Origin: Haloglomus litoreum
GTDB lineage: Archaea; Halobacteriota; Halobacteria; Halobacteriales; Haloarculaceae
DNA: 64,000 nucleotides
Assembly (NCBI RefSeq): GCF_029338515.1
Contig: NZ_CP119988.1
Location: 4,092,001 to 4,156,000 of the forward strand
Reading direction: 5' to 3'
The notes beneath the pieces are model-generated. The model had not been told where the DNA came from, made no database searches, and saw nothing but the letters and a program-made list of their open reading frames with translations. The first letter of the stretch is position 1; each line of letters begins with the position of its first letter. This document shows positions 1 to 64,000 of the stretch, piece after piece. The translations under genes and the position numbers were made by a program.

Positions 1-1130
1 GGCGGGGTGATGAAGCCGATGGCGTCACTCATCATGAACACGACGCCCCACATCACGGGCGAGAGGCCGAGCGTGGCCGCGATGGGCGCCAGCAGCGGGG
101 CGATGAGGATCATGTTCGGGACGCTCGCCAGGAAGGAGCCGCTGAGCAGCATCACCACCACCATCGCGGCGCCGACGAGCCAGGGTGACCCCAGCGCCTG
201 GATCGCGTCGGCGATGGCCCGCTGGAGTCCCAGGAACGAGAGGTTCTGCTGGATCATGACCGACGCCACGTAGATGGGGATGATGATCCCCTGGATGGTG
301 ATCGCGGTGGTCATCCCGCGCAGTAACTGGTTGAACTCCGTGAACCGCGCGGTGACCAGCCCGACGAGCAGGATGTAGCCGGTCGCGACAGCCGCTGATT
401 CCGTGGGGGTGAACGTGCCGCTGTAGATCCCCCCCAGGAGGATCACGATGGCGAGGAGAGCGTACTTCGCCCGCCAGGCCTGACGGACGACATCCGTCGG
501 GCTGAACGGCGTTCGCTCCCGCCCGTAGCCGTGCCGGTAGGACTGGACCGTCGCGACCGCCGTGAGCCCGCCGAGCATCAGGATGCCGGGGATGATGCCC
601 GCCAGGAACAGGTCCGCGATGGAGACGTTGAACAGGGCCCCGTAGAGGATGAACAGGATGCTCGGCGGGATGATGATACCCAGCGTGCCGCCGGAGGCGA
701 TGGTGGCGGCCGCGAACCTCGGCTCGTACTCCTCCGCCTCCAGGTCGTCGTACAGTGCCTCGCCGACCGCCGCGGTGGTGGCGGAGTTCGAGCCGGTGAT
801 GGCCGCGAAGATGCCGGCCATCAGCAACGACGTGTTCGCCGTGCTACCGGGGAGCCAGCCGATGAGCGAGCGGGCGAACGCGATGATATCGTCGGAGATC
901 TGGAACTCGCTGATGAGCGTCCCGATGACGATGAACAGCGGCACCGCGACCAGGGGGTAGCTGTCGAGCTGGTTGTACGCGACCAGCGGCAGGTTGAGGA
1001 ACTGGAAGAGGTCGACGAGGTACGTGAAGCCGACCGTCCAGGCGCCGAACACCAGCAGGATGGGGACCCCGATGACGAACAGCAGGATCGCGAACAGGGT
1101 GAGGAGTATCAGCGGGTCGACGACCGCCAT
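1..1130 (-). CDS. dctM: TRAP transporter large permease DctM (3' end cut by window edge)
   Basis: This is the large membrane subunit of a tripartite ATP-independent periplasmic (TRAP) transporter, which forms the ion-driven channel for an organic acid. Reading the complement from the ATG at 1130 gives a continuous, very hydrophobic frame starting MAVVDPLILLTLFAILLFVI. It contains the DctM-type segments GSNSATTAAVGEAL and GGTLGIIIPPSI near residues 125-165. About 376 codons are visible and the C-terminus lies beyond base 1; family members are about 430 residues. It begins one base after the dctQ stop, so the two are co-transcribed. The motifs are clear, the substrate is not. Confidence 0.93.
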   Translation of the reverse strand, partial: MAVVDPLILLTLFAILLFVIGVPILLVFGAWTVGFTYLVDLFQFLNLPLVAYNQLDSYPLVAVPLFIVIGTLISEFQISDDIIAFARSLIGWLPGSTANTSLLMAGIFAAITGSNSATTAAVGEALYDDLEAEEYEPRFAAATIASGGTLGIIIPPSILFILYGALFNVSIADLFLAGIIPGILMLGGLTAVATVQSYRHGYGRERTPFSPTDVVRQAWRAKYALLAIVILLGGIYSGTFTPTESAAVATGYILLVGLVTARFTEFNQLLRGMTTAITIQGIIIPIYVASVMIQQNLSFLGLQRAIADAIQALGSPWLVGAAMVVVMLLSGSFLASVPNMILIAPLLAPIAATLGLSPVMWGVVFMMSDAIGFITP

Positions 1131-1131
1131 C

Positions 1132-1689
1132 TCACTCACCTAGCCCGACATCGGTCCCGATCTCCTCGCCCGCCCGGAACGCGCGCGTCGTGATGACGGC
1201 CCGCTGTGCGACCCGAAGCAGTATCAGGCCGAACCCGACGGGGATCGAGGCGCGGAACAGCCACACCGGGATCGGGAGCCCGACCACGGTCGTCCCGGTC
1301 TCCATGACGTTCGCGGTGATGTCGAGCGAGTACCAGAAGATGACACCCGCGAACGCGACCCAGAGCACCCACTCGAGCACGTACACCGCGTACACGCCAC
1401 GCTGGGAGAGCCGCTCGAACACGAGGGTGAACCGGAGGTGGCTGTTCGTCCGGACCGCATAGGCCGTCGAGAGCCAGGCCAGCCAGATGAACAGCCCGAG
1501 GACGACCTCCTGCCCCCACACCGGCGGGCGCCCGAAGTTCCGCGTGCCGACGTCGTAGAGGATGATGAACAGGTAGACGAACAGCAGCAGGGCGGCGAGG
1601 TACCCCTCGAAGTTGTCGAGGGCACGCCTGACGCGGTCGGAGTCCAGCGCCGTGGTCGCCGCTGCGAGGATGGATATGAGAGCGTTCAT
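1132..1689 (-). CDS. dctQ: TRAP transporter small permease DctQ
   Basis: This 185-residue protein has four predicted membrane segments and the DctQ pattern (FEGYLAALLLFVYLFIILYD near the N-terminus, then a WGQEVVLGLFIWLAWLSTAYAV segment). It is the small integral membrane subunit that pairs with DctM. It sits between dctP (stop at 1696) and dctM with almost no spacing, giving the order dctP-dctQ-dctM on the minus strand. Length and topology are normal for the family. Confidence 0.93.
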   Translation of the reverse strand: MNALISILAAATTALDSDRVRRALDNFEGYLAALLLFVYLFIILYDVGTRNFGRPPVWGQEVVLGLFIWLAWLSTAYAVRTNSHLRFTLVFERLSQRGVYAVYVLEWVLWVAFAGVIFWYSLDITANVMETGTTVVGLPIPVWLFRASIPVGFGLILLRVAQRAVITTRAFRAGEEIGTDVGLGE

Positions 1690-1695
1690 GCGCTC

Positions 1696-2967
1696 TCAGA
1701 GCTGGTCGATGTAGTCGTCCCACCAGGCGTCCAGTTCGAAATCGTCCGGCGAGTCCGGAACGGCACTCTCGCGCGCCGTCGAGTGCAGGAAGTCCACGAT
1801 GTCGTCACCGGTGAACAGCTCGTTGGCCCGGGAGATGATGTCGCTGTACTTCCCGCGGTTCTCCGTCACGTCGATGGGGTCCCACCAGGACTGGAGCTCG
1901 CTGTCGCTGAGGAAGTGGACGTCGATGTCGTTCTCCGCGAACGCCGACCCCTCCGGGACGGGGTCGGCCTGCCCGTTGCGTTCCTGGTTGACCTCGTCGA
2001 CGATCCGGCCCTGCTGTTCGACGATCCACCGCGAGGCTTCCGCGACCGCCTGCCGGTTCTCCTCGGAGAGCCCCTTCAGCCACTCCACGTTCGCCCACTC
2101 GATGGGGATCTGGTGGTAGGCCTCGTTCACCACGGCATCGGTCACGACGGGGCCGCCGCCGAAGCTCATGATGTTGCCCGGCCCGGCGATGATGCCGGCG
2201 ACGGCGCCCTCCTTCATGGCCTGCAGGAACTCCGTGAACTGGATCGAAACCGGGTTGGCCCCCCAGCTCTCGATGATGATGGAGGAGGTGGTGTCCGCCG
2301 ACCGGCGGACGTCCAGCCCGGACAGTATCTCGGGGGTGATCTCGTCGACCCCCTCCAGTTGCCTGCCGCCCTGCTTGCCGAGCAGCAGCGTCCGCTGGGT
2401 CGCGTACGACACCGTGAACGGGATGGCGCCGTACTTCTTCGCGAACGGGACCCAGTACTGCTCCCAGGCTGCCGGCTTGGTCAGCGCGTGGTAGATGGAC
2501 TGATTGTTCGGGAACAGCCGCGGCAGCAGCCAGGCGTTGTTCTCGGGGAACTCGCCCGAGGAGTTCGCGACGGAGTCGGCGGCGACCTGGACCAGCCCGT
2601 TCGTCACCTTCTCGGCGCAGGTCGTCTCCGTACAGAATTCGCCCCCGCCGATGACCTCCGCGGTCACGTTGCCGTCGGAGAACTCCTCGACCTTCTCGGG
2701 GATCTTGAACATCGACCCCGGCGTGAGACACTCCCAGCACTGGGTCTTCTCGATGTACCCGCCGGCGACGCGGAACGATGTCGTCCCGCCGCCACCGCCA
2801 TCACCACCATCACCGCCGCCACCGCCATCACCGCCATCACCGCCGCCACCGCCCCCGTCGCCCCCGTCACCCGTGCAGCCGGCGAGTCCAGCCAGTCCCG
2901 CCGTGCCGGCAGCCAGGCCGGATCGTCGCAGTACGGTTCGTCGTGAGAGTTCGTTCGTATCGGTCAT
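1696..2967 (-). CDS. dctP: TRAP transporter solute-binding lipoprotein DctP
   Basis: This 423-residue extracytoplasmic receptor delivers its ligand to DctQM. The ATG at 2967 is preferred over longer frames because it is followed directly by a twin-arginine signal (SRRTVLRRSGLAAG) and a lipobox ending in LAGC, so the protein is exported folded and lipid-anchored. A tether of Gly and Asp runs (about residues 35-65) precedes the DctP fold (TTSFRVAGGYIEKTQCW onward). Conserved DctP features include the EILSGLDVR region and the ESWGANPV loop. The neighbouring 2-oxoacid dehydrogenase genes make 2-oxoacids or related carboxylates reasonable ligands, but that is inference. Confidence 0.92.
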   Translation of the reverse strand: MTDTNELSRRTVLRRSGLAAGTAGLAGLAGCTGDGGDGGGGGGDGGDGGGGGDGGDGGGGGTTSFRVAGGYIEKTQCWECLTPGSMFKIPEKVEEFSDGNVTAEVIGGGEFCTETTCAEKVTNGLVQVAADSVANSSGEFPENNAWLLPRLFPNNQSIYHALTKPAAWEQYWVPFAKKYGAIPFTVSYATQRTLLLGKQGGRQLEGVDEITPEILSGLDVRRSADTTSSIIIESWGANPVSIQFTEFLQAMKEGAVAGIIAGPGNIMSFGGGPVVTDAVVNEAYHQIPIEWANVEWLKGLSEENRQAVAEASRWIVEQQGRIVDEVNQERNGQADPVPEGSAFAENDIDVHFLSDSELQSWWDPIDVTENRGKYSDIISRANELFTGDDIVDFLHSTARESAVPDSPDDFELDAWWDDYIDQL

Positions 2968-3214
2968 GTTGCGTGTACCTGATGCCGGGGCCGGTGGTGG
3001 CCACCGGATGACATCTGTTGACAGGTGTTGTTCGCGTGTCTTATATCTTTCCGGCGCTGGACCCCATCCGACCGGATCGGCGGGTTGACGGCAAATTTTA
3101 TCTTCGGTGTGTGTGGACAACCAACAGTATGGAGACCCACAGCGTTCGACCAGCAGAGTGGCGTTCCGCCGGCGGCCGACGGTGGAACGCGAGCCGATCG
3201 ACCGGAGCAGCGAG

Positions 3215-4315
3215 ATGAGGGGGGACAGCGCCCCCGAACTGCGACAGATCCTGGACGAGGACGGCCAGCTTCGCGATGATGCCGTGGTTCCGGACCTCAC
3301 GGACGACGAACTGCTGGAGCTGTTCCGGATGCTCAAACTGGCCCGCCACTACGACGAGCGGGCGATCAAGCTCCAGCGACAGGGCCGGATGGGGACCTAC
3401 TCCCCCATCGCGGGCCAGGAGGCGGGACACGCCGCCAGCGCGTTCGCGCTGTCGGGCGACGACTGGATCCTGCCCAGCCACCGGGCCGACATCGCGTCGC
3501 GAATCCGGGGGCTCGGACTGGAGTTCCACCTGATGTACTGCATGGGCATGGAGCGCGGGAACCGCATTCCGGAGGACACGCCGGTCTTCCCGGTCACGCT
3601 CCCCATCGCGACGCAGATCCCCCACGCCGTCGGCATGGCGTGGGCGTCGAAGTACATGGGCAGCGACCGCGTGTTCATGCCGTACTTCGGCGATGGGGGC
3701 ACCTCCGAGGGCGACTTCCACGAGGGACTGAACTTCGCGGGCGTCTTCGACACGCCGACGGTGTTCTTCATCAACAACAACCAGTGGGCCATCTCCATCG
3801 GGCCCGACCAGCAGACCAAGAGCCGGACGCTGGCACAGAAGGCCGATGCCTACGGCTTCGAGGGCGTCCGGGTGGACGGGATGGACCCGCTCGCGGTGTA
3901 TCAGGTGACCCACGAGGCCATCGAGAAGGCCCGGGACCCGCCCGAGGGCGAGCTCCGACCGACGCTCATCGAGGCGCTCACCTACCGGTTCGGCCCACAC
4001 ACGACCTCCGACGACCCGTCGGTCTACCGCGAGGACGAGGAACTGGAACGGTGGGAGCAGCGCGACCCCATCCCCCGGATGGAGACGTTCCTCCGCGACA
4101 CCGGCCGGCTGGACGCCGAACTGCTCGAGACCATCGAACAGCAGGTCGCCGACGAGGTGAACGAGGCCATCGACATCGCCGAGTCCGTCGACCGGCCGGA
4201 GCCCACCAACATGTTCGACCACACCTTCGCGGAGCCGACGCCGCGACTGCAGGCACAGCGCGAGGAACTCCAGATGCTCCGCGAGGAGTACGGCGACGAC
4301 GCGTTCACACACTAA
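3215..4315 (+). CDS. 2-oxoacid dehydrogenase E1 component, alpha subunit
   Basis: This is the thiamine-diphosphate-binding half of a pyruvate or branched-chain 2-oxoacid dehydrogenase E1, which decarboxylates the 2-oxoacid and passes the acyl group to lipoyl-E2. The 366-residue product shows the E1-alpha core: a GQEAG motif, and the TPP/Mg signature GDGGTSEGDFHEGLNFA followed by NNNQWA. The start is uncertain. The ATG at 3215 has GGAG about 8 bases upstream and puts a normal-length N-terminus before the RQILDEDG motif typical of haloarchaeal E1 alpha; an in-frame GTG at 3182 is the alternative. The stop overlaps the E1 beta start by one base. Confidence 0.93.
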   Translation: MRGDSAPELRQILDEDGQLRDDAVVPDLTDDELLELFRMLKLARHYDERAIKLQRQGRMGTYSPIAGQEAGHAASAFALSGDDWILPSHRADIASRIRGLGLEFHLMYCMGMERGNRIPEDTPVFPVTLPIATQIPHAVGMAWASKYMGSDRVFMPYFGDGGTSEGDFHEGLNFAGVFDTPTVFFINNNQWAISIGPDQQTKSRTLAQKADAYGFEGVRVDGMDPLAVYQVTHEAIEKARDPPEGELRPTLIEALTYRFGPHTTSDDPSVYREDEELERWEQRDPIPRMETFLRDTGRLDAELLETIEQQVADEVNEAIDIAESVDRPEPTNMFDHTFAEPTPRLQAQREELQMLREEYGDDAFTH

Positions 4316-5316
4316 TGTCCGGAACCGAAACAACGGAAACGACGAATCTCACGCTGGTACAGGCCGTCCGCGATGCGCTCCACGACGAGATGGCGCGCGA
4401 CGACCGGGTCGTCGTCCTCGGCGAGGACGTCGGCGTCAACGACGGGGTCTTCCGCGCGACAGAGGGCCTCTACGACGAGTACGGCGCCGAGCGGGTCATC
4501 GACACGCCGCTGGCCGAGAGTGCCATCGCCGGCACCGCGGTCGGGATGGCCGCCTTCGGCCTCCGTCCGGTGGCCGAGATCCAGTTCATGGGGTTCATCT
4601 ACCTCGCGTTCGACCAGATCGTCTCGCACGCCGCCCGACTCCGGACCCGCTCGCAGTCGAGTTTCAACGTCCCGCTGGTCGTCCGGGCGCCGTACGGTGG
4701 CGGCGTCCACGCGCCCGAGCACCACTCCGAGTCCACGGAGGCGATGTTCGCGCACATGCCCGGGCTGAAGGTGGTCATCCCGTCGACCCCGTACGATACG
4801 AAGGGACTGCTGACCGCCTCGATCCGCGATCCGGATCCGGTCATCTTCCTCGAGCCGAAGAGCCGCTACCGGGCCTCCCGTGAGGCCGTCCCGACGGACT
4901 CGTACACCGTTCCGCTGGGCGAGGCCGCGGTCCGCCGCGAGGGCACGGACGTCACCGTCTTCGCCTGGGGCGGGATGGTGGCACCGACGCTGGAGGCCGC
5001 CGAGAACCTGGCCGAGGAGGGGATCGACTGCGAGGTGGTCGACCTGCGGACCATCTCGCCGATGGACGTCGACACGATCGTCTCGTCGTTCGAGAAGACC
5101 GGTCGGGCCGCCGTCGTCCACGAGGCCCCCTACACCGCCGGGATGGCCGCCGAGATCACCGCGACCATCCAGGAGGAGTCGCTGCTGCTGCAGGAGGCCC
5201 CCATCGAGCGCATCACCGGCTGGGACACGCACTACCCGCTGTACGCCTCCGAGGACTTCTACCGCCCGGGCGTGACGCGTATCGAGCACGGCATCCGCAA
5301 CGCTGCGGGGTTCTGA
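4315..5316 (+). CDS. 2-oxoacid dehydrogenase E1 component, beta subunit
   Basis: This 333-residue E1 beta pairs with the upstream alpha subunit to form the alpha2beta2 decarboxylase. It has the family's LGEDVGVNDGVF, DTPLAESAIAGTAVGMA and RAPYGGGVHAPEHHSES motifs; the last carries the active-site histidines. The C-terminal transketolase domain reads VVDLRTISPMDVDTI. Overlap with the alpha gene (TAATG) and a 2-base gap to E2 indicate one operon and probable translational coupling. Confidence 0.95.
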   Translation: MSGTETTETTNLTLVQAVRDALHDEMARDDRVVVLGEDVGVNDGVFRATEGLYDEYGAERVIDTPLAESAIAGTAVGMAAFGLRPVAEIQFMGFIYLAFDQIVSHAARLRTRSQSSFNVPLVVRAPYGGGVHAPEHHSESTEAMFAHMPGLKVVIPSTPYDTKGLLTASIRDPDPVIFLEPKSRYRASREAVPTDSYTVPLGEAAVRREGTDVTVFAWGGMVAPTLEAAENLAEEGIDCEVVDLRTISPMDVDTIVSSFEKTGRAAVVHEAPYTAGMAAEITATIQEESLLLQEAPIERITGWDTHYPLYASEDFYRPGVTRIEHGIRNAAGF

Positions 5317-5318
5317 CG

Positions 5319-6875
5319 ATGGTCCGCGAGTTCAAACTCCCCGACGTCGGCGAGGGGCTGACCGAGGCCGAGATCGTCACCTGGCTGGTCGAGGAGGGTG
5401 ACACCGTCACCGAGGACCAGCCCGTCGCCGAGGTCGAGACCGACAAGGCCGTCGTCGAGGTCCCCGCCCCCGTCAACGGGACCGTCCGCGAGATACTGGC
5501 CGAGGCGGGCGAGATGGTCCCCGTCGGCGAGGTCATCATCACGTTCGATGTCGAAGGCGAGCCCGTCGAACCGGTCGACGAGGGGGGCACCGAGCCCGAA
5601 CCGGACGAGTCCGCCGTCGCCGAGGCCGACACACCGACCGATGCCGGCACCGACGGCGAGTCCGGCGGCGAGGTGTCGGCGAAGGGCGGTCGCGTCTTCG
5701 CGGCGCCCTCGGCCCGCCGCCTGGCCCGCGAACTCGGTGTCGACATCGAGACCGTCGCCGGCAGCGGTCCCGGCGGCCGCGTCTCCGAGGCCGACGTGCG
5801 CGCCGCCGCGGCGGGCGACGGCGCAGCCGACACCGGGGCGGAACCGGAGCCCGCAGCGGCGTCCGGGGACGCGACCGCCGCCGAGCCGGTCGTGGAGGCC
5901 GCTCCGGCGACGGCCGACCGCGACCGGACCGCCGCCAGACCGTCGACCAGGGGGGTCGCTCGCGACCTCGGCGTGGATATCGACACCGTGCCGACCGACG
6001 CCGAGCACAAGGGGTACGCGCTCGTCACGACCGAGCAGGTCCGGCAGTTCGCCGCCGCAGCGGAGCACGAGCAGGCGGCCGAGGCGGCGACCCCCACGGA
6101 GCAGCCCGAGGCGGCGGCCGCCACCGGCGACGAAGAACGCGTCGAGCGGATACCGTACCGTGGCCTCCGGCGGACCATCGGCGAGCGGATGACGACCGCG
6201 AAGTTCACGGCGCCCCACGTCACGGCCCACCATCACCCGGACGTGACCGAACTGGTCAGGGTCCGCGAGGAGCTGGCCGCGGAGGCCGAACAGCGGGGCA
6301 TCCGGCTGACGTACATGCCGTTCGTGCTGAAGGCGACCGTCGCCGCGCTCCGGGCCAATCCGAACCTCAACGCGGAGCTCGACGAGGAGAACGGGGAGAT
6401 CATCCGGAAGCGCTACTACCACATCGGCGTCGCGACCGCGACCGAGGAGGGGCTCCTCGTGCCCGTCGTCGAGGACGTCGACCAGAAGGGCATCCTCGAA
6501 CTCGCGGCGGAGGTCAACGACCTCGCCGAGCGGGCCCGAGAGCGGTCGCTCTCGCCCGAGGAACTCCAGGGCGGGACGTTCACCGTCTCGAACTGGGGTG
6601 CCATCGCCGGGAACTACGCCACGCCCATCCTCAACTACCCGCAGACCGGCATCCTCGGGCTCGGGGAGCTCAAGCCGCGACCCCGCGTCGTGGACGAGGG
6701 GGAGACGGGGACACCGTTCGCGGACGACGGGAGCGTTCCGGGCTCGGTCGTCCCGCGGTACACGATGCCGCTGTCGGTGTCGTTCGACCACCGCGTCGCC
6801 GACGGGCTCGACGGGGGCCGGTTCGCGAGCGACCTCATCGAACGGCTGGAGGACCCCTACCGCCTCCTGCTCTGA
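5319..6875 (+). CDS. 2-oxoacid dehydrogenase E2, lipoyl acyltransferase
   Basis: This 518-residue E2 core carries the acyl group on lipoyl-lysine and transfers it to CoA. The N-terminal lipoyl domain (residues 1-78) has the target Lys43 in ETDKA. A peripheral-subunit-binding domain lies at about 127-164 (APSARRLARELGVDIETV then GSGPGGRVSEADV). A second, degenerate copy of that motif occurs at about 206-245 (STRGVARDLGVDIDTV). The catalytic domain (about 275-518) ends with His491 and Asp495 in FDHRVADG. No E3 gene follows, so dihydrolipoamide dehydrogenase must come from elsewhere. Confidence 0.95.
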   Translation: MVREFKLPDVGEGLTEAEIVTWLVEEGDTVTEDQPVAEVETDKAVVEVPAPVNGTVREILAEAGEMVPVGEVIITFDVEGEPVEPVDEGGTEPEPDESAVAEADTPTDAGTDGESGGEVSAKGGRVFAAPSARRLARELGVDIETVAGSGPGGRVSEADVRAAAAGDGAADTGAEPEPAAASGDATAAEPVVEAAPATADRDRTAARPSTRGVARDLGVDIDTVPTDAEHKGYALVTTEQVRQFAAAAEHEQAAEAATPTEQPEAAAATGDEERVERIPYRGLRRTIGERMTTAKFTAPHVTAHHHPDVTELVRVREELAAEAEQRGIRLTYMPFVLKATVAALRANPNLNAELDEENGEIIRKRYYHIGVATATEEGLLVPVVEDVDQKGILELAAEVNDLAERARERSLSPEELQGGTFTVSNWGAIAGNYATPILNYPQTGILGLGELKPRPRVVDEGETGTPFADDGSVPGSVVPRYTMPLSVSFDHRVADGLDGGRFASDLIERLEDPYRLLL

Positions 6876-7163
6876 ACCGACTCCGGCATTTATATCAGGA
6901 TTTATCGATCTATCCTCCAGATTATAGTTTTAATCGAACTATTCACATGTTATTCCGGCAGGCGCGTACCGCGGGACCCCATCGTGCTCGCTCGGCGTGT
7001 CGCATCGTGGGACGGGCGCCACTACGGCAGGAGTCAACGGAGCCAGTCGCTCGACCCGGTGAGGGGCCCATGCAGCCGCACCCAGACGAGTGCCGCGTCC
7101 CCGTTCCCGTCCGTCCGGCACAAGCTACTTCAGCACCTGGGGCGATGCGTGTGCTGTCACATC
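6876..7163. other. AT-rich intergenic spacer downstream of the E2 gene
   Basis: About 290 bases without a supported gene. The stretch at 6890-6950 is markedly AT-rich (TTTATAT, TTATAG and TTTTAAT runs), plausible as a T-rich archaeal termination zone for the dehydrogenase operon. The rest is GC-rich and ends in the promoter of the next gene. Confidence 0.5.
7115..7130 (+). promoter_or_regulatory. Promoter element CCGGCACAAGCTACTT
   Basis: This 16-base element starts 49 bases before the ATG at 7164. The same 16 bases occur at exactly the same distance before the paralogous gene at 19192, and the first nine also precede the monooxygenase at 52771 by 49 bases. It probably holds the BRE and a weak TATA box. 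Confidence 0.6.
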
Positions 7164-7928
7164 ATGACGACCGACGAAGGATGGATGCTGCCGCCCGGTG
7201 CGCCGGCCATCCCACCGCCGCCGTACCGGATGGAACCCGATTCACAGTACCTGTACGTGTTCTACGACCGCCCGGACGACGTGCTCGAGCGGGCGGTCCC
7301 GGAACCGCTCGAACTCGCCCAGGGTGACGGCCCCCGCGTCCGCATCGCCGTGGGTGATCCCATCCAGCCGCCCCACACCCACACGCGCTACCACGAGGGC
7401 ATCGTCTCGGTGAAGGTCGAGTTCGACGGCCAGGTGGGCTGGTACCTGCCGTACATCTGGACGGACAACGACGAGGCGATGGACGTGGGGCGGCTGTACG
7501 GCTGGTACAAGCAGTACTGCGACGACACGCCCATCCGGATCGACGGCAATCGCATCCGCGGCGACCTGGAACGCGACGGGGACTCGATACTCACCATCAA
7601 GTTCCGGTCGACCAGCGCGCCAGGGGAGGAGGGCGCGCTGCTGAAGCGCCTCGCCGAACTGTTCGAGGGCCCCTCCTACGGGGTGAAGAAGGTGCCGAGC
7701 CCGGAGCGGGGCGGGAAGGTGCTCAAGCAGGTCATCGCGACGGAGCTCGAGGACTCGGTCATGCACGAGGTCTGGGCCGGGGACGCCACGGTCGAACTCA
7801 CCCCGACCCCCAAGTATCCGTTCCTCCACGAGTTCCAGCCCGACCAGGGCGACATCGTCGACGCGTTCTACGTCCGGCCGGAGTTCATCCTCCCACACGG
7901 GGAGGTCGTCTGGGAGCGCTACGACTGA
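7164..7928 (+). CDS. Acetoacetate decarboxylase family protein (copy 1)
   Basis: This 254-residue protein belongs to the acetoacetate decarboxylase (ADC) superfamily, which uses a Schiff-base lysine on 2- or 3-oxoacids or related carbonyl substrates. The segment GRLYGWYKQY (about 110-118) aligns with the GxPK catalytic segment of classical ADC and keeps Lys116. The family residues that give ADC its acetoacetate specificity cannot be verified by eye. The start is fixed by identity to the copy at 19192 (both begin MTTDEGWMLP) and by a shared promoter at equal distance. I assign family membership firmly and the exact reaction not at all. Confidence 0.85.
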   Translation: MTTDEGWMLPPGAPAIPPPPYRMEPDSQYLYVFYDRPDDVLERAVPEPLELAQGDGPRVRIAVGDPIQPPHTHTRYHEGIVSVKVEFDGQVGWYLPYIWTDNDEAMDVGRLYGWYKQYCDDTPIRIDGNRIRGDLERDGDSILTIKFRSTSAPGEEGALLKRLAELFEGPSYGVKKVPSPERGGKVLKQVIATELEDSVMHEVWAGDATVELTPTPKYPFLHEFQPDQGDIVDAFYVRPEFILPHGEVVWERYD

Positions 7929-7990
7929 CCGTCGGGGGCGCTCCCGGTCGAAGCGCGGTCGCTCGCACGCCGTGGACGGCGCCCCGGGGG

Positions 7991-8001
7991 CAAACCTATT
8001 T
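7991..8001 (+). promoter_or_regulatory. TATA-type promoter of the acyl-CoA ligase gene
   Basis: The AAACCTATTT box centred about 34 bases before the ATG at 8030 fits an archaeal TATA box with a very short leader. Confidence 0.5.
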
Positions 8002-8029
8002 GACGGAGCGACACTGCCGTTCCGAGCAT

Positions 8030-9730
8030 ATGCCACCCCTCGAGTTCGACGACGAGCCACCGGAACAGCTGACGGTCGATACGGCCCTGGAGAACCGGGC
8101 CGAGGCGATTCCCGACGAGCGGTTCGTCCTCTACGGTCCCGAGGAGCGATCCGTCTCGTACCGCGAGATGGACCGCATCGCCAACGCCATCGGGAACTCG
8201 TTACGCGAGGCCGGTGTCGGCCGGGGTGGCCGGGTCTCCGTGATGGTCGAGACGCACTTCACCGCCCTGTGTGCGTTCTTCGGCATCGTCAAGGGCGGGA
8301 TGATCTACTCCCCGATCAACGACGCGTACAGGGGAGCGACGCTGTCCTACCAGCTCGACGATACCGCGCCCGAGGCCCTCGTCATCGAGGACCGCTTCCT
8401 GGACCGACTTGACGAGGTCGCCCCCGATTTGACCACGACGCCCCGGCTCGCGGTGGTCGAGACGGACGCCGAGAGCGCCCCCCCGCCCGACGGCTTCGAG
8501 ACGATACCGTTCGAGGAACTCCTCGAGGGAAGTCCCGAGAGCCCCGACGTCGACACCGCGTGGGACGACGTGGCGAGCGTCCTGTACACCTCCGGGACGA
8601 CCGGCCAGCCGAAGGGGGTCTGCCAGCAACACCGGTGGATACTCTCGAACTACGCGGAGCTGGGGTGGCGGCTGCAGTCCCCCGAGGACGTGACCCACAC
8701 CAGCCTCCCGCTCTACCACGTGGGCGGACTGTACAACGACATCCTGGGGGCGATGATGGCGGGCGCGTCGGTGAGCCTGTGGGACCGTTTCAGCCCGGAC
8801 AGGTTCTGGGACCGTATCGACCGGGCACAGGCCTCCCGGACGATGCTGGTCTCCTCGATGATTCCGTGGCTGATGAACCGCCCGGAGCGGGCGACCGATT
8901 CGGAGAACAGCCTCGACAAGGTGCTCATGGCCCCGCTGCCGGAGAACTACGACGAGATCGCCGACCGGTTCGGGTTCGACATCGTACAGACCGCGTACGG
9001 CTCGACGGAGGTGGGCAACGCACTCGCCGGACTCGTCCGCTGCTTCGACGACGAGTTCATGACGCCGGAACGGCTCCGGCGGGGGATGGCTCCCGACGAG
9101 GTGCTCGACACCGGACTGGAGCTGGGCGTCCCCATCGTCGAGAGCGTGCCCGGTGACGGCTGGCTCGGCAGCGGCGAGGGGCGTCCGAACCTGGAGCTGG
9201 CGATCGTCGACGAGCGGGACGAGCCGGTTCCGACCGGCGAGGTCGGCGAACTCGTCGCCCGACCGAAGCGGGCCGCGATACTGTTCAAGGAGTACGACGG
9301 GAAACCGACGGAGACGGTGGCCTCGTGGCGGAACCTGTGGTACCACACGGGCGATGCGATGTATCGCGACGAGGCGGGGCAGTTCTACTTCGTGGACCGG
9401 ATGGGCGCCGCGATCCGCCGCCACGGGGAGAACATCTCCTCCGAGCAGGTCCAGAGCCTCGTCAACAGCCACGACGCCGTCGAGCGCTCGGCCGCGTTCC
9501 CGGTCCCGGCAGACGAGGGTGACGAGGACGAGGTGGCGGTCGCCGTCGAGACCGCCGAGGGCGCACAGCTGAGCGAGGCCGAACTCCGGCGCTACCTCGA
9601 GGACCGGATGCCCGAGTTCATGCGCCCGCGATACATCACGTTCGTCGCGGAAATCCCGACCACCGCGACGAACAAGATGGAGAAGTACAAGCTCCGCCAG
9701 GAGCTGGTCGAGCGGCACGACCTGGAGTGA
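8030..9730 (+). CDS. Acyl-CoA synthetase, CaiC/AtuH-like (AMP-forming)
   Basis: This 566-residue ANL-family ligase activates a carboxylic acid with ATP and CoA. It has the P-loop motif YTSGTTGQPKGV (about 187-198), YGSTEVGN, the hinge region YHTGDAMYRDEAGQFYFVDRMG, and a C-terminal domain with the catalytic lysine in TATNKMEKYKL. The ATG at 8030 was chosen over one ten codons upstream because a TATA-like box lies about 30 bases ahead of it. It converges with the carboxyltransferase gene at 9803 across a GC-rich hairpin. The context suggests it activates the acid that enters the carboxylation pathway; the substrate is unknown. Confidence 0.92.
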   Translation: MPPLEFDDEPPEQLTVDTALENRAEAIPDERFVLYGPEERSVSYREMDRIANAIGNSLREAGVGRGGRVSVMVETHFTALCAFFGIVKGGMIYSPINDAYRGATLSYQLDDTAPEALVIEDRFLDRLDEVAPDLTTTPRLAVVETDAESAPPPDGFETIPFEELLEGSPESPDVDTAWDDVASVLYTSGTTGQPKGVCQQHRWILSNYAELGWRLQSPEDVTHTSLPLYHVGGLYNDILGAMMAGASVSLWDRFSPDRFWDRIDRAQASRTMLVSSMIPWLMNRPERATDSENSLDKVLMAPLPENYDEIADRFGFDIVQTAYGSTEVGNALAGLVRCFDDEFMTPERLRRGMAPDEVLDTGLELGVPIVESVPGDGWLGSGEGRPNLELAIVDERDEPVPTGEVGELVARPKRAAILFKEYDGKPTETVASWRNLWYHTGDAMYRDEAGQFYFVDRMGAAIRRHGENISSEQVQSLVNSHDAVERSAAFPVPADEGDEDEVAVAVETAEGAQLSEAELRRYLEDRMPEFMRPRYITFVAEIPTTATNKMEKYKLRQELVERHDLE

Positions 9731-9732
9731 GT

Positions 9733-9779
9733 CCCCGGCCACAGCCCCGCCAGCGTCCGGTCGCTCCCGTCGGCCGGGG
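9733..9779. terminator. Inverted repeat between convergent genes
   Basis: Perfect 8-base arms (CCCCGGCC/GGCCGGGG) about 31 bases apart lie between two converging stop codons. This is one of six similar GC-rich hairpins at convergent junctions here. No T-run follows, so a termination role is inferred. Confidence 0.4.
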
Positions 9780-9802
9780 CGGGCGGGCACGTCGCAGGGC
9801 GC

Positions 9803-11419
9803 TCATATCGGCGGGATGCCGTGTTTCTTCGGCGGCCAGTCCTCCTGGGTGCGTAGCTGCGCCCGGTCGATGGTGTCGATGAGGAGGGGCCGGGTCTCCT
9901 CCGGGGTGACCACCCTGTCGATGCCCATCCCCTCGGCCGCGCGGAGCGCACCGGAGCGCCCCACGAACCGGTCGACGAGTTCCTCGCGCTTCTCGTCGGG
10001 GTTCTCCGCGGTCTCGATCTCGCGACGGTAGATGACGTTGACCGCTCCCTCGATCCCCATGGCCGCGAGTTCGGTCGTGGGCCACACGGCGTTGAGTTCG
10101 TTCCTCGTTCGGCCTCCGGCCATCGCCAGATAGCCGAGCCCGTACCCCCGACGGAGCACGATACTCATGACCGGCGTGGTCGCCCGCTCGATCTGGTACA
10201 CCAGCTTGCCGGAGTGGCGGGCGAGCCCCTCGCGTTCGGACGTGGGCCCGGGGAGGAACCCGGGGACGTCCGCGAGGAACACCAGCGGGAGTTCGAACGC
10301 GTCACAGAGGGCGATGAACCGCGAGGACTTGGTCGTCGCGTCCGTGTCCAGCGTCCCGGCCTTGGACCGGGGATTGTTGGCGACGACACCGACCGGCGTG
10401 CCATCGAGTCGGGCGAACCCCGTGACGATGCTCCGTGCGAACCGGGGCTTCAGTTCGAAGAACGTGTCCCGGTCGACCAGCCCCTCGACGACCGTGTAGA
10501 CGTCGAACGCCTTCTTCGGGTCGGCGGGGATGATCTCCGCGAGTTCGTCCGCCTGCTCCTGCCGTGGCGGGGCGGACTCGTCGGCCGCCGGTGGGCTCTC
10601 GGTCGCGTTCTGGGGAAGGTAGCTGAGGTACTCCCTGACCGCGTCGAGGCAGGCTTCGTCGTCCTCACAGGCCATGTCGGCCACGCCCGTCTCCCGGGTC
10701 TGGAACGCGGCCCCCCCGAGTTCCTCCTTCGAGACATCGATTCCCAGCGCCGCGTTGGTCAGGGCGGGCCCCGCGATGCCCATCGTCCCGGTCCCCTCGA
10801 CCACCGGCACGAAATCACAGAACGCCGAGAAGTTCGTCGGCCCGGCGAACCCGGGACCCATTATCGCCGACACCAGCGGGACCCATCCCGAGAGCTTCGT
10901 CAGCTTCGTGAACAGGTCACCGTCGTCGCCGTGGGCGAACGGTCGGGCATCGAGTCCCTCCTGGATGCGGTGCCCACCGCCGTCGTGGAGGAGGACGGTC
11001 GGGAGTCCGCGCTGGAGCGCGATATCGAACAGCCGGCTCATCTTCCGGCTTCCGGTGTGGCCGATGGAGCCACCCTTGACCGTGTAGTCGGACGCCATGA
11101 CGGTGACCGGCTGCCCGTCGATCCGTGCCGTCCCGGTGACGATTCCGTCGGCCGGGGCGTCCTCCCGGGTCCAGTCGGAGGTCTCGGGCGTGCTCGGAGC
11201 CGGGGCCGCGAGTGCCCCGATCTCGTTGAAACTCCCGCCGTCACAGAGGTAGTCGATCCGCTCGCGTGCGGTCAACTTCCCCTGGGAGTGTTGCTGCTGG
11301 ACGGCCTCCGGTCGCCCCTCGTCGGATATCGATCGCCGCGCCTCGACGAGGCGCTTGCGTAACCGCTCGGCGTTGAGGCGCGTCTGCGGGTCCGATGGCG
11401 GTGAGTCCTCGTTGCTCAT
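9803..11419 (-). CDS. Acyl-CoA carboxylase carboxyltransferase (beta) subunit 1
   Basis: This 538-residue biotin-dependent carboxyltransferase moves carboxybiotin's CO2 to an acyl-CoA. Both crotonase-like halves are present: the N-half with GGSIGHTGSRKMSRLFDIA and the GPGFAGPTNFSA acyl-CoA loop, the C-half with ADVPGFLPGPTSEREGLARH and the oxyanion-forming AMAGGRTRN region. It is more similar in layout to methylcrotonyl/geranyl-CoA-type subunits than to ACC beta. The ATG at 11419 follows a TATA-like box at 11447-11456; the longer upstream frame lacks acidic composition. Its partner biotin subunit is probably the gene at 15319. Confidence 0.9.
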   Translation of the reverse strand: MSNEDSPPSDPQTRLNAERLRKRLVEARRSISDEGRPEAVQQQHSQGKLTARERIDYLCDGGSFNEIGALAAPAPSTPETSDWTREDAPADGIVTGTARIDGQPVTVMASDYTVKGGSIGHTGSRKMSRLFDIALQRGLPTVLLHDGGGHRIQEGLDARPFAHGDDGDLFTKLTKLSGWVPLVSAIMGPGFAGPTNFSAFCDFVPVVEGTGTMGIAGPALTNAALGIDVSKEELGGAAFQTRETGVADMACEDDEACLDAVREYLSYLPQNATESPPAADESAPPRQEQADELAEIIPADPKKAFDVYTVVEGLVDRDTFFELKPRFARSIVTGFARLDGTPVGVVANNPRSKAGTLDTDATTKSSRFIALCDAFELPLVFLADVPGFLPGPTSEREGLARHSGKLVYQIERATTPVMSIVLRRGYGLGYLAMAGGRTRNELNAVWPTTELAAMGIEGAVNVIYRREIETAENPDEKREELVDRFVGRSGALRAAEGMGIDRVVTPEETRPLLIDTIDRAQLRTQEDWPPKKHGIPPI

Positions 11420-11446
11420 CAGTGGGTACCGTTCGACGAACCCATA

Positions 11447-11456
11447 GTTAAGTATT
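11447..11456 (-). promoter_or_regulatory. TATA box AATACTTAAC (carboxyltransferase 1)
   Basis: On the minus strand this decamer ends 28 bases before the ATG at 11419. The identical decamer precedes the AtuA-family gene (15141-15150), consistent with matched expression. Confidence 0.6.
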
Positions 11457-11597
11457 GACGCCCCGAGAGGTTCGGGTACGGAACCGGCGACACGGCGGAC
11501 GGAACTGGCGACTCGTCTCCCCGTCCCGACCCCGGGAGCGGGGCGGACGCGAGCGCGGTTGCCCCGCAGACCGCCCGCTCCGATGCCACACAGACCG

Positions 11598-12401
11598 ATG
11601 ACCGGACTCACACCAACCCACGACGAGATCGAACGGATTCAGGACCGGATGGCGACGAACAGATTCGACGACATCCGGGCGGTGTCGATCAGATACCTCA
11701 CGCAGCCGTCCATCGTGGACCGCCTGCTCCCGCCGGGGCTGGAGCCGACCGACGAGCCGCTGGTCGAGGCCGAGGTCGTGACCGTCGGTCGGAGCAACTG
11801 CGTCGGCGCATTCGCGGGCGGTGGGTTGTACGTTCGGGCCCAGCACGACGGCGAGGTCGGGAACTACTGTCTGACGATGCCGATGTCAACCGACGAGGCG
11901 GTTCGGTGGGGCCGGGAGCTGCTCGGCGAGCCGAAGCGGCAGGCGAGTGTCGAGCTAGAGCGGAACGGCGACGAGATCAGCGGCCACATCACCCGGCACG
12001 GTGAGCCGCTCCTCGGTATCGAGGCGACCATGGAGTCCCGCCGGGGCAGTAGCACCGGCTCGCAGTCGGTGTTCCACTACAAGCATCTGCCCGCCGTGAC
12101 CGGCCGAGGGTTCCAGTTCGACCCGGTGCTGGTGCGGGTCCGTTTCGCCAGCGAACTGGACCGGGTCGAGACCGGTACCGGGTCGATACGTCTGGGACGG
12201 ACCCCCCACGCTCCGCTCGACCGCATCGAGGTCGCGAACGTCCGCGGCGCCTCCTACTACGAGGGGCGCCTCACCTCGAGCCAGGAGGAACTCACCACGG
12301 TCGACCCGGACGAGTTCCTCCCGTACGCGCTCGGAGGGCCGGGCACGTACGACTGGCTCGCACTGGACAACCTGTCGGAGTCGTCTTCGTCCCGTCCGTA
12401 G
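11598..12401 (+). CDS. Acetoacetate decarboxylase family protein (divergent copy)
   Basis: This 267-residue protein is a second lineage of the ADC superfamily. The segment WGRELLGEPKRQASVEL (about 104-120) matches the classical catalytic segment more closely than the other two copies and keeps Lys113. It is only distantly related to the proteins at 7164 and 19192. The ATG at 11598 is one of several close candidates, so the first 10-30 residues are uncertain. It lies divergently from carboxyltransferase 1 and upstream of an enoyl-CoA hydratase. Confidence 0.8.
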   Translation: MTGLTPTHDEIERIQDRMATNRFDDIRAVSIRYLTQPSIVDRLLPPGLEPTDEPLVEAEVVTVGRSNCVGAFAGGGLYVRAQHDGEVGNYCLTMPMSTDEAVRWGRELLGEPKRQASVELERNGDEISGHITRHGEPLLGIEATMESRRGSSTGSQSVFHYKHLPAVTGRGFQFDPVLVRVRFASELDRVETGTGSIRLGRTPHAPLDRIEVANVRGASYYEGRLTSSQEELTTVDPDEFLPYALGGPGTYDWLALDNLSESSSSRP

Positions 12402-12538
12402 GTCGGAGGGACCCGTCGCCCACCCAGTCCGCGAGGGGCCTCACCCCCCTCCGACCAGCACAGCTATGAGCCCCTGAGTACCATCCACACGTGGCAGCGC
12501 CGTCGAACGACCTCGCGGAGCGGTCAGAACACCACCAC

Positions 12539-13348
12539 ATGACGAACGATACACCGAGCCTGTCGAACGACGACCTGGACGTGTCGATCAGTGCGGACGA
12601 GCTGGTGATCCGGGCCACGATCGATCGGCCCGAATCACGGAACGCGCTGAACGACGCCGTGTTCGAGGGCCTGCTGGCGGTCATGGAGGTCGCCGACGAC
12701 GGCCCGTGCCGTGTCGTCGTCATCCGTGGCCGTGGCGGGCAGTTCTGTTCGGGGGGCGACCTGCAGGACATGAACGAACGGGAGACCGCGTCCGTCGAGG
12801 AGCGACGCGAGAACGCCTCCGGACTCGCCACCCTCTACGAGCGGATGGTCTCCACGTCGGCGCCCACCGTCGCCGCCGTGGAGGGCTACTGTCTCGCCGG
12901 GGGCTGCGGCCTGGCCGCCGGGTGCGAGTTCATCGTCGCCGCAGAGACCGCGACCTTCGGGACACCGGAGACGCACGTCGGCATGTTCCCGATGCAGGCG
13001 ATGGCGGCCATCATGCCGGCCGTGCAGGAGAAGCAGGGACTGGACATGCTGTTCACCGGACGGCACGTCTCGGCGACCGAGGCCAGGGACATCGGGCTCG
13101 TCACACGCGTCTTCGAACCGGAGGCGTTCGACGAGGAGCTCGATGCGCTCGTCGACACACTCGCGTCCAGCAGCCCCGTGATGATCTCGATGGGGAAGGA
13201 GGCGTACTACAATCAGCGCGACATGAGCTTCGAACGGGCGTACGGCTATCTCAAGGAGATGCTGGTCCTGCTCATGGAGAGCGACGCCCATCGGGAGGGT
13301 GTCGCCGCGTTCGTCGAGGACCGGGACCCGGACTGGAAGGCGAGGTGA
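12539..13348 (+). CDS. Enoyl-CoA hydratase/isomerase family protein (AtuE-like position)
   Basis: This 269-residue crotonase-fold protein hydrates or isomerises an unsaturated acyl-CoA. The oxyanion-hole segments are visible: FCSGGDLQDM (about 76-85) and the helix AVEGYCLAGGCGLAAGCEF (about 113-131). The canonical hydratase glutamate positions are not both evident by eye: the loop reads ETHVGMFPMQAMAA, so isomerase-type chemistry remains possible. In Atu and Liu pathways a crotonase acts right after the biotin-dependent carboxylation, which fits its place here. Confidence 0.88.
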   Translation: MTNDTPSLSNDDLDVSISADELVIRATIDRPESRNALNDAVFEGLLAVMEVADDGPCRVVVIRGRGGQFCSGGDLQDMNERETASVEERRENASGLATLYERMVSTSAPTVAAVEGYCLAGGCGLAAGCEFIVAAETATFGTPETHVGMFPMQAMAAIMPAVQEKQGLDMLFTGRHVSATEARDIGLVTRVFEPEAFDEELDALVDTLASSSPVMISMGKEAYYNQRDMSFERAYGYLKEMLVLLMESDAHREGVAAFVEDRDPDWKAR

Positions 13349-13373
13349 CCGGTGGCGAACGGGCAGCCACCGG
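13349..13373. terminator. Inverted repeat between convergent genes
   Basis: Perfect arms CCGGTGGC/GCCACCGG with a 9-base loop start at the hydratase stop codon and lie ahead of the converging AtuA-C gene. Confidence 0.45.
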
Positions 13374-13434
13374 CGCACGGTCGGGAGCGGGCCGCCCCCG
13401 GACGTGACCGGGAGCCGTCGGAGGTGACGGCCGA

Positions 13435-13758
13435 CTACGGGGCCATGTCCGTCTCGATCTCCATCCGGAGCAGCGCCGCGCTGTACGTCTTCCCCTGATT
13501 GTCCAGTCGGAGCGAACGCACGCCACCGCCGCCGAGGGCGTCGTGGATGACGAAGTTGAGCGCGCCGATGTTCGGCATCTCGTAGCGCTCCACCGGGCCC
13601 TCTCGGAGCTCCGAGAAGTGTTCGGCCACCCGGTCGGCCGTGACGTGCGCTTCGAGGATGGGATAGTACTCCGGTTCGCTGGCGATCAGGCCGATGTTCG
13701 CGATGTCGCCCTTGTCGCCGGACCGTGCGTGGGCGATCTCACGGAGGACCGTGGTCAT
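13435..13758 (-). CDS. AtuA-family small subunit (AtuA C-terminal domain protein)
   Basis: This 107-residue protein matches the C-terminal domain of AtuA-type proteins (start MTTVLREIAHARSGDKGDIANIG; the HARSGDKGD block is characteristic). In many bacteria this domain is fused to the larger AtuA domain; here it is a separate gene whose ATG overlaps the large-subunit stop by four bases (ATGA). The biochemical role of AtuA proteins is not established. The overlap argues for a stoichiometric complex of the two parts. Confidence 0.82.
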   Translation of the reverse strand: MTTVLREIAHARSGDKGDIANIGLIASEPEYYPILEAHVTADRVAEHFSELREGPVERYEMPNIGALNFVIHDALGGGGVRSLRLDNQGKTYSAALLRMEIETDMAP

Positions 13759-15116
13759 GCGGTACCTCCGCTCGAGGCGACCGACACGTCGACATCGACC
13801 AGTTCGCGCGGTACGGTACAGGGCCAGAACGAGAGTATCTCGGTCGGCTTCGGCCGCCCGTCGACGACCGCGGTCACGTTCGGCGGGCCGCCGAGGGCGA
13901 TCGGGATGGCCTGCTGGCCGAACTCGTGCAGCGGGGCTTTCTCGCTGGCCCGCGCCACGATACGGAGCGTTATCTCGTTCGGGTCCACCGGCTCCGGCGC
14001 GATCGCACCGTGGCAGCCGTCGTATCCCAGGAACTCCGTGTGGATCTCGTCCAGGTCGACCGCTGCACGTTCCAGCCGTTCGCGGACGATCTCGTCCGCC
14101 CGCCGGGCCTTCTCGAGCGCATCCGGCCAGGAGTAGGTGAACAGTACCTGTGCCTTGTAGCCGTCCTGGTAGAGGGCGGTTACCTTCAGGTCCTCCGGGG
14201 GCGAGCGCCCCCGGCAACCGGACACCCGCACCCGGTCCGCGCCGGCCTGCGCGAGTTGCAGGGACGTGAAGTCCGCGGTGACGTCCGGAACCACGTAGCT
14301 CCTCGGGTCCGTAATCTCGTACACCAGTTGCTCTTTGACCGTGGCCTCGGTGACCATCCCGCCCGTTCCCTCCGGTTTCGTGACCACGAACTCGCCGTCG
14401 GGGGCCATCTCGACGATCGGGAAGCCGATGTCGGTGAAGTCCACGTCCTGCCACCCGCCGAGGAAGTTCCCGCCGGTGGCCTGCGCCCCGCACTCGAGGA
14501 TGTGGCCCGCGATGACACCGCTGGACAGGCGGTCGAGGTCGTTCTCGGTCCAGCCGTACTCGTGGACGAGTGGGCCGAGGACGGTCGCCGCGTCGACGCA
14601 CCGTCCGGTGACGACGATGTCGGCCCCCTGCTCGAGCGCCTCGGCGATCGGGAACGCCCCGAGATAGGCGTTCGCCGCGATCAGGTCGTCCGCGATCTCC
14701 TCGAACGGCGCCCCGGTATCCATGTTGTCGAAATCGACACCGCGGTCCCGGAACGCCGGCACCTGTGAGAGGATGTCGTCGCCCGTCACCGCGGCGACGG
14801 CGACGTCGAACCCGGCGTCGGCCGCCACCTCCAGAACGGACTCCTGACAGGCGGTCGGATTCACCCCGCCGGCGTTGGCGACGAGCCCGATGTCCTGCTC
14901 CACGAGGTCGGGCAGTATCCGGCCGACCATGGCCGGGAAGTCGCGGGCATAGCCCAGCGACGCGTCCTCCGTCTGCTGGCGCTTGAGTATCGCCATCGTC
15001 ACCTCGGCGAGGTAGTCCATGGCCAGGTAGTCCACATCCGGCTCACGGTCGATGATCTGGGCGGGGCCGCCGGGGTCGTCCCCCCAGAACCCGGATGGAT
15101 AGCCGATCCGAATCAC
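13755..15116 (-). CDS. AtuA-family protein, large domain (DUF1446)
   Basis: This 453-residue protein is the large AtuA domain (acyclic terpene utilisation A; DUF1446). Typical motifs are IRIGYPSGFWGDDP at the start, the VANAGGVNP block, VVTGRCVDAATVLGPL and the GHILECGAQATGGNF motif. The GTG at 15116 is chosen because a TATA box (AATACTTAAC) lies 25 bases ahead and the motif-bearing sequence begins immediately. The function of AtuA is unknown. It always keeps company with biotin-dependent acyl-CoA carboxylases, and here it is flanked by the biotin subunit and two carboxyltransferases. Confidence 0.85.
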   Translation of the reverse strand: MIRIGYPSGFWGDDPGGPAQIIDREPDVDYLAMDYLAEVTMAILKRQQTEDASLGYARDFPAMVGRILPDLVEQDIGLVANAGGVNPTACQESVLEVAADAGFDVAVAAVTGDDILSQVPAFRDRGVDFDNMDTGAPFEEIADDLIAANAYLGAFPIAEALEQGADIVVTGRCVDAATVLGPLVHEYGWTENDLDRLSSGVIAGHILECGAQATGGNFLGGWQDVDFTDIGFPIVEMAPDGEFVVTKPEGTGGMVTEATVKEQLVYEITDPRSYVVPDVTADFTSLQLAQAGADRVRVSGCRGRSPPEDLKVTALYQDGYKAQVLFTYSWPDALEKARRADEIVRERLERAAVDLDEIHTEFLGYDGCHGAIAPEPVDPNEITLRIVARASEKAPLHEFGQQAIPIALGGPPNVTAVVDGRPKPTEILSFWPCTVPRELVDVDVSVASSGGTA

Positions 15117-15140
15117 GCCCGACAGGACACCGTCACCGTG

Positions 15141-15150
15141 GTTAAGTATT
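15141..15150 (-). promoter_or_regulatory. TATA box AATACTTAAC (AtuA-family gene)
   Basis: Identical to the box at 11447-11456; it lies 25 bases before the GTG start at 15116 and supports that start. Confidence 0.6.
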
Positions 15151-15179
15151 CCGCCGCGACCCACGACGACGCGCTGGTC

Positions 15180-15239
15180 GGCGCCCGGCCTCCCGCTCCC
15201 GGCACGGCCGGCGCCCGACCTCCCGCTCCCGGCACCCAG
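15180..15239. repeat. Two tandem copies of a 30-base unit
   Basis: The unit starts GGCGCCCGGCCTCCCGCTCC and is repeated once with four or five changes in the spacer between the AtuA and biotin-carboxylase genes. No coding or regulatory role is visible. Confidence 0.6.
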
Positions 15240-15318
15240 CGAGCTGTCGTGACCGCACCGGATCGGTCGGCGGCCCACGCCTGGAGGACACAGGGTGCGG
15301 CTTCCCGGCCCTTTGCCG

Positions 15319-17157
15319 TCACCCGTCGGTGAATCGGACCAGGAGATCGCCGGCGACGACGCTATCGCCCGTCGCTACGGTCACCGAATCGACCGTCCCC
15401 GACCGTGACGCGAGGACATCGTTCTCCATCTTCATCGATTCGAGCACACAGACACGGTCGCCCTGCTCGACCGTGTCGCCCGCTTCGACCGCCACGGAGA
15501 CGACCGTTCCGTCCATCTCCGCGACGACACCACCGTCGTCGGCCCTCTCCGGAGCGGCGCTGCCCGTGGGGTCATCCCGGTCCGAAGCACTGCTCCCCGC
15601 GTCGGTCGCCGCCGTCGCGGCGGTGTGTGCTCCCGTCGCCGGGACATCCGTGAGCGCGTCTCCGGCGAGTTCGACGTCGAACTGCCTCCCACCGACGGTG
15701 ACCGTAAGCGTCCGGGACGGCTCGCCACTCGACTCGGCGGTCGGCTGCCCCCACCTGTCGACCGCCTCCTCGATCCGGTGGGAGTCGAGTTCCTCGTCGA
15801 GGTACGTCGTCGTGTGTGTGGCATCGACGAACCGGTCGTCGGTGAGCATGAGGCGATGGAAGGGGATCGTCGTCCGGATCCCGGCGAGGTCGAACTCCGC
15901 CAGTGCGCGCTTCGCCCGCTGGAGGCACTCCGCACGGTCGGAGGCGGACACGATGACCTTCCCGATCATCGAGTCGTACTCCCCGCCGATCTCCGTCCCT
16001 TCCCGGATCGCGTCGTCGACCCGGACACCGATGCGACCCGGCGGGTCGTAGCTGGTCACCGTGCCCGTCGTCGGTTCGAACGCCGCCGCGGGGTCCTCGG
16101 CGTTGATGCGGAACTCCATCGCGTGCCCGTCCAGTTCGACCTCCTCCTGCGAGAACGGCAGTTCCGAACCGGCTGCGATCAGTAGCTGCTGCTTGACGAT
16201 GTCGATGCCCGTAATCTCCTCGGTGACGCAGTGTTCGACCTGGATCCGGGTGTTGACCTCGAGGAAGTAGAAGTCCGCATCCCGGCCGAGACGCTCGTCC
16301 GGGTCGTCGCGTCGGTCCTCGACGAGGAACTCGACGGTTCCCGCGTTGGTGTAGTCCGTCGCGCGGACCCCACGACGAGCGGCAGCCCCGAGTTCCGCCC
16401 GTAGCTCGTCCGTCAGGCAGGGGCTGGGCCCCTCCTCGATCACCTTCTGGTGGCGGCGCTGGAGCGAGCAGTCACGCTCCCCCAGGTGCCGGACGTTCCC
16501 GTAGTGGTCGGCGAGGATCTGGATCTCGACGTGACGGGGGCTGTCGAGATAGCGTTCCAGGTACACGGCGTCGTTGTCGAAGTACGCCTGGCCCTCGCGC
16601 CTGGCGCTCTCGAGCTGCGGTTCGACCTCGTCCTCACGCCGGACGACCTTCATGCCGCGACCGCCACCGCCACCCTCCGCCTTGATGGCGATGGGGTAGC
16701 CGTGTTCGTCGGCGAAGTCGATGATGTCGCCGGCAGTATCCACCGGCTCGGTCGTCCCCGGGACGACGGGCACGTCGGCGTCGACCATCGCGCGCCGTGC
16801 CTTCGTCTTCTCCCCGAGTCGCTCCATGGAGTCGGCCGACGGCCCGACCCACGTGATGCCCTCGGACCGCTCGACCCGCGCCGCGAACTCGGCGTTCTCC
16901 GCGAGGAAGCCGTACCCCGGGTGGATGGCATCCACCGCGGCGTCCCTGGCCACCTCCATGATCGTCTCCTGGTCGAGATACGACTCGGCAGCCCGGGAGG
17001 CGCCCACGTGATACGCGTCGTCGGCGTATCGGACGTGACTTCCCCCCTCGTCCGCGTCGCTGTATATCGCCACGGGGGAGATCCCGAGTTCGCGACACGC
17101 CGCCATCACGCGGATGGCGATCTCGCCCCTGTTCGCGACCAGCACTTTCTCGAACAT
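15319..17157 (-). CDS. Biotin carboxylase with C-terminal biotin carrier domain (acyl-CoA carboxylase alpha)
   Basis: This 612-residue subunit carboxylates its own biotin using ATP and bicarbonate, then presents it to a carboxyltransferase. The biotin carboxylase part (about 1-450) starts [18 protein letters not shown] and shows the ATP-grasp Gly-rich loop [11 protein letters not shown] and the [10 protein letters not shown] active-site block. A BT-like linker follows, then a biotinyl domain with Lys576 in ESMKMEN. Two carboxyltransferase genes (9803, 17379) flank it, so one alpha subunit may serve two beta subunits. Confidence 0.93.
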
Positions 17158-17347
17158 TGCCACCTCTTCTCGTGACGCGCAAATCAATGTTCCCCGGGGG
17201 AGACGCACGCCCGGTTCTGGACCGTCTCAGACATCGAGCGGGCGACCTCGACCGACCAGGAGACCGCTGCCGCGCACGCCTGCTTCCCCTTCGCCGTTCT
17301 GTGGTCCGGCGCGCCTGCGGCCGGAGGGCCGGTACCCCTCGACGGTA

Positions 17348-17357
17348 GGTTATTATC
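17348..17357 (+). promoter_or_regulatory. TATA-type promoter of carboxyltransferase 2
   Basis: GGTTATTATC centred about 27 bases before the ATG at 17379. Confidence 0.5.
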
Positions 17358-17378
17358 ACGGAACCCGGATTACAGGCC

Positions 17379-19094
17379 ATGGAAGTGACCGGTGATTTCG
17401 AAGGGATGTCCGAGGAGGAGCAACTCGCGGTAGCGACGTCCCTCTCGAACCATTTCGGGACCGACATCCATCTGCTGGACGAGAACAGCGGACGGGTCGT
17501 GGCCACCAGGGAACGCGTCGGCCTCCCGCGACGCCGGTCCATGGACGGGGTCGAACCGGCGACCGAGCGCGAACGGGAGGTCCTAGCGGACATCGAGGAG
17601 ATACTGCAGGGGGGTCCGGAACGCGGGCACCGGAAGATCGCGGAGATCGGCAAGCGGTTCGTGCGTGACCGCATCGACCAGATGTTCGACGAGCTCCTCT
17701 TCGAGGACGGGACGTTCGCGGAGTACGACAGCGAGGAGAACCTGGCCGCGGATGCCATGATCACCGGTGCGGGGCTCATCGACGGCCGGAAGCTGTTCTT
17801 CGCTGCGAACGACTTCACCGTCAAGGCCGGGACCATCGCGAGCCAGTCCATCGAAAAACTGGTCCGGATACAGGAGCACGCCATCGAGGCGAAGGCGCCC
17901 ATCCTCTACCTCATCGACTCCGCCGGCGGCCGGATCGACACCCAGGCGGACAACTACGCGAACCGGTACATCGGCGGGCGACAGTTCTACAACCAGTGTC
18001 TGATGTCGGGCCGGGTCCCTCAGATCGCGGTGATGTACGGCCCGAACTTCGCCGGGACCGCCTATCAGCCCGTGTTCGCCGACTACCTCATCATGGTCAG
18101 GGACATCAGTACGATGGCGATCGCGAGTCCCCGGATGGTGGAGATGGTCACCGGGTCGGAGGTGTCCAAGGAGGAGCTCGGGGGCCCCGAGCTGCACGCG
18201 CGTCACTCGGGGAGTGTCGATATCATCGCGGCGGACGAGGACGACGCCTACAGGACGGTCCACCGGCTCCTCGGCTACCTCCCACAGAACTATCGGGATA
18301 CCCCTCCCCGAGTGACTGCCCGACCGCCGAGCGAGTCCCCGGCGTCGACGGACACCGTGATCCCGGACGAACCGAACGCGCCATACGAGATCCAGGACCT
18401 CATCCACCACCTCGTCGACGACGGCTCCCTGCTCGAACTGAAGCCAGAGTTCGCGCCGGAGATGGTGACGGCGCTGGCACGGATCGATGGCCGTTCCGTC
18501 GGGATCCTGGCGAACCAGCCCGCGGTCAAGTCCGGCGCCATCTACCCGGCGTCGAGCGAGAAGGCAGCCGGGTTCGTCTGGCAGTGTGACGCACTCAACA
18601 TCCCGCTGCTGTACCTCTGTGACTCACCGGGGTACATGGTCGGGAAGCAGGTCGAACGCGACGGGGTCCTCCAGAAGGGGCGGAAGCTGGTCTACGCGAC
18701 CTCCTGTGCCACGGTACCGAAGATCTCCGTGCTCCTCCGGAAGGCGTACGGTGCGGCCACGTACGCGATGGCCGGGCCGGCGTTCGGGACGGACTCGGTG
18801 CTCGCCCTCCCCAGTACGGAGATCGCAGTGATGGGTCCCGAGGCGGCGGTGAACGCGATCTACGCGAACAAGCTGGCGGAGATCGACGATCCGGAGGAGC
18901 GAGCGCGGCGGGAGCGAGAACTCCGTGAGGAGTACCGAGAGGACATCGACATCCGCAAGCTCGCATCGTCGATGGTCGTCGACGAACTCGTGCCGCCGCG
19001 TGACCTCCGTGCCGAACTCGCCAACCGGTTCGAGATGTACGCCGACAAGGAGAAACAGCACCCGGGGCGCAAGCACGGTGCGATGTTGTTCTGA
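17379..19094 (+). CDS. Acyl-CoA carboxylase carboxyltransferase (beta) subunit 2
   Basis: This 571-residue carboxyltransferase belongs to the same family as the 9803 gene but is clearly distinct. It shows the N-half AANDFTVKAGTIASQSIEKLVRI and YGPNFAGTAYQ, and the C-half CDSPGYMVGKQVERDGVLQKGRKL with AYGAATYAMAGPAFG. The N-terminus has an extra segment of about 85 residues (MEVTGDFEGMSEEEQLAVAT onward) compared with short homologues. The TATA box places transcription start close to the ATG. The different substrate loops suggest a different acyl-CoA from subunit 1. Confidence 0.9.
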   Translation: MEVTGDFEGMSEEEQLAVATSLSNHFGTDIHLLDENSGRVVATRERVGLPRRRSMDGVEPATEREREVLADIEEILQGGPERGHRKIAEIGKRFVRDRIDQMFDELLFEDGTFAEYDSEENLAADAMITGAGLIDGRKLFFAANDFTVKAGTIASQSIEKLVRIQEHAIEAKAPILYLIDSAGGRIDTQADNYANRYIGGRQFYNQCLMSGRVPQIAVMYGPNFAGTAYQPVFADYLIMVRDISTMAIASPRMVEMVTGSEVSKEELGGPELHARHSGSVDIIAADEDDAYRTVHRLLGYLPQNYRDTPPRVTARPPSESPASTDTVIPDEPNAPYEIQDLIHHLVDDGSLLELKPEFAPEMVTALARIDGRSVGILANQPAVKSGAIYPASSEKAAGFVWQCDALNIPLLYLCDSPGYMVGKQVERDGVLQKGRKLVYATSCATVPKISVLLRKAYGAATYAMAGPAFGTDSVLALPSTEIAVMGPEAAVNAIYANKLAEIDDPEERARRERELREEYREDIDIRKLASSMVVDELVPPRDLRAELANRFEMYADKEKQHPGRKHGAMLF

Positions 19095-19142
19095 GCGGAC
19101 CAGCGCCGGCCGGCGGTGGATTCGCCCCGCCCGGCGGACTGC

Positions 19143-19158
19143 CCGGCACAAGCTACTT
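19143..19158 (+). promoter_or_regulatory. Promoter element CCGGCACAAGCTACTT (second copy)
   Basis: Identical to 7115-7130 and also 49 bases before its ATG (19192); sequence between element and ATG differs, so this is not just unsorted duplication. Confidence 0.6.
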
Positions 19159-19191
19159 GTCCGTCGGTGGAGATACGGTTCATGACACACC

Positions 19192-19956
19192 ATGACAACC
19201 GACGAAGGATGGATGCTACCGACCGGTGCGCCGGCCATCCCGCCACCGCCGTATCGCTGCGAGCCGGAGTCGAAGTACATGTACGTCTTCTACGACCGGC
19301 CGGACGACGTGCTCGAGCGGGCGGTCCCCGAGCCACTGGAACTCGCACAGGGTGACGGCCCCCGCGTCCGCATCGCCATCGGGGACCCCATCCAGCCGCC
19401 ACACACCCACACGCGCTACCACGAGGGCATCGTCTCGGTGAAGGTCGAGTTCGATGGGCGGATGGGGTGGTACCTGCCGTACATCTGGACCAACAACGAC
19501 GAGGCGATGGACGCCGGTCGGCTGTACGGCTGGTACAAGCAGTACTGCGACGATACGCCCATCCGGATCGACGGCAACCGCATCCGCGGTGACCTCGAAC
19601 GCGACGGGGACCCGATCATCAGCGTCAAGTTCCGGTCGACCAGCGCGCCCGGCGAGGAGGACGCGCTGGCCGAGCGACTGGGCGACCTGTTCGAGGGGAC
19701 CGTCTACGGCGTGAAGAAGGTGCCCAGCCCCGAGAAGGGCGGGAAGGTGCTGAAGCAGGTCGTCGCCACCGACCTCGAGGACGTGGTGATGCACGAGATC
19801 TGGGGCGGCGACGCGACGGTCGAACTCACCCCGACCCCGAAGTACCCGTTCCTCCACGAGTTCCAGCCCGACCAGGGCGACATCGTCGCGGCCTTCTACG
19901 CCCGGCCGGAGTTCATCCTCCCGTACGGGGAGGTCCTCTGGGACCGGTACGAGTAG
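19192..19956 (+). CDS. Acetoacetate decarboxylase family protein (copy 2)
   Basis: This 254-residue protein is a close paralogue of the 7164 product: same length, same start (MTTDEGWMLP), and most positions identical, including GRLYGWYKQY with the putative Schiff-base Lys116. Differences cluster in the first 30 residues and in a loop near 155-175 (ALAERLGDLFEGTVYG versus ALLKRLAELFEGPSYG). It converges tail-to-tail with the B12-binding subunit gene nine bases away. The reaction is unassigned, as for copy 1. Confidence 0.85.
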   Translation: MTTDEGWMLPTGAPAIPPPPYRCEPESKYMYVFYDRPDDVLERAVPEPLELAQGDGPRVRIAIGDPIQPPHTHTRYHEGIVSVKVEFDGRMGWYLPYIWTNNDEAMDAGRLYGWYKQYCDDTPIRIDGNRIRGDLERDGDPIISVKFRSTSAPGEEDALAERLGDLFEGTVYGVKKVPSPEKGGKVLKQVVATDLEDVVMHEIWGGDATVELTPTPKYPFLHEFQPDQGDIVAAFYARPEFILPYGEVLWDRYE

Positions 19957-19965
19957 CCCGGTCCG

Positions 19966-20406
19966 TCAGGGGGATGCCCGGCGGGCCCCTCCGACCATCT
20001 CCCGGATGTAGTCGACGACCTCCGATGCCTGTGCGTCCCCCGGGAAGACCCGGTCCACGCCGGCCGCGCGGAGCCGCTCGTGGTCCTCGGTCGGGACGTT
20101 CCCCCCGGCCAGTATCAGCGTCTCCTCGACGACACCGTGGTCGGCCAACCGGTCCAGGACCTTCGGGATGAGGGCGTGGTCGCCGGAGTAGGCGTTGAAC
20201 CCGACGACATCCGGGTCCTCCTGGACGACCGCGGTGACGACCGCGTCCGTCGACTGCCAGGGTCCGGTGTAGATGACGGACATCCCCGCCTCCTCCAGCC
20301 GGGTCGCCAGGAGCCTGATGCCGCGGTCGTGCGGGTCCAGCCCCACCTTCGTCAGCAGCACTCGAATCGGTCGGTCCGGCCCGTCGTGGTGGCGTTCGTG
20401 GCTCAT
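19966..20406 (-). CDS. B12-binding small subunit of an acyl-CoA mutase
   Basis: This 146-residue cobalamin-binding Rossmann domain corresponds to the C-terminal domain of methylmalonyl-CoA mutase and to free-standing IcmB/HcmB subunits. The lower-axial-ligand motif is DPHDRG (His in DxHxxG, about residues 24-29), followed by the nucleotide-tail pocket (VVGFNAYSGDH and LILAGGNVP). It starts two bases after the stop of the large subunit gene, so the two are co-expressed. With no other small subunit in view it could also serve the mutase at 59080. Confidence 0.92.
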   Translation of the reverse strand: MSHERHHDGPDRPIRVLLTKVGLDPHDRGIRLLATRLEEAGMSVIYTGPWQSTDAVVTAVVQEDPDVVGFNAYSGDHALIPKVLDRLADHGVVEETLILAGGNVPTEDHERLRAAGVDRVFPGDAQASEVVDYIREMVGGARRASP

Positions 20407-20408
20407 GG

Positions 20409-22064
20409 TCAGTGTTTCGCGTAGCTGGCCGTCGCCTCGACGTCGCCGAAGACCTCCCAGAGGGCCCCGGTCACCTCGCCGACGGTCACGCCCGCCGCGA
20501 CCGCCTCGACGACGCGCTCGAAGACGTTCTCGTCGCCCCGGGCCGCGGTCTCGATGGCCTCGATGGCCGCCGTCGCGGCCGCCTCGTCCCGTTCGGCCCG
20601 GACGCGCTCGGTCCGTGCGATCTGCCGGTCGACCTCCTCGTCCGGCACCGTCAGTTGTGGGGGCTCGGCGGTGCCGTCGTCCCCATCGACGTAGCGGTTC
20701 TCGCCGACCCGGACGACCTCCCCCTGCTCGACCTTCCGCTGGTACTCCCGGGCCTCCTCACGGACGACCCGCTGGGGGTAGCCCTCGGCGACGGCCTCGT
20801 AGTAGCCGCCGTACTCCTCGATCCGGTCGAGGTACTCGCGGATGCGGTCGGCCAGGTCGTCGGTCAGCGACTCGACGAAGTACGACCCGCCCAGCGGGTC
20901 GATGACGTCTGCGGCGTCGGTCTCCTCCAGCAGGACGTGCTGGGTGTCCATGGCGATCGTGGCGGCCTCCTCGCTCGGCGCCCGGAACGGCTCGTCGTAG
21001 GCGTCCGTGTGGAGCGACTGCGTACCACCGAGGACGGCGGCGAGCGCCTGGATCGCCACCCGGGAGACGTTGTTCGTCGGTCGCGCACTGGTGAGCTCCT
21101 GGCCGTCGGTCTGGCAGTGACAGCGCAGCCGGGCGTGCTCGGGCGCCACGTCGAACCGGTCGGTCAGCTCGCGGGCCCAGACCCGGCGGGCGGCGCGGAG
21201 CTTCGCCACCTCCTCGAACAGGTTCATCGAGACGTTGAAGAAGAAGGTGAACCGCTCGGCGCAGTCGTCCGGGTCGAACCCAAGGTCGACCGCCTCCTCG
21301 AGGTACTCGATGCCGGCAGCGATGGTGAACGCGGCCTCCTGGGCCGGCGTCGCCCCGGCCTGCTGGATGTTCTGCCCGGTGAGGCTGACGGGGTTCCACT
21401 TCGGCAGGTGCTCCAGCACGTACTCGAGGTGGTCCCGGAACAGCCGGCGGTGCGCTTCCTGCGGGAACCGGGTGAACATCCGCGCCCCGACGAGCTTGTT
21501 CAGGTAGTCCGAGTGCATCGTCGTCCCGGCGAGGGCCTCGCGCGCGACGCCCCGCTCGTCGGCCAGCGCGACGTGCATCGCCACCAGCTCGTGTGGCGAG
21601 ACGTCCCCGAGCGCACAGGAGACCTCGCCGATGGGGATCCCGTCCATGGCGATGCGGTGGTCGGCCAGCGAGTCGATCATCGCGCCGGTCTGCCCGACCA
21701 GCTCCCGGTCCACGTCAGCGGTGTCGAACCCGCGGAACGTGGGGTTGTCGCCGCCGTAGCTCACCCCCGTCTGCCCGCGGTCGAGGAACGTCCGGAGCCG
21801 CTCGTTGGTCGCCTCGACCGTCCGGAAGCAGATGATGTTCCGCCGCGTCCACGGCCGGCCCCGATACATCGTTGTGTACGGCCCGCGCGTGTACGGGAAC
21901 TCGCCGGGATAGCCGATGTCCCGCTCGGGGTCGGCGGCCACGTCGTCGGCGGTGTACAGTGGCTCGTACGGAAGGCCCGACGCCGACTCGAACGTGCCCT
22001 CGCGCTCGGGGACCCGGTCGGTCGCTGCCCGATACCGTTCGTGCCAGTCTTCGTCCCCACTCAT
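20409..22064 (-). CDS. Acyl-CoA mutase large subunit with altered active site
   Basis: This 551-residue protein is a B12-dependent acyl-CoA mutase catalytic subunit by overall fold (TRGPYTTMYRGRPWT, TNNVSRVAIQALAAVLGGTQSLHTDAYDE, DVIDPLGGSYFVESLTD). Key residues differ from methylmalonyl-CoA mutase. The Tyr89 position is Ile77 (RNIICF), the Arg207 position is Ala194, and the Tyr243-His244 pair in SGYHxxEAG is Gln231-Asn232 (TGQNIQQAG). The carboxylate-binding and general-acid residues are therefore missing, so it should not be annotated as methylmalonyl-CoA mutase. It is followed at two bases by its own B12 subunit. The substrate is unknown. Confidence 0.85.
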   Translation of the reverse strand: MSGDEDWHERYRAATDRVPEREGTFESASGLPYEPLYTADDVAADPERDIGYPGEFPYTRGPYTTMYRGRPWTRRNIICFRTVEATNERLRTFLDRGQTGVSYGGDNPTFRGFDTADVDRELVGQTGAMIDSLADHRIAMDGIPIGEVSCALGDVSPHELVAMHVALADERGVAREALAGTTMHSDYLNKLVGARMFTRFPQEAHRRLFRDHLEYVLEHLPKWNPVSLTGQNIQQAGATPAQEAAFTIAAGIEYLEEAVDLGFDPDDCAERFTFFFNVSMNLFEEVAKLRAARRVWARELTDRFDVAPEHARLRCHCQTDGQELTSARPTNNVSRVAIQALAAVLGGTQSLHTDAYDEPFRAPSEEAATIAMDTQHVLLEETDAADVIDPLGGSYFVESLTDDLADRIREYLDRIEEYGGYYEAVAEGYPQRVVREEAREYQRKVEQGEVVRVGENRYVDGDDGTAEPPQLTVPDEEVDRQIARTERVRAERDEAAATAAIEAIETAARGDENVFERVVEAVAAGVTVGEVTGALWEVFGDVEATASYAKH

Positions 22065-22096
22065 ACTCGACTCTTTGTCGTGCCCCCCCTTGACTC

Positions 22097-22121
22097 CCTA
22101 CCCGAACATATCCGGGGTAGG
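22097..22121. promoter_or_regulatory. Inverted repeat over the mutase promoter
   Basis: Arms CCTACCC/GGGTAGG flank an AT-rich centre (AACATAT) that, on the minus strand, is the likely TATA region about 44 bases before the mutase ATG. A repressor site overlapping the promoter is a reasonable reading. Confidence 0.4.
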
Positions 22122-22268
22122 ACCCGACGGTCGCCGTCCCGGGTCGTTCCTGACCCGCGCCGGGGCGTCGGTACCGACACGGATCGGCGACACGCGGCCC
22201 GTGCCGTCGGTGCCGCGATGACGGAAACGCAAGAGCGTGGTTTGTGAATACATCACTCACTCACCAAT

Positions 22269-22291
22269 AATAACGGACTTAGGATGTTATC
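22269..22291. promoter_or_regulatory. Shared 23-base operator-like palindrome, copy 1
   Basis: Left half AATAACGGACT, centre T, right half degenerate (AGGATGTTATC). The left half plus the following TTAG is identical to the site at 54332-54354, and both lie 150-170 bases before a CoA-ester gene. Confidence 0.5.
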
Positions 22292-22459
22292 GAAAACGCC
22301 GTTCGACCGGACAGGTGACCGAACACCAAGCCGGAGTTTGGTATCTATTATCATGATATTCGTGCCGGGACAGCTTCACGGTCGGCTGCGGGAGGCGGCG
22401 GAGCTGCCGGCTCCACGGGGCGAAACTGTTTTCTCAGCGCGAACCGAGGTCCTGCTCGA

Positions 22460-23632
22460 ATGGCACGAGCTAGCATTGTCGGTGCCGGCATGACGAAGTT
22501 CGGCACACACGCCGACGAGACCCTCGCGGAACTGTTCGCGGAGGCCGCCCTCCCCGCGCTCGACGACGCGGGGGCCGGTCCCGACGAGGTCGACGCGCTG
22601 TACTTCGGGAACACCTCGGCGGCCATCTCCGAGAACGACACGCACCTGGGGCCGAAGGCGGCCTCGCAGATCGGCCTCGCGGGCGTTCCGACACAGCGGT
22701 TCGAGGACGCCTGTGCGACCTCCGCGACGGCGACCAAGCACGCGGTCGCCGCCATCGAGGCGGGGCTCCACGACGTGGTCCTCGTCGGCGGCGCCGAGCG
22801 GTGCACTCCCGCGTCGGGGCTCGACACCGACGAGATGACGCGCGTCTTCGCGAGCGCGGCGAGCCGACACTACGAGCAGCCCGTCGGCCTCACGTTCCCC
22901 GGTGTCTTCGCGCTGCTGACGAAACGGCATATGCACGAGTACGGCACCACCCGCGAGCAGCTCGCGGAGGTCGCCGTCAAGAACCACCACCACGGCAGTC
23001 TGAACCCACGCGCACAGCACGGGATGGAGATCACCCACGAGGATGTCTTCGACGGCCCGCTCATCGCCGACCCGTTCCACCTCTACGACTGCTGTCCCTT
23101 CTCCGACGGCGCCTCGGCGATCCTGCTGGTGAGCGAGGACGCCGCCGACAGCTACGACAGCACGCCGGTCGACATCAACGGCATCGGGCACGCCTCTGGC
23201 GGTGTCCCGCTCTCCGAGCAGTCGGCGTTCACCGCGACCCGCGCGGCTCGCGACGCCGCCGCGGAGGCGTACGCACAGGCCGACATCGACGCCGGCGAGG
23301 TCGACTTCGCGGAGGTCCACGACTGCTTCACCGGCGCCGAGATCCTCGCGACGGAGGCGCTCGGCCTGTTCGAGGACGGCGAGGGCGGTCCCGCGGTCGC
23401 CGACGGACGCACGGCGCTCGGCGGCGAGGTCCCGGTCAACCCGAGCGGCGGGCTGAAGGCCAAGGGCCACCCGATCGGCGCGACGGGCACCGCACAGCTC
23501 GTCGAGCTCACCGAACAGCTCCGCGGCGACGCCGGGGACCGTCAGGTCGAGGCTCCCACCACCGGCGCCGCACACAACCTCGGCGGGGAGGCCGCGACGA
23601 CGGTCGTGACCGTCGTGGAGGCCCGGCCATGA
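22460..23632 (+). CDS. Thiolase family protein (SCP-x/non-condensing type), copy 1
   Basis: This 390-residue thiolase-fold protein cleaves or forms a carbon-carbon bond of an acyl-CoA. The nucleophile is Cys85 (EDACATSATATKHA); HDCFTGAE and GHPIGATGTAQ supply the histidine motifs. It belongs to the SCP2-thiolase-like group that works with a DUF35 OB-fold protein, and a DUF35 gene overlaps its stop by four bases. In steroid side-chain breakdown such pairs act as retro-aldolases, and in archaea some pair with HMG-CoA synthase. It is a clear paralogue of the gene at 45744. Confidence 0.92.
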   Translation: MARASIVGAGMTKFGTHADETLAELFAEAALPALDDAGAGPDEVDALYFGNTSAAISENDTHLGPKAASQIGLAGVPTQRFEDACATSATATKHAVAAIEAGLHDVVLVGGAERCTPASGLDTDEMTRVFASAASRHYEQPVGLTFPGVFALLTKRHMHEYGTTREQLAEVAVKNHHHGSLNPRAQHGMEITHEDVFDGPLIADPFHLYDCCPFSDGASAILLVSEDAADSYDSTPVDINGIGHASGGVPLSEQSAFTATRAARDAAAEAYAQADIDAGEVDFAEVHDCFTGAEILATEALGLFEDGEGGPAVADGRTALGGEVPVNPSGGLKAKGHPIGATGTAQLVELTEQLRGDAGDRQVEAPTTGAAHNLGGEAATTVVTVVEARP

Positions 23633-24027
23633 CCGCCGACGAGGTGCCGGCGTACGCCGAGGGAACGGGACTCGCACACGCGACCTGGGCACGCGCGTTG
23701 CGTGACGGCGTGCTCCTCGGACAGGAGTGTTCGGACTGCGAGCACGTCCTGGGAACGCCGAAGTCGGTCTGTCCCGCCTGTTCGGGCCGCTCCCTCGTGA
23801 CGGTCCGCCTGCCGACCAGCGGGGAGGTGTTCTCCGAGACGACCATCGAGGTCACGCCCGAGGGCCTGGACGACCGGTACCAGGTCGCCGTCGTGGACCT
23901 CGGACCGACACGGCTCCTCGCCCGCGTGGCGGACGAGGTCGAGATCGGCGACCCCGTCGTCTTCGACGGGTTCGTCCAGTACGAGGACCTGCCCGGACCG
24001 CGCTTCGTGGCTGAACCGACCGGCTGA
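23629..24027 (+). CDS. DUF35 zinc-ribbon/OB-fold protein, thiolase partner 1
   Basis: This 132-residue protein has an N-terminal zinc ribbon (CSDCEHVLGTPKSVCPAC, about residues 27-44) and a C-terminal OB fold (GEVFSETTIEV and later). DUF35 proteins form a complex with thiolases and channel CoA esters. Its ATG overlaps the thiolase stop (ATGA), which supports stoichiometric production. It parallels the gene at 46907. Confidence 0.92.
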   Translation: MTADEVPAYAEGTGLAHATWARALRDGVLLGQECSDCEHVLGTPKSVCPACSGRSLVTVRLPTSGEVFSETTIEVTPEGLDDRYQVAVVDLGPTRLLARVADEVEIGDPVVFDGFVQYEDLPGPRFVAEPTG

Positions 24028-24055
24028 GCAACCACGGCTGTCGCTTTTTGAGAAA

Positions 24056-24064
24056 ACGTTAAGT
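24056..24064 (+). promoter_or_regulatory. TATA-type promoter of binding-protein gene 1
   Basis: GAAAA followed by ACGTTAAGT, centred about 36 bases before the ATG at 24097, resembles BRE plus TATA. Confidence 0.45.
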
Positions 24065-24096
24065 CTGGTGGGTAGCTAACCGCGAGGGAAGCACCC

Positions 24097-25443
24097 ATGC
24101 CAGACCGTACCAGCCAGATCGATAGACGGACATTTCTCAGGAACGCGACACTCGGAGCCACCACCGCGGGAATCGCTGGGCTCGCCGGCTGTACGGGCGA
24201 TGGTGACGACGGCGGTGGCGGTGGCGACGGTGGCGGGGACGGTGGGGGCGGCGGCAGTGACGGCGGCGACGGCGGCAGTGACGGTGGGGGCGGCGGCAGT
24301 GACGGCGGTGACGGTGGGGGCGGTGGCGGTTCCCTGTCGCTGAAGGTCGGCGTACTGGTGCCACTCTCGGGGGCGTACTCTCCGCTCGGCGCCGATGCCA
24401 GAGCCGGGATCGAGGTGGCGGGGCAGCACGCCGACAGCGATTACGATGATCTCTCGGTCGACCTGGTGTTCAAGGACTCCCAGCTCGCCGCCGACGTCGG
24501 CCTGCGTCGGGCCCAGGAGCTGGTCGAGCAGGAGAACGTCGACGCGCTCATCGTCGGTGACGGGACGCCGGTCGTCAACGCGGTGGCGCAGTACGCCGGC
24601 CAGCAGGAGATCCCGAACGTGGCGACCATCTCCGCGCTGGAGAAGACGACGATGTCGGACTGCTACCCCTACACGTTCCGCACGTCCACCCACTCGTACC
24701 AGAACATGAAGCCGACCGCCGAGTGGACGACCGAGAACCTGGGCACGACGATCGCGACGTGGGGGGCGGACTACTCGTGGGGGCGCGAGAGCGTGGGGAA
24801 CTTCGTCGAGGTGGCCGAGAACAACGGCGCGGAGATCGTCGAGCAGGTCTGGCCGGACCTCGGCGCGACCGACTACTCCTCGCAGATCCAGAAGGTGTCC
24901 GCCTCGGGCGCGGACTTCGTCATGATCCGCGCGGGCGGCGCGGACATGATCAACGCGTACAAGCAGATCAACTCGTTCGGCCTCGGCGAGGAGATGGACG
25001 TCGTCGGCATCGCGTCGGCAGCCGAGGCCCGCGGCGCCGGGGAGGCCGCACTCGGCTACTACGGCAATACGCCGTACTACTTCGGTCTCGATACGGAGGC
25101 GAACACCCGCTTCGTCCAGGACTACCGGGCGCAGACGGACGGCTCCATCCCCAGCACCTACTCCAACTCCTCGTACACGGGCGCGAAGGTCCTGTTCGAG
25201 GCGGCACTGCAGGGCTCGACCGAAGGGGCGGCGATGCGAGACGCCCTGGAGGGACTCACTGTCACGACCCCGCTCGGTGAGCAGGAGGTCCGTGCCTGCG
25301 ACCACCAGATCGAGGGACCGCAGTGGATGTCGCGGTTCGTCGAGGACACGGACGGCGACCTGCCGGTCGGCCTGGAGTTCCTCAACAAGTCCGAGCCCGG
25401 GACCAACAGCCGCCCCTGCTCGGACATCAAGTGCAACTACTGA
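24097..25443 (+). CDS. Liv-type ABC transporter substrate-binding lipoprotein 1
   Basis: This 448-residue type-1 periplasmic-binding-fold protein delivers its ligand to the LivHM permease. It has a twin-arginine signal (DRRTFLRNATLG), a lipobox (LAGC) and a long Gly/Asp/Ser tether to about residue 83. The mature domain starts LKVGVLVPLSGAYSPLGAD. The C-terminus ends in a Cys pair (RPCSDIKCNY), and ACDHQ precedes it, features shared with the second binding protein at 36829. Such proteins bind branched-chain amino acids, amides or aromatic acids; the ligand here is unknown. Confidence 0.93.
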   Translation: MPDRTSQIDRRTFLRNATLGATTAGIAGLAGCTGDGDDGGGGGDGGGDGGGGGSDGGDGGSDGGGGGSDGGDGGGGGGSLSLKVGVLVPLSGAYSPLGADARAGIEVAGQHADSDYDDLSVDLVFKDSQLAADVGLRRAQELVEQENVDALIVGDGTPVVNAVAQYAGQQEIPNVATISALEKTTMSDCYPYTFRTSTHSYQNMKPTAEWTTENLGTTIATWGADYSWGRESVGNFVEVAENNGAEIVEQVWPDLGATDYSSQIQKVSASGADFVMIRAGGADMINAYKQINSFGLGEEMDVVGIASAAEARGAGEAALGYYGNTPYYFGLDTEANTRFVQDYRAQTDGSIPSTYSNSSYTGAKVLFEAALQGSTEGAAMRDALEGLTVTTPLGEQEVRACDHQIEGPQWMSRFVEDTDGDLPVGLEFLNKSEPGTNSRPCSDIKCNY

Positions 25444-25501
25444 GCCGGTAGCGCGTCCGTCCGGCCTGGTCACCGCGGCCCGCGCCGCGGTCCACCTCCA
25501 T

Positions 25502-25510
25502 GTTTTAAGT
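25502..25510 (+). promoter_or_regulatory. TATA-type promoter of acyl-CoA ligase 2
   Basis: GTTTTAAGT centred about 27 bases before the ATG at 25533. Confidence 0.5.
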
Positions 25511-25532
25511 CATCGACCACCCAGGGAGTGGT

Positions 25533-27053
25533 ATGCAGGGGCTTACCCTCGGAGCACTCGCCACCCGTAACGCAAGAGAACAGCCGGACGCCGCCGCCAT
25601 CGTCGAGCGTGTCGACGGGCGTCGGGAGCTGACGTTCGAGGCGTTCGACCGCCGGACGACGCAACTGGTGAACGCGTTCGACGATGCTGGACTCGGGCCA
25701 GGAGATACGGTCGCCATCTACCTCCGGAACAGCATCGAGACCCTGGAGATCTTCATCGGTGCAGCCAAAGCGGGTATCATCCCGGTGCCGATCAATCACC
25801 GGTTCAAGGCCGGGGAGATCGGCTACGTGCTCCGCGATTGCGACGCTTCGATCTGCGTCTTCGACGACGATGCCACGGACACCGTGCGGGACCTCACCGA
25901 CGAGGACATCCCCGTCGACCGCTTCCTCCACGTCGGGGATGCGTCCGCCCGTCCCGACTTCGCGGCGTCCTACGGGTCGTTCCGCGAGTCGGGGGCGGAG
26001 ACGCCACCTGGGACGGAGATCACGCGCCTGGACCGGGCCGCCATGCTGTACACGAGCGGCACGACCGGGAAGCCGAAGGGCTGCCTGTTCACCCACGACA
26101 ACCTCCTCCAGAACACCGAGAACACCGTCTACGACATCGGGCTGGACCGCGACGAGCGGTTCCTGATCATGACCCCGCTGTTCCACGTCGCGGCGTTCGC
26201 GCTGTTCCTCGACGCGTTCTACGTCGGCGCCACGACCGTTCTGACTGCGGATTTCGACCCGGACCACGTGCTCGATGTCATCGAGGAGGAGCGGGTGACG
26301 GGCTCGTTCGTGGTCCCGACACAGGGACGAGCGCTCCTGGAGACGAACATCGAGGAGTACGACCTCTCCTCCTTCCGACGGTACTGGACCGGGACCGCAC
26401 CCTCGGAGGCGGAGCTCAAGCGCGGGCTCATCGATGCCTTCGACTGTGGGCTGACCGAGATGTTCGGCCAGACGGAGCTCTCGCCGCTGACGCTCGTCCT
26501 GCCGCCGGAGGACGCCTTCGACAAGATCGAGACGGTCGGCCGGCCGCTGTTCAACGTCGGGGTGAAGCTGGTCGACGAGGACGGCGAGGAGGTCGAACAG
26601 GGTGAGCCCGGCCGCATCGCCTACTGGGGACCCACCGTGTTCGAGGGCTACCACGAGCTGCCGGAGGCGAACGAGGAGGTCTTCGACGGGGAGTGGTTCG
26701 TCTCCAGCGACCTCATGCGCGAGGACGAGGACGGCTACTTCGAGTTCCTCGGCCGGGCCGACGACATGATCATCAGCGGCGGCGAGAACATCCACCCGGC
26801 CGAGATCGAGGAGGTGCTCCACGAGCACCCGGCCATCGACGCCGCCGCCGTGCTGGGGGTCCCGGACGAGAAATGGGGGGAACGGGTGAAGGCCGTCGTC
26901 GTCCTCGAACCCGGCGAGACGCTCACCGAGGCCGATGTCGTCGACTACGTCACCGAGCGGTTGGCCAACTTCAAGAAACCCCGCGAGGTCCAGTTCCGCG
27001 ACGAACTGCCCCGCAACCCGACGGGGAAGGTGGTCAAGGGGGACCTGGAATAG
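25533..27053 (+). CDS. Acyl-CoA synthetase 2 (long/medium-chain or aromatic type, AMP-forming)
   Basis: This 506-residue ANL-family ligase has the motifs YTSGTTGKPKGC (about 171-182), the FGQTELS adenine-binding block, SSDLMREDEDGYFEFLGRADDMIISGGENIHPAEIEE, and the terminal catalytic lysine in NPTGKVVKGDL. It is close to FadD3-like and 3-methylmercaptopropionyl-type ligases in length. Placed between the binding protein and the ATPase genes of the same transporter, it probably activates the imported acid. Confidence 0.93.
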   Translation: MQGLTLGALATRNAREQPDAAAIVERVDGRRELTFEAFDRRTTQLVNAFDDAGLGPGDTVAIYLRNSIETLEIFIGAAKAGIIPVPINHRFKAGEIGYVLRDCDASICVFDDDATDTVRDLTDEDIPVDRFLHVGDASARPDFAASYGSFRESGAETPPGTEITRLDRAAMLYTSGTTGKPKGCLFTHDNLLQNTENTVYDIGLDRDERFLIMTPLFHVAAFALFLDAFYVGATTVLTADFDPDHVLDVIEEERVTGSFVVPTQGRALLETNIEEYDLSSFRRYWTGTAPSEAELKRGLIDAFDCGLTEMFGQTELSPLTLVLPPEDAFDKIETVGRPLFNVGVKLVDEDGEEVEQGEPGRIAYWGPTVFEGYHELPEANEEVFDGEWFVSSDLMREDEDGYFEFLGRADDMIISGGENIHPAEIEEVLHEHPAIDAAAVLGVPDEKWGERVKAVVVLEPGETLTEADVVDYVTERLANFKKPREVQFRDELPRNPTGKVVKGDLE

Positions 27054-27059
27054 GAGGCG

Positions 27060-27088
27060 CCGACAGGCATCCCCAGCCGGTGTGTCGG
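27060..27088. terminator. Inverted repeat between convergent genes
   Basis: Arms CCGACA/TGTCGG bracket a 17-base loop between the converging ligase 2 and livF stops. Confidence 0.4.
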
Positions 27089-27092
27089 ACGC

Positions 27093-27785
27093 TCAGATGG
27101 AGACGTGCTGGCGGAGCACCTCGTCGTCGGCGGACAGTTCGTCGGCATCACCCGCATGGACGAGTTCACCGTTCGCCAGGACGACGACGTGGTCCGCGAC
27201 CGAGAGCGCGAGGTCGATGTTCTGCTCGACCAGTACGATCGTGAGTTCGTCGGCGAGCCGCGCGATGGCTCGGCGAACGTCCGCGACGATCTTCGGCGCG
27301 AGCCCCTCGGTCGGCTCATCGAGCAACAGGAGTTCGGTCCCGCCGAGCAGTCCGCGCGCCATCGCGAGCATCTGCTGTTCCCCGCCCGAGAGCGTCCCGG
27401 CACGCGCCTGCCGGAGGTCGTCCAGTGTCGGGAACAGCTCGTACGCGTCCTCAGGGGTGCGGGACCCGCCCCGACCGGCAGGCACCGCGAGGTTCTCCGC
27501 GACGGTGAGGTTGCTCCACACCTGCCGGTCCTCCGGGACGTAGCCCATGCCCATCCGGACCCGTTCGAACTTCGGGAGTTCGGTGACGTCGCGGTCCTTG
27601 AATCGGACCGTTCCCTCGCGGGGCTGAAGCACCCCGACGATGCTGCGGAGCGTCGTGGTCTTGCCGGCACCGTTGCGGCCGAACATGGCGAGGACGTCAC
27701 CCTGGTCGACAGCGAACGAGATATCCTCGATCGCCCGGCTCTGTCCGTAGTACGCGTCCACCGAATCGAGTTCCAGGAGCGTCAT
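27093..27785 (-). CDS. livF: Liv-type ABC transporter ATPase LivF, system 1
   Basis: This 230-residue ATPase has Walker A GRNGAGKTT, signature LSGGEQQML and Walker B LLLLDEPTEGL. Lack of extra domains and the TEGL after Walker B identify LivF. Its ATG overlaps the livG stop by four bases. The gene is on the opposite strand from the permease genes of the same system, an uncommon split. Confidence 0.95.
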   Translation of the reverse strand: MTLLELDSVDAYYGQSRAIEDISFAVDQGDVLAMFGRNGAGKTTTLRSIVGVLQPREGTVRFKDRDVTELPKFERVRMGMGYVPEDRQVWSNLTVAENLAVPAGRGGSRTPEDAYELFPTLDDLRQARAGTLSGGEQQMLAMARGLLGGTELLLLDEPTEGLAPKIVADVRRAIARLADELTIVLVEQNIDLALSVADHVVVLANGELVHAGDADELSADDEVLRQHVSI

Positions 27786-28528
27786 CGGCTCTCACCCAGG
27801 TAGGCCCGCTGAACGCGGGGGTCGTCGCGGATGTCGTCCGGAGCGGCGTCGGCGATGATCGAGCCGTTCTCCAGGACGGCCACCGCGTCCGAGACCGACA
27901 TCACGACATCGATGTTGTGCTCGACGAGGACGATGGTGTACTCCGCGGCCACGTCGTCGAGCAGGTCACGGAGTTCCTCGATCTCGAACTGGCTCATCCC
28001 CGCGAACGGCTCGTCGAGGAGGAGGATCAGCGGGTCGAGTGCGAGCACCAGCGCGAGTTCGAGTGCTCGCTTGTCGCCGTGCGAGAGGGTCCCGGCCTCC
28101 GTATCCTGGAACTCGAGCAGCCCGACACGTTCGAGCAGCTCGGACGCTCGTTCGCGATACTCCGTCTTGGCCTCGACGTGCTGGAGGAAGTTCCAGCCAC
28201 CACGCTCGCGGGCCTGGACGGCGATACGGACGTTGTCGAGGACGGAGAGCTCCTCGAAGATGTTCGTGATCTGGAACGAGCGGGCCAGTCCCTTCCGGGT
28301 GATCTCCTCGGGCGAGAGCCCGGTGATGTCCTCGTCGGCGAGCCGGACACGCCCGGATGTCGGCTCCAGCCCACCGGAGAGGAGATTGAACAGGGTCGTC
28401 TTCCCGGCGCCGTTCGGTCCGATGATCGACTTCAGTGTCCCCTCGTCGACGCCCAGGTTGACGTCATCGACCGCCGTAACGCCCTCGAATCGCTTCGTCA
28501 GGCCCTCGGTCTCGAGCAGCGCAGTCAC
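27782..28528 (-). CDS. livG: Liv-type ABC transporter ATPase LivG, system 1
   Basis: This 248-residue ATPase has Walker A GPNGAGKTT, signature LSHGDKRALELA and Walker B LILLLDEPFAGM, the usual LivG set. A GTG start at 28528 is chosen because a Shine-Dalgarno-like GGAGG stands about 10 bases ahead and the preceding frame is unrelated. The operon runs livG-livF from a promoter near 28581 that is divergent from livH. Confidence 0.94.
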   Translation of the reverse strand: MTALLETEGLTKRFEGVTAVDDVNLGVDEGTLKSIIGPNGAGKTTLFNLLSGGLEPTSGRVRLADEDITGLSPEEITRKGLARSFQITNIFEELSVLDNVRIAVQARERGGWNFLQHVEAKTEYRERASELLERVGLLEFQDTEAGTLSHGDKRALELALVLALDPLILLLDEPFAGMSQFEIEELRDLLDDVAAEYTIVLVEHNIDVVMSVSDAVAVLENGSIIADAAPDDIRDDPRVQRAYLGESR

Positions 28529-28580
28529 GGGACGCCGCCTCCTCGGACGGGTTGCATAGCAGTAGAACGGAGCCGACAGC

Positions 28581-28590
28581 GATAAAAAAG
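28581..28590 (-). promoter_or_regulatory. TATA box of the livGF operon
   Basis: CTTTTTTATC on the minus strand, about 57 bases ahead of the GTG; this implies a leader of about 30 bases that carries the GGAGG site. Confidence 0.5.
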
Positions 28591-28627
28591 TTCCTCCTCC
28601 CCCGACAGCCGCACCCCCCTCGACACA

Positions 28628-28636
28628 ACACTTAAG
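28628..28636 (+). promoter_or_regulatory. TATA box of the livHM operon
   Basis: ACACTTAAG centred about 29 bases before the GTG start of livH, consistent with a leaderless transcript. Confidence 0.55.
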
Positions 28637-28660
28637 CCAGACCCTTCGCATCTTCCGCAG

Positions 28661-29542
28661 GTGAGCCAAGCAAGCGTTGTCTTCGGGGTCCTGGCCAACG
28701 GGATTGCCATCGGAATGCTGTTCTTCCTCGTTGCCTCGGGGCTCTCGCTGGTGTTCGGCCTGATGGGCGTGGTGAACTTCGCCCACGGTTCGCTGTACAT
28801 GATCGGCGCGTACGTCGGGCTGACGGTCTTCGACCGGTCCGGGCTGTTCCTGGTGGCACTCCTGACCGTCCCGTTCCTCGTCGCGGGGATCGGCGTCGTC
28901 ATGGAGTATCTCACCCTGCGACCGCTGTACGACCGCGACCCGATCTACCAGATCCTCCTGACGTTCGGCATCGCCCTGATGCTCGACGAGGGGGTTCGGC
29001 TCGTCTGGGGGCTGAACTCGCTCAGCTTCGGTCGCCCGGCGTGGCTGGCCGAGGCGCTATCGCTCGGCGGGGTGCAGTTCCCGAGCTATCGGGTGTTCGT
29101 CATCGCCCTCGGTATCGTCGTCAGTCTCGGACTCTACCTGTTCCTGGAGCGGACCCGGTTCGGGCTCGTGGTCCGGGCGGGGACGAACAACCGTGATATG
29201 GTCGAACTCTGCGGCGTGAACGTCAAGCGGGCATTCACGGTCGTCTTCGGTGTCGGCGCCGCGATGGCCGCCGTCGCCGGCGTCGCTGCCGGCCCGATGT
29301 TCAGCGTCTATCCGGCGATGGGGTCGGAGATGATCATCGAGGCGTTCGCCGTGGTCGTCATCGGCGGGCTCGGGAGCTTCCGGGGCTCGCTGGTCGGGGC
29401 GCTGGCCGTCGGGCTGCTCCAGGCGTTCGGCAACTACTACCTCGTGAGCTTCTCCTCGATGCTGATCTTCGCGCTGATGATCGTCGTGTTGCTCGTCAGA
29501 CCGCACGGGTTGCTGGGTGATCCGGAGGCGAACCACACATGA
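28661..29542 (+). CDS. livH: Liv-type ABC transporter permease LivH, system 1
   Basis: This 293-residue membrane protein shows LivH landmarks: VFGLMGVVNFAHGSLYMIGAY near the N-terminus, the EAA-type coupling loop around RAGTNNRDMVELCGVNVK, and the VIGGLGSFRGSLVGA segment. Start is a GTG with the TATA box at leaderless distance. It overlaps livM by four bases. Confidence 0.95.
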   Translation: MSQASVVFGVLANGIAIGMLFFLVASGLSLVFGLMGVVNFAHGSLYMIGAYVGLTVFDRSGLFLVALLTVPFLVAGIGVVMEYLTLRPLYDRDPIYQILLTFGIALMLDEGVRLVWGLNSLSFGRPAWLAEALSLGGVQFPSYRVFVIALGIVVSLGLYLFLERTRFGLVVRAGTNNRDMVELCGVNVKRAFTVVFGVGAAMAAVAGVAAGPMFSVYPAMGSEMIIEAFAVVVIGGLGSFRGSLVGALAVGLLQAFGNYYLVSFSSMLIFALMIVVLLVRPHGLLGDPEANHT

Positions 29543-30552
29543 GCCAGGAGACCGACTCCCGGTGGCTCCCGGCGCTCTCCCGGACCCTGGTACTCCGTGT
29601 GATCGTCTTCCTCTCGCTGGCAGCCGTCCCGCTGGTCACCACCGGCTACCAGACGGGGTTGGTGATCGACTTCCTGATCCTGGCGCTGTTCGCGGTGAGC
29701 TACGACCTCCTCATCGGCTACACCGGCATCGTCTCCTTCGGTCACGCGCTCCCCTACGGCCTCGGCCTGTACGTCTTCGCCATCTTCGCGACCAACCGGT
29801 CGGTCCCGTTCGTCCCGACCGGCGCCGTCCCGTTCGAGGGCGCGCTCCTCGTCGCGGTACTGCTCGTCGTCGTCGTCTCGCTCGTGACGGGCTATCTCGC
29901 GCTCCAGGCATCGGGGGTGTACTTCGCGATGATCACACTGGCGTTCGCACAGATCGGCTACCTCGCCGTCTTCGAGAACACGGACATCACGGGCGGCGAC
30001 GGTGGCATCCTGCTGTTCTCGCAGGAGTTCTTCGGACTCGCACTCGGCGACGAGATGACCTTCTACTACCTGACGCTGGTGGTGGTCGCCGGCTGCTTCC
30101 TCGCCATGCGGCGGCTGACCACCTCCCCGTACGGCCAGGTCCTGAAGAGCATCCGTGAGAACGAGACGCGGGCGCGGTTCCTCGGCTACGACACCTTCCG
30201 GTACAAGCTCTCGGTGTTCGTCGCGGCAGGGGTGTTCGCCGCGGTCGCCGGCATCCTCAAAGGGCTCCACAGCAACATCGCGACCCCGAACGCGCTCCAC
30301 TGGTCGACCGGGGGCGACGCCCTGCTGATGACGCTCATCGGCGGCATGGGGACCCTGTGGGGCCCGCTGGTCGGGGCGGCCGTCCTCTTCGGCGGTGAGG
30401 AGCTACTGACGACCGTCACCGAGCACTGGCTCCTGCTCCTCGGGGCCGTCTACGTCGTGTTCGTCATCTTCGTCCCGAGTGGGATCGCCGGGCTGGTCTC
30501 GTCCGAGGCGGACCGGACCGTCGGCGATGTACTCCGGGAGCTCCGTCCATGA
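29539..30552 (+). CDS. livM: Liv-type ABC transporter permease LivM, system 1
   Basis: This 337-residue permease pairs with LivH. Landmarks are LLIGYTGIVSFGHALPYG, the coupling loop SIRENETRARFLGYDTFRYK and LIGGMGTLWGPLVGAAV. ATGA overlaps exist at both ends (livH before, enoyl-CoA hydratase after), tying the hydratase to the transporter operon. Confidence 0.95.
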   Translation: MSQETDSRWLPALSRTLVLRVIVFLSLAAVPLVTTGYQTGLVIDFLILALFAVSYDLLIGYTGIVSFGHALPYGLGLYVFAIFATNRSVPFVPTGAVPFEGALLVAVLLVVVVSLVTGYLALQASGVYFAMITLAFAQIGYLAVFENTDITGGDGGILLFSQEFFGLALGDEMTFYYLTLVVVAGCFLAMRRLTTSPYGQVLKSIRENETRARFLGYDTFRYKLSVFVAAGVFAAVAGILKGLHSNIATPNALHWSTGGDALLMTLIGGMGTLWGPLVGAAVLFGGEELLTTVTEHWLLLLGAVYVVFVIFVPSGIAGLVSSEADRTVGDVLRELRP

Positions 30553-31343
30553 CCGACCCCATCACCGACCCCAGGGTCAGGTCCGCGCCGCTCGATGCGA
30601 CGCTCTCCGAGGCCGGCGTCCTCTCGCTCGTGCTCGACCGTCCCGATGCCCTGAACGCGCTGACCGACGGTCTCGCGGCCGGCATCGAGGCTGCCCTGGA
30701 GAGCGTCGACGACTCGAGGGTCCGCTGTGTCGTCCTGTCCGGCGCCGGCGAGCGGGCATTCAGCGCCGGGGCCGACGTGTCGGTCTTCGAGGGCCTCGAC
30801 CCGGTCGAGGGTACGAGCTGGACCGTCTTCGAGCGGCTGGCGGAGTTCCCGCGGCCGACGGTCGCCAGCATCGACGGCGCCTGTCTGGGCGCGGGCCTGG
30901 AACTCGCGCTCGCCTGCGACATCCGGCTGGCGACCGATCGGTCGATGTTCGGGCAGCCGGAGATCCGGCTCGGGTTCGTTCCCGGTGCCGGCGGCATCCA
31001 GCGACTCCAGCGGCTCGTCGGGGCGGGACGGGCGAAGGAACTGGTCTACCGCGGCCACCGGATCGACGCCGAGACCGCCGACCGGTGGGGCCTCGTCAAT
31101 CGAGCGGTCCCCACCGACGCGTTCGACGCGGAGGTCGACGCCGTGGTCACGGATATCGCCGAAGGGCCGCCCGTCGGACTGGAGGCGGCAAAGCGGGTGT
31201 TCGACCGTGGCGCGGATGCGAGCCTCACAGCCGGTCTCCTCATGGAGAGCCAGGCCTTCGGACGCCTCCTGACGACGGAGGACGTGGCCGAGGGGGTCGC
31301 CGCCTTCCAGGAGGACCGCGACCCGGAGTTCAAGGGGGAGTAG
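30549..31343 (+). CDS. Enoyl-CoA hydratase/isomerase family protein 2
   Basis: This 264-residue crotonase-fold protein carries the oxyanion motifs SAGADVSVFEGL and SIDGACLGAGLELALACD, and the hydratase-type GQPEIRLGFVPGAGGIQRL segment with the expected glutamate region. It overlaps livM by four bases, so import and beta-oxidation-like processing are produced together. Confidence 0.92.
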   Translation: MTDPITDPRVRSAPLDATLSEAGVLSLVLDRPDALNALTDGLAAGIEAALESVDDSRVRCVVLSGAGERAFSAGADVSVFEGLDPVEGTSWTVFERLAEFPRPTVASIDGACLGAGLELALACDIRLATDRSMFGQPEIRLGFVPGAGGIQRLQRLVGAGRAKELVYRGHRIDAETADRWGLVNRAVPTDAFDAEVDAVVTDIAEGPPVGLEAAKRVFDRGADASLTAGLLMESQAFGRLLTTEDVAEGVAAFQEDRDPEFKGE

Positions 31344-31410
31344 CAGCCGACCGGGACGGCCGTCGCCGAGCCCATCGGAATCGCGAGACAACTCGGACGC
31401 GTGACACGAG

Positions 31411-31420
31411 AAACTTTATA
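31411..31420 (+). promoter_or_regulatory. TATA box AAACTTTATA of P450 gene 1
   Basis: The TTTATA core ends 31 bases before the ATG at 31451; the second P450 gene has the same core at 30 bases. Confidence 0.6.
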
Positions 31421-31450
31421 CTCCGGACGCGCACCCTCCTACTGAGAGCG

Positions 31451-32653
31451 ATGAGCAGAACCGACGACCTGACTGACCCTGAGGTCATCGACCGTCCGTA
31501 CGAGTACTTCGGTCGGCTCAGGGAGACAGAGCCGGTGTACTGGAACGAAACGTGGGGTGGCTGGATCGTCACACGCTACAAGGATGTCCGGCGGTGCCTG
31601 CAGGACGACGAGCACCTCTCGGTCGAGGTGGAGGCGGACCGACTGCGGAACTCCTCGCTGGAGATCCCCCGGACCAAGCAGATGTTCCCGAAGTGGATCA
31701 TCTACCTCGACCCGCCGGACCACACCAAGCTCCGGCGGATCATCGGCGAGGCGTTCAACCCGGAGATGGTGGCCAACCAGCGTGCGGAGGTCGAGGAGGT
31801 GACCCAGTCACTCATCGACGATATGCGGGAGCAGTCCCCGGGCGAGGTCGAACTCATCGAGGAGTTCGCCCATCCGCTACCCGTCCACGTCATCTGCAAG
31901 ATCATGGGGCTCCCGCTGGCGGACGGCGAGAACCTCGGCGACTGGTCGAAGAACATCGGCCTCACGCTGTTTCACTACTACGACGCCGAGAACCGACACC
32001 AGCGGACCGAGGAGAGCATCAGGGAGTTCACCGACTACCTCCGGGAGGTCGTAAAGCGGCGCGAAGCGAACCCGAAGGACGACCTGATCACCTACCTGCT
32101 GGAGGCCGAGGCCGACGGCGAGACACTGACCGAGGACGAGGTCGTCGCGACCGCCGTCCTGTTGCTGTTCGCGGGCCACGAGACGACGACGAAGCTCATC
32201 GCGAACGGCACCCTCGAACTGCTCCGCCATCCCGAGCAGATGGAGATGCTCCGTGAGGACCCCTCGCTCGCGCCGAAGGCCGTCGAGGAGATCCTCCGCT
32301 ACCAGGGCACGTCGAAGTCGCTCACCCGGGGCGTCGTGAAGGACTTCGAGCTGCGTGGCAAGCAGATCGAGGCCGGAGAACGCATCCTACTGAGCCAGGC
32401 CGCCGCCAACCGTGACCCACGGAAGTTCGACGACCCCGAGACGTTCGATATCACGCGTGGCTCGATGGACCACCTGGGCTTCGGCCACGGGACCCACCAC
32501 TGCCTCGGGGCGCCGCTGGCACGGCTGGAGACCCGCGTCGCGTTCCCGGCGCTGGTCAAGGCGTTCCCGGACATGGAGCTGACCACCGACGAGATCGAGT
32601 GGACCCGATCACCACTCGTCCGCGGCCCCGAGGAGCTACACATCGACATCTGA
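31451..32653 (+). CDS. Cytochrome P450, copy 1
   Basis: This 400-residue soluble P450 inserts oxygen into an unactivated C-H bond using electrons from a reductase/ferredoxin. The heme ligand is Cys351 in FGHGTHHCLG. The I-helix is AGHETTT and the ExxR motif is EEILR. The size and the lack of a membrane anchor match bacterial CYP families acting on terpenes, fatty acids or steroids. A longer in-frame extension upstream overlaps the hydratase and is rejected because the TATA box sits at 31411. It is a close paralogue of the gene at 55186. No ferredoxin gene is adjacent. Confidence 0.93.
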   Translation: MSRTDDLTDPEVIDRPYEYFGRLRETEPVYWNETWGGWIVTRYKDVRRCLQDDEHLSVEVEADRLRNSSLEIPRTKQMFPKWIIYLDPPDHTKLRRIIGEAFNPEMVANQRAEVEEVTQSLIDDMREQSPGEVELIEEFAHPLPVHVICKIMGLPLADGENLGDWSKNIGLTLFHYYDAENRHQRTEESIREFTDYLREVVKRREANPKDDLITYLLEAEADGETLTEDEVVATAVLLLFAGHETTTKLIANGTLELLRHPEQMEMLREDPSLAPKAVEEILRYQGTSKSLTRGVVKDFELRGKQIEAGERILLSQAAANRDPRKFDDPETFDITRGSMDHLGFGHGTHHCLGAPLARLETRVAFPALVKAFPDMELTTDEIEWTRSPLVRGPEELHIDI

Positions 32654-32676
32654 GCGGTCACGACCCACGAGACCGC
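32654..32676. terminator. Inverted repeat between convergent genes
   Basis: Arms GCGGTC/GACCGC (11-base loop) follow the P450 stop and face the converging Lrp gene. Confidence 0.4.
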
Positions 32677-32684
32677 GACGGACC

Positions 32685-33164
32685 TCACTCGACCTGGAGG
32701 TACCGCTCGACCGCGGTCGAGCGGCCGGTCTCGACGAAGTAGTCGACCTCGCTGGCCGCCGGGATCTCGCGCACGTCGTTGACGAGTTTGTCGACCTCGG
32801 CGGTGGAGCTGACCGTAGCGTGGGCGTACAGATCGACCGTCCCGAAGCCGCTCCCGACGAACCAGAAGTCCATCCCCGACATCGCCTCGAAGACCTCCGC
32901 CTTGGCGCTCGTCCCGCCATCGGTTCGAACGGTCACGAGAACGATCTCCCACTCGTGGGTGTCCGGTCGGAGGAGGAAGAAGCTCGTCGTGATATCGAGC
33001 AGCGAGGCGACCCGCTGGCGGATGGCCTCGCTGCTCAGTTCGAGCCCCTCGTCGGCCAGCTCCGTCGAGATGTCGGAATACGGGATACGTGGGTCCTTCG
33101 CAAGGATGGCGAGGATGCGTCGGTCGATCTCGTCTATGTTCGTCGAATCTGATGTGTTTGACAT
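32685..33164 (-). CDS. Lrp/AsnC-family transcription regulator
   Basis: This 159-residue protein has an N-terminal winged helix (IDEIDRRILAILAKDPRIPYSDISTEL then SSEAIRQRVASL) and a C-terminal RAM-type ligand-binding domain (VLVTVRTDGGTSAKAEVFEAM). Such regulators usually respond to amino acids or related acids and autoregulate. It lies between two Liv-type systems and beside P450 gene 1, so control of these neighbours is likely but inferred. Three tandem 32-base repeats lie 100-200 bases upstream. Confidence 0.92.
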   Translation of the reverse strand: MSNTSDSTNIDEIDRRILAILAKDPRIPYSDISTELADEGLELSSEAIRQRVASLLDITTSFFLLRPDTHEWEIVLVTVRTDGGTSAKAEVFEAMSGMDFWFVGSGFGTVDLYAHATVSSTAEVDKLVNDVREIPAASEVDYFVETGRSTAVERYLQVE

Positions 33165-33270
33165 ACAGGGGGTGAGCTAGCGGGTGCTCATAAATCCATC
33201 CCGTCTGGGGAATCGGCCGACGCGACGGTCGAGGATCCCCCCGTAGACCGGGTGCCGAGAGCTGTCGATA

Positions 33271-33360
33271 CTGGAGGTGACCGGTCGGTCCAGCGGAGTA
33301 CACTGGAGGTGACCGGTCGGTCCAGCGGAGTACACTGGAGGTGACCGGTCGGTCAAGCAG
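33271..33360. repeat. Three tandem 32-base repeats upstream of the Lrp gene
   Basis: Units start at 33271, 33303 and 33335. The first two are identical and begin CTGGAGGTGACCGGTCGGTC; the third diverges after 20 bases. Each includes the palindrome GACCGGTC. The region lies between the Lrp start and the livF2 stop, so it could serve as protein-binding iterons. Confidence 0.75.
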
Positions 33361-33387
33361 CACCACGCAGTGAGCGGCGCAGGCCGG

Positions 33388-34089
33388 TCAGACGCGGACG
33401 CCGAGGTACCGCTCGATCTCCTCCGTGGCGTCGCCGAGCTCCGCCGCCGAGCCGTCCATACGGATCTCGCCCTTGTGGAGGAGGTACCCTCGGTCGATGA
33501 GGTCCAGACAGATCTCCACGTTCTGCTCGATCAGCAGGACGGGGATGTCCGCCTCCTTGACCCGGCGGATGATGTCGACGATCTGGTCGACGATCTGTGG
33601 CGCGAGGCCCTCCATCGGCTCGTCGAGGAGGACCAGTTTCGGGTTGCCGACCAGCGCCATCGCGATGACGAGCATCTGCTGTTCGCCGCCGCTCAGGTCG
33701 CCGGCGTGCTGGTTCGAGCGCTCATCCAGGCGCTCGAACTCGTCGAAGACCCGCGACACGCTCCAGTCATCGCCGTGGCTGGTGTCGACGCTGAGCTGGA
33801 GGTTCTCCCGGACGGTCAGGCCGCCGAACGGCCGGCGGTCCTCGGGCACGAGCTTGATGCCACGCCGGGCGATGTCAGGGACCGGGCGTCCGGTGATATC
33901 CTCCCCCTCGAAGGTGATCCGACCGGCTCGCGGCGGCTGGATCCCCGCGATGGACCGGAGCGTCGTCGTCTTGCCGGCGCCGTTGCGGCCCAGCAGCCCG
34001 ACCACCTCTCCATCGCCCACCGACAGCGAGACGTCCTCGAGCACCTGCGAGTCGCCGTAGTAGGTGTCGATCCCGTCGACCTCAAGCAT
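33388..34089 (-). CDS. livF: Liv-type ABC transporter ATPase LivF, system 2
   Basis: This 233-residue LivF ATPase has Walker A GRNGAGKTT, signature LSGGEQQML and Walker B LVLLDEPMEGL. It overlaps livG by eight bases. It closes a five-gene minus-strand operon (binding protein, livH, livM, livG, livF) of normal order, unlike system 1. Confidence 0.95.
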   Translation of the reverse strand: MLEVDGIDTYYGDSQVLEDVSLSVGDGEVVGLLGRNGAGKTTTLRSIAGIQPPRAGRITFEGEDITGRPVPDIARRGIKLVPEDRRPFGGLTVRENLQLSVDTSHGDDWSVSRVFDEFERLDERSNQHAGDLSGGEQQMLVIAMALVGNPKLVLLDEPMEGLAPQIVDQIVDIIRRVKEADIPVLLIEQNVEICLDLIDRGYLLHKGEIRMDGSAAELGDATEEIERYLGVRV

Positions 34090-34831
34090 CGACCGCCCCT
34101 CCGAGGTACGCCTCCTGCACGCGCTCGTCCTGGCGGATGGCCGACGGGGGGCCGTCGGCGATGACGGACCCGCGTTCGAGCACCGTGATGGTGTCCGACA
34201 CCGCCATCACGTACTCGATGTCGTGCTCGACGAGGAGGACGGCCATCTCGTCGGTGAGGTCCTCGATGAGCGAGACGGTGCGCTCGGTCTCGCTGGCGTC
34301 CATCCCCGCGGTGGGTTCGTCGAGCAGGAGCAGCCGCGGCTCTGCGGCCAGTGCCATCCCGATCTCCAGCCGGCGGCGGTCCCCATGTGACAGCGACGAT
34401 GCCTCGACGGCCTGCTTCTCGGCCAGGCCGAGCTTCTCCAGCAGTTCCTCGGCACGCTCGGTCACCGCCGCCCGACCGTCCAGCGGCCGGACCATGTCGT
34501 AGTAGTTCTCGTGGAACAGGGCCACGGCGGTCTGGAGGTTCTCGAAGACGGTCAGCGACTCGTAGGTGTTCGTGATCTGGTAGCCCCGGGAGATGCCGAT
34601 ATAGGGACGCTCGTACTCCGGCATGTCCGTGATATCCCGTCCATCGAACACGATGTCGCCCGACGTCACCTCGTAGGTGCCGGTCAGGAGGTTGAACAGC
34701 GTCGTCTTCCCGGCACCGTTCGGGCCGATGACCGACCGTACCTCCGCCGACTCGACCGCCAGGTCCACGTTGTCGACCGCCACGAACCCACCGAACCGCT
34801 TGGTGAGTCCGGTGGCCTCCAGGATTGGCAT
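34082..34831 (-). CDS. livG: Liv-type ABC transporter ATPase LivG, system 2
   Basis: This 249-residue LivG ATPase has Walker A GPNGAGKTT, signature LSHGDRRRLEIG and Walker B LLLLDEPTAGM. It sits 60 bases after livM and overlaps livF. Confidence 0.95.
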   Translation of the reverse strand: MPILEATGLTKRFGGFVAVDNVDLAVESAEVRSVIGPNGAGKTTLFNLLTGTYEVTSGDIVFDGRDITDMPEYERPYIGISRGYQITNTYESLTVFENLQTAVALFHENYYDMVRPLDGRAAVTERAEELLEKLGLAEKQAVEASSLSHGDRRRLEIGMALAAEPRLLLLDEPTAGMDASETERTVSLIEDLTDEMAVLLVEHDIEYVMAVSDTITVLERGSVIADGPPSAIRQDERVQEAYLGGAVDA

Positions 34832-34891
34832 ACGCTCACGTGAGACAGGACGACTAATTAATCTTGACCCCTCGTGGGCATCGGCGGGGGG

Positions 34892-35947
34892 TCAGTCGTC
34901 CGACTCCGTGGTGCTCGACAGCGCCACGTCGTCGCCCCCGCCGCCACCGCGGTCGAGTCGGTCGGCGACGCGCCGGAGCGCCGTCCGGAACACGCCGACG
35001 ATGCCACTGCGGGCGAACAGGACGAAGAAGACGAACACCGCGCCCAGCAGGACGTTCCACGCGCCGGGGGCCGTGCCGAAGAACGTGTCCTCCAGCCAGT
35101 GGAGGAACAGCGCCCCGACGATGGGGCCGAACAGCGTCTGCATCCCGCCGACGAGCGTGTTCAGCACCGCGTCGCCGGAGACCGCCCAGAACAGCACGTC
35201 CGGACTCACGAACCGCAGGTACAGGCCCTGCAGCGCGCCGGCCACGCCGGCGAGCATCCCCGAGATGGCGAAGATGAGCACCTTGACGCGGTACGTGTTC
35301 ACCCCGAGCGCCCTGGTCCGCTCCTCGTTCTCGCGGATCGCCCGCAGCGTCCGACCGAACGTCGAGCGAGTCATCAGGAAGCCGAACAGCAGGACGAGGA
35401 ACGTCAGCGCGGCGACCAGGGTGTAGAAGTTGTCCGCGTCGGAGAGCTCGACGAGGCCAGCGCCGAACAGCGACGGCCGGTAGACGCCGAGCAGCCCGTC
35501 CGAGCCCCCGGTGAGCCCGTCCATGGTGTACGACAGTTCGTAGAAGAACTGGCCGAACGCCAGGGTGATCATCGAGAAGTAGACACCGCTCAGCCGGAGC
35601 GACAGCAGCCCCGCCACGAGCGCGATGGCCCCCTCCAGCACCACCACCGCAAGCAGGATGGCGGCCACCGGGGGGCCATCGAAGTGGATGACGACCAGCG
35701 CCGCGGCGTACGCCCCCGTCCCGAGGAACAGGGCGTGGCCGAACGACAGCAGGCCGCTGTAACCGAACAGCAGGTTGAACGCGAGTGCGAACAGGCCGAA
35801 GATGGCGATCTGCGTCGCGAGGCCGATGGGGAAGACGCGCGGCAGCGCGAGGAGGAAGACGGCGTAGACGGCCAGTCTGACCGGCGAGTCGAGCAGCCGC
35901 TCGGCCAGCTGTCGATACTCTCCCCGGCCGGTCACGCGCTCGTTCAT
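34892..35947 (-). CDS. livM: Liv-type ABC transporter permease LivM, system 2
   Basis: This 351-residue permease shows LLFGYSGLLSFGHALFLG, the coupling loop RAIRENEERTRALGVNTYRVK and the VGGMQTLFGPIVGA segment. Its start overlaps the livH stop by four bases. The C-terminal tail is hydrophilic (DRGGGGGDDVALSS). Confidence 0.95.
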   Translation of the reverse strand: MNERVTGRGEYRQLAERLLDSPVRLAVYAVFLLALPRVFPIGLATQIAIFGLFALAFNLLFGYSGLLSFGHALFLGTGAYAAALVVIHFDGPPVAAILLAVVVLEGAIALVAGLLSLRLSGVYFSMITLAFGQFFYELSYTMDGLTGGSDGLLGVYRPSLFGAGLVELSDADNFYTLVAALTFLVLLFGFLMTRSTFGRTLRAIRENEERTRALGVNTYRVKVLIFAISGMLAGVAGALQGLYLRFVSPDVLFWAVSGDAVLNTLVGGMQTLFGPIVGALFLHWLEDTFFGTAPGAWNVLLGAVFVFFVLFARSGIVGVFRTALRRVADRLDRGGGGGDDVALSSTTESDD

Positions 35948-36819
35948 GCCTCCACCCCACCGAACAGGCCCTGCGGTTTCACCAGCAGGACGACGACCAT
36001 CGCCACGTAGATGCTGGGGTCGGCCAGGCTGGGGTAGAAGAAGGAGGTGAGCGAGTAGAGGATGCCCACCAGCAGTCCCGCGACGATGGTGCCCTTGATG
36101 TTGCCCAGCCCACCGATGACGACGATGACGAAGCTGATGATGAGCAGGCCCGTCCCGAGATGGGGGCTGACGCCGAGCAACGGGCCGCTCAGGAAGCCCG
36201 AGACCGCTGCCAGCCCGGCCCCGACAGCCATGATGAGCATGTTGATGTAGCTGAGCCGGATGCCCAGCATCTCGGCCCGTTCACGGTCCTCGATGCCGGC
36301 CTTCACGATGAGTCCCAGCTTCGTCCGCTGGATCGCCAGCCAGACGGCTGCGACGAGGATGCCCGTGAAGACGATGAGGAACACGCGGTACTGGGGGATG
36401 GTCGCCGGGCCGATGGCGACGGGGGTGCCCTGGAGCATCGAGGGGGCCGAGAGGAGCTGGTTGTCCTGCCCGTAGACGATGATGACCGCGCCCTCGAGCA
36501 GCAGCGCCAGCCCGAACGTCAACAGCAGCTGGTAGATCGGGTTCTCCTCGTACAGCCGCTTGATGAACGTCCGCTCGATGACCAGCCCGATGACGGCGAC
36601 GACCACGCCGGCCAGGACCATCGACACCCAGAAGTTCCCCGTCAGGTCGAGGAACGTGATGCCGAAGTAGGCGCCGAGCGTCACGAACGCCCCGTGGGCG
36701 AAGTTGACGACATCCATCAGCCCGAAGATGAGCGTCAGGCCCATCGCCACGAGGACGTAGAGCATCCCTAGCGACGCACCGTAGATGACGCCCTCGAGGA
36801 CGTTTGAGGCGAGAGACAT
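35944..36819 (-). CDS. livH: Liv-type ABC transporter permease LivH, system 2
   Basis: This 291-residue permease shows IFGLMDVVNFAHGAFVTLGAY, the coupling segment AGIEDRERAEMLGIRLSYIN and VIGGLGNIKGTIVAG. It starts nine bases after the binding-protein stop. Confidence 0.95.
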   Translation of the reverse strand: MSLASNVLEGVIYGASLGMLYVLVAMGLTLIFGLMDVVNFAHGAFVTLGAYFGITFLDLTGNFWVSMVLAGVVVAVIGLVIERTFIKRLYEENPIYQLLLTFGLALLLEGAVIIVYGQDNQLLSAPSMLQGTPVAIGPATIPQYRVFLIVFTGILVAAVWLAIQRTKLGLIVKAGIEDRERAEMLGIRLSYINMLIMAVGAGLAAVSGFLSGPLLGVSPHLGTGLLIISFVIVVIGGLGNIKGTIVAGLLVGILYSLTSFFYPSLADPSIYVAMVVVLLVKPQGLFGGVEA

Positions 36820-36828
36820 CGGGGCGTA

Positions 36829-38196
36829 TCAGAGGCTGCAGCCGGTTTTCTCGCAGGAGCGCATGATCTGTTCGCCGCCGGTCTCGCCGATGATGCTCCA
36901 GTACTCGCCGGAGTCGCTCCCGCTCGGGTTGCCCTTGAGCAGGTAGTAGGGCTGGATGGCACGGTGGTCACACGCACGCCACGCGGTGCCGGGGCGGGTC
37001 CAGGAGAACTCGCGGCCGTCGAGCGCCGAGTTCAGGTCCTCGATGCTCGTCGAGCCCTCGGTGTTCTCGACCGCGGTCAGTGCCTCCATGGTGGCGTCGA
37101 ACGTCGCCGAGGACCACCACTCCGGCGGGCCCCCGGTCTCGCTGCTGAACTCGTCGCTGAACTCCCCGGAGCCCTCGGCGGTCCAGTAGAAGCTGGCGCC
37201 CCCGTGGATTGCGCCGAGTTCCTCGTCGGAGAGTGCGGCGCCCACTGAGTTGCCGACGCTCCCGACCAGGATCTCCATGTCCTCGGTGAGTCCGGCCGAG
37301 ACGGCCTGCTTGACGAGCTTGATCGAGTCGGCGCCGACGGTCGCGGCCCAGACGGCGTCGGCCCCGCTGTCGCGGGCCTTGCTGATCTGGGAGCTGTAGT
37401 CGTCCGCGCCCAGCGGCGCGAGCGCCCGACCCATCATCTGGGCGTCCGTCTCGCTCTCCATGACGGAGGTGACGCCACGGTAGACGCCCTCCCCGCCGGC
37501 GTAGTCCGCCTGGATGAAGAACAGGCTGTCGAGGATGCCCTGTTCGTAGGCGGTGACTCCCGCCCCCGAGTACTGCCAGCCGCTCGCGTAGGCGAAGTAG
37601 GACTCCCTGTTGCAGTTCTTCCCGTTGGCCTGCAGCGTGGCGCCGCCGCCGGCGAAGTAGGGGACTCCTTCGCGCCCGGCGATGTCCTGCAGGGCCAGAC
37701 AGACCGAGCTGCTGAACCCGCCCACCATCATGTCGATGTTCTCCTCGTTGATGAGCGAGGTGGCCTCGTTGACCGCCGTCTCCGGGGCGGTCGCCGTGTC
37801 CCGGACGATCGTCTCGACCTCCCGCCCGGCGACACTCGAGTCGAACCGGGTGTTGACTGCGAGCTCGAACGCCGCCCGCATCCCCTGACCGGCCGACGCG
37901 TACGGGCCGCTCGTCGGGAACAGCCCACCGATCACAAGCGGATCGCTGGACCCGCCGCCACCGTCACCGCCGTCGCTCCCCCCGTCCCCACCGCCGCCGT
38001 CGCCGCCGTCGCTCCCCCCGTCCCCACCGCCGCCACCGCCGTCACCGCCTCCATCACCGCCATCGTCTGTGTTCGTACAGCCGGCGAGGCCGATGGTCGC
38101 CGCGGCGGCCGTGCTGCCCAGGAACCATCGTCGGTTCACCCGGCTGCCGGTCGTCTGTCCCTCCGTTCCGTCGTCGCGCTCGTGCGTGTCGTCCAT
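36829..38196 (-). CDS. Liv-type ABC transporter substrate-binding lipoprotein 2
   Basis: This 455-residue binding protein has a twin-arginine signal (NRRWFLGSTAAAAT), lipobox (LAGC) and a Gly/Asp/Ser tether to about residue 85. The mature domain starts DPLVIGGLFPTSGPYASAGQ. ACDHR and a C-terminal Cys pair (RSCEKTGCSL) resemble the system 1 receptor. It is first in its operon; a TATA-like GATTTAATATAC at 38299-38310 implies an untranslated leader of roughly 80 bases. Confidence 0.93.
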   Translation of the reverse strand: MDDTHERDDGTEGQTTGSRVNRRWFLGSTAAAATIGLAGCTNTDDGGDGGGDGGGGGGDGGSDGGDGGGGDGGSDGGDGGGGSSDPLVIGGLFPTSGPYASAGQGMRAAFELAVNTRFDSSVAGREVETIVRDTATAPETAVNEATSLINEENIDMMVGGFSSSVCLALQDIAGREGVPYFAGGGATLQANGKNCNRESYFAYASGWQYSGAGVTAYEQGILDSLFFIQADYAGGEGVYRGVTSVMESETDAQMMGRALAPLGADDYSSQISKARDSGADAVWAATVGADSIKLVKQAVSAGLTEDMEILVGSVGNSVGAALSDEELGAIHGGASFYWTAEGSGEFSDEFSSETGGPPEWWSSATFDATMEALTAVENTEGSTSIEDLNSALDGREFSWTRPGTAWRACDHRAIQPYYLLKGNPSGSDSGEYWSIIGETGGEQIMRSCEKTGCSL

Positions 38197-38298
38197 GTTA
38201 GCTTACCCGTTGGGGGCACACCGGGCACCGGACCAGCATCGGATGGTGGTCGGACCCCTGCTGTGCCATGAGTCCACACGCCTATGCGTGGTGTTCGT

Positions 38299-38310
38299 AT
38301 ATTAAATCTT
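38299..38310 (-). promoter_or_regulatory. Probable TATA box of the Liv system 2 operon
   Basis: GATTTAATATAC on the minus strand in the only AT-rich stretch between the CoA-transferase-like stop and the binding-protein gene. Confidence 0.45.
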
Positions 38311-38319
38311 GTCCATGGG

Positions 38320-39543
38320 CTACGAGCGGGCCGACTCGCGGAGCGCCGGCCTGTCCTCGGGATGTGCGACACGGGCGAGCGCGGCAGCGCGTTCCCCTGC
38401 CGACCGGTCGCCGAGTCGAGCCCTGCCGAACTCCGTCACCACCTCGTCGACGAAGTGCCGCGGGGTGGTCACCACCTCACCGTCGAGCGAGGGGACGATC
38501 TTGGGGGTCGTCCCGGCCCTGGCGGTCATGGCGATGACCGCCCGACCGTCGGGTGCCTGGCTCGCCGCGGCCATGAACGCCGACTGCCCGCCGACCCCGC
38601 TCACCTGCCTGCCGTCGATGGTCTCGGCCGCCACCTGGCCGCGGCGGTCGACGGAGAGCGCGCCGTTGACCGCGACGAACCGGTCGAGCGTCGCCAGGTG
38701 GCCCGGGTCGTGCGTGACGCTCGCGGGCCGCAGTTCGACCGGCGCATCCGCGAGCCAGTCGTAGAACGACGGGTCCTCGCCGACCGCCATGCAGCCGCGG
38801 ACCGTCCCCGCGACACCCGCCGCCACCACCGGACGGACGCTCTCGCCGAGCAGGCCGGAGTGGATGGTGAGCGGGTCGCCGGCCTCGGCCAGCCGCCGCC
38901 CGAGTTCCGTGGGGACGCTCCCGACGCCCAGCTGGACCGTCGGCCGGTCGGGGAGCGCCGCCACGACGTTCGCGGCAGTCTCCCGTTCGGCGCCGGTCGG
39001 CGTCACGGATGGGAGGGTCGGAGGCGGCCCCGCAGCCTCCACCGCGTGGTCGACGGCCCCGACCGGGACCGTCCGTCCCCCGTCCAGTACCGGCAGCGCC
39101 GGGGTCCGCTCCACGACGACCACGTCGGCGGCGGCGACGAGCGCCTCGCCGTAGGCACTCAGCGGGCCGAGCGGCTGGGCCTCACCCGCCGGCGGCGACC
39201 CCAGCAGCGCCACCACGCGACGGTCGTCGGAGGGGCGGACGGGCGCCCGGGCGGCCGCGAGGAACGTCCGCGGGACGAACTCGATCTCCCCCGCCGCGAC
39301 GAGGTCTCGAAGCCCGGGACCGGCCATCGACACCCGGACCGTGACCCCGGGCGCGTCTGCGAGCGCGTCCAGGGGTGCGGGGTCGTCGTAGGGGAAGCCG
39401 TAGGCCGTGACGGTCACGTCCTGCAGGTCGTCGCGGGCGGCCAGCGCGCGACCGACCCCCCGGGGGCGGGACGTGTCGAGGACGACGTGGTCGCCGTCCC
39501 GGACCCGGCCGGCGACCGCTGTGGCGTCGTGCTGTTCGGGCAT
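38320..39543 (-). CDS. Acetyl-CoA hydrolase/CoA-transferase family protein
   Basis: This 407-residue protein belongs to the acetyl-CoA hydrolase/4-hydroxybutyrate CoA-transferase family, which moves CoA between acyl groups. It has VQLGVGSVPTELGRRL and the family's C-terminal VSGVGGQSAFM motif. In classical members a catalytic Glu follows IHT/S (IHTE); here the segment reads IHSGLLGES, so that Glu is not at the expected place. The ATG at 39543 is favoured over one five codons upstream because a TATA-like AACTATTAGA stands about 30 bases ahead. It diverges from the fused E1 gene. Confidence 0.8.
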   Translation of the reverse strand: MPEQHDATAVAGRVRDGDHVVLDTSRPRGVGRALAARDDLQDVTVTAYGFPYDDPAPLDALADAPGVTVRVSMAGPGLRDLVAAGEIEFVPRTFLAAARAPVRPSDDRRVVALLGSPPAGEAQPLGPLSAYGEALVAAADVVVVERTPALPVLDGGRTVPVGAVDHAVEAAGPPPTLPSVTPTGAERETAANVVAALPDRPTVQLGVGSVPTELGRRLAEAGDPLTIHSGLLGESVRPVVAAGVAGTVRGCMAVGEDPSFYDWLADAPVELRPASVTHDPGHLATLDRFVAVNGALSVDRRGQVAAETIDGRQVSGVGGQSAFMAAASQAPDGRAVIAMTARAGTTPKIVPSLDGEVVTTPRHFVDEVVTEFGRARLGDRSAGERAAALARVAHPEDRPALRESARS

Positions 39544-39613
39544 GGGCCCCCCGTTCACCGGGCGGCATCTAATAGTTCACCCCGGCGCCCCCGGCCGTGC
39601 CGACCGGCACGGG

Positions 39614-39623
39614 AACCTATATG
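39614..39623 (+). promoter_or_regulatory. TATA box of the fused E1 gene
   Basis: AACCTATATG centred about 28 bases before the ATG at 39647. Confidence 0.55.
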
Positions 39624-39646
39624 TGCCCCATTCGACAACAGGTGGC

Positions 39647-41674
39647 ATGGTCGCGCCAGATCTATCGACGGAGCGTGGACGCCGCGCAGTGCTCGAGCGG
39701 ATGTTGACGATTCGCGAGTTCGACGACGAGGTCGGCGAGCGGTTCTCCGACGGCGAGATCCCCGGCTTCGTCCACCTCTACCTCGGCCAGGAGGCGGTCG
39801 CCGTCGGCGCGACGGCGGCGCTCGACGAGGACGACTACATCACCAGCACCCACCGGGGTCACGGCCACTGCATCGCGAAGGGGCTCGACCCGTCGACGAT
39901 GATGGCCGAGATATACGGCCGGGAGGCGGGCTACTGCTACGGCAAGGGAGGGTCGATGCACATCGCGGACGTGGACGCGGGGATGCTCGGCGCCAACGGT
40001 ATCGTCGGCGCCGGGCCACCCATCGCGACGGGGGCCGGCCTCTCGATCGACCTGGCCGACGACGACGACCGCGTCGCGCTGGCGTTCTACGGCGACGCCG
40101 CCGCCGCCGAGGGGCCGGTCCACGAGGCCATCAACCTCGCGGCGGTGTGGGACCTGCCGGTGGTCTTCCTCATCGAGAACAACCAGTACGGCGAGGCGCT
40201 GCCGTTCGACCAGCAGTTCAACGTCGAGCAGCTCTCGGAGATGGCCGCCGCCTACGGCATCCCGGGAGAGACCGTCGATGGGATGGACGTGGGGGCGGTC
40301 CACGAGGCGGTCGACGCGGCCCGGGAACGGGCGCTCGCCGGTGAGGGACCGACGCTCGTCGAAGCCGAGACCTACCGCTATCGGGGCCACTTCGTCGGCG
40401 ACCCGGAGTCCTACCGCGACGAGGCCGAGGTCGAGGAGTGGCGCGAGCGCGACCCGCTCCGCTCGTTCCGGGCGGAACTGGTCGAGCGCGGCGAACTCAC
40501 CGACGCCGAGTTCGAGGACCTCCGCGCGGAGGTCCGGGAGCGCATCGCCGACGCGGTCGAGTTCGCGAAGGCGGCCGAGGAACCGGACCCGCAGCGCGCG
40601 TACACGGACGTGTTCGACGAACCCGCCCCGGAGATCGAGCGGTTCAGCGGCCACGACGTGGGCGCCTCGCGCCCACCGGTGCCGGACGCGCCGACCGAGA
40701 CGGAGTCGATGACGTTCCGGGCGGCCATCCGGGCGGCCCTCCGCGAGGAGATGGCGCGCGACGAGGACGTGTTCCTGCTCGGCGAGGACGTGGGCGCGTT
40801 CGGCGGCGTGTTCAACGTCACCGCCGGCCTCCGCGAGGAGTTCGGCGCCGACCGAACACGGGACACGCCGCTGTCCGAGGCCGTCATCGTCGGCGCCGGC
40901 GTCGGCGCGGCGGCGACCGGCACCCGGCCCGTGGCCGAGATCATGTTCTCCGACTTCATCGGCCTCGCCACCGAGCAGATCACGAACCAGGCGGCGAAGA
41001 TGCGCTACATGTTCGGCGGGAAGGTCGACATGCCGCTCACCGTCCGGACGACCGAGGGGGGCGGGATGGGCGCCGCGAGCCAGCACTCCGGGACCGTCCA
41101 CTCGTGGTTCGCCCATGCGCCCGGCGTGAAGGCCGTCACGCCCGGGACGCCGGCCGCCGCGAAGTCGCTGCTGAAGGCGAGCATCCGGTCGGAGGACCCG
41201 GTCGTCTTCTTCGAGAACAAGACCCAGTACGACCGGGAGGGTGAGGTCCCGACCGACCCCGACCACGTGGCGCCGCTGGGCCGGGCCTCGGTCGAGCGCG
41301 AGGGCGCCGACGTGACCGTCGTCGCGACCCAGCGGCTGGTCGGGGAGTCGCTGTCGGTCGCCGAGGACCTCGCCGGCGACGTGGACGTGGAGGTCATCGA
41401 CCTCCGGTCGCTGTACCCGCTGGACACGGGGACCATCGTCGAGAGCGTCGACAAGACCAACCGCGTGGTCGTCGCCGACGAGAGCCCGCTGTCGTACGGC
41501 ATCCACGCCGAGGTGACCACCCGGCTCGTCGAGGACGCCTTCTTCAGCCTGGAGGCGCCGGTCCAGCGCGTCGGCGTCGCCGACACGCCCATCCCGTTCA
41601 GCGGCGGCCTCGAACGGGAGGTGCTGCCCGGCGCCGCCGACGTCCGCGAGGCCATCGACCGGGTAGCGCGATGA
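39647..41674 (+). CDS. Fused E1 alpha-beta subunit of a 2-oxoacid/acetoin dehydrogenase
   Basis: This 675-residue protein joins both E1 halves in one chain. The alpha part (1 to about 335) has GQEAVAVGATAAL, THRGHGHCIAKG and the TPP block GDAAAAEGPVHEAINLA with ENNQYG. The beta part begins near Met355 (MTFRAAIRAALREEMARDEDV) with LLGEDVGAFGGVF, DTPLSEAVIVGAGVG and the histidine loop GAASQHSGTVHSWFAHAPG. The motifs resemble acetoin dehydrogenase AcoAB more than the 3215-5316 E1 pair. The cognate E2 is probably the OsmC fusion on the opposite strand (42254). It overlaps the VOC gene by four bases. Confidence 0.93.
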   Translation: MVAPDLSTERGRRAVLERMLTIREFDDEVGERFSDGEIPGFVHLYLGQEAVAVGATAALDEDDYITSTHRGHGHCIAKGLDPSTMMAEIYGREAGYCYGKGGSMHIADVDAGMLGANGIVGAGPPIATGAGLSIDLADDDDRVALAFYGDAAAAEGPVHEAINLAAVWDLPVVFLIENNQYGEALPFDQQFNVEQLSEMAAAYGIPGETVDGMDVGAVHEAVDAARERALAGEGPTLVEAETYRYRGHFVGDPESYRDEAEVEEWRERDPLRSFRAELVERGELTDAEFEDLRAEVRERIADAVEFAKAAEEPDPQRAYTDVFDEPAPEIERFSGHDVGASRPPVPDAPTETESMTFRAAIRAALREEMARDEDVFLLGEDVGAFGGVFNVTAGLREEFGADRTRDTPLSEAVIVGAGVGAAATGTRPVAEIMFSDFIGLATEQITNQAAKMRYMFGGKVDMPLTVRTTEGGGMGAASQHSGTVHSWFAHAPGVKAVTPGTPAAAKSLLKASIRSEDPVVFFENKTQYDREGEVPTDPDHVAPLGRASVEREGADVTVVATQRLVGESLSVAEDLAGDVDVEVIDLRSLYPLDTGTIVESVDKTNRVVVADESPLSYGIHAEVTTRLVEDAFFSLEAPVQRVGVADTPIPFSGGLEREVLPGAADVREAIDRVAR

Positions 41675-42165
41675 CGGTTCCGGACCTGGACGTGTCGCTG
41701 CCGGCGCTCGACCAGGTCGGGTTCGTCGTCCGTGACCTCGCGGACGGCGCCGAGCGGTTCCGCTCGGTCCTGGGTGTCGGCCCCTGGGCCGTCTGGGAGT
41801 TCGAGCCCCCGGCGCTCACCGAGCGGACCTACCGGGGGGACCCCGCCCGGTTCACCATGCGCATCGCCATCGCCACCGTCGGGGATCTGATGCTGGAGCT
41901 TATCGAGCCCGTCGACGGCCCCAGCATCCACCGCGACTTCCTCGACGACCACGGCGAGGGGCTCCACCACATCGCCTGCTTCTCCTTCGAGGACACCGAC
42001 CAGGTCGTCGAGGCCATGGCCGACGCCGGGGCGCCGGTGGTCCAGCGCGGCCGGTTCGGCGAGTCGACGTTCGTCTACCTCGACACGACCGACCTGCTGA
42101 ACGGCGTCCTGTTCGAGACGGGGACGGCCCCCGATGCGGTTCCCGAACCCGACGGCCAGCTGTGA
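41671..42165 (+). CDS. VOC-family (glyoxalase/epimerase-like) metalloprotein
   Basis: This 164-residue protein has two vicinal-oxygen-chelate repeats. Likely metal ligands are His/Glu residues in LDQVGFVVRDL, LMLELIEP and GLHHIACFSF, the same layout as methylmalonyl-CoA epimerase. The overlap with the fused E1 gene (ATGA) links it to that complex. Whether it is an epimerase, a lyase or an isomerase is not decidable from motifs alone. Confidence 0.85.
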   Translation: MTVPDLDVSLPALDQVGFVVRDLADGAERFRSVLGVGPWAVWEFEPPALTERTYRGDPARFTMRIAIATVGDLMLELIEPVDGPSIHRDFLDDHGEGLHHIACFSFEDTDQVVEAMADAGAPVVQRGRFGESTFVYLDTTDLLNGVLFETGTAPDAVPEPDGQL

Positions 42166-42253
42166 TACCCTTCGGATACGGCGAATAACATATCTAATCC
42201 GGGATTCTACACCAAATATTGCAAATAAGTCATCTCAAACCCTAGTTATCCAC
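42166..42253. other. AT-rich convergent junction
   Basis: Eighty-eight bases between converging stops, rich in A/T (AATAACATATCTAAT, CAAATATTGCAAATAAG). Unlike most convergent junctions here it has no GC-rich hairpin and may act as a T-rich terminator in both directions. Confidence 0.4.
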
Positions 42254-44005
42254 CTATTCGACCCGTTCGACGCTGACATCGAGGTCCTCGCGGAGCAGGT
42301 CCGCGACGAAGCAGCCCCGCTCGGCCAGGTCGACGATGCGGTCGAGCGTGTCGGCGTCGGCGTCCGCATCGACGGCGACACGGATCACGATGGACTCCAG
42401 TTTCCCCTTCTTCGGCGTTCCCGAGACGTCCACGTCCACGCTCTCGAGGGCCACGTCGCGGATGTCGGCCTGGTACTCGACGCTGAGTGCGAGACAGGCC
42501 GCCAGCGACCCCAGGAACCGGTCGACCGGCGTCGGGGCGGTCCCGCCCCCGCCGGCCTCGACGGGCTCGTCCACCTGCCAGGCGAACCCCCCGGCACGCA
42601 CCTCGCCGTGCATCCCGCCGCTCGTGTGCGCGCTGACCTCGCGGTCGGGCATCGCCGGTCCGCCCGCAGGTGTCACGCCCTCGGGGAGGAGCGTCGCCGG
42701 TGATTCGAGCCGTGTCGCGAGCGTGTCGAGGAAGCGCGCCGCGTCGGCCCCGTCGACGGCCCGGTGGTCGAACGAGAGGTCCAGCCCCAGCTGCCGGCGG
42801 ACCGTCACCGCGTCCCCCTCGCCGTCGGGGTCGGGCACCGCCCGCTCGCGGACCCGGTCGACGCCGAGGATGGCCACCTGCGGCGGGTCGATGACCGGCG
42901 TGAAGCTGTCGGCACCGAACGGGCCGAGGTTGGAGAGCGTGAACGTCCCGCCGGAGAGGTCGTCGGCGTCGTAGTCGCCGGCGACGACGTCCCCGACGAG
43001 GTCGCGGCGGGTCGCGACCACCTCGCCCAGCGACCGCTCGTTCACCGCATCCAGCACCGGCGTCACGAGACCGCCCTCGACGTCGACGGCCACGCCGAGG
43101 TTGTGTTCCTCGTACAGGCGGAGCGTCTCGTCCTCGACGGTCGCGTTGAACTCGGGATGGTCGTCGAGCGTCCGCGAGACGGCGACCAGCAGCAGGTCCG
43201 TCAGCGTGGTCTCCCCGTCCACCTCGGCCCGCGCGGCGTCGACCGCCGCCATCGCCGCCTCGGCGTCGAGTTCGCGGTGGACGGTCACGTGGACGGCCTC
43301 GCGGGCGCTCCGCCCCAGCCGCTCGGCGATGGTCCGGCGCATCCCGTCGAACGGGCGCTCCTCGCGGACGGTCCGACCCGCATCGTCGGTACGGCCCGTA
43401 CCATCGCCGCCCCCGGACGGCGCGTCTTGGTCCCCGGCCGGCGTGTCGTCGGCAGCCTCGCGTGCCTCCGCCGCCCGTCGGATGTCGTCGGCGCCCACCG
43501 CACCCTCGAAGCCCGTTCCCTCGACGGTCGCCGGGTCGACGCCGAGTTCCTCCGCGACCTTGCGTCCCCGTGGCGTGACCTTCGTCTCGCCGGCGGTGTC
43601 GTCGGTATCCGGGTCGTCGCCGTCGGCATCGGCGTCGGCTGTCGCGCCGCCATCGGGGCCGGCGTCGGCTGTCGCGGCGGGGGCCGCGGCGCTGGCATCG
43701 GCGTCCCGGTCGGGCAGGTCGTCCAGCTCCGCGGTCGCCTCGGCCGCCAGGTCCGCGACATCGGCGCCGTCGGTCGCGACGATACCCATCGGGGTCCCGG
43801 GCGGGACCTCGTCGCCCGGCTCCAGGTAGGTCCGGTCGAGGACGCCGTCCTCCCGGGCCGGGACCTCGGCCCGGGTCTTCTCGGACTCGATCTCGGCGAT
43901 GACCTCGTCCTCGGTCACCGCGTCCCCCTCGGCGACGTGCCAGTCGAGCAGGACCCCGGACTCCATCTCCATGCCGAGCTTCGGCATGCGGACTATGTAG
44001 CTCAC
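42254..44005 (-). CDS. Lipoyl acyltransferase E2 fused to an OsmC/Ohr peroxidase domain
   Basis: This 583-residue chain has a lipoyl domain (1-78, Lys43 in ESEKTRAE), a subunit-binding domain (about 143-178), an E2 catalytic domain (about 215-445, His414 and Asp418 in FDHRAVDG), and then, with no stop, an OsmC-type domain (about 452-583). OsmC residues include MHGEVRAGGFAW, the cysteine in GSLAACLALSVEY (Cys504) and the second cysteine in AERGCFVADL (Cys565). The GTG start at 44005 gives MSYIVRMPKLGMEMESG, the usual E2 opening, with GAACCTTTAC as TATA 26-35 bases ahead; an ATG six codons on is the alternative. OsmC/Ohr enzymes are known to use lipoylated proteins as reductant. Confidence 0.9.
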   Translation of the reverse strand: MSYIVRMPKLGMEMESGVLLDWHVAEGDAVTEDEVIAEIESEKTRAEVPAREDGVLDRTYLEPGDEVPPGTPMGIVATDGADVADLAAEATAELDDLPDRDADASAAAPAATADAGPDGGATADADADGDDPDTDDTAGETKVTPRGRKVAEELGVDPATVEGTGFEGAVGADDIRRAAEAREAADDTPAGDQDAPSGGGDGTGRTDDAGRTVREERPFDGMRRTIAERLGRSAREAVHVTVHRELDAEAAMAAVDAARAEVDGETTLTDLLLVAVSRTLDDHPEFNATVEDETLRLYEEHNLGVAVDVEGGLVTPVLDAVNERSLGEVVATRRDLVGDVVAGDYDADDLSGGTFTLSNLGPFGADSFTPVIDPPQVAILGVDRVRERAVPDPDGEGDAVTVRRQLGLDLSFDHRAVDGADAARFLDTLATRLESPATLLPEGVTPAGGPAMPDREVSAHTSGGMHGEVRAGGFAWQVDEPVEAGGGGTAPTPVDRFLGSLAACLALSVEYQADIRDVALESVDVDVSGTPKKGKLESIVIRVAVDADADADTLDRIVDLAERGCFVADLLREDLDVSVERVE

Positions 44006-44030
44006 GGCCCCTCGGTTGGCAGGCCGCCAC

Positions 44031-44040
44031 GTAAAGGTTC
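44031..44040 (-). promoter_or_regulatory. TATA box of the E2-OsmC gene
   Basis: GAACCTTTAC on the minus strand, centred 30 bases before the GTG start; it favours that start over the internal ATG. Confidence 0.5.
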
Positions 44041-44083
44041 GCGCCTGGGACAGCTTGATATGCCCCTCGTCCATCGAGGGGGT

Positions 44084-44854
44084 ATGGCACTCCTTACCGA
44101 CAGCACTGCCGTCGTGACCGGCGGCGCCAGCGGGAACGGGCGCGCGATAGCCATGGCCTTCGCCGAGCACGGCGCGGACGTGGTCGTGGCCGACCTCCAG
44201 CGCGAGCCACGGACCGGCGGCGACCCGACCGACGAGCGAATCGTCGCCGAGACCGACGCCCGGGCGACCTTCGTCGAGTGTGACGTGTCCGACCGCGACG
44301 ACTGCCGCGCGGCGGTCGACGCCGCGGAGGCGTTCGGTGGCGTGGACGTGATGGTCAACAACGCCGGCATCCTCCGCGAGACGCCGTTCCTCGAGGTGAC
44401 CGAGGACGAGCTCGACGAGGTGCTGGGCGTGAATCTCGAGGGCGTCTTCTTCGGCGCCCAGGCCGCCGCCGAGGTCATGGTCGAGCGCGGCGAGGGCCGT
44501 ATCATCAACCTCTCCAGCGTCGCCGGCATCGAGGGTGCCGCGAACAACAGCACCTACTGCGCCTCGAAGGGTGGCGTCCGACTGCTGACCTACTCGCTGG
44601 CCGCGGAACTCGGGCCGGAGGGCGTCCGCGTCAACGCCATCCACCCCGGCTACATCCAGACCGCGATGCTGACCGAGGACGTGCCGCTGGTCGGTACCGA
44701 CGCCCAGGCGACGCTGGAGGAACGGATCCCACAGGGCCGGCTCGGGACGCCCGAGGACGTGGCCGGCGCCGCCGTCTACCTCGCGAGCGACCTCGCGGGC
44801 TACGTCAACGGCGAGTCGCTGGTCGTCGACGGCGGCAACGTCTCGACCGTCTGA
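44084..44854 (+). CDS. Short-chain dehydrogenase/reductase 1
   Basis: This 256-residue classical SDR interconverts an alcohol and a ketone with NAD(P). Cofactor motif TGGASGNG (positions 12-19), NNAG motif, catalytic Ser in NLSSVAG and Tyr-Lys in STYCASKGG are all present. The acidic residue after the second strand (VVADLQ) favours NAD. In an acetoin-dehydrogenase-like setting an acetoin/diol dehydrogenase is one possibility, and a 3-hydroxyacyl-CoA dehydrogenase another. It diverges from the E2-OsmC gene. Confidence 0.9.
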   Translation: MALLTDSTAVVTGGASGNGRAIAMAFAEHGADVVVADLQREPRTGGDPTDERIVAETDARATFVECDVSDRDDCRAAVDAAEAFGGVDVMVNNAGILRETPFLEVTEDELDEVLGVNLEGVFFGAQAAAEVMVERGEGRIINLSSVAGIEGAANNSTYCASKGGVRLLTYSLAAELGPEGVRVNAIHPGYIQTAMLTEDVPLVGTDAQATLEERIPQGRLGTPEDVAGAAVYLASDLAGYVNGESLVVDGGNVSTV

Positions 44855-44892
44855 CCGTCGACTTCATGATGGTGGCTTCGGCAGGTACTCGC

Positions 44893-45672
44893 ATGCCGTC
44901 CGAGCCACCCCTGCCCGAGCTGTTCGACCTCACCGACCGCACCGCCGTCGTGACCGGCGGGACCCGGGGAATCGGCCGCGCCATCACGCGCGGGTTCGCC
45001 GACCTCGGTGCCGACGTGGTCCCGGTCTCCCGGTCGCACGAGGCCGTCGAGGCGGCCGCCGCGGACGTCCGTGACCGGGGCGGCCGGACGCTCGTCCAGC
45101 CGACCGACGTGACCGACGGCGAGGCCGTGGACAACCTGTTCCGCCGGACCGTCGACGAGTTCGACGGGGTGGACGTGCTCGTCAACAACGCGGGCGTGAA
45201 CCCGTCGGCCGCGATGGGCCTGCCCGAGTCGCTGGACGACGACGCCATCGACACGACGGTCGCGGTCAACCTCAAGGGTGCGTTCAGGTGTGCCCGGGCC
45301 GCCGCCCCGCACCTCGACGAGGGGGGCGCCGTGGTGAACGTGGCCAGCGTCGGCGGGCTGGTCGGGCTGCCCCGCCAGCACCCCTACGTGGCCTCGAAAC
45401 ACGGGCTGGTCGGATTGACCAGGAGCCTCGCGCTCGACTGGGCGCCCGACGTGCGGGTGAACGCGCTCGCCCCCGGCTACGTCAGCACGGAACTCACGGC
45501 GGACCTGGAGGCGAACGACCAGGTCCGGGCGTCCGTCCTCGATCGGACACCGCTTGATCGCATCGCCGACCCCGGGGAGATCGCGGGGCCGGCGGCGTTC
45601 CTCGCCAGCGACGCCGCGGCGTACGTCACCGGCGAGGTGCTGGCGGTCGACGGCGGCTGGACGGCCCGGTGA
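44893..45672 (+). CDS. Short-chain dehydrogenase/reductase 2
   Basis: This 259-residue classical SDR has TGGTRGIG, NNAGVN, the Ser in NVASVGG and the Tyr-Lys pair in HPYVASKHG. The segment after strand 2 (VVPVSRSHE) has no acidic residue, so NADP is more likely than NAD. It follows SDR 1 by 38 bases and is probably in the same transcript. The ATG at 44893 is preferred over one nine codons earlier. Confidence 0.9.
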   Translation: MPSEPPLPELFDLTDRTAVVTGGTRGIGRAITRGFADLGADVVPVSRSHEAVEAAAADVRDRGGRTLVQPTDVTDGEAVDNLFRRTVDEFDGVDVLVNNAGVNPSAAMGLPESLDDDAIDTTVAVNLKGAFRCARAAAPHLDEGGAVVNVASVGGLVGLPRQHPYVASKHGLVGLTRSLALDWAPDVRVNALAPGYVSTELTADLEANDQVRASVLDRTPLDRIADPGEIAGPAAFLASDAAAYVTGEVLAVDGGWTAR

Positions 45673-45710
45673 GCGACGGCGCTCCGCGTGGCCTGCTGGC
45701 GAGTACCAGC

Positions 45711-45720
45711 CTTTATTACC
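45711..45720 (+). promoter_or_regulatory. TATA box of thiolase gene 2
   Basis: CTTTATTACC centred about 28 bases before the ATG at 45744. Confidence 0.55.
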
Positions 45721-45743
45721 GGACTCCGCCAACAATCGGACGC

Positions 45744-46910
45744 ATGACCCGAGCGAGCGTCGTAGGGGTCGGAATGACGAAATTCGGAACCCACGACAGC
45801 ACACTCGCCGAACTGTTCGCTGATGCAGCGCTGCCGGCGCTCGACGATGCGGGCGTCGGCCGCGGAGACGTCGACGCGCTGTACTTCGGCAACACCCTCG
45901 GCGGGATGACGGAGAACGACACCCACCTGGCACCGAAGGTGGCGACACACACCGGGCTCGGCGGTATCCCGGCCCAGCGGTTCGAGGACGCCTGTGCGAC
46001 CTCGACGAACGCGTTCAAACACGCCGTCCAGGCCGTCGAGAACGGCGTCCACGACGTCGTCCTCGTCGGCGGCGTCGAGAAGTGCACCCCGGTCACGGGC
46101 ATCGACACGCCGGAGATGACCCGCATCTTCGTCAGCGCCGCGGATCGCCAGTACGAGCAGCCGACCGGCATCACCTTCCCGGGCGTGTTCGCGCTCATGA
46201 CCAAGCGCCACATGCACCGGTACGGCACGACCGAGGAGCAACTCGCCGAGATCGCCGTCAAGAACCACGCGCACGGGAAACACAACCCCCGTGCGCACTT
46301 CGGCAAGGACACCTCCGTCGAGGCGGTGCTGGACTCACCGCTCGTGGTCGACCCGTTCCACCTGATGGACTGCTGTCCGTTCTCCGACGGCGGGAGCGCC
46401 GCGGTCGTCGTCTCCGACGAGTACGCGGACTCGTTCGACGGGCCGGTCGACGTGACCGGCCTGGGTCACGGGACCGACCTCGTCCCCGTCTCGGACAAGG
46501 CGGACCCGCTGGCGACGCAGGCGGCCCGCGACGCCGCCGACCGGGCCTACGACGAGGCCGGGATCACCGCCGACGACGTCGACTTCGCGGAGGTCCACGA
46601 CTGCTTCACCGGCGCGGAGGTGCTCGCGACGGAGGCACTCGGGTTCGTGGAGGACGGCGAGGGCGGGCCCGCCGCGGCTGCGGGTCGCACCTCGCTCGAC
46701 GGCGACATGCCGATCAACCCGAGCGGCGGGCTCAAGGCCAAGGGCCACCCCATCGGCGCGACCGGCACCGCGCAGGTGGTCGAACTCACCGAACAGCTCC
46801 GTGGCGACACGGGTGACCGGCAGGTCGCGGACGCGTCGGTCGGCCTCGCACACAACCTCGGTGGCGACACCGGCTCCGCCTTCGTCACGATCATGGAGGA
46901 ACGAGCATGA
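45744..46910 (+). CDS. Thiolase family protein (SCP-x/non-condensing type), copy 2
   Basis: This 388-residue thiolase-fold protein is closely related to the 22460 product. Same landmarks: EDACATSTNAFKHA with the nucleophilic cysteine, HDCFTGAE and GHPIGATGTAQ. It is followed at a four-base overlap by its own DUF35 partner, so the pair has been duplicated as a unit. Differences around residues 86-95 (STNAF versus SATAT) lie next to the active cysteine and may shift substrate preference. Confidence 0.92.
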   Translation: MTRASVVGVGMTKFGTHDSTLAELFADAALPALDDAGVGRGDVDALYFGNTLGGMTENDTHLAPKVATHTGLGGIPAQRFEDACATSTNAFKHAVQAVENGVHDVVLVGGVEKCTPVTGIDTPEMTRIFVSAADRQYEQPTGITFPGVFALMTKRHMHRYGTTEEQLAEIAVKNHAHGKHNPRAHFGKDTSVEAVLDSPLVVDPFHLMDCCPFSDGGSAAVVVSDEYADSFDGPVDVTGLGHGTDLVPVSDKADPLATQAARDAADRAYDEAGITADDVDFAEVHDCFTGAEVLATEALGFVEDGEGGPAAAAGRTSLDGDMPINPSGGLKAKGHPIGATGTAQVVELTEQLRGDTGDRQVADASVGLAHNLGGDTGSAFVTIMEERA

Positions 46911-47299
46911 GCGTCGAGACCTACCTCGAAGACGGCGAACTGACACACAAGGCCTGGAGCGCCGCCATCCGGGAGGACGTCCTCCTGGGCGAGCGCTGTG
47001 CCGACTGCGGCCACGTCACGGCCGCGCCCAAGGCGGCGTGTGCCCGCTGTGGCTCGCGGGACACGGCGGTCGTCGAACTCCCGACCGAGGGGACGGTCTA
47101 TGCCGAGACGACCGTCTTCGTCGGCCCGGCCGCGTTCTCCGACACGGAGCCGTACGGCGTGGCGCTGATCGATGTCGGGGACGCCAGGATCATGGCGCAC
47201 GTCGATGGAGAGGTCGCCATCGGCGACGCGGTCACGTTCCGTGGGGCCGTCGAGGAGGACGACACGCCCGGGCCACTGTTCGGACCGGTGGACGACTGA
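46907..47299 (+). CDS. DUF35 zinc-ribbon/OB-fold protein, thiolase partner 2
   Basis: This 130-residue protein has a zinc ribbon (CADCGHVTAAPKAACARC) and an OB fold (GTVYAETTVFV onward). It overlaps the thiolase 2 stop (ATGA). It matches the architecture of the protein at 23629, with moderate sequence divergence. Confidence 0.92.
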   Translation: MSVETYLEDGELTHKAWSAAIREDVLLGERCADCGHVTAAPKAACARCGSRDTAVVELPTEGTVYAETTVFVGPAAFSDTEPYGVALIDVGDARIMAHVDGEVAIGDAVTFRGAVEEDDTPGPLFGPVDD

Positions 47300-47364
47300 C
47301 CGACGGTCACCGTCGTCTCAAGTTATATTACGACCGGGGCCGAGGGATGCACGAGGCGTATTCA

Positions 47365-48243
47365 ATGAACATCGGAGTACTCGGTGCTGGGACCATGGGC
47401 CACGGTATCGCCCAGGTCAACGCCAGCGCCGGCCACAACGTCACGCTTCGGGACGTCGATCCCGACATCGTCGAACAGGGCATCCAGAGCATCGCGCAGA
47501 ACCTCGATGGCGCCGTCGAGCTGAACAAGGCGACCCCCGAGGAGGCCGAAGCAGCGCTCGAGCGCATCGAGGGGACCACCGACCTCGACACCGCCGTCTC
47601 CGACGCCGACCTCGTCATCGAGGCGGTCCCGGAGGACATGGACCTGAAGAAGAGCATCTTCGCCGACATCGAGACGGCGGCACCCGCCGACACGATCATC
47701 GGGACGAACACCTCCTCGCTCTCGGTGACGGAGCTCGCCGGGACGCTGGACCGTCCCGAGCGGGTCGTCGGACTCCACTTCTTCAACCCGACACATATCC
47801 TGCCGCTCGTGGAGGTCATCATCGCCGAGCAGACCTCCGCCGAGACGGAGGCGTTCGCCCACGACTACGTCGACGAACTGGGGAAGACCGCGACCACCAT
47901 CCGTGACTTCCCCGGGTTCGCCTCCTCGCGGCTCAGCGCGATGTTCAGCCGGGAAGCCATCGTGATGGTCCAGCAGGGCGTCGCGAGCGTCGAGGACATC
48001 GACCGGACCTTCCGGATCGGGTTCAACATGCCGATGGGGCCGCTCGAACTCGTCGACCACACCGGCGTCGACGTCAACGTCGGCGTACTGGAGTACCTGA
48101 CCGAGGAGATCGGCGAGCGGTTCCGGCCGCCACAGCTACTGCGGCGCAAGTACCGGGCCGGCAAGCTCGGGCAGAAGACCGGCGAGGGGTTCTACGTCTG
48201 GGAGGACGGCGAGATCGTCGGCGTCAGCGGCGAGGACAGCTGA
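47365..48243 (+). CDS. 3-hydroxyacyl-CoA dehydrogenase
   Basis: This 292-residue NAD-dependent enzyme oxidises 3-hydroxyacyl-CoA. The Rossmann motif is GVLGAGTMGHG (about 4-14), the catalytic pair lies in GLHFFNPTHILPLVEV (His) with the downstream GFNMPMGPLELVDHTG, and the C-terminal domain ends in KTGEGFYVW. Length is normal for a stand-alone enzyme. An in-frame ATG at 47347 adds six residues; the TATA-like TTATATTA at 47322-47329 places transcription start close to it, so 47365 is preferred. Confidence 0.93.
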   Translation: MNIGVLGAGTMGHGIAQVNASAGHNVTLRDVDPDIVEQGIQSIAQNLDGAVELNKATPEEAEAALERIEGTTDLDTAVSDADLVIEAVPEDMDLKKSIFADIETAAPADTIIGTNTSSLSVTELAGTLDRPERVVGLHFFNPTHILPLVEVIIAEQTSAETEAFAHDYVDELGKTATTIRDFPGFASSRLSAMFSREAIVMVQQGVASVEDIDRTFRIGFNMPMGPLELVDHTGVDVNVGVLEYLTEEIGERFRPPQLLRRKYRAGKLGQKTGEGFYVWEDGEIVGVSGEDS

Positions 48244-48410
48244 CGACGCGACCGGACGACCGACGCGGGTGATGGGCTCGAGTCGGCGGAGCCGGCGTTC
48301 ACCCCCGGCTGCGAGCGGCCGGGGAGGGCTGGTCGACCCCGTCGTCCGAACGCCGTTCAGGTGCTGCCCGGTCCGAACTGTGGGGGAGGGAAGTAGATTT
48401 AATTGAGTGG

Positions 48411-48420
48411 CAATATACCA
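48411..48420 (+). promoter_or_regulatory. TATA-like box of acyl-CoA ligase 3
   Basis: CAATATACCA lies about 30 bases before the ATG at 48445; another AT-rich box (GATTTAATT) stands 15-20 bases further upstream. Confidence 0.45.
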
Positions 48421-48444
48421 CCTCGACAGGGAACACCAAGACCC

Positions 48445-50145
48445 ATGAACGAGATACCCACCACACCGGAGACACCGAAACTGGACCCGTACCACCTCCA
48501 CGAACACGACTGGGAGAGCTACGAGCAGCTGGTCGACTCCTTCGAGTGGGAGATCCCCGACGAGTTCAACGTCGCGACGTACATCTGCGACCGATGGGCG
48601 GAGGCGGACCCCGACCGGGTCGCGCTCTACATCAAGGACGACGCCCGGGGGAAGGGTGAGTACACGTTCGGCGAGATACAGACGGCTGCCAACCGTCTCG
48701 CCAACTACCTCGAGGCCCAGGGAATCGGTCGCGGGGACCGCGTCGGGGTGAACGTCCCACAGAAGGCCGAGGCCGTGATCGGGCACGTCGCCGTGTGGAA
48801 GCTCGGTGCGGTCTCGGTCCCGCTGAGTACGCTGTTCGGGACGGACGGGCTGCAGTACCGCCTGGACGACTGCGGGGCGTCGGCCTGCCTCATCGACGAG
48901 GCGACGATCGACACCTACCGGTCCGTCGAGGGCGACCTCGACGACATCGAGACGGTACTCACGGTCGGCGACGTCGACCCGGCCGACGGCGAGACGGACT
49001 TCTGGGACGCGCTGGAGGGCCACTCCGACGAGTTCGAGACCGTGACGACGGCCGCCGAGGACGACCTGATCGTCTTCTACACCAGCGGCACGACGGGCGA
49101 CCCCAAGGGGGTCCGGCACGCCCACCGGATGCATCTCGGCCACCTCCCGATGTTCTCGGCGTGGTTCATCAGCCTGGAACTGACCGACGATGACGTCTAC
49201 TGGACGCCGGCGTCGTGGACGTGGATGGGCGGTCTGGGCATCGTGGTCCTGCCCGCCATGTACTACGGGAAGCCGACGGTGGGCTGGAACGAGCAGTTCG
49301 AGGGCGAGGACGTGTTCGAACTCGTCGAGACGTACGGCATCACCAACTTCTGGATCCCGCCGACGGCGCTGCGGATGATGCAGCAGAACGAGGAGGCCGC
49401 GGAGGGGCGCGAGCTGAGCGGCGTCCGGACCATCTCCAGCGGCGGCGAGTCCCTCGGCCAGAACATCGTCGACTGGGTGAAGGAGACGTTCGCGGGCGCG
49501 GACATCCACGAGGGGTACGGCCAGACGGAGGCGAACATGGTCGTCGGCAGCTGCGAGCCGCTGGGCGTCCAGCGCGAGGGGAAGATCGGCAAGGCGGCAC
49601 CCGGACACGAGGTCCAGATCCTGGACCCCGACACCGCCGAGCCGACCGTCGAGCCCGGGGAGGTCGGCGAGATCGGCGTCAGATACGACGGTGACCCGGC
49701 CTGCTTCAAGGAGTACTGGAACAAGCCCGAGAAGACCGCGGGGAAGATCAAGAACGGCTGGCTCCTCACCGAGGACCTGGGGACCGCAGACGAGGACGGT
49801 TACATCGAGTTCGTCAGCCGGAAGGACGACGTCATCATCTCCTCGGGCTACCGCATCGGCCCCGAGGAGATCGAGGACAGCCTCGCGGGCCACGACGCCG
49901 TCGCCGACGCCGGCGTCATCGGGGTTCCGGACGACAAACGGGGTGAGGTCCCCAAGGCGTTCGTCCAGCTCGCCGACGGCGTCGAGCCGTCGGAGGCGCT
50001 CGCCGAGGAGCTCCAGCAGCACGTCAAGGACCGGCTCGCCAAGTACGAGTACCCGCGTCAGATCGAGTTCATCGACCAGCTGCCGACGACGGCGACCGGG
50101 AAGATCAGGCGGGCCGACCTCGTCGCCAGAGAGGACGAGGCGTAG
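48445..50145 (+). CDS. Acyl-CoA synthetase 3 (Acs/MACS-like, AMP-forming)
   Basis: This 566-residue ANL ligase is closer to medium-chain and acetyl-type synthetases (MACS) than the other two ligases in the window. It has YTSGTTGDPKGV, the HEGYGQTEANM block, LTEDLGTADEDGYIEFVSRKDDVIISSGYRIGP, and the catalytic lysine in TATGKIRRADL. The Trp-rich segment YWTPASWTWMGGLG is typical of this subgroup. It stands alone downstream of the hydroxyacyl-CoA dehydrogenase. Confidence 0.93.
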   Translation: MNEIPTTPETPKLDPYHLHEHDWESYEQLVDSFEWEIPDEFNVATYICDRWAEADPDRVALYIKDDARGKGEYTFGEIQTAANRLANYLEAQGIGRGDRVGVNVPQKAEAVIGHVAVWKLGAVSVPLSTLFGTDGLQYRLDDCGASACLIDEATIDTYRSVEGDLDDIETVLTVGDVDPADGETDFWDALEGHSDEFETVTTAAEDDLIVFYTSGTTGDPKGVRHAHRMHLGHLPMFSAWFISLELTDDDVYWTPASWTWMGGLGIVVLPAMYYGKPTVGWNEQFEGEDVFELVETYGITNFWIPPTALRMMQQNEEAAEGRELSGVRTISSGGESLGQNIVDWVKETFAGADIHEGYGQTEANMVVGSCEPLGVQREGKIGKAAPGHEVQILDPDTAEPTVEPGEVGEIGVRYDGDPACFKEYWNKPEKTAGKIKNGWLLTEDLGTADEDGYIEFVSRKDDVIISSGYRIGPEEIEDSLAGHDAVADAGVIGVPDDKRGEVPKAFVQLADGVEPSEALAEELQQHVKDRLAKYEYPRQIEFIDQLPTTATGKIRRADLVAREDEA

Positions 50146-50522
50146 TCGCCCCCCTGTCGCTTCCAGCGCATCGCCGCCGTGCTGGGGGGCTGCGAGGGGC
50201 GCGATGACGACTGCCAACGAGGCCGGCAGCGACGTGGCTCCGATCGATTGCTCCGCGGAGCCGTTCACGACCGTCACGGACCGACCCGATCGGCCCGAGA
50301 TCACCGGCCGGCGGCTCATCGAGTGGGACCGACGATGGGGAGGCGTTCACCCGCGAGGCACTGACCGAACGCATCGCGAGTCGAGCCGCCGGTACCGTCG
50401 AAACAGGCTGTAGCTCGTGTACTAACGTCACACTCCCACCACCAAGGGTATTTATATGATTGGACAGATGCATACAGTTGCCGTGACAATCCACCCCACG
50501 GACTGCACGCATCTCGCGACCA
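50146..50522. other. Intergenic region with a possible gene remnant
   Basis: About 377 bases before ribK. It contains the remnant described at 50204 and, near 50449-50457, GTATTTATAT as probable TATA box of ribK with a leader of about 45 bases. Nothing else is supported. Confidence 0.4.
50204..50413 (+). pseudogene. Possible frameshifted small gene
   Basis: An ATG frame of 69 codons starts MTTANEAGSDVAPIDCSAEP with normal acidic haloarchaeal composition, then turns basic after RRLIEWD (RRWGGVHPRG). If one base is dropped near 50332 the frame continues DDGEAFTREALTERIASRAAG, again acidic and helix-like. This pattern suggests a recent or real frameshift in a short gene. I do not recognise a family, and composition alone is weak proof. 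Confidence 0.3.
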
Positions 50523-51227
50523 ATGACAGCCAACTCACCGCAGAGAACCACGGGAGACTGCATGCGTTTGGCAGTACTGAAAGCACTCGCCCTCGATGGG
50601 GGTATCGAGCGAGAGATCACTGTCGCGGATCCTGATCTCGCGACTCGGCTCGGCCAGGATGCCGACCACGTCGAATCACTGCTGTGCGAACTCGAGGAGG
50701 CGACCTGCATCACCCGTCGAGACACCGAGAGTGGCCAGCAGATCCGCCTCACCGGGCACGGTGTCGACCTGCTCCAGGCAGAGTACGATGAGTATCGGGA
50801 TCTGTTCGGATCCGTCTCCCTCGTGTCCGTCACCGGTACCGTCACCGACGGCATGGGCGAGGGGAAACACTACATCTCCCTCGCGGGCTACCAGCAGCAG
50901 TTCCGGAAACAACTGGGATACGAGCCGTTCCCGGGAACCCTCAACGTCGAACTCGACGGCGAGACCGCCGCCAGACGTGATCGTATCGATAGCCTCGACG
51001 GGATCTCGATCGCCGAGTGGGAGGACGGGGAGCGGACGTATGGCGGGGCGACCTGCTACCCCACGGAGGTCCACGTCGACGGCGCGTCGTTCGAACCGGC
51101 CCACATCCTCGTCCCCGACCGCACCCACCACGACGACCGGGTGATCGAGGTCATCGCCCCGGTGAAACTCCGTGACGCACTCCCGCTTGAGTCCGACGAC
51201 GAGGTGGCGCTCGATGTCTCGGAGTGA
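50523..51227 (+). CDS. ribK: CTP-dependent riboflavin kinase
   Basis: This 234-residue archaeal enzyme makes FMN from riboflavin using CTP. It has an N-terminal winged-helix domain (about 1-90) and the RibK domain with the GMGEGKHYISLAGYQQQF and PFPGTLNVEL blocks. The N-terminal helix-turn-helix suggests it may also regulate transcription, as shown for some archaeal RibK (RbkR) proteins. It overlaps ribB by 14 bases. Placement beside flavin-dependent oxidoreductases fits a need for FMN. Confidence 0.93.
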   Translation: MTANSPQRTTGDCMRLAVLKALALDGGIEREITVADPDLATRLGQDADHVESLLCELEEATCITRRDTESGQQIRLTGHGVDLLQAEYDEYRDLFGSVSLVSVTGTVTDGMGEGKHYISLAGYQQQFRKQLGYEPFPGTLNVELDGETAARRDRIDSLDGISIAEWEDGERTYGGATCYPTEVHVDGASFEPAHILVPDRTHHDDRVIEVIAPVKLRDALPLESDDEVALDVSE

Positions 51228-51888
51228 GGGCTTCCTCGACGTGTGCCACGAGGTCGGAGGGGCAATCCGCTCGTTCCGTCGCGGTGAGCCGGTGCTGATC
51301 CGCGATTTCGACGACCGGGAGGCCGAGACCGACCTCGTCTACCCCGCAGCCAGGGTGACCGCCGGCGACGTGGCCCGTATGAGAAACGACGCGGGGGGAC
51401 TCGTCTGCGTGGCGCTCTCCGATACGATATCGAACGCGTACGACCTCCCGTTCCTCGCCGACGCGGTCGAACACCCGAGCGCTGGGACGGCGGATATCGA
51501 CTACGACGACCACTCCTCGTTTTCACTGACCGTGAACCATCGGGAAACCCGTACCGGGATCACGGACCTGGAGCGAGCCAAGACGATCCGGGCGCTCGCC
51601 ACCGCGGCAGCAGACACCGAGACGTTCGATTTCGCTGCCACGTTCCGTTCCCCCGGACACGTTCACGTCCTCCGGGCAGCTCCCGGATTGCTCGCTAGCC
51701 GCCAGGGACACACCGAACTCAGCCTGGCGCTCGCCGAGGCGGCAGACCTCACCCCTGCGACGGTCGTCTGTGAGATGCTAGACGACGATACGGGGACGGC
51801 CCTCTCCAGAGCGGACGCGAAGCAGTACGCCCGGGAGACGGGAATCTGGTACGTCGAAGGCCGGGACATCGTGAGCCTCCTCCGGTGA
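51214..51888 (+). CDS. ribB: 3,4-dihydroxy-2-butanone-4-phosphate synthase
   Basis: This 224-residue enzyme makes the four-carbon unit of riboflavin from ribulose 5-phosphate. Recognisable parts are the DDREAETDLVYPA metal/substrate loop, TGITDLERAKTIRAL, the SPGHVHVLRAAPGLL segment and the RQGHTELSLALAE helix. The ATG at 51214, inside the end of ribK, is chosen because the earlier in-frame ATG belongs to a basic stretch that mirrors ribK. Co-transcribed with ribK. Confidence 0.92.
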   Translation: MSRSEGFLDVCHEVGGAIRSFRRGEPVLIRDFDDREAETDLVYPAARVTAGDVARMRNDAGGLVCVALSDTISNAYDLPFLADAVEHPSAGTADIDYDDHSSFSLTVNHRETRTGITDLERAKTIRALATAAADTETFDFAATFRSPGHVHVLRAAPGLLASRQGHTELSLALAEAADLTPATVVCEMLDDDTGTALSRADAKQYARETGIWYVEGRDIVSLLR

Positions 51889-51912
51889 CGCCGCCTTCGA
51901 ACACCCGCCAAT

Positions 51913-51932
51913 CGGCCGCTCCGTGACGGCCG
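51913..51932. terminator. Inverted repeat between convergent genes
   Basis: CGGCCG arms with an 8-base loop lie between the ribB stop and the converging reductase stop. Confidence 0.35.
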
Positions 51933-51968
51933 CAGTCGAGTGTGCAGCCACCAGACCGGCGTACTCAC

Positions 51969-52607
51969 CTACCCGAAGTTCTCGACCTTCGGTTCGCGCC
52001 CGATACCGACACCGTCGAGCGTCGCCTCGGCCTCGTCGACGAAGTCGCTGAAGCCGTAGACGAAGACCTGCTCGTCCGCGTCTCCGGTGACTGCCTCGGT
52101 CAGCAGCGGTGCCAGGGGGTCGCCGGTTCCGAGGACGTGGACCGACGCACCGTCGGCCGCCAGGGCGTCGAGCCGGTCGAGATGCAGCGGGTCGTCGTCC
52201 CGATAGACGACTGCGGCCGCCCCGCCGTCCGCGACCGCACGCTCGGCGATGGCAACCGCAGGCCCGATGCCGGGGCCACCACAGACGATGACGACCCGCG
52301 GTTCGCCCTCGTAGTGTGCCGATCCGAACGGTCCGGTCATCTCGAGTGACACCCCGGGGGTAGCCTCGGCGAGCCAGGGGCTGAGGTCCCCGTCCGGGTC
52401 GACGGCGACCGTGACCTCGAACGTCTCGGTCACCCTTGGTGAGGAGATCGTGTAGAAACTGGATACGTCCTCCCCGTCGACGGTCGCGGTCAGTTTCACG
52501 AACTGTCCGGGGCTGGCGTCGAACGAGCCGGGCGTCTCGATCTCGACCGCGATTCCACCGGGACCCGCTCGGGTGACGGATCTGAGGCTAGCGGCTACCT
52601 GGTCCAT
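51969..52607 (-). CDS. FAD-dependent ferredoxin/flavin reductase-like protein
   Basis: This 212-residue protein belongs to the ferredoxin-NADP reductase superfamily. It has the FAD motif SSFYTISSP, and the NAD(P)-binding GGPGIGPAV (about 108-117) after the hydrophobic strand VVIVCG. It has no iron-sulfur domain. The minus-strand TATA-like AATACCTATCT is about 27 bases upstream. It could pass electrons to a P450 through a ferredoxin or supply reduced flavin to the monooxygenase next door; neither is proven by sequence. Confidence 0.88.
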   Translation of the reverse strand: MDQVAASLRSVTRAGPGGIAVEIETPGSFDASPGQFVKLTATVDGEDVSSFYTISSPRVTETFEVTVAVDPDGDLSPWLAEATPGVSLEMTGPFGSAHYEGEPRVVIVCGGPGIGPAVAIAERAVADGGAAAVVYRDDDPLHLDRLDALAADGASVHVLGTGDPLAPLLTEAVTGDADEQVFVYGFSDFVDEAEATLDGVGIGREPKVENFG

Positions 52608-52721
52608 ATCCGGCGTTCTTCAGCCATCCAGATAGGTATTGTGCTGACCTGGCGCCTTCGGCGTGCTGTGTCCAGAATTCGTCGCTCCCGGCGTGCACGA
52701 TTCGGAGGCACCCTGCCGAAC

Positions 52722-52740
52722 CCGGCACAAAGTTTAACTA
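52722..52740 (+). promoter_or_regulatory. BRE/TATA promoter of the flavin monooxygenase gene
   Basis: CCGGCACAA begins 49 bases before the ATG, as in the two decarboxylase-family genes, and runs into AGTTTAACTA, a good TATA box. Confidence 0.6.
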
Positions 52741-52770
52741 TGAGCTATCAGAGCTACGTGTAGAGTTAAC

Positions 52771-53946
52771 ATGACTGACCTAGATTTCGGCGTCTTCACG
52801 ATGCCGGAGCACTACCCGTGGGAGAACTGGAACCTGTCGTACGACCGGGACATCGAGGAGGCGGTGCTGGCCGAAGACCTCGGGTTCGACGAGTACTACA
52901 TCGGCGAGCATCACACCGGCGGGTACGAGAACGTCCCCGTACCGGAGTACATGCTGGCGAAGATGTCCGCCGTCACCGACCGGATCAAACTCGCGCCCGG
53001 GACGGTCAACCTTCCGTATCACGACCCGTTCCTCGTCGCCGAACGCCTGGCGTTCCTCGACCAGCTCACCGACGGCCGGCTCATGTACGGCTACGGAGGG
53101 GGCGGCCTCCCGAGCGACCTGGAGATGTTCGGCGTGGGCGAGGAGAAACGCGAGATGATGGACGAGGCGATCGACATCATCCAGACGTACACCGAAGCCG
53201 AAGAGCCCACGAGCTACGACGGGGAGTTCTGGCAGTACGAGGACCGCATCATCCAGGTCCCCCCGTACCAGGAGAAGCCGGACGAGGTCATCGCTGGCCT
53301 GACCACGCTCAACAGCTACGAGCAGGCCGGGCGCGAGGGGATGTACTCCCTCTCGGTCTACTTCACTCCGCTCGAGGCGCCGGACAACCCGGCTGCTCCG
53401 GACCTCGGAGATCACGGCGATGCCCTCGAGCGTGGTGCAAAAGCCGGCGGGCGCGACCCGCAGGAGGCGAGAGAGAACTGGCGGATCGTCCGCGAGGTGT
53501 ACGTCTCGGACAGCAAGGAGCAGGCCCTGGAGGACATCCGGAGCGGCGTGGAGAAGTCGTACGGCTACCTCATCGATCTCGGTCTGGGAGCGCTGATGAA
53601 ACGCGACGAGACGCAGCCGGACGAGGATCTCACCCTCGAGTGGATGGCCGAGAACATCCCCTGGATCATCGGATCCCCGGAGGACTGCATCCGCCAGATC
53701 AAGGCGTTACAGGAGGAGACGGGGGGCTTCGGTGGGCTCATCATCAACTCCCGTGACTGGGTCACCACGGAGCAGTGGGAACGGTCGCTCGAACTGTTCG
53801 CACGGGAGGTCATGCCGGCGTTCAAGTCGAACCTCGGCCCGCGCGACTGGAGCAAGGAGAACGTGGGCTACGCCTCACCCTCGCCGACCGAGGACACGTT
53901 CGCCATCGAACCCGACTCGCCCGAGACGCCGGCGGACGACGACTGA
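52771..53946 (+). CDS. LLM-class (luciferase-like) flavin-dependent monooxygenase
   Basis: This 391-residue TIM-barrel enzyme uses reduced flavin and oxygen. The start MTDLDFGVFTMPEHYPWENW, the EHHTGGYENVPVPE loop, LTDGRLMYGYGGGGLPSD and IIGSPEDCIRQIKAL match the LLM class and resemble limonene/alkane-type members. The C-terminal tail (PSPTEDTFAIEPDSPETPA) is acidic and disordered. A reduced-flavin source could be the reductase at 51969, with FMN made by ribK/ribB next door. The substrate is inferred only by resemblance. Confidence 0.9.
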   Translation: MTDLDFGVFTMPEHYPWENWNLSYDRDIEEAVLAEDLGFDEYYIGEHHTGGYENVPVPEYMLAKMSAVTDRIKLAPGTVNLPYHDPFLVAERLAFLDQLTDGRLMYGYGGGGLPSDLEMFGVGEEKREMMDEAIDIIQTYTEAEEPTSYDGEFWQYEDRIIQVPPYQEKPDEVIAGLTTLNSYEQAGREGMYSLSVYFTPLEAPDNPAAPDLGDHGDALERGAKAGGRDPQEARENWRIVREVYVSDSKEQALEDIRSGVEKSYGYLIDLGLGALMKRDETQPDEDLTLEWMAENIPWIIGSPEDCIRQIKALQEETGGFGGLIINSRDWVTTEQWERSLELFAREVMPAFKSNLGPRDWSKENVGYASPSPTEDTFAIEPDSPETPADDD

Positions 53947-54007
53947 GATACCACCCTCGCCTCGACCATCCCGTCGTATCGACATCGCGAACCGAGACGG
54001 AACGACA

Positions 54008-54029
54008 GTACGCGGAACGTTCCGCGTAC
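54008..54029. promoter_or_regulatory. Perfect 22-base palindrome
   Basis: Half-sites GTACGCGGAAC and GTTCCGCGTAC are exact reverse complements with no spacer, 61 bases after the monooxygenase stop. It may be a dimer binding site or part of a terminator; no T-run follows. Confidence 0.5.
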
Positions 54030-54331
54030 GTCCGACAGGAGATCTTTTCGAGATCCGGCCGGCCGCTGTCGACTCGCCGAGTGAGTCGAAACGCGAGTAC
54101 TGAGAGCCTGTTGTCGCTGTCGCCAGCACGCACCGACAGGTCGAGTTCGGGTCAGGACGACGCCAGTCCCCGAGATCCGGTCGTCTCCCGGACCGGCCGC
54201 CACACTGGAGAGCCGGGTCGTGTCAGACCGCCCGGAGCGCCAGCGTCGGGTCCGCCCGAGGAAGGCAGAACGGCCACATCAATCGTGAGACACAACCACA
54301 TGGCTGTGAATCATTATCACCACGAGCCGAG

Positions 54332-54354
54332 AATAACGGACTTAGTCTGTTATT
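54332..54354. promoter_or_regulatory. Shared 23-base operator-like palindrome, copy 2
   Basis: Half-sites AATAACGGACT and AGTCTGTTATT flank a central T and match as reverse complements except at one position. The related site is at 22269-22291; TGTGAAT stands 26-27 bases upstream of both. Confidence 0.6.
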
Positions 54355-54506
54355 ATTTGCCTGTCGCTGCCGTCGTCAGTGGCGAACCCCGAGTCGGAAA
54401 CCCGGAGTTCCCCACTCGGCCGAGCGGTGGATGGGGGATCACCGACTCCGGTCGCGACCGAGCGCTCCGAAACGGTTAGGAGGGCCGCGGGAGACCCTTC
54501 GTTGCC

Positions 54507-54989
54507 ATGACTGCCAGCGAAGAGCGGCGTCCGGAGTCGATGCTGTACTTCGAGGACCTGTCCGTCGGCGACGAATTCCCGTTCGGACCCCGCACAGTGA
54601 CCCGCGAGGAGATCGTCTCGTTCGCGGAGGCGTACGACCCCCGACCGTTCCATCTCGACGACGCGGCAGTCGAGAACTCCGTCTTCGACGGGCTGGTGGC
54701 CAGTGGCTGGCACACGGCCGCGCTCTGCACCCGGATGCAGGTCGACGACGTGTTCGACGACATCGCGGCCATGGGGGGGCGCGGCGTGAACGACCTCCGC
54801 TGGCCGATCCCCGTCCGGCCCGGGGACACGCTCTCCGGCATGGTGACGGTCGCCGACCGCCGGGTGTCGCACCACGACCACCGGGGCAACGTGGACTTCC
54901 GGACGGAGCTGCTGAATCAGGAGGACGAGCCCGTCCTCACGATGGAGAGTCTGGGGATCGTCCGGCGACGGCCGACGACCGACGCGTGA
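54507..54989 (+). CDS. MaoC-like (R)-specific enoyl-CoA hydratase family protein
   Basis: This 160-residue hot-dog-fold protein hydrates or dehydrates CoA esters. It has MLYFEDLSVGDEFPFGPRTV, the active-site block AYDPRPFHLDDAAVE (Asp and His of the hydratase-2 motif) and GLVASGWHTAALCTRM. Single-domain length is normal. The ATG at 54507 is preceded by CGAAACGG/TTAGGAGG at promoter distance. It stands before P450 gene 2 and downstream of the shared palindrome. Confidence 0.9.
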   Translation: MTASEERRPESMLYFEDLSVGDEFPFGPRTVTREEIVSFAEAYDPRPFHLDDAAVENSVFDGLVASGWHTAALCTRMQVDDVFDDIAAMGGRGVNDLRWPIPVRPGDTLSGMVTVADRRVSHHDHRGNVDFRTELLNQEDEPVLTMESLGIVRRRPTTDA

Positions 54990-55150
54990 AGCGGCGACCG
55001 GCGGCAGGGTGGGACGAAGGCCTCACAGCCGGCCGCGTCCGCAGGGACGACAGCCCGACACGCAGAGCGCGTGGGGCGCCCGCCCGCCACCGGGTGTGCA
55101 GGGCGTCCGCCAGCGACCGAACGGGGAGGGCGAACCGTTCCGGCAGAATG

Positions 55151-55156
55151 TTTATA
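55151..55156 (+). promoter_or_regulatory. TATA core TTTATA of P450 gene 2
   Basis: It lies 30 bases before the ATG at 55186 and matches the spacing in P450 gene 1. Confidence 0.6.
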
Positions 55157-55185
55157 CGACGCGCCGCGAAGGCTACCCCAGACCC

Positions 55186-56388
55186 ATGGGCGTGACAGAC
55201 GACCTGACGAACCCGGAGGCTATCGACCGGCCATACGAGTACTTCGGTCGGATCAGGGAGACGGACCCGGTGTACCACAACGAGAAGTGGGGCGGGTACA
55301 TCGTGACGCGGTACGACGACGTCAAGCACTGCCTGGAGGACGACGAGCACCTGTCGCTGAGGGTGCAAGCCGACCGACTGCGGGACGCTCCACACGACAT
55401 CCCGGAGACGGAGAACATGTTCCCGAAGTGGATCATCTACCTCGACCCGCCCGAGCACACGCGACTCCGGCAGATCATGTCCGACGCGTTCAACCCGGAG
55501 ATGATACGGGCACAGCGGGCCGAGGCAGAGACCATCACCGAGGGCCTCATCGAGGAGATCAAGGACGACGACCCGGACGAGATCGAACTCATCGACGACT
55601 TCGCCTTCCGGCTGCCGGTCCGCATCATCGGCCGCATCATGGGGCTCCCCGAGGAGGACCTCGACCGGGTCGGCGAGTGGTCGAAGAACATCGGGTACAC
55701 GCTGTTCCACTACTACGGCGTCGAGGACCGCCACCAGAAGACCGAGCAGGCGATCCGGGAGTTCGCCGATTACGTGCGGGGGATCGTCCAGGAGCGCCGG
55801 GCGGAGCCTCGCGAGGACCTCATCACGTACCTGCTGGAGGCCGAGACGGACGGGAAGACCCTGACCGAGGACGAGGTGGTGGCCGCGACCGTCCTGTTGC
55901 TGTTCGCGGGCCACGAGACGACGACGAAGCTCATCGCCAACGGCACCCTCGAACTGGTCCGGCACCCCGAGCAGATGCGGATGCTCCGCGAGGACCCGTC
56001 GATGGCGCCGAAGGCGGTCGAGGAGATCATCCGGTATCACGGCCCCTCGAAGGTGGTCACGCGCGGCGTGGTCGAGGACTTCGAGCTCCGCGGGACCCGC
56101 ATCGAGGCGGGCCAGCGAGTGCTGTTGAGCCTCGCCGCCGCCAACCGGGACCCACGGAAGTTCGACGACCCCGAGACGTTCGACATCACCCGGAGCACAC
56201 CGTCACACCTCGGCTTCGGCCACGGCATCCACAGCTGTATCGGGGCGCCGCTGGCACGGCTGGAGACCCGCGTCGCGTTCCCGGCGCTGGTCCAGGCGTT
56301 CCCCGAGATGGAGCTGGCGACCGACGAGATCGAGTGGACCCACTCGCCGCTCGTCCGCGGTCCCGAGGAACTGCGCCTGACACTCTGA
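55186..56388 (+). CDS. Cytochrome P450, copy 2
   Basis: This 400-residue soluble P450 has the heme motif FGHGIHSCIG (Cys351), I-helix AGHETTT and ExxR motif EEIIR. It is about 70 percent identical by eye to the 31451 product, with identical length and cysteine position. Differences concentrate in the B-C loop (RLRDAPHDIPETENM versus RLRNSSLEIPRTKQM), a substrate-recognition region. The ATG at 55186 is supported by the TATA core. No dedicated redox partner is adjacent. Confidence 0.93.
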   Translation: MGVTDDLTNPEAIDRPYEYFGRIRETDPVYHNEKWGGYIVTRYDDVKHCLEDDEHLSLRVQADRLRDAPHDIPETENMFPKWIIYLDPPEHTRLRQIMSDAFNPEMIRAQRAEAETITEGLIEEIKDDDPDEIELIDDFAFRLPVRIIGRIMGLPEEDLDRVGEWSKNIGYTLFHYYGVEDRHQKTEQAIREFADYVRGIVQERRAEPREDLITYLLEAETDGKTLTEDEVVAATVLLLFAGHETTTKLIANGTLELVRHPEQMRMLREDPSMAPKAVEEIIRYHGPSKVVTRGVVEDFELRGTRIEAGQRVLLSLAAANRDPRKFDDPETFDITRSTPSHLGFGHGIHSCIGAPLARLETRVAFPALVQAFPEMELATDEIEWTHSPLVRGPEELRLTL

Positions 56389-56457
56389 GCGACCGACCGT
56401 GCCGGCGTCCCGCGCCGGAGCCGAGCGTCCGCCAGGTGACGCAGTACAGAACGGAAC

Positions 56458-56474
56458 CCGGCCGGAGCGGCCGG
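56458..56474. terminator. Inverted repeat between convergent genes
   Basis: CCGGCC/GGCCGG arms with a 5-base loop between the P450 2 stop and the SMC-like stop. Confidence 0.4.
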
Positions 56475-56542
56475 AGTGAGACGGCAGTCCGGGACCGACC
56501 AGCAGTGCGAGTCCCGATACTCGCCCGGTGTCCACGCGGTGG

Positions 56543-58393
56543 TCAGTCCGCCATCGGTCGCTCGAACGTGACCCGTTCGTAGGCTTCCCCCTCCGTCGTG
56601 GCGGGGTGGACCGCGGCCAGCAGCACGTCCGTCCGGTCCGAGAAGTAGTCGATGAGTCGCTCCGTCCGCTCCGCGTCGAAGGCGCCGAGCGAGTCCAGCA
56701 CGAGCACCGGGGACACCTCCCCCACATCGTACGTGACGAAGCCGGCAAGCCCGAGAACGAGACCGATCATCTCACGTTCGCTCTCGGCCAGATGCTCGAT
56801 CGCGTCGGCCCGAACGCTCCCATCCACCTCGCGGGCGATGACGAGGTCGAAGTTCCCATCGAGCCAGACGCGCTCGATGCGCTCGAACGCCAGTGCCGAC
56901 AGCAGGTCGTCCATCGCGGCGTTGAAGTTCCCGCGGAGTTCCTCCTCCAGGTTCTCGATCCGGTCGGTGAGCGTGGCGATCTCCTCCTCCAGGGTCTCGA
57001 TGCGCTCCCGGTTCTCCTCGCGCTCACGTTGCTTCTCCTCGAGCTCGTCGCGCGTCCGTTCGAGCCGGTCGAGCTCCCGGCGGAGCGACCGGATGTCGAC
57101 CCGGGTGGACTCGAGCTTCTCCGTGACCTCGTCGTCGGCCGCGGTCCGTTCAGCCTCGTGTTCGGCGATCTCGTCGTCGGTCGACTGGAGCTCCGAGCGG
57201 AGCTCCTCGAGCCGCGAGCGCTGCTGGTCGAGTGAATCACGCCGCTCCTCCACCTTCTGTTCGAGGTCGCGGCGCCTCCCGGCCAGCTCCTGCCGGCGTG
57301 ATCGCGCGCGACGGGCTTCCTCGATGCGCTGATCGAGGTCCTCGATCTCCGGCTCGCGCTCGCGGAGCCGCTGTTTGTCCTCCGTGATCAGGTCCTGAAG
57401 CTCTTCGACAGTCCCCTCGAAATCCGCCCGCTCGGCCGCCCCTCCACACGCCCAGCAGGTGAACTCATCGCCCGTGAGGCCGGCCTCGTAGCCCATGACG
57501 CCCGTGAACTCGGAGTCGAGCATCTCCCGGTTCGCCGTCAGTACCGACTGGAGGATGTCGAGGCGGGCCTCCACGTCCTCGAGCTCGGACCGGATCTCGG
57601 CTCGTTCCTGCTTGAGCGCATCGATATCGACCTCGTCGGCCTCGTCGGCCGCCTCGATATCCGTCTCGACCTCCTCGAGTTGCTCCTCCAGCCGGTCGAT
57701 AGCGTCCTCCAGCCGGCCGATCTGCTCCTGGCAGTCGGCCTTCTGCGACCGAAGGTCGGCACGCTGCTCGCGGAGCTCTGCGAGGTGGTCGTCCTCCTCG
57801 TTGGGGGCTGTCGCGGCCTCCCGGCGCGCCTCCAGTTCCTCCAGTTCGGCCTCGAGTTCGGCCTCCCGGTCGCGCTTGCTCTCGAGCTCCTGCTCGTGCT
57901 CGGCGAGCCGGTCGTCGACATCGGCCAGCTCCTCGACGCGAGCCTCGAGCTCTCGCTTGTGCTGCATCTTCTGGGCCCGTTCGGCCTCCAGCGCGTCGAT
58001 GTTCATCGGCTCCTTCAGCAACGGCTCGATCTCCTGCTCCCGCCTGACGGCTGCACGGAGCGGGTTCGTCTCCAGCAGCGCCGCGAACCGCTCGAGAAGC
58101 AGCCGTTCGTCCCCCTCTTCGACCCAGGTGTCGCCCCCGGTCCGAACACCCCCCTCCGCACGGTGTGCGGTCCGCTCGACCGTCCGGTCGCCGATCCGGA
58201 GCTCCACTCGCGCCTCGTCGGCGCCGCTCCGGATCGGAACACTCGAGCTCCCGAGTGCGAACAGGACACTCTGGAGCAGCGACGTCTTGTTGGTCGCGTT
58301 CGGCCCCTGAACCAGCGTCACCCCGTCCTCGAACGTTACTGTCAGATCGTCGATACCACCGATGTTCTCGATATCAAGTGCGATTTCAGTCAT
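56543..58393 (-). CDS. Archaea-specific SMC-related ATPase (Sph3-like), copy 1
   Basis: This 616-residue protein has an ABC-type head split by a very long coiled coil, like SMC and Rad50. The N-terminal Walker A is variant, GPNATNKTS (residues 30-38). Two acidic coiled-coil arms (about 125-300 and 330-510) flank a hook with one CxxC (Cys313, Cys316 in CWACGG). The C-terminal Walker B is VLVLDSLGA. In Haloferax such a protein is encoded next to RdfA and is linked to cell-shape control. It starts 10 bases after the rdfA stop, so the pair is co-transcribed. Confidence 0.88.
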   Translation of the reverse strand: MTEIALDIENIGGIDDLTVTFEDGVTLVQGPNATNKTSLLQSVLFALGSSSVPIRSGADEARVELRIGDRTVERTAHRAEGGVRTGGDTWVEEGDERLLLERFAALLETNPLRAAVRREQEIEPLLKEPMNIDALEAERAQKMQHKRELEARVEELADVDDRLAEHEQELESKRDREAELEAELEELEARREAATAPNEEDDHLAELREQRADLRSQKADCQEQIGRLEDAIDRLEEQLEEVETDIEAADEADEVDIDALKQERAEIRSELEDVEARLDILQSVLTANREMLDSEFTGVMGYEAGLTGDEFTCWACGGAAERADFEGTVEELQDLITEDKQRLREREPEIEDLDQRIEEARRARSRRQELAGRRRDLEQKVEERRDSLDQQRSRLEELRSELQSTDDEIAEHEAERTAADDEVTEKLESTRVDIRSLRRELDRLERTRDELEEKQREREENRERIETLEEEIATLTDRIENLEEELRGNFNAAMDDLLSALAFERIERVWLDGNFDLVIAREVDGSVRADAIEHLAESEREMIGLVLGLAGFVTYDVGEVSPVLVLDSLGAFDAERTERLIDYFSDRTDVLLAAVHPATTEGEAYERVTFERPMAD

Positions 58394-58403
58394 GTCGATT
58401 CCA

Positions 58404-58985
58404 TTACTCGCAGTCGCATATATATCCCCGTCGTACGGCTCGTTCGACCGGGACGGCGGCATGGCAGGTCTCGCACTCGATCGTCACCGAGACATCGACC
58501 GTGAGCTCGCCGCCCTCGAGTTCGCCCTTGTTCGACAGCGACCGAACCGCTTCGGAGACCTTCTGGCTCGCGTATTCACCGGCCATCTCGATGGTCTTGG
58601 TCTCCCAGTCCCCCGACTCCGGGGTGTATTCGAGGCCGAGACACTCCTTGAGATGCGTCCGGACGACGGCGTAGGAGACGAAGTCGCGCCGGAGCCGCTC
58701 GACGTCGATACCCGCACCCGACAGCCCGGCAGCCACCTCATCGGCGACCGATTCGTCGTCCGAGCGGAGTCGCTCGTACTTCGACTCGGCCTCCTGCCCG
58801 AGCGTCGAAAGCCCCGCCCGGTCCATCTCCCGTCGGAGCATGGTGACGTTGAGCCACTCGGCGAGCTGCCGGTACCCCTTCCGTTCGGGGCCTTCGGCCT
58901 GCCACTGGTCCACGAGCTGGTCCTCGTAGCGCCCCATGCCACGCTCGGCGAGGACCCGGCAGACCTTGCAGCCGTGTTCGGTCAT
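58404..58985 (-). CDS. rdfA: Rod-determining factor RdfA-like protein
   Basis: This 193-residue protein matches the haloarchaeal RdfA family. It starts MTEHGCKVCRVLAERGMGRY, continues with LVDQWQAEGPERKGYRQLAEWLN, and ends with a Cys-rich tail (ECETCHAAVPV and CDCE) likely to bind zinc. RdfA in Haloferax volcanii is reported to be needed for rod-shaped cells. The ATG at 58985 directly precedes the Cys motif; a longer basic extension is rejected. Recognition is from memory of the family, so moderate confidence. Confidence 0.78.
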   Translation of the reverse strand: MTEHGCKVCRVLAERGMGRYEDQLVDQWQAEGPERKGYRQLAEWLNVTMLRREMDRAGLSTLGQEAESKYERLRSDDESVADEVAAGLSGAGIDVERLRRDFVSYAVVRTHLKECLGLEYTPESGDWETKTIEMAGEYASQKVSEAVRSLSNKGELEGGELTVDVSVTIECETCHAAVPVERAVRRGYICDCE

Positions 58986-59079
58986 CAGTCCCGGTTGGCA
59001 ACTGGGAGGAATAGGTGTGGCGGTCGCCGCGGGTGTCACCGGCAATCGGGACGACGTCAGGAATGCACCGCCAGCTACC

Positions 59080-60780
59080 TCAGGCGAGTCCGATCTTCTC
59101 CTGGTAGGCGCCGTACTGGGCCTCGAAGACCTCCATGATCTCGCCCATCGTCGCGTACGCCTTGACGGCGTCGACGATGTACGGCATCGTGTTCTCGTCG
59201 GCTTCGATGGCCTCCTCCAGCGCCTCCAGTCGGTCCTCGACCTCCTCGTCGTCGCGCTCGTCCTTGACCCGCTCCAGGCGGGCGAGCTGGCGGTCCCGGG
59301 TCGACTCGTCGACGTGGAGGATATCCAGGTCGGGGTCGTCGTCGATCTGGTACTGGTTCACCCCCACGACCACCTCCTCGCCGGCGTCGACGCGCTGCTG
59401 GTACTCGTAGCTCGCCTCCTGGATCTCCCGGTGGAAGTACCCGCGGTCGATGCCCGCCAGCACTCCATCGCGCACGGAACCGTCGCCCATCTCCCGGATC
59501 TCCTCGATGTAGGCCATGATCTCCGCCTCCATCTCGTCGGTCAGCTTCTCGATCGCGAACGAGCCACCGAGTGGGTCCACCGTGTCGCCCACACCCGACT
59601 CCTCCGCGAGAATCTGCTGCGTTCGCAGGGCAACGCGGACCGCGTCCTCGCTCGGCAGCGCCAGCGCCTCGTCGTAGGAATTGGTGTGGAGACTCTGTGT
59701 GCCGCCCAGCACTGCCGCCATCGCCTGCACGGTCGTCCGGACGATGTTGTTCAGCGGCTGCTGGGCCGTCAGTGACTGCCCGGCGGTCTGGGTGTGGAAC
59801 TTCAGCCGCTTCGAAGCGTCCGCTTCGGCGTCGTACCACTCGTCCATGATGCGCGCATAGACGCGCCGCGAAGCCCGGAACTTCGCCACCTCCTCCAGCA
59901 TCGAGTTGTGCGAGTTGAAGAAAAAGGACAGCTGTGGGGCGACCTCGTCGACCCCGAGGCCGCGGTCCATCGCGTCCTCGACGTACGCGAAGCCGTCCGC
60001 CAGCGTGAACGCCGCCTCCTGGGCCGCGGTGGAGCCGGCCTCCCGGATGTGATACCCACTCACGGAGACGGGGTAGAACTTCGGCGTGTTCTCGACCGCG
60101 AACTCGATGGTGTCGGTCACGAGGTCCAGCGACGGTTCGGGCGGGATGACCCACTCCTTCTGCGCGATGAACTCTTTGAGCATGTCGTTCTGCAGCGTCC
60201 CGCGGACCTGCTCGCGCGGCACCCCCTGCTGGTCCGCGAGTGCGAGATACATCCCGTAGATGACCGCCGCCGACGGGTTGATGGTGAAACTCGTCGAGAC
60301 CTCGCCGACGTCGATGCCGTCGAACAGCACCTCCATATCCGCCAGCGTGTCGACCGCGACACCCTCCTTGCCCACCTCGCCCAGACTCATCGGGTCGTCC
60401 GAGTCCAGCCCCATCAGCGACGGCATGTCGAACGCCGTCGAGAGGCCCGTCTGCCCCTCGTCGATGAGGTAGTGGAACCGCTCGTTGGTCTCCTCGGCCG
60501 TCCCGAAGCCCGCGAACTGGCGCATCGTCCAGGTGCGACCGCGGTACATCGTCGGGTACGGCCCCCGCGTGTACGGCGGCTCGCCCGGGTTGCCCAGGTC
60601 CGCCTCGTAATCGAGGTCTTCGACGTCCTCGGGCGTGTACAGCCGGTCGATCTCGTGGTTCGACACCGTCACGAACTCCTCTTTGCGCTCGCCACCACGC
60701 TCCAGCCACGGGTCCAGCGTCTCGGACTCCCACTCCTCGCGCGAGTCCCTGATGGATTCGAGGTCCTCCTCGTCGAACAT
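59080..60780 (-). CDS. B12-dependent acyl-CoA mutase large subunit, isobutyryl-CoA mutase-like
   Basis: This 566-residue catalytic subunit of a B12-dependent carbon-skeleton mutase has no B12-binding domain of its own. The chain retains His244 in SGYHIREAG. At the two positions that bind the methylmalonyl carboxylate in methylmalonyl-CoA mutase (Tyr89, Arg207) it has Phe89 (RQFAGFG) and Gln207 (KEFIAQKEW), the pattern of isobutyryl-CoA mutase. Its substrate is thus more likely isobutyryl/butyryl-CoA or a related ester than methylmalonyl-CoA. No small subunit is adjacent. A TATA-like GATACTTTACC lies about 30 bases before the ATG. Confidence 0.88.
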   Translation of the reverse strand: MFDEEDLESIRDSREEWESETLDPWLERGGERKEEFVTVSNHEIDRLYTPEDVEDLDYEADLGNPGEPPYTRGPYPTMYRGRTWTMRQFAGFGTAEETNERFHYLIDEGQTGLSTAFDMPSLMGLDSDDPMSLGEVGKEGVAVDTLADMEVLFDGIDVGEVSTSFTINPSAAVIYGMYLALADQQGVPREQVRGTLQNDMLKEFIAQKEWVIPPEPSLDLVTDTIEFAVENTPKFYPVSVSGYHIREAGSTAAQEAAFTLADGFAYVEDAMDRGLGVDEVAPQLSFFFNSHNSMLEEVAKFRASRRVYARIMDEWYDAEADASKRLKFHTQTAGQSLTAQQPLNNIVRTTVQAMAAVLGGTQSLHTNSYDEALALPSEDAVRVALRTQQILAEESGVGDTVDPLGGSFAIEKLTDEMEAEIMAYIEEIREMGDGSVRDGVLAGIDRGYFHREIQEASYEYQQRVDAGEEVVVGVNQYQIDDDPDLDILHVDESTRDRQLARLERVKDERDDEEVEDRLEALEEAIEADENTMPYIVDAVKAYATMGEIMEVFEAQYGAYQEKIGLA

Positions 60781-61899
60781 GTGTATCGGTAACGAACAGT
60801 ACCCGGGTAAAGTATCCTTCTACTCCCACAGCGATTCGACTCACGGGGAAGAGGGATCCAGAGGTCGGCGCCGAAGTCGGGGGGGTGGAGAATGACCGGT
60901 ACCCTCCACCCGTCCGCTAACGATGGGGGTGGTACCGGTAGACACGAGGGACGTCGTATCTGTTGGTAGCAGGTGCTTGCGCCCTGCGGATAGGTAACTG
61001 TCCCCCTAGCGTATAAACTTACTCCCGAACGCCCGGGAGAGGTCCGCTTCGGGATATCGGGAAACGGCCCATCGACGGCTTCAGTCGTTCTCATGAGCCG
61101 CCGCGGGCCGAGCACAGAGATCCGGCTGCGTGACCACTTCTTCGACGCACCGCAGAATCGTCCCTCACGGTCCCCCGGCACGGTCACAACAGGACGGTCT
61201 TCGAACGGCCGTCGGCAGTCCCCGCGTACGCGGCCGAGGACCGGCTGAGGTGGTGAACACGGACGGAAACGGGAACAGGGAGAGAAGTGACCGTACGAGC
61301 CCCGCGACCGACCACACAATTATCAGAAAATGAAATATACTATGAGATAGATATATTGTGGCCATCAACGTAGGCCATGCCTGGAATCCAGAGAAATGTG
61401 AATCACCCCAAATACACCACTATTTCATCGGAATTCACAACTAATCAAAACATTTAACAACTATAATACAGGAATCTCCACATATATTCCGACCACTATT
61501 GTTCAAAACCGTATGATGGTCGATACACATCTAAAACAAGGAATACATACTATATTATCTATTTTAAAGTCTTTCATCAGCCATAAAAATAATAAATAAG
61601 AAATTATATGATAATACCCCACTTCCAATTATATTGTAGAAGCATCCCTCTCAGCCAGTGAATTACTGATTGATATTTGAGTAGTATACTTAACAGTCAT
61701 TCATATATAATGTCTGATCGAGACGGCCAACGAGACTCACCCGTCTGGGATTCCACAGGGCGCCGGCGAATGGATGATGGGGGTCGACAGATGTGCTCGA
61801 CTCGGTTACCCGTATGAGGTCCCCCGAGACGGATCCGGAGTTCCAGGTCCGGAGTGAGGAGGTCCTTTCGCGATGGACGAGCGACAGGGGCCTGGTGGG
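60781..61899. other. 1.1-kb intergenic region including an AT-rich island
   Basis: The first half (60781-61300) is of normal GC content and shows only short basic frames that are shadows. From about 61310 to 61720 the sequence becomes strongly AT-rich, with runs such as AAAATAATAAATAAG. I find no long frame in it. The last part (61720-61899) has a short frame and no other feature. No origin-recognition box or cdc6 gene was recognised. Confidence 0.6.
61710..61817 (+). CDS. Possible 35-residue small protein
   Basis: An ATG at 61710 opens 35 codons (MSDRDGQRDSPVWDSTGRRR onward). A TATA-like TATACTTAAC at 61685-61694 stands about 20 bases ahead, close for a leaderless gene. There is no recognisable domain; the sequence is polar and mildly basic. 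Low confidence. Confidence 0.2.
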   Translation: MSDRDGQRDSPVWDSTGRRRMDDGGRQMCSTRLPV

Positions 61900-63849
61900 T
61901 TAGATCTCCGTCACTCGCTCGTAGTCGTCGGGAAGCGCGGCGGCGTCCTCCGGGAGGAGCGCGACGAGGAGGTACCCCGTGTACTCGCCGAGGTACTCGA
62001 CGAGCGCGGCGATCCGGTCGGAGTCGATCGCCTCCAGGGAATCGAGGAGGATGAACGGGACAGCCTCGTAGACCTCGTGGGTGAGGTAGCCAGCGAGCGC
62101 GAACACGAGCCCGGTCACCTCCCGTTCGCTCTCGGAGAGGTGGCCGACGGTGTCCTGGTAGGTGGTCCCCGACGACGAGGTCCGGACGACGTGGAGTTCG
62201 AAGCCCCCCTTGCTGACCTTCCGGCGTCCCTCGCGGACCTCGCGCTCGACGCGCTCGAGCCAGATGCGGTCCAGGTTCGCGTAGTCGAGGATGCCGAGGA
62301 CGTTCTCCATGTGCTCGTTGAACTGCTCGACTGCGCCCCGCTCGAGCCGCTCGATCTTCGTCCGGAGCGCCTCGATCTCCTCGTTCAGGGCCTCGCGTTC
62401 GGCCTCCAGGTCGTCCTGTTCGGCGACGCGAGTCTCGAGCTCCTCGAGTTCGGCGGTCACCTGCTCGAGGTTCGTCTCGAGCCGACCGAGTTCGTACTCC
62501 AGCTGGTTCGCCTCCTTGTGTAGGTCGAGGATGGTGTTGTCCTCGTCCGCCTCCAGCTCCTCGATCTCGGCCTCGAGTGCCTCGATGTCCGTCATCAGCT
62601 CCTCTCGCCGCTCCTGCAGCCGTTCGACGTTCGCCTCCCCCCGCTCGACCTCGTCGTCGATCTCGGAGCGTCGCCGCTCGATCCGGTCCTGCTCCCGCTG
62701 GGCCCGCTCGAACTCCCGCTTCTGTGATGTCAGCTCGTCGATCCGCTCCTCGAGTTCGCTGACCTCGTTGACCTTCGATTGGCTGCGGTCGCGGAGGTGG
62801 GCCAGCGTGGACTCGACCTGTTCCGCTTCGACCTGACTGCCACAGGTCCAGCAGGTCAGCTCCTCGTCGTCCAGCAACTGATCGGTGAGGTCACCGTCGG
62901 CATCCGCGTCGGCCGTCGGCGCGTCGAAGGCCGTCGACGCACCGTCCTCGAGCATCTCCTCGTTGAACCCGATGACGCTCTGTAGCTCGTTGATCTCCCG
63001 CTCGAGCTGCTCTTTCTCCCCCCTGAGTCGTCGGATCTCCGACTCGACCTCCTGGAGCTCACCCATCGGCAGGTCCGGGAGCTCCGCTTCCTCGCCCTCG
63101 AGTTCCGAACGCTCCCGTTTCAGCGCCTCGAGGCTCTCGCGCTCGGTCTCGAGGTCGTACCGAACGTCGTCCAGCGTGGAGCGCTTCGCCCGGAGATCAT
63201 CGAACCGGGACTCCAGCTCGGATTTCCCCTCCCGGGCCTCCTCTACGTCCGCGTCCGCGGTCTCCAGTTCGGCTTCCTTCGCCTCGAGGTCGGCCTTCGT
63301 CTCCTCGATCTCGTCCTCCAGCCGTGTCTGCTCTGCCTCCAGGTCCGGGATCTCCTGCTTCAGGGAGTCGATCTCGTCGAGTTCCTCCGTGATGGACTCG
63401 CGCTTCCGGACGAGCCGCTGGATCTCCGATTCGATCTCCTCCGTGTCGACCGGCCGCATGATGAGTTCCCGGAGGTCCGCTCCCGTGGCGACGGCGCGGC
63501 GTGCCTCGTTCGACTCGAGCAGGAACGCGAACAGATCCGCGACCGTCGGGTCGTCGAGATACGGCTGCCCGTCGGTGACGATGCTGGTCCCCTGGCGGCG
63601 CAGTCGCCTGGTGTACGTCTCGCCGCCGAGCGCGAGTTCGACCTCGGCCTCGTCGGCGTCGCCCTTGATGGCGACGTTCTCGCTCCCGAGCGCGGCCGTC
63701 ACCGCCTGCAGGAACGAGGTCCGATTGGTCGCGTTCCGTCCCACGAGGAGCGTGATACCCCGCGAGAAGGTGACCGACGTATCCTCGATCCCGCCGACGT
63801 TCTGGACGTCGACCGTCGCCTCCGAAGACCTGGACAGGTTCTGTCCCAT
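61900..63849 (-). CDS. Archaea-specific SMC-related ATPase (Sph3-like), copy 2
   Basis: This 649-residue protein has the same architecture as the copy at 56543: ABC-type head, long coiled-coil arms, a CxxC hook (Cys333, Cys336 in CWTCGS) and a C-terminal Walker B FILLDSLEA. Its Walker A reads GRNATNRTS (37-45), with Arg43 where copy 1 has Lys35. The ATG at 63849 is used; a TTG three codons upstream is the alternative. Just upstream lies the tail of a second RdfA-like gene, so the gene pair is repeated. Confidence 0.88.
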   Translation of the reverse strand: MGQNLSRSSEATVDVQNVGGIEDTSVTFSRGITLLVGRNATNRTSFLQAVTAALGSENVAIKGDADEAEVELALGGETYTRRLRRQGTSIVTDGQPYLDDPTVADLFAFLLESNEARRAVATGADLRELIMRPVDTEEIESEIQRLVRKRESITEELDEIDSLKQEIPDLEAEQTRLEDEIEETKADLEAKEAELETADADVEEAREGKSELESRFDDLRAKRSTLDDVRYDLETERESLEALKRERSELEGEEAELPDLPMGELQEVESEIRRLRGEKEQLEREINELQSVIGFNEEMLEDGASTAFDAPTADADADGDLTDQLLDDEELTCWTCGSQVEAEQVESTLAHLRDRSQSKVNEVSELEERIDELTSQKREFERAQREQDRIERRRSEIDDEVERGEANVERLQERREELMTDIEALEAEIEELEADEDNTILDLHKEANQLEYELGRLETNLEQVTAELEELETRVAEQDDLEAEREALNEEIEALRTKIERLERGAVEQFNEHMENVLGILDYANLDRIWLERVEREVREGRRKVSKGGFELHVVRTSSSGTTYQDTVGHLSESEREVTGLVFALAGYLTHEVYEAVPFILLDSLEAIDSDRIAALVEYLGEYTGYLLVALLPEDAAALPDDYERVTEI

Positions 63850-63951
63850 TACGCCCAACTTCTACCCCCACCACATAAGAGCATTGCCCTCGGCGACCGA
63901 CTCCAATAACAGCCGTACGTTTGTTAACCATCACGTATCGAGGGAGCGCAC

Positions 63952-64000
63952 CTACGAGTTGCAGTCACACCCACCCTCCTCGATGAGCGTGGTGAATGCC
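63952..64000 (-). CDS. C-terminal end of a probable second RdfA-like gene (5' part beyond window)
   Basis: The minus strand from the window edge reads AFTTLIEEGGCDCNS then a stop at 63952-63954. The CDC near the end resembles the CDCE terminus of the RdfA protein at 58404, and the gene after it is SMC-like, as in the first pair. Only 15 codons are visible, so the assignment rests mainly on position. Confidence 0.45.
   Translation of the reverse strand, partial: AFTTLIEEGGCDCNS

Follow-up and report, generated by a model that had tools for sequence, protein, structure and literature searches.

The locus

The window (the whole stretch of 64,000 nucleotides from Haloglomus litoreum that was analysed) carries a gene for a dihydrolipoyl acyltransferase (E2) fused to an OsmC domain, which lies beside two genes on the opposite strand. 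The features are as follows.

39647..41674, plus: probable partner E1, alpha and beta fused, 675 aa (Pfam E1_dh, Transket_pyr, Transketolase_C)
41671..42165, plus: VOC/glyoxalase-like protein, overlapping the E1 stop (Pfam Glyoxalase_4, 1.5e-18)
42254..44005, minus: E2-OsmC fusion gene, 583 codons, GTG start at 44005, stop at 42254-42256
43784..43993, minus: lipoyl domain, residues 5-74 (Pfam Biotin_lipoyl, 5.7e-14)
43877-43879, minus: codon of lipoyl Lys43
43481..43582, minus: E3-binding (peripheral subunit-binding) domain, residues 142-175 (Pfam E3_binding, 1.6e-5)
42686..43363, minus: E2 acyltransferase catalytic domain, residues 215-440 (Pfam 2-oxoacid_dh, 1.6e-62)
42764-42766 and 42752-42754, minus: codons of active-site His414 and Asp418
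42257..42652, minus: YhfA-like OsmC domain, residues 452-583 (Pfam OsmC, 486-579, 5.1e-16)
42494-42496 and 42311-42313, minus: codons of OsmC Cys504 and Cys565

The frame contains no internal stop, all four Pfam matches of its product exceed the curated cut-offs, and its GTG falls in the alignment where relatives begin with ATG, at the motif M-[GA]-YI[VI][RK]MPKLG. The original prediction of one uninterrupted 583-codon frame joining an E2 to an OsmC domain was therefore borne out, the strand being minus, and Lys43, His414, Asp418, Cys504 and Cys565 were all found at the residues claimed. A chance open frame was rejected on the strength of the domain matches and conserved residues, and a sequencing error hiding a stop was excluded as the cause of the fusion because dozens of independent genomes, complete chromosomes included, share the same in-frame architecture. 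With a lipoyl domain bearing an acceptor lysine and a catalytic HxxxD motif (His414, Asp418), the protein is classed as an E2 subunit by domains and residues, and its lipoylation and acyltransferase activity are predicted. The NCBIfam E2 models cover the first 440 residues, every one of them below its equivalog cut-off; the nearest NCBIfam model for the OsmC part, NF041052 (OsmC_like_Se), also matched below cut-off.

Gene neighbourhood

Judged by its position, the E1 alpha-beta protein is the probable partner of the E2-OsmC protein. A similar 691-aa frame is present at locus L119, and other relatives have separate E1 genes. A VOC homologue adjoins many other E2-OsmC genes. The arrangement seen at most loci in haloarchaea sets the E2-OsmC gene opposite genes for VOC, an AcoX-like protein of the NAD-kinase family, E1beta and E1alpha, and a KorAB-like gene pair (named by reading) often lies on its other side. 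Because these usual neighbours are E1alpha, E1beta, an AcoX-like kinase and VOC, the gene context suggests an acetoin-dehydrogenase-like complex and, with it, the substrate. In Paracoccus denitrificans the AcoX homologue belongs to an acetoin cluster that also contains 2,3-butanediol dehydrogenase and an E2 bearing the name acetoin dehydrogenase. The window departs from the E1alpha, E1beta and AcoX arrangement of most haloarchaeal relatives in having the E1 alpha-beta fusion and VOC, and a search of its genome for an AcoX homologue found none. Immediately outside the window, a paralogous E2 without OsmC adjoins an E3 gene (L120).

Two short-chain dehydrogenases, a thiolase, a ChsH2-like protein and a hydroxyacyl-CoA dehydrogenase are encoded near the E2-OsmC gene. 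The window also holds a luciferase-like monooxygenase gene (52771-53946), a MaoC-like gene (54507-54989) and a P450 gene (55009-56388). The fusion had been proposed to make sense where a P450 and a monooxygenase generate peroxides; such genes are indeed present near the cluster, but the fusion is not tied to them, and a peroxide source of this kind was rejected as its reason since most relatives lie in a different neighbourhood, the E1/AcoX/VOC cluster. Genes for a methylmalonyl-CoA mutase (20409-22064), a carboxyltransferase (17379-19094) and two acetoacetate-decarboxylase-family proteins (11559-12401 and 19192-19956) occur elsewhere in the window, suggesting a larger catabolic island.

Distribution of the fusion

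Searches covered 59 relatives and 391 Halobacteria genomes, the latter queried with the OsmC part alone. About 61 of the 391 contained an OsmC domain 40-58% identical to that of the window (E <= 1e-26), mostly within E2-OsmC proteins, and two weaker matches beyond these (L146, L147) were also E2-OsmC. Sixty regions were read for frames, 59 around OsmC matches and one (L120) around the paralogous E2 of the window's genome. A contig scan added Natronorubrum, Natronococcus, Natrinema, Halobiforma, Halogranum, Halorubrum, Halomarina, Natrarchaeobius and others, together with one bacterial MAG labelled Proteobacteria whose locus (L145) encodes E2-OsmC. Within the window's own family the fusion is patchy, being found in the 391-genome OsmC search only in G263 besides G000.

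I then searched 148 genomes of the bacterial class of L145 and fetched 20 regions. In 19 of them a single frame encodes E2-OsmC, and in most of these E1alpha and E1beta lie immediately upstream, giving E1alpha-E1beta-E2-OsmC operons in this one class. In the remaining region (L196, 4051-5711), E2 and OsmC occupy two frames that overlap, through either a real split or a frameshift. The lipoyl lysine, a DHRxxDG-type motif and both OsmC cysteines are conserved at the bacterial loci, with the exception of L190, whose frame begins past the lipoyl lysine region. A survey for the same architecture thus yielded dozens of other archaea and 19 fetched bacterial loci in addition to L145. Because the same frame was found across both groups, E2-OsmC is an established and recurrent architecture in haloarchaea and one bacterial class. 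The fusions of haloarchaea and bacteria may share one origin, but the E2 tree joins them only weakly (90/60). The earlier statement that no E2-OsmC fusion was known to be described agrees with a search of open-licence papers, which found none; the component domains are already known.

Conservation of key residues

The relatives comprised 72 distinct proteins: 57 full fusions, 11 with a lipoyl-like domain and OsmC and no catalytic domain (hereafter truncated forms), and four with OsmC alone. Lys43 is kept in 56/57 full fusions, one full fusion having no aligned lipoyl domain, and in 0/11 truncated forms. His414 is present in all 57 full fusions and Asp418 in 54; the related fusions L114, L117 and L119, whose neighbourhoods are unlike the AcoX type, have Asn in its place (HRVVNGAD). 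Neither OsmC cysteine has been lost in any relative, the pair being kept in 57/57 full fusions and 72/72 proteins overall. Some full fusions (L130, L139, L064, L073 and others) carry a tandem pair of E3-binding-like motifs.

Class of the OsmC domain

The AlphaFold model of the OsmC domain has the OsmC fold (pLDDT 92.9). The full-length model reached a pTM of 0.48, and domain placement from it was set aside. In Foldseek searches the lowest E-value belonged to Thermoplasma Ta0195 (2onf) and the best TM-score with low rmsd to YhfA (1ml8; TM 0.85, rmsd 2.0); identity to solved Ohr/OsmC chains was ~15-26%. The two conserved cysteines of Ohr/OsmC peroxidases are present. The catalytic Arg and Glu of Ohr, whose roles have been described (PMC5962072), are absent: in profile alignments Xf Arg19 and Xf Glu51 align to Met/Leu and Val/Ile, Val occupies the Glu51 position in almost every member of the family, and Arg occurs at the Arg19 position in 0/57 full fusions. 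The conserved Pro-Val-Asp/Glu and Arg-x-Cys motifs are also unlike Ohr. A nearly invariant Asp495, one residue beyond the Val at the Glu51 position, could act as a substitute residue.

Membership of Ohr was consequently rejected, since the catalytic Arg and Glu are replaced. YhfA proteins have the cysteine pair and lack exactly these two residues (PMC8945050), and the domain resembles YhfA in this pattern and in superposition, a likeness and not a statement of descent. The prediction that the domain is an Ohr/OsmC-type organic-hydroperoxide peroxidase is not supported, given these replacements throughout the family and the best superposition being with YhfA; with the two catalytic residues missing, the domain may have no peroxidase activity.

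A natural deletion series

All 11 truncated relatives have lost the catalytic domain and the lipoyl lysine and have kept both OsmC cysteines; their lysine-less lipoyl-like domain is still recognised by Pfam, often weakly. Natrinema gelatinilyticum and Halobiforma nitratireducens are two culturable species with such a truncated lipoyl-OsmC gene. On a tree of the OsmC domain rooted with stand-alone haloarchaeal OsmC proteins, in which few columns leave many forks unresolved, truncated forms are nested among full fusions and require eight changes, at least six of them forced by supported branches. The lipoyl lysine was lost together with the catalytic domain in 6/6 independent pairs (sign test, p 0.031). 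A comparison of two congeners shows what happened: in L100, gene families 63 and 64 flank E1alpha, E1beta, AcoX and E2-OsmC, and L115 has the same flanking families with only a lipoyl-like-OsmC gene between them, the E1/AcoX/E2 part being gone. One genus has a free OsmC (L089-L092), and OsmC-less E2s of the same clade are nested at at least three places in the E2 tree. Because truncated OsmC forms and OsmC-less E2s both occur, the two halves are separable, and since same-clade E2s without OsmC exist, the complex can likewise do without OsmC.

Most of the truncated-form genomes searched lacked the E1/E2/AcoX set, yet had lipoate synthesis and a PDH-type E2. One, G340, also encodes a full fusion elsewhere and gave the sole strong AcoX match among them; the additional E2 matches in G141 and G400 were partial or more distant, and the remaining genomes had a PDH-type E2 only. 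A fragment in G141 (G141:C5:298472-298783) is 59% identical to the fusion-type E2 catalytic domain and contains an in-frame TGA; it may be a remnant of a lost complex. Homologues of lipA were found in all genomes checked, the match in draft G385 falling below cut-off.

The dN/dS values given here are rough, synonymous sites being partly saturated. For OsmC, L084-L085 and L065-L080, the closer two of the truncated pairs, gave ~0.19 and L074-L065 gave 0.31, and by these estimates the OsmC of truncated forms is under purifying selection. For the lipoyl part the values were 0.26-0.33 between truncated forms, indicating relaxed constraint and not freedom from it. Because truncated lineages dropped the lipoyl lysine and kept the OsmC cysteines, the OsmC module appears to work with no lipoyl arm on the same chain, and an obligatory built-in reductant is unlikely.

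Interpretation

The best explanation, to which I assign a probability of about 0.5, is an acetoin-dehydrogenase-like E2 with a C-terminal YhfA-like, two-cysteine OsmC redox module that can be reduced by lipoyl groups when fused and does not depend on them, since lineages without the complex kept OsmC. This reading builds on a fusion that is conserved in haloarchaea and one bacterial class, has its key residues intact and has repeatedly lost either half. The OsmC part would dimerise like other OsmC proteins, cycle between a dithiol and a Cys504-Cys565 disulfide, and detoxify some small oxidised molecule, with an organic (hydro)peroxide as the likeliest candidate. While fused, it could be reduced by the dihydrolipoyl arms of the same complex; after loss of the complex, its reductant would presumably act in trans and be either the lipoylated E2 of pyruvate dehydrogenase or a different thiol system.

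A tentative alternative, which retains a real share of the probability, is that OsmC is a non-peroxidase YhfA-like domain with a substrate tied to the same pathway and not to peroxides, for instance in thiol/persulfide or acyl-thioester handling, or as a redox sensor shutting the complex down. The YhfA-like residue pattern and structure fit it, as do the motifs that differ from Ohr and the uncharacterised activity of YhfA itself (PMC8945050, PMC5962072), but no specific alternative chemistry is positively supported, and a pure regulator of the complex is contradicted by the retention of OsmC in genomes without one. The original prediction, that an Ohr/OsmC-type peroxidase was fused to a dedicated intramolecular reductant passing electrons from E3 via lipoyl Lys43 to the OsmC disulfide, now seems unlikely. 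Its biochemical premise stands, reduction of Ohr and OsmC by lipoylated proteins being established for other bacteria (PMC4486171, PMC8945050), and full fusions do keep Lys43 and both cysteines in a setting with lipA homologues and, in the same genome, an E3 gene near the paralogous E2. The supposed purpose of supplying reductant fared worse: the lysine is lost in every truncated form, and the free OsmC of one genus and the repeated E2s without OsmC weaken it further. Because the catalytic residues are missing and the lipoyl lysine has been repeatedly discarded, the case for a peroxidase coupled to a lipoyl reductant in the same protein falls short of being established.

It is improbable that OsmC uses organic peroxides to reoxidise the dihydrolipoyl arm, so that the complex could run with neither E3 nor NAD+, and that the lysine-less 'pseudo-lipoyl' part of truncated forms, whose fold is still constrained, has been repurposed as an OsmC docking domain. 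Less probable still is that two proteins are made in practice, with translation starting internally at the ATG codon for residue 452 and freeing OsmC. The window has that ATG, as do 29/57 full fusions, and the free OsmC proteins of one genus have an ATG at the same place. Against this, the frame is uninterrupted everywhere except at the one bacterial locus L196, and general initiation at Met452 was rejected because 28/57 full fusions have no ATG there.

Comparison with known systems

The window protein shares with acetoin dehydrogenase and PDH-type E2s the lipoyl, E3-binding and catalytic domains and the His/Asp active site (Pfam 2-oxoacid_dh), and most relatives share the acetoin-dehydrogenase-like context of E1alpha, E1beta and an AcoX-like kinase. 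It differs from them in its C-terminal OsmC domain and falls below the NCBIfam cut-offs for every named E2, and in the E2 tree the fusion E2s form a clade separate from haloarchaeal PDH E2s. With the lipoyl-dependent Ohr/OsmC peroxidases it has in common the fold, two cysteines at the expected positions and a functional link to lipoylated proteins; unlike them it is fused to an E2, has the catalytic Arg and Glu replaced and is ~15-26% identical to their solved chains. Electron exchange between Ohr/OsmC proteins and 2-oxoacid dehydrogenase complexes via lipoyl groups is known, and the E2-OsmC subunit joins the two covalently. The fusion is conserved in two distant groups, and its natural series of full fusion, OsmC-less E2, lysine-less lipoyl-OsmC and OsmC alone offers ready proteins for probing the function of YhfA-type OsmC domains and their need for a lipoyl donor.

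The nearest structural relatives are YhfA, which gives the best superposition and likewise has a cysteine pair without the Ohr Arg/Glu (PMC8945050), and Ta0195, which gives the best sequence/fold E-value to the OsmC domain; both are uncharacterised stand-alone proteins, whereas the OsmC of the window is fused to an E2. OsmC also serves as a module in other fusions, namely alpha/beta hydrolase-OsmC (for example 400-aa chain 9wo1 and plasmid annotation H10) and OsmC-YcaO (TIGR03549), in which the partner is a hydrolase or YcaO, not an E2, and no lipoyl domain is present.
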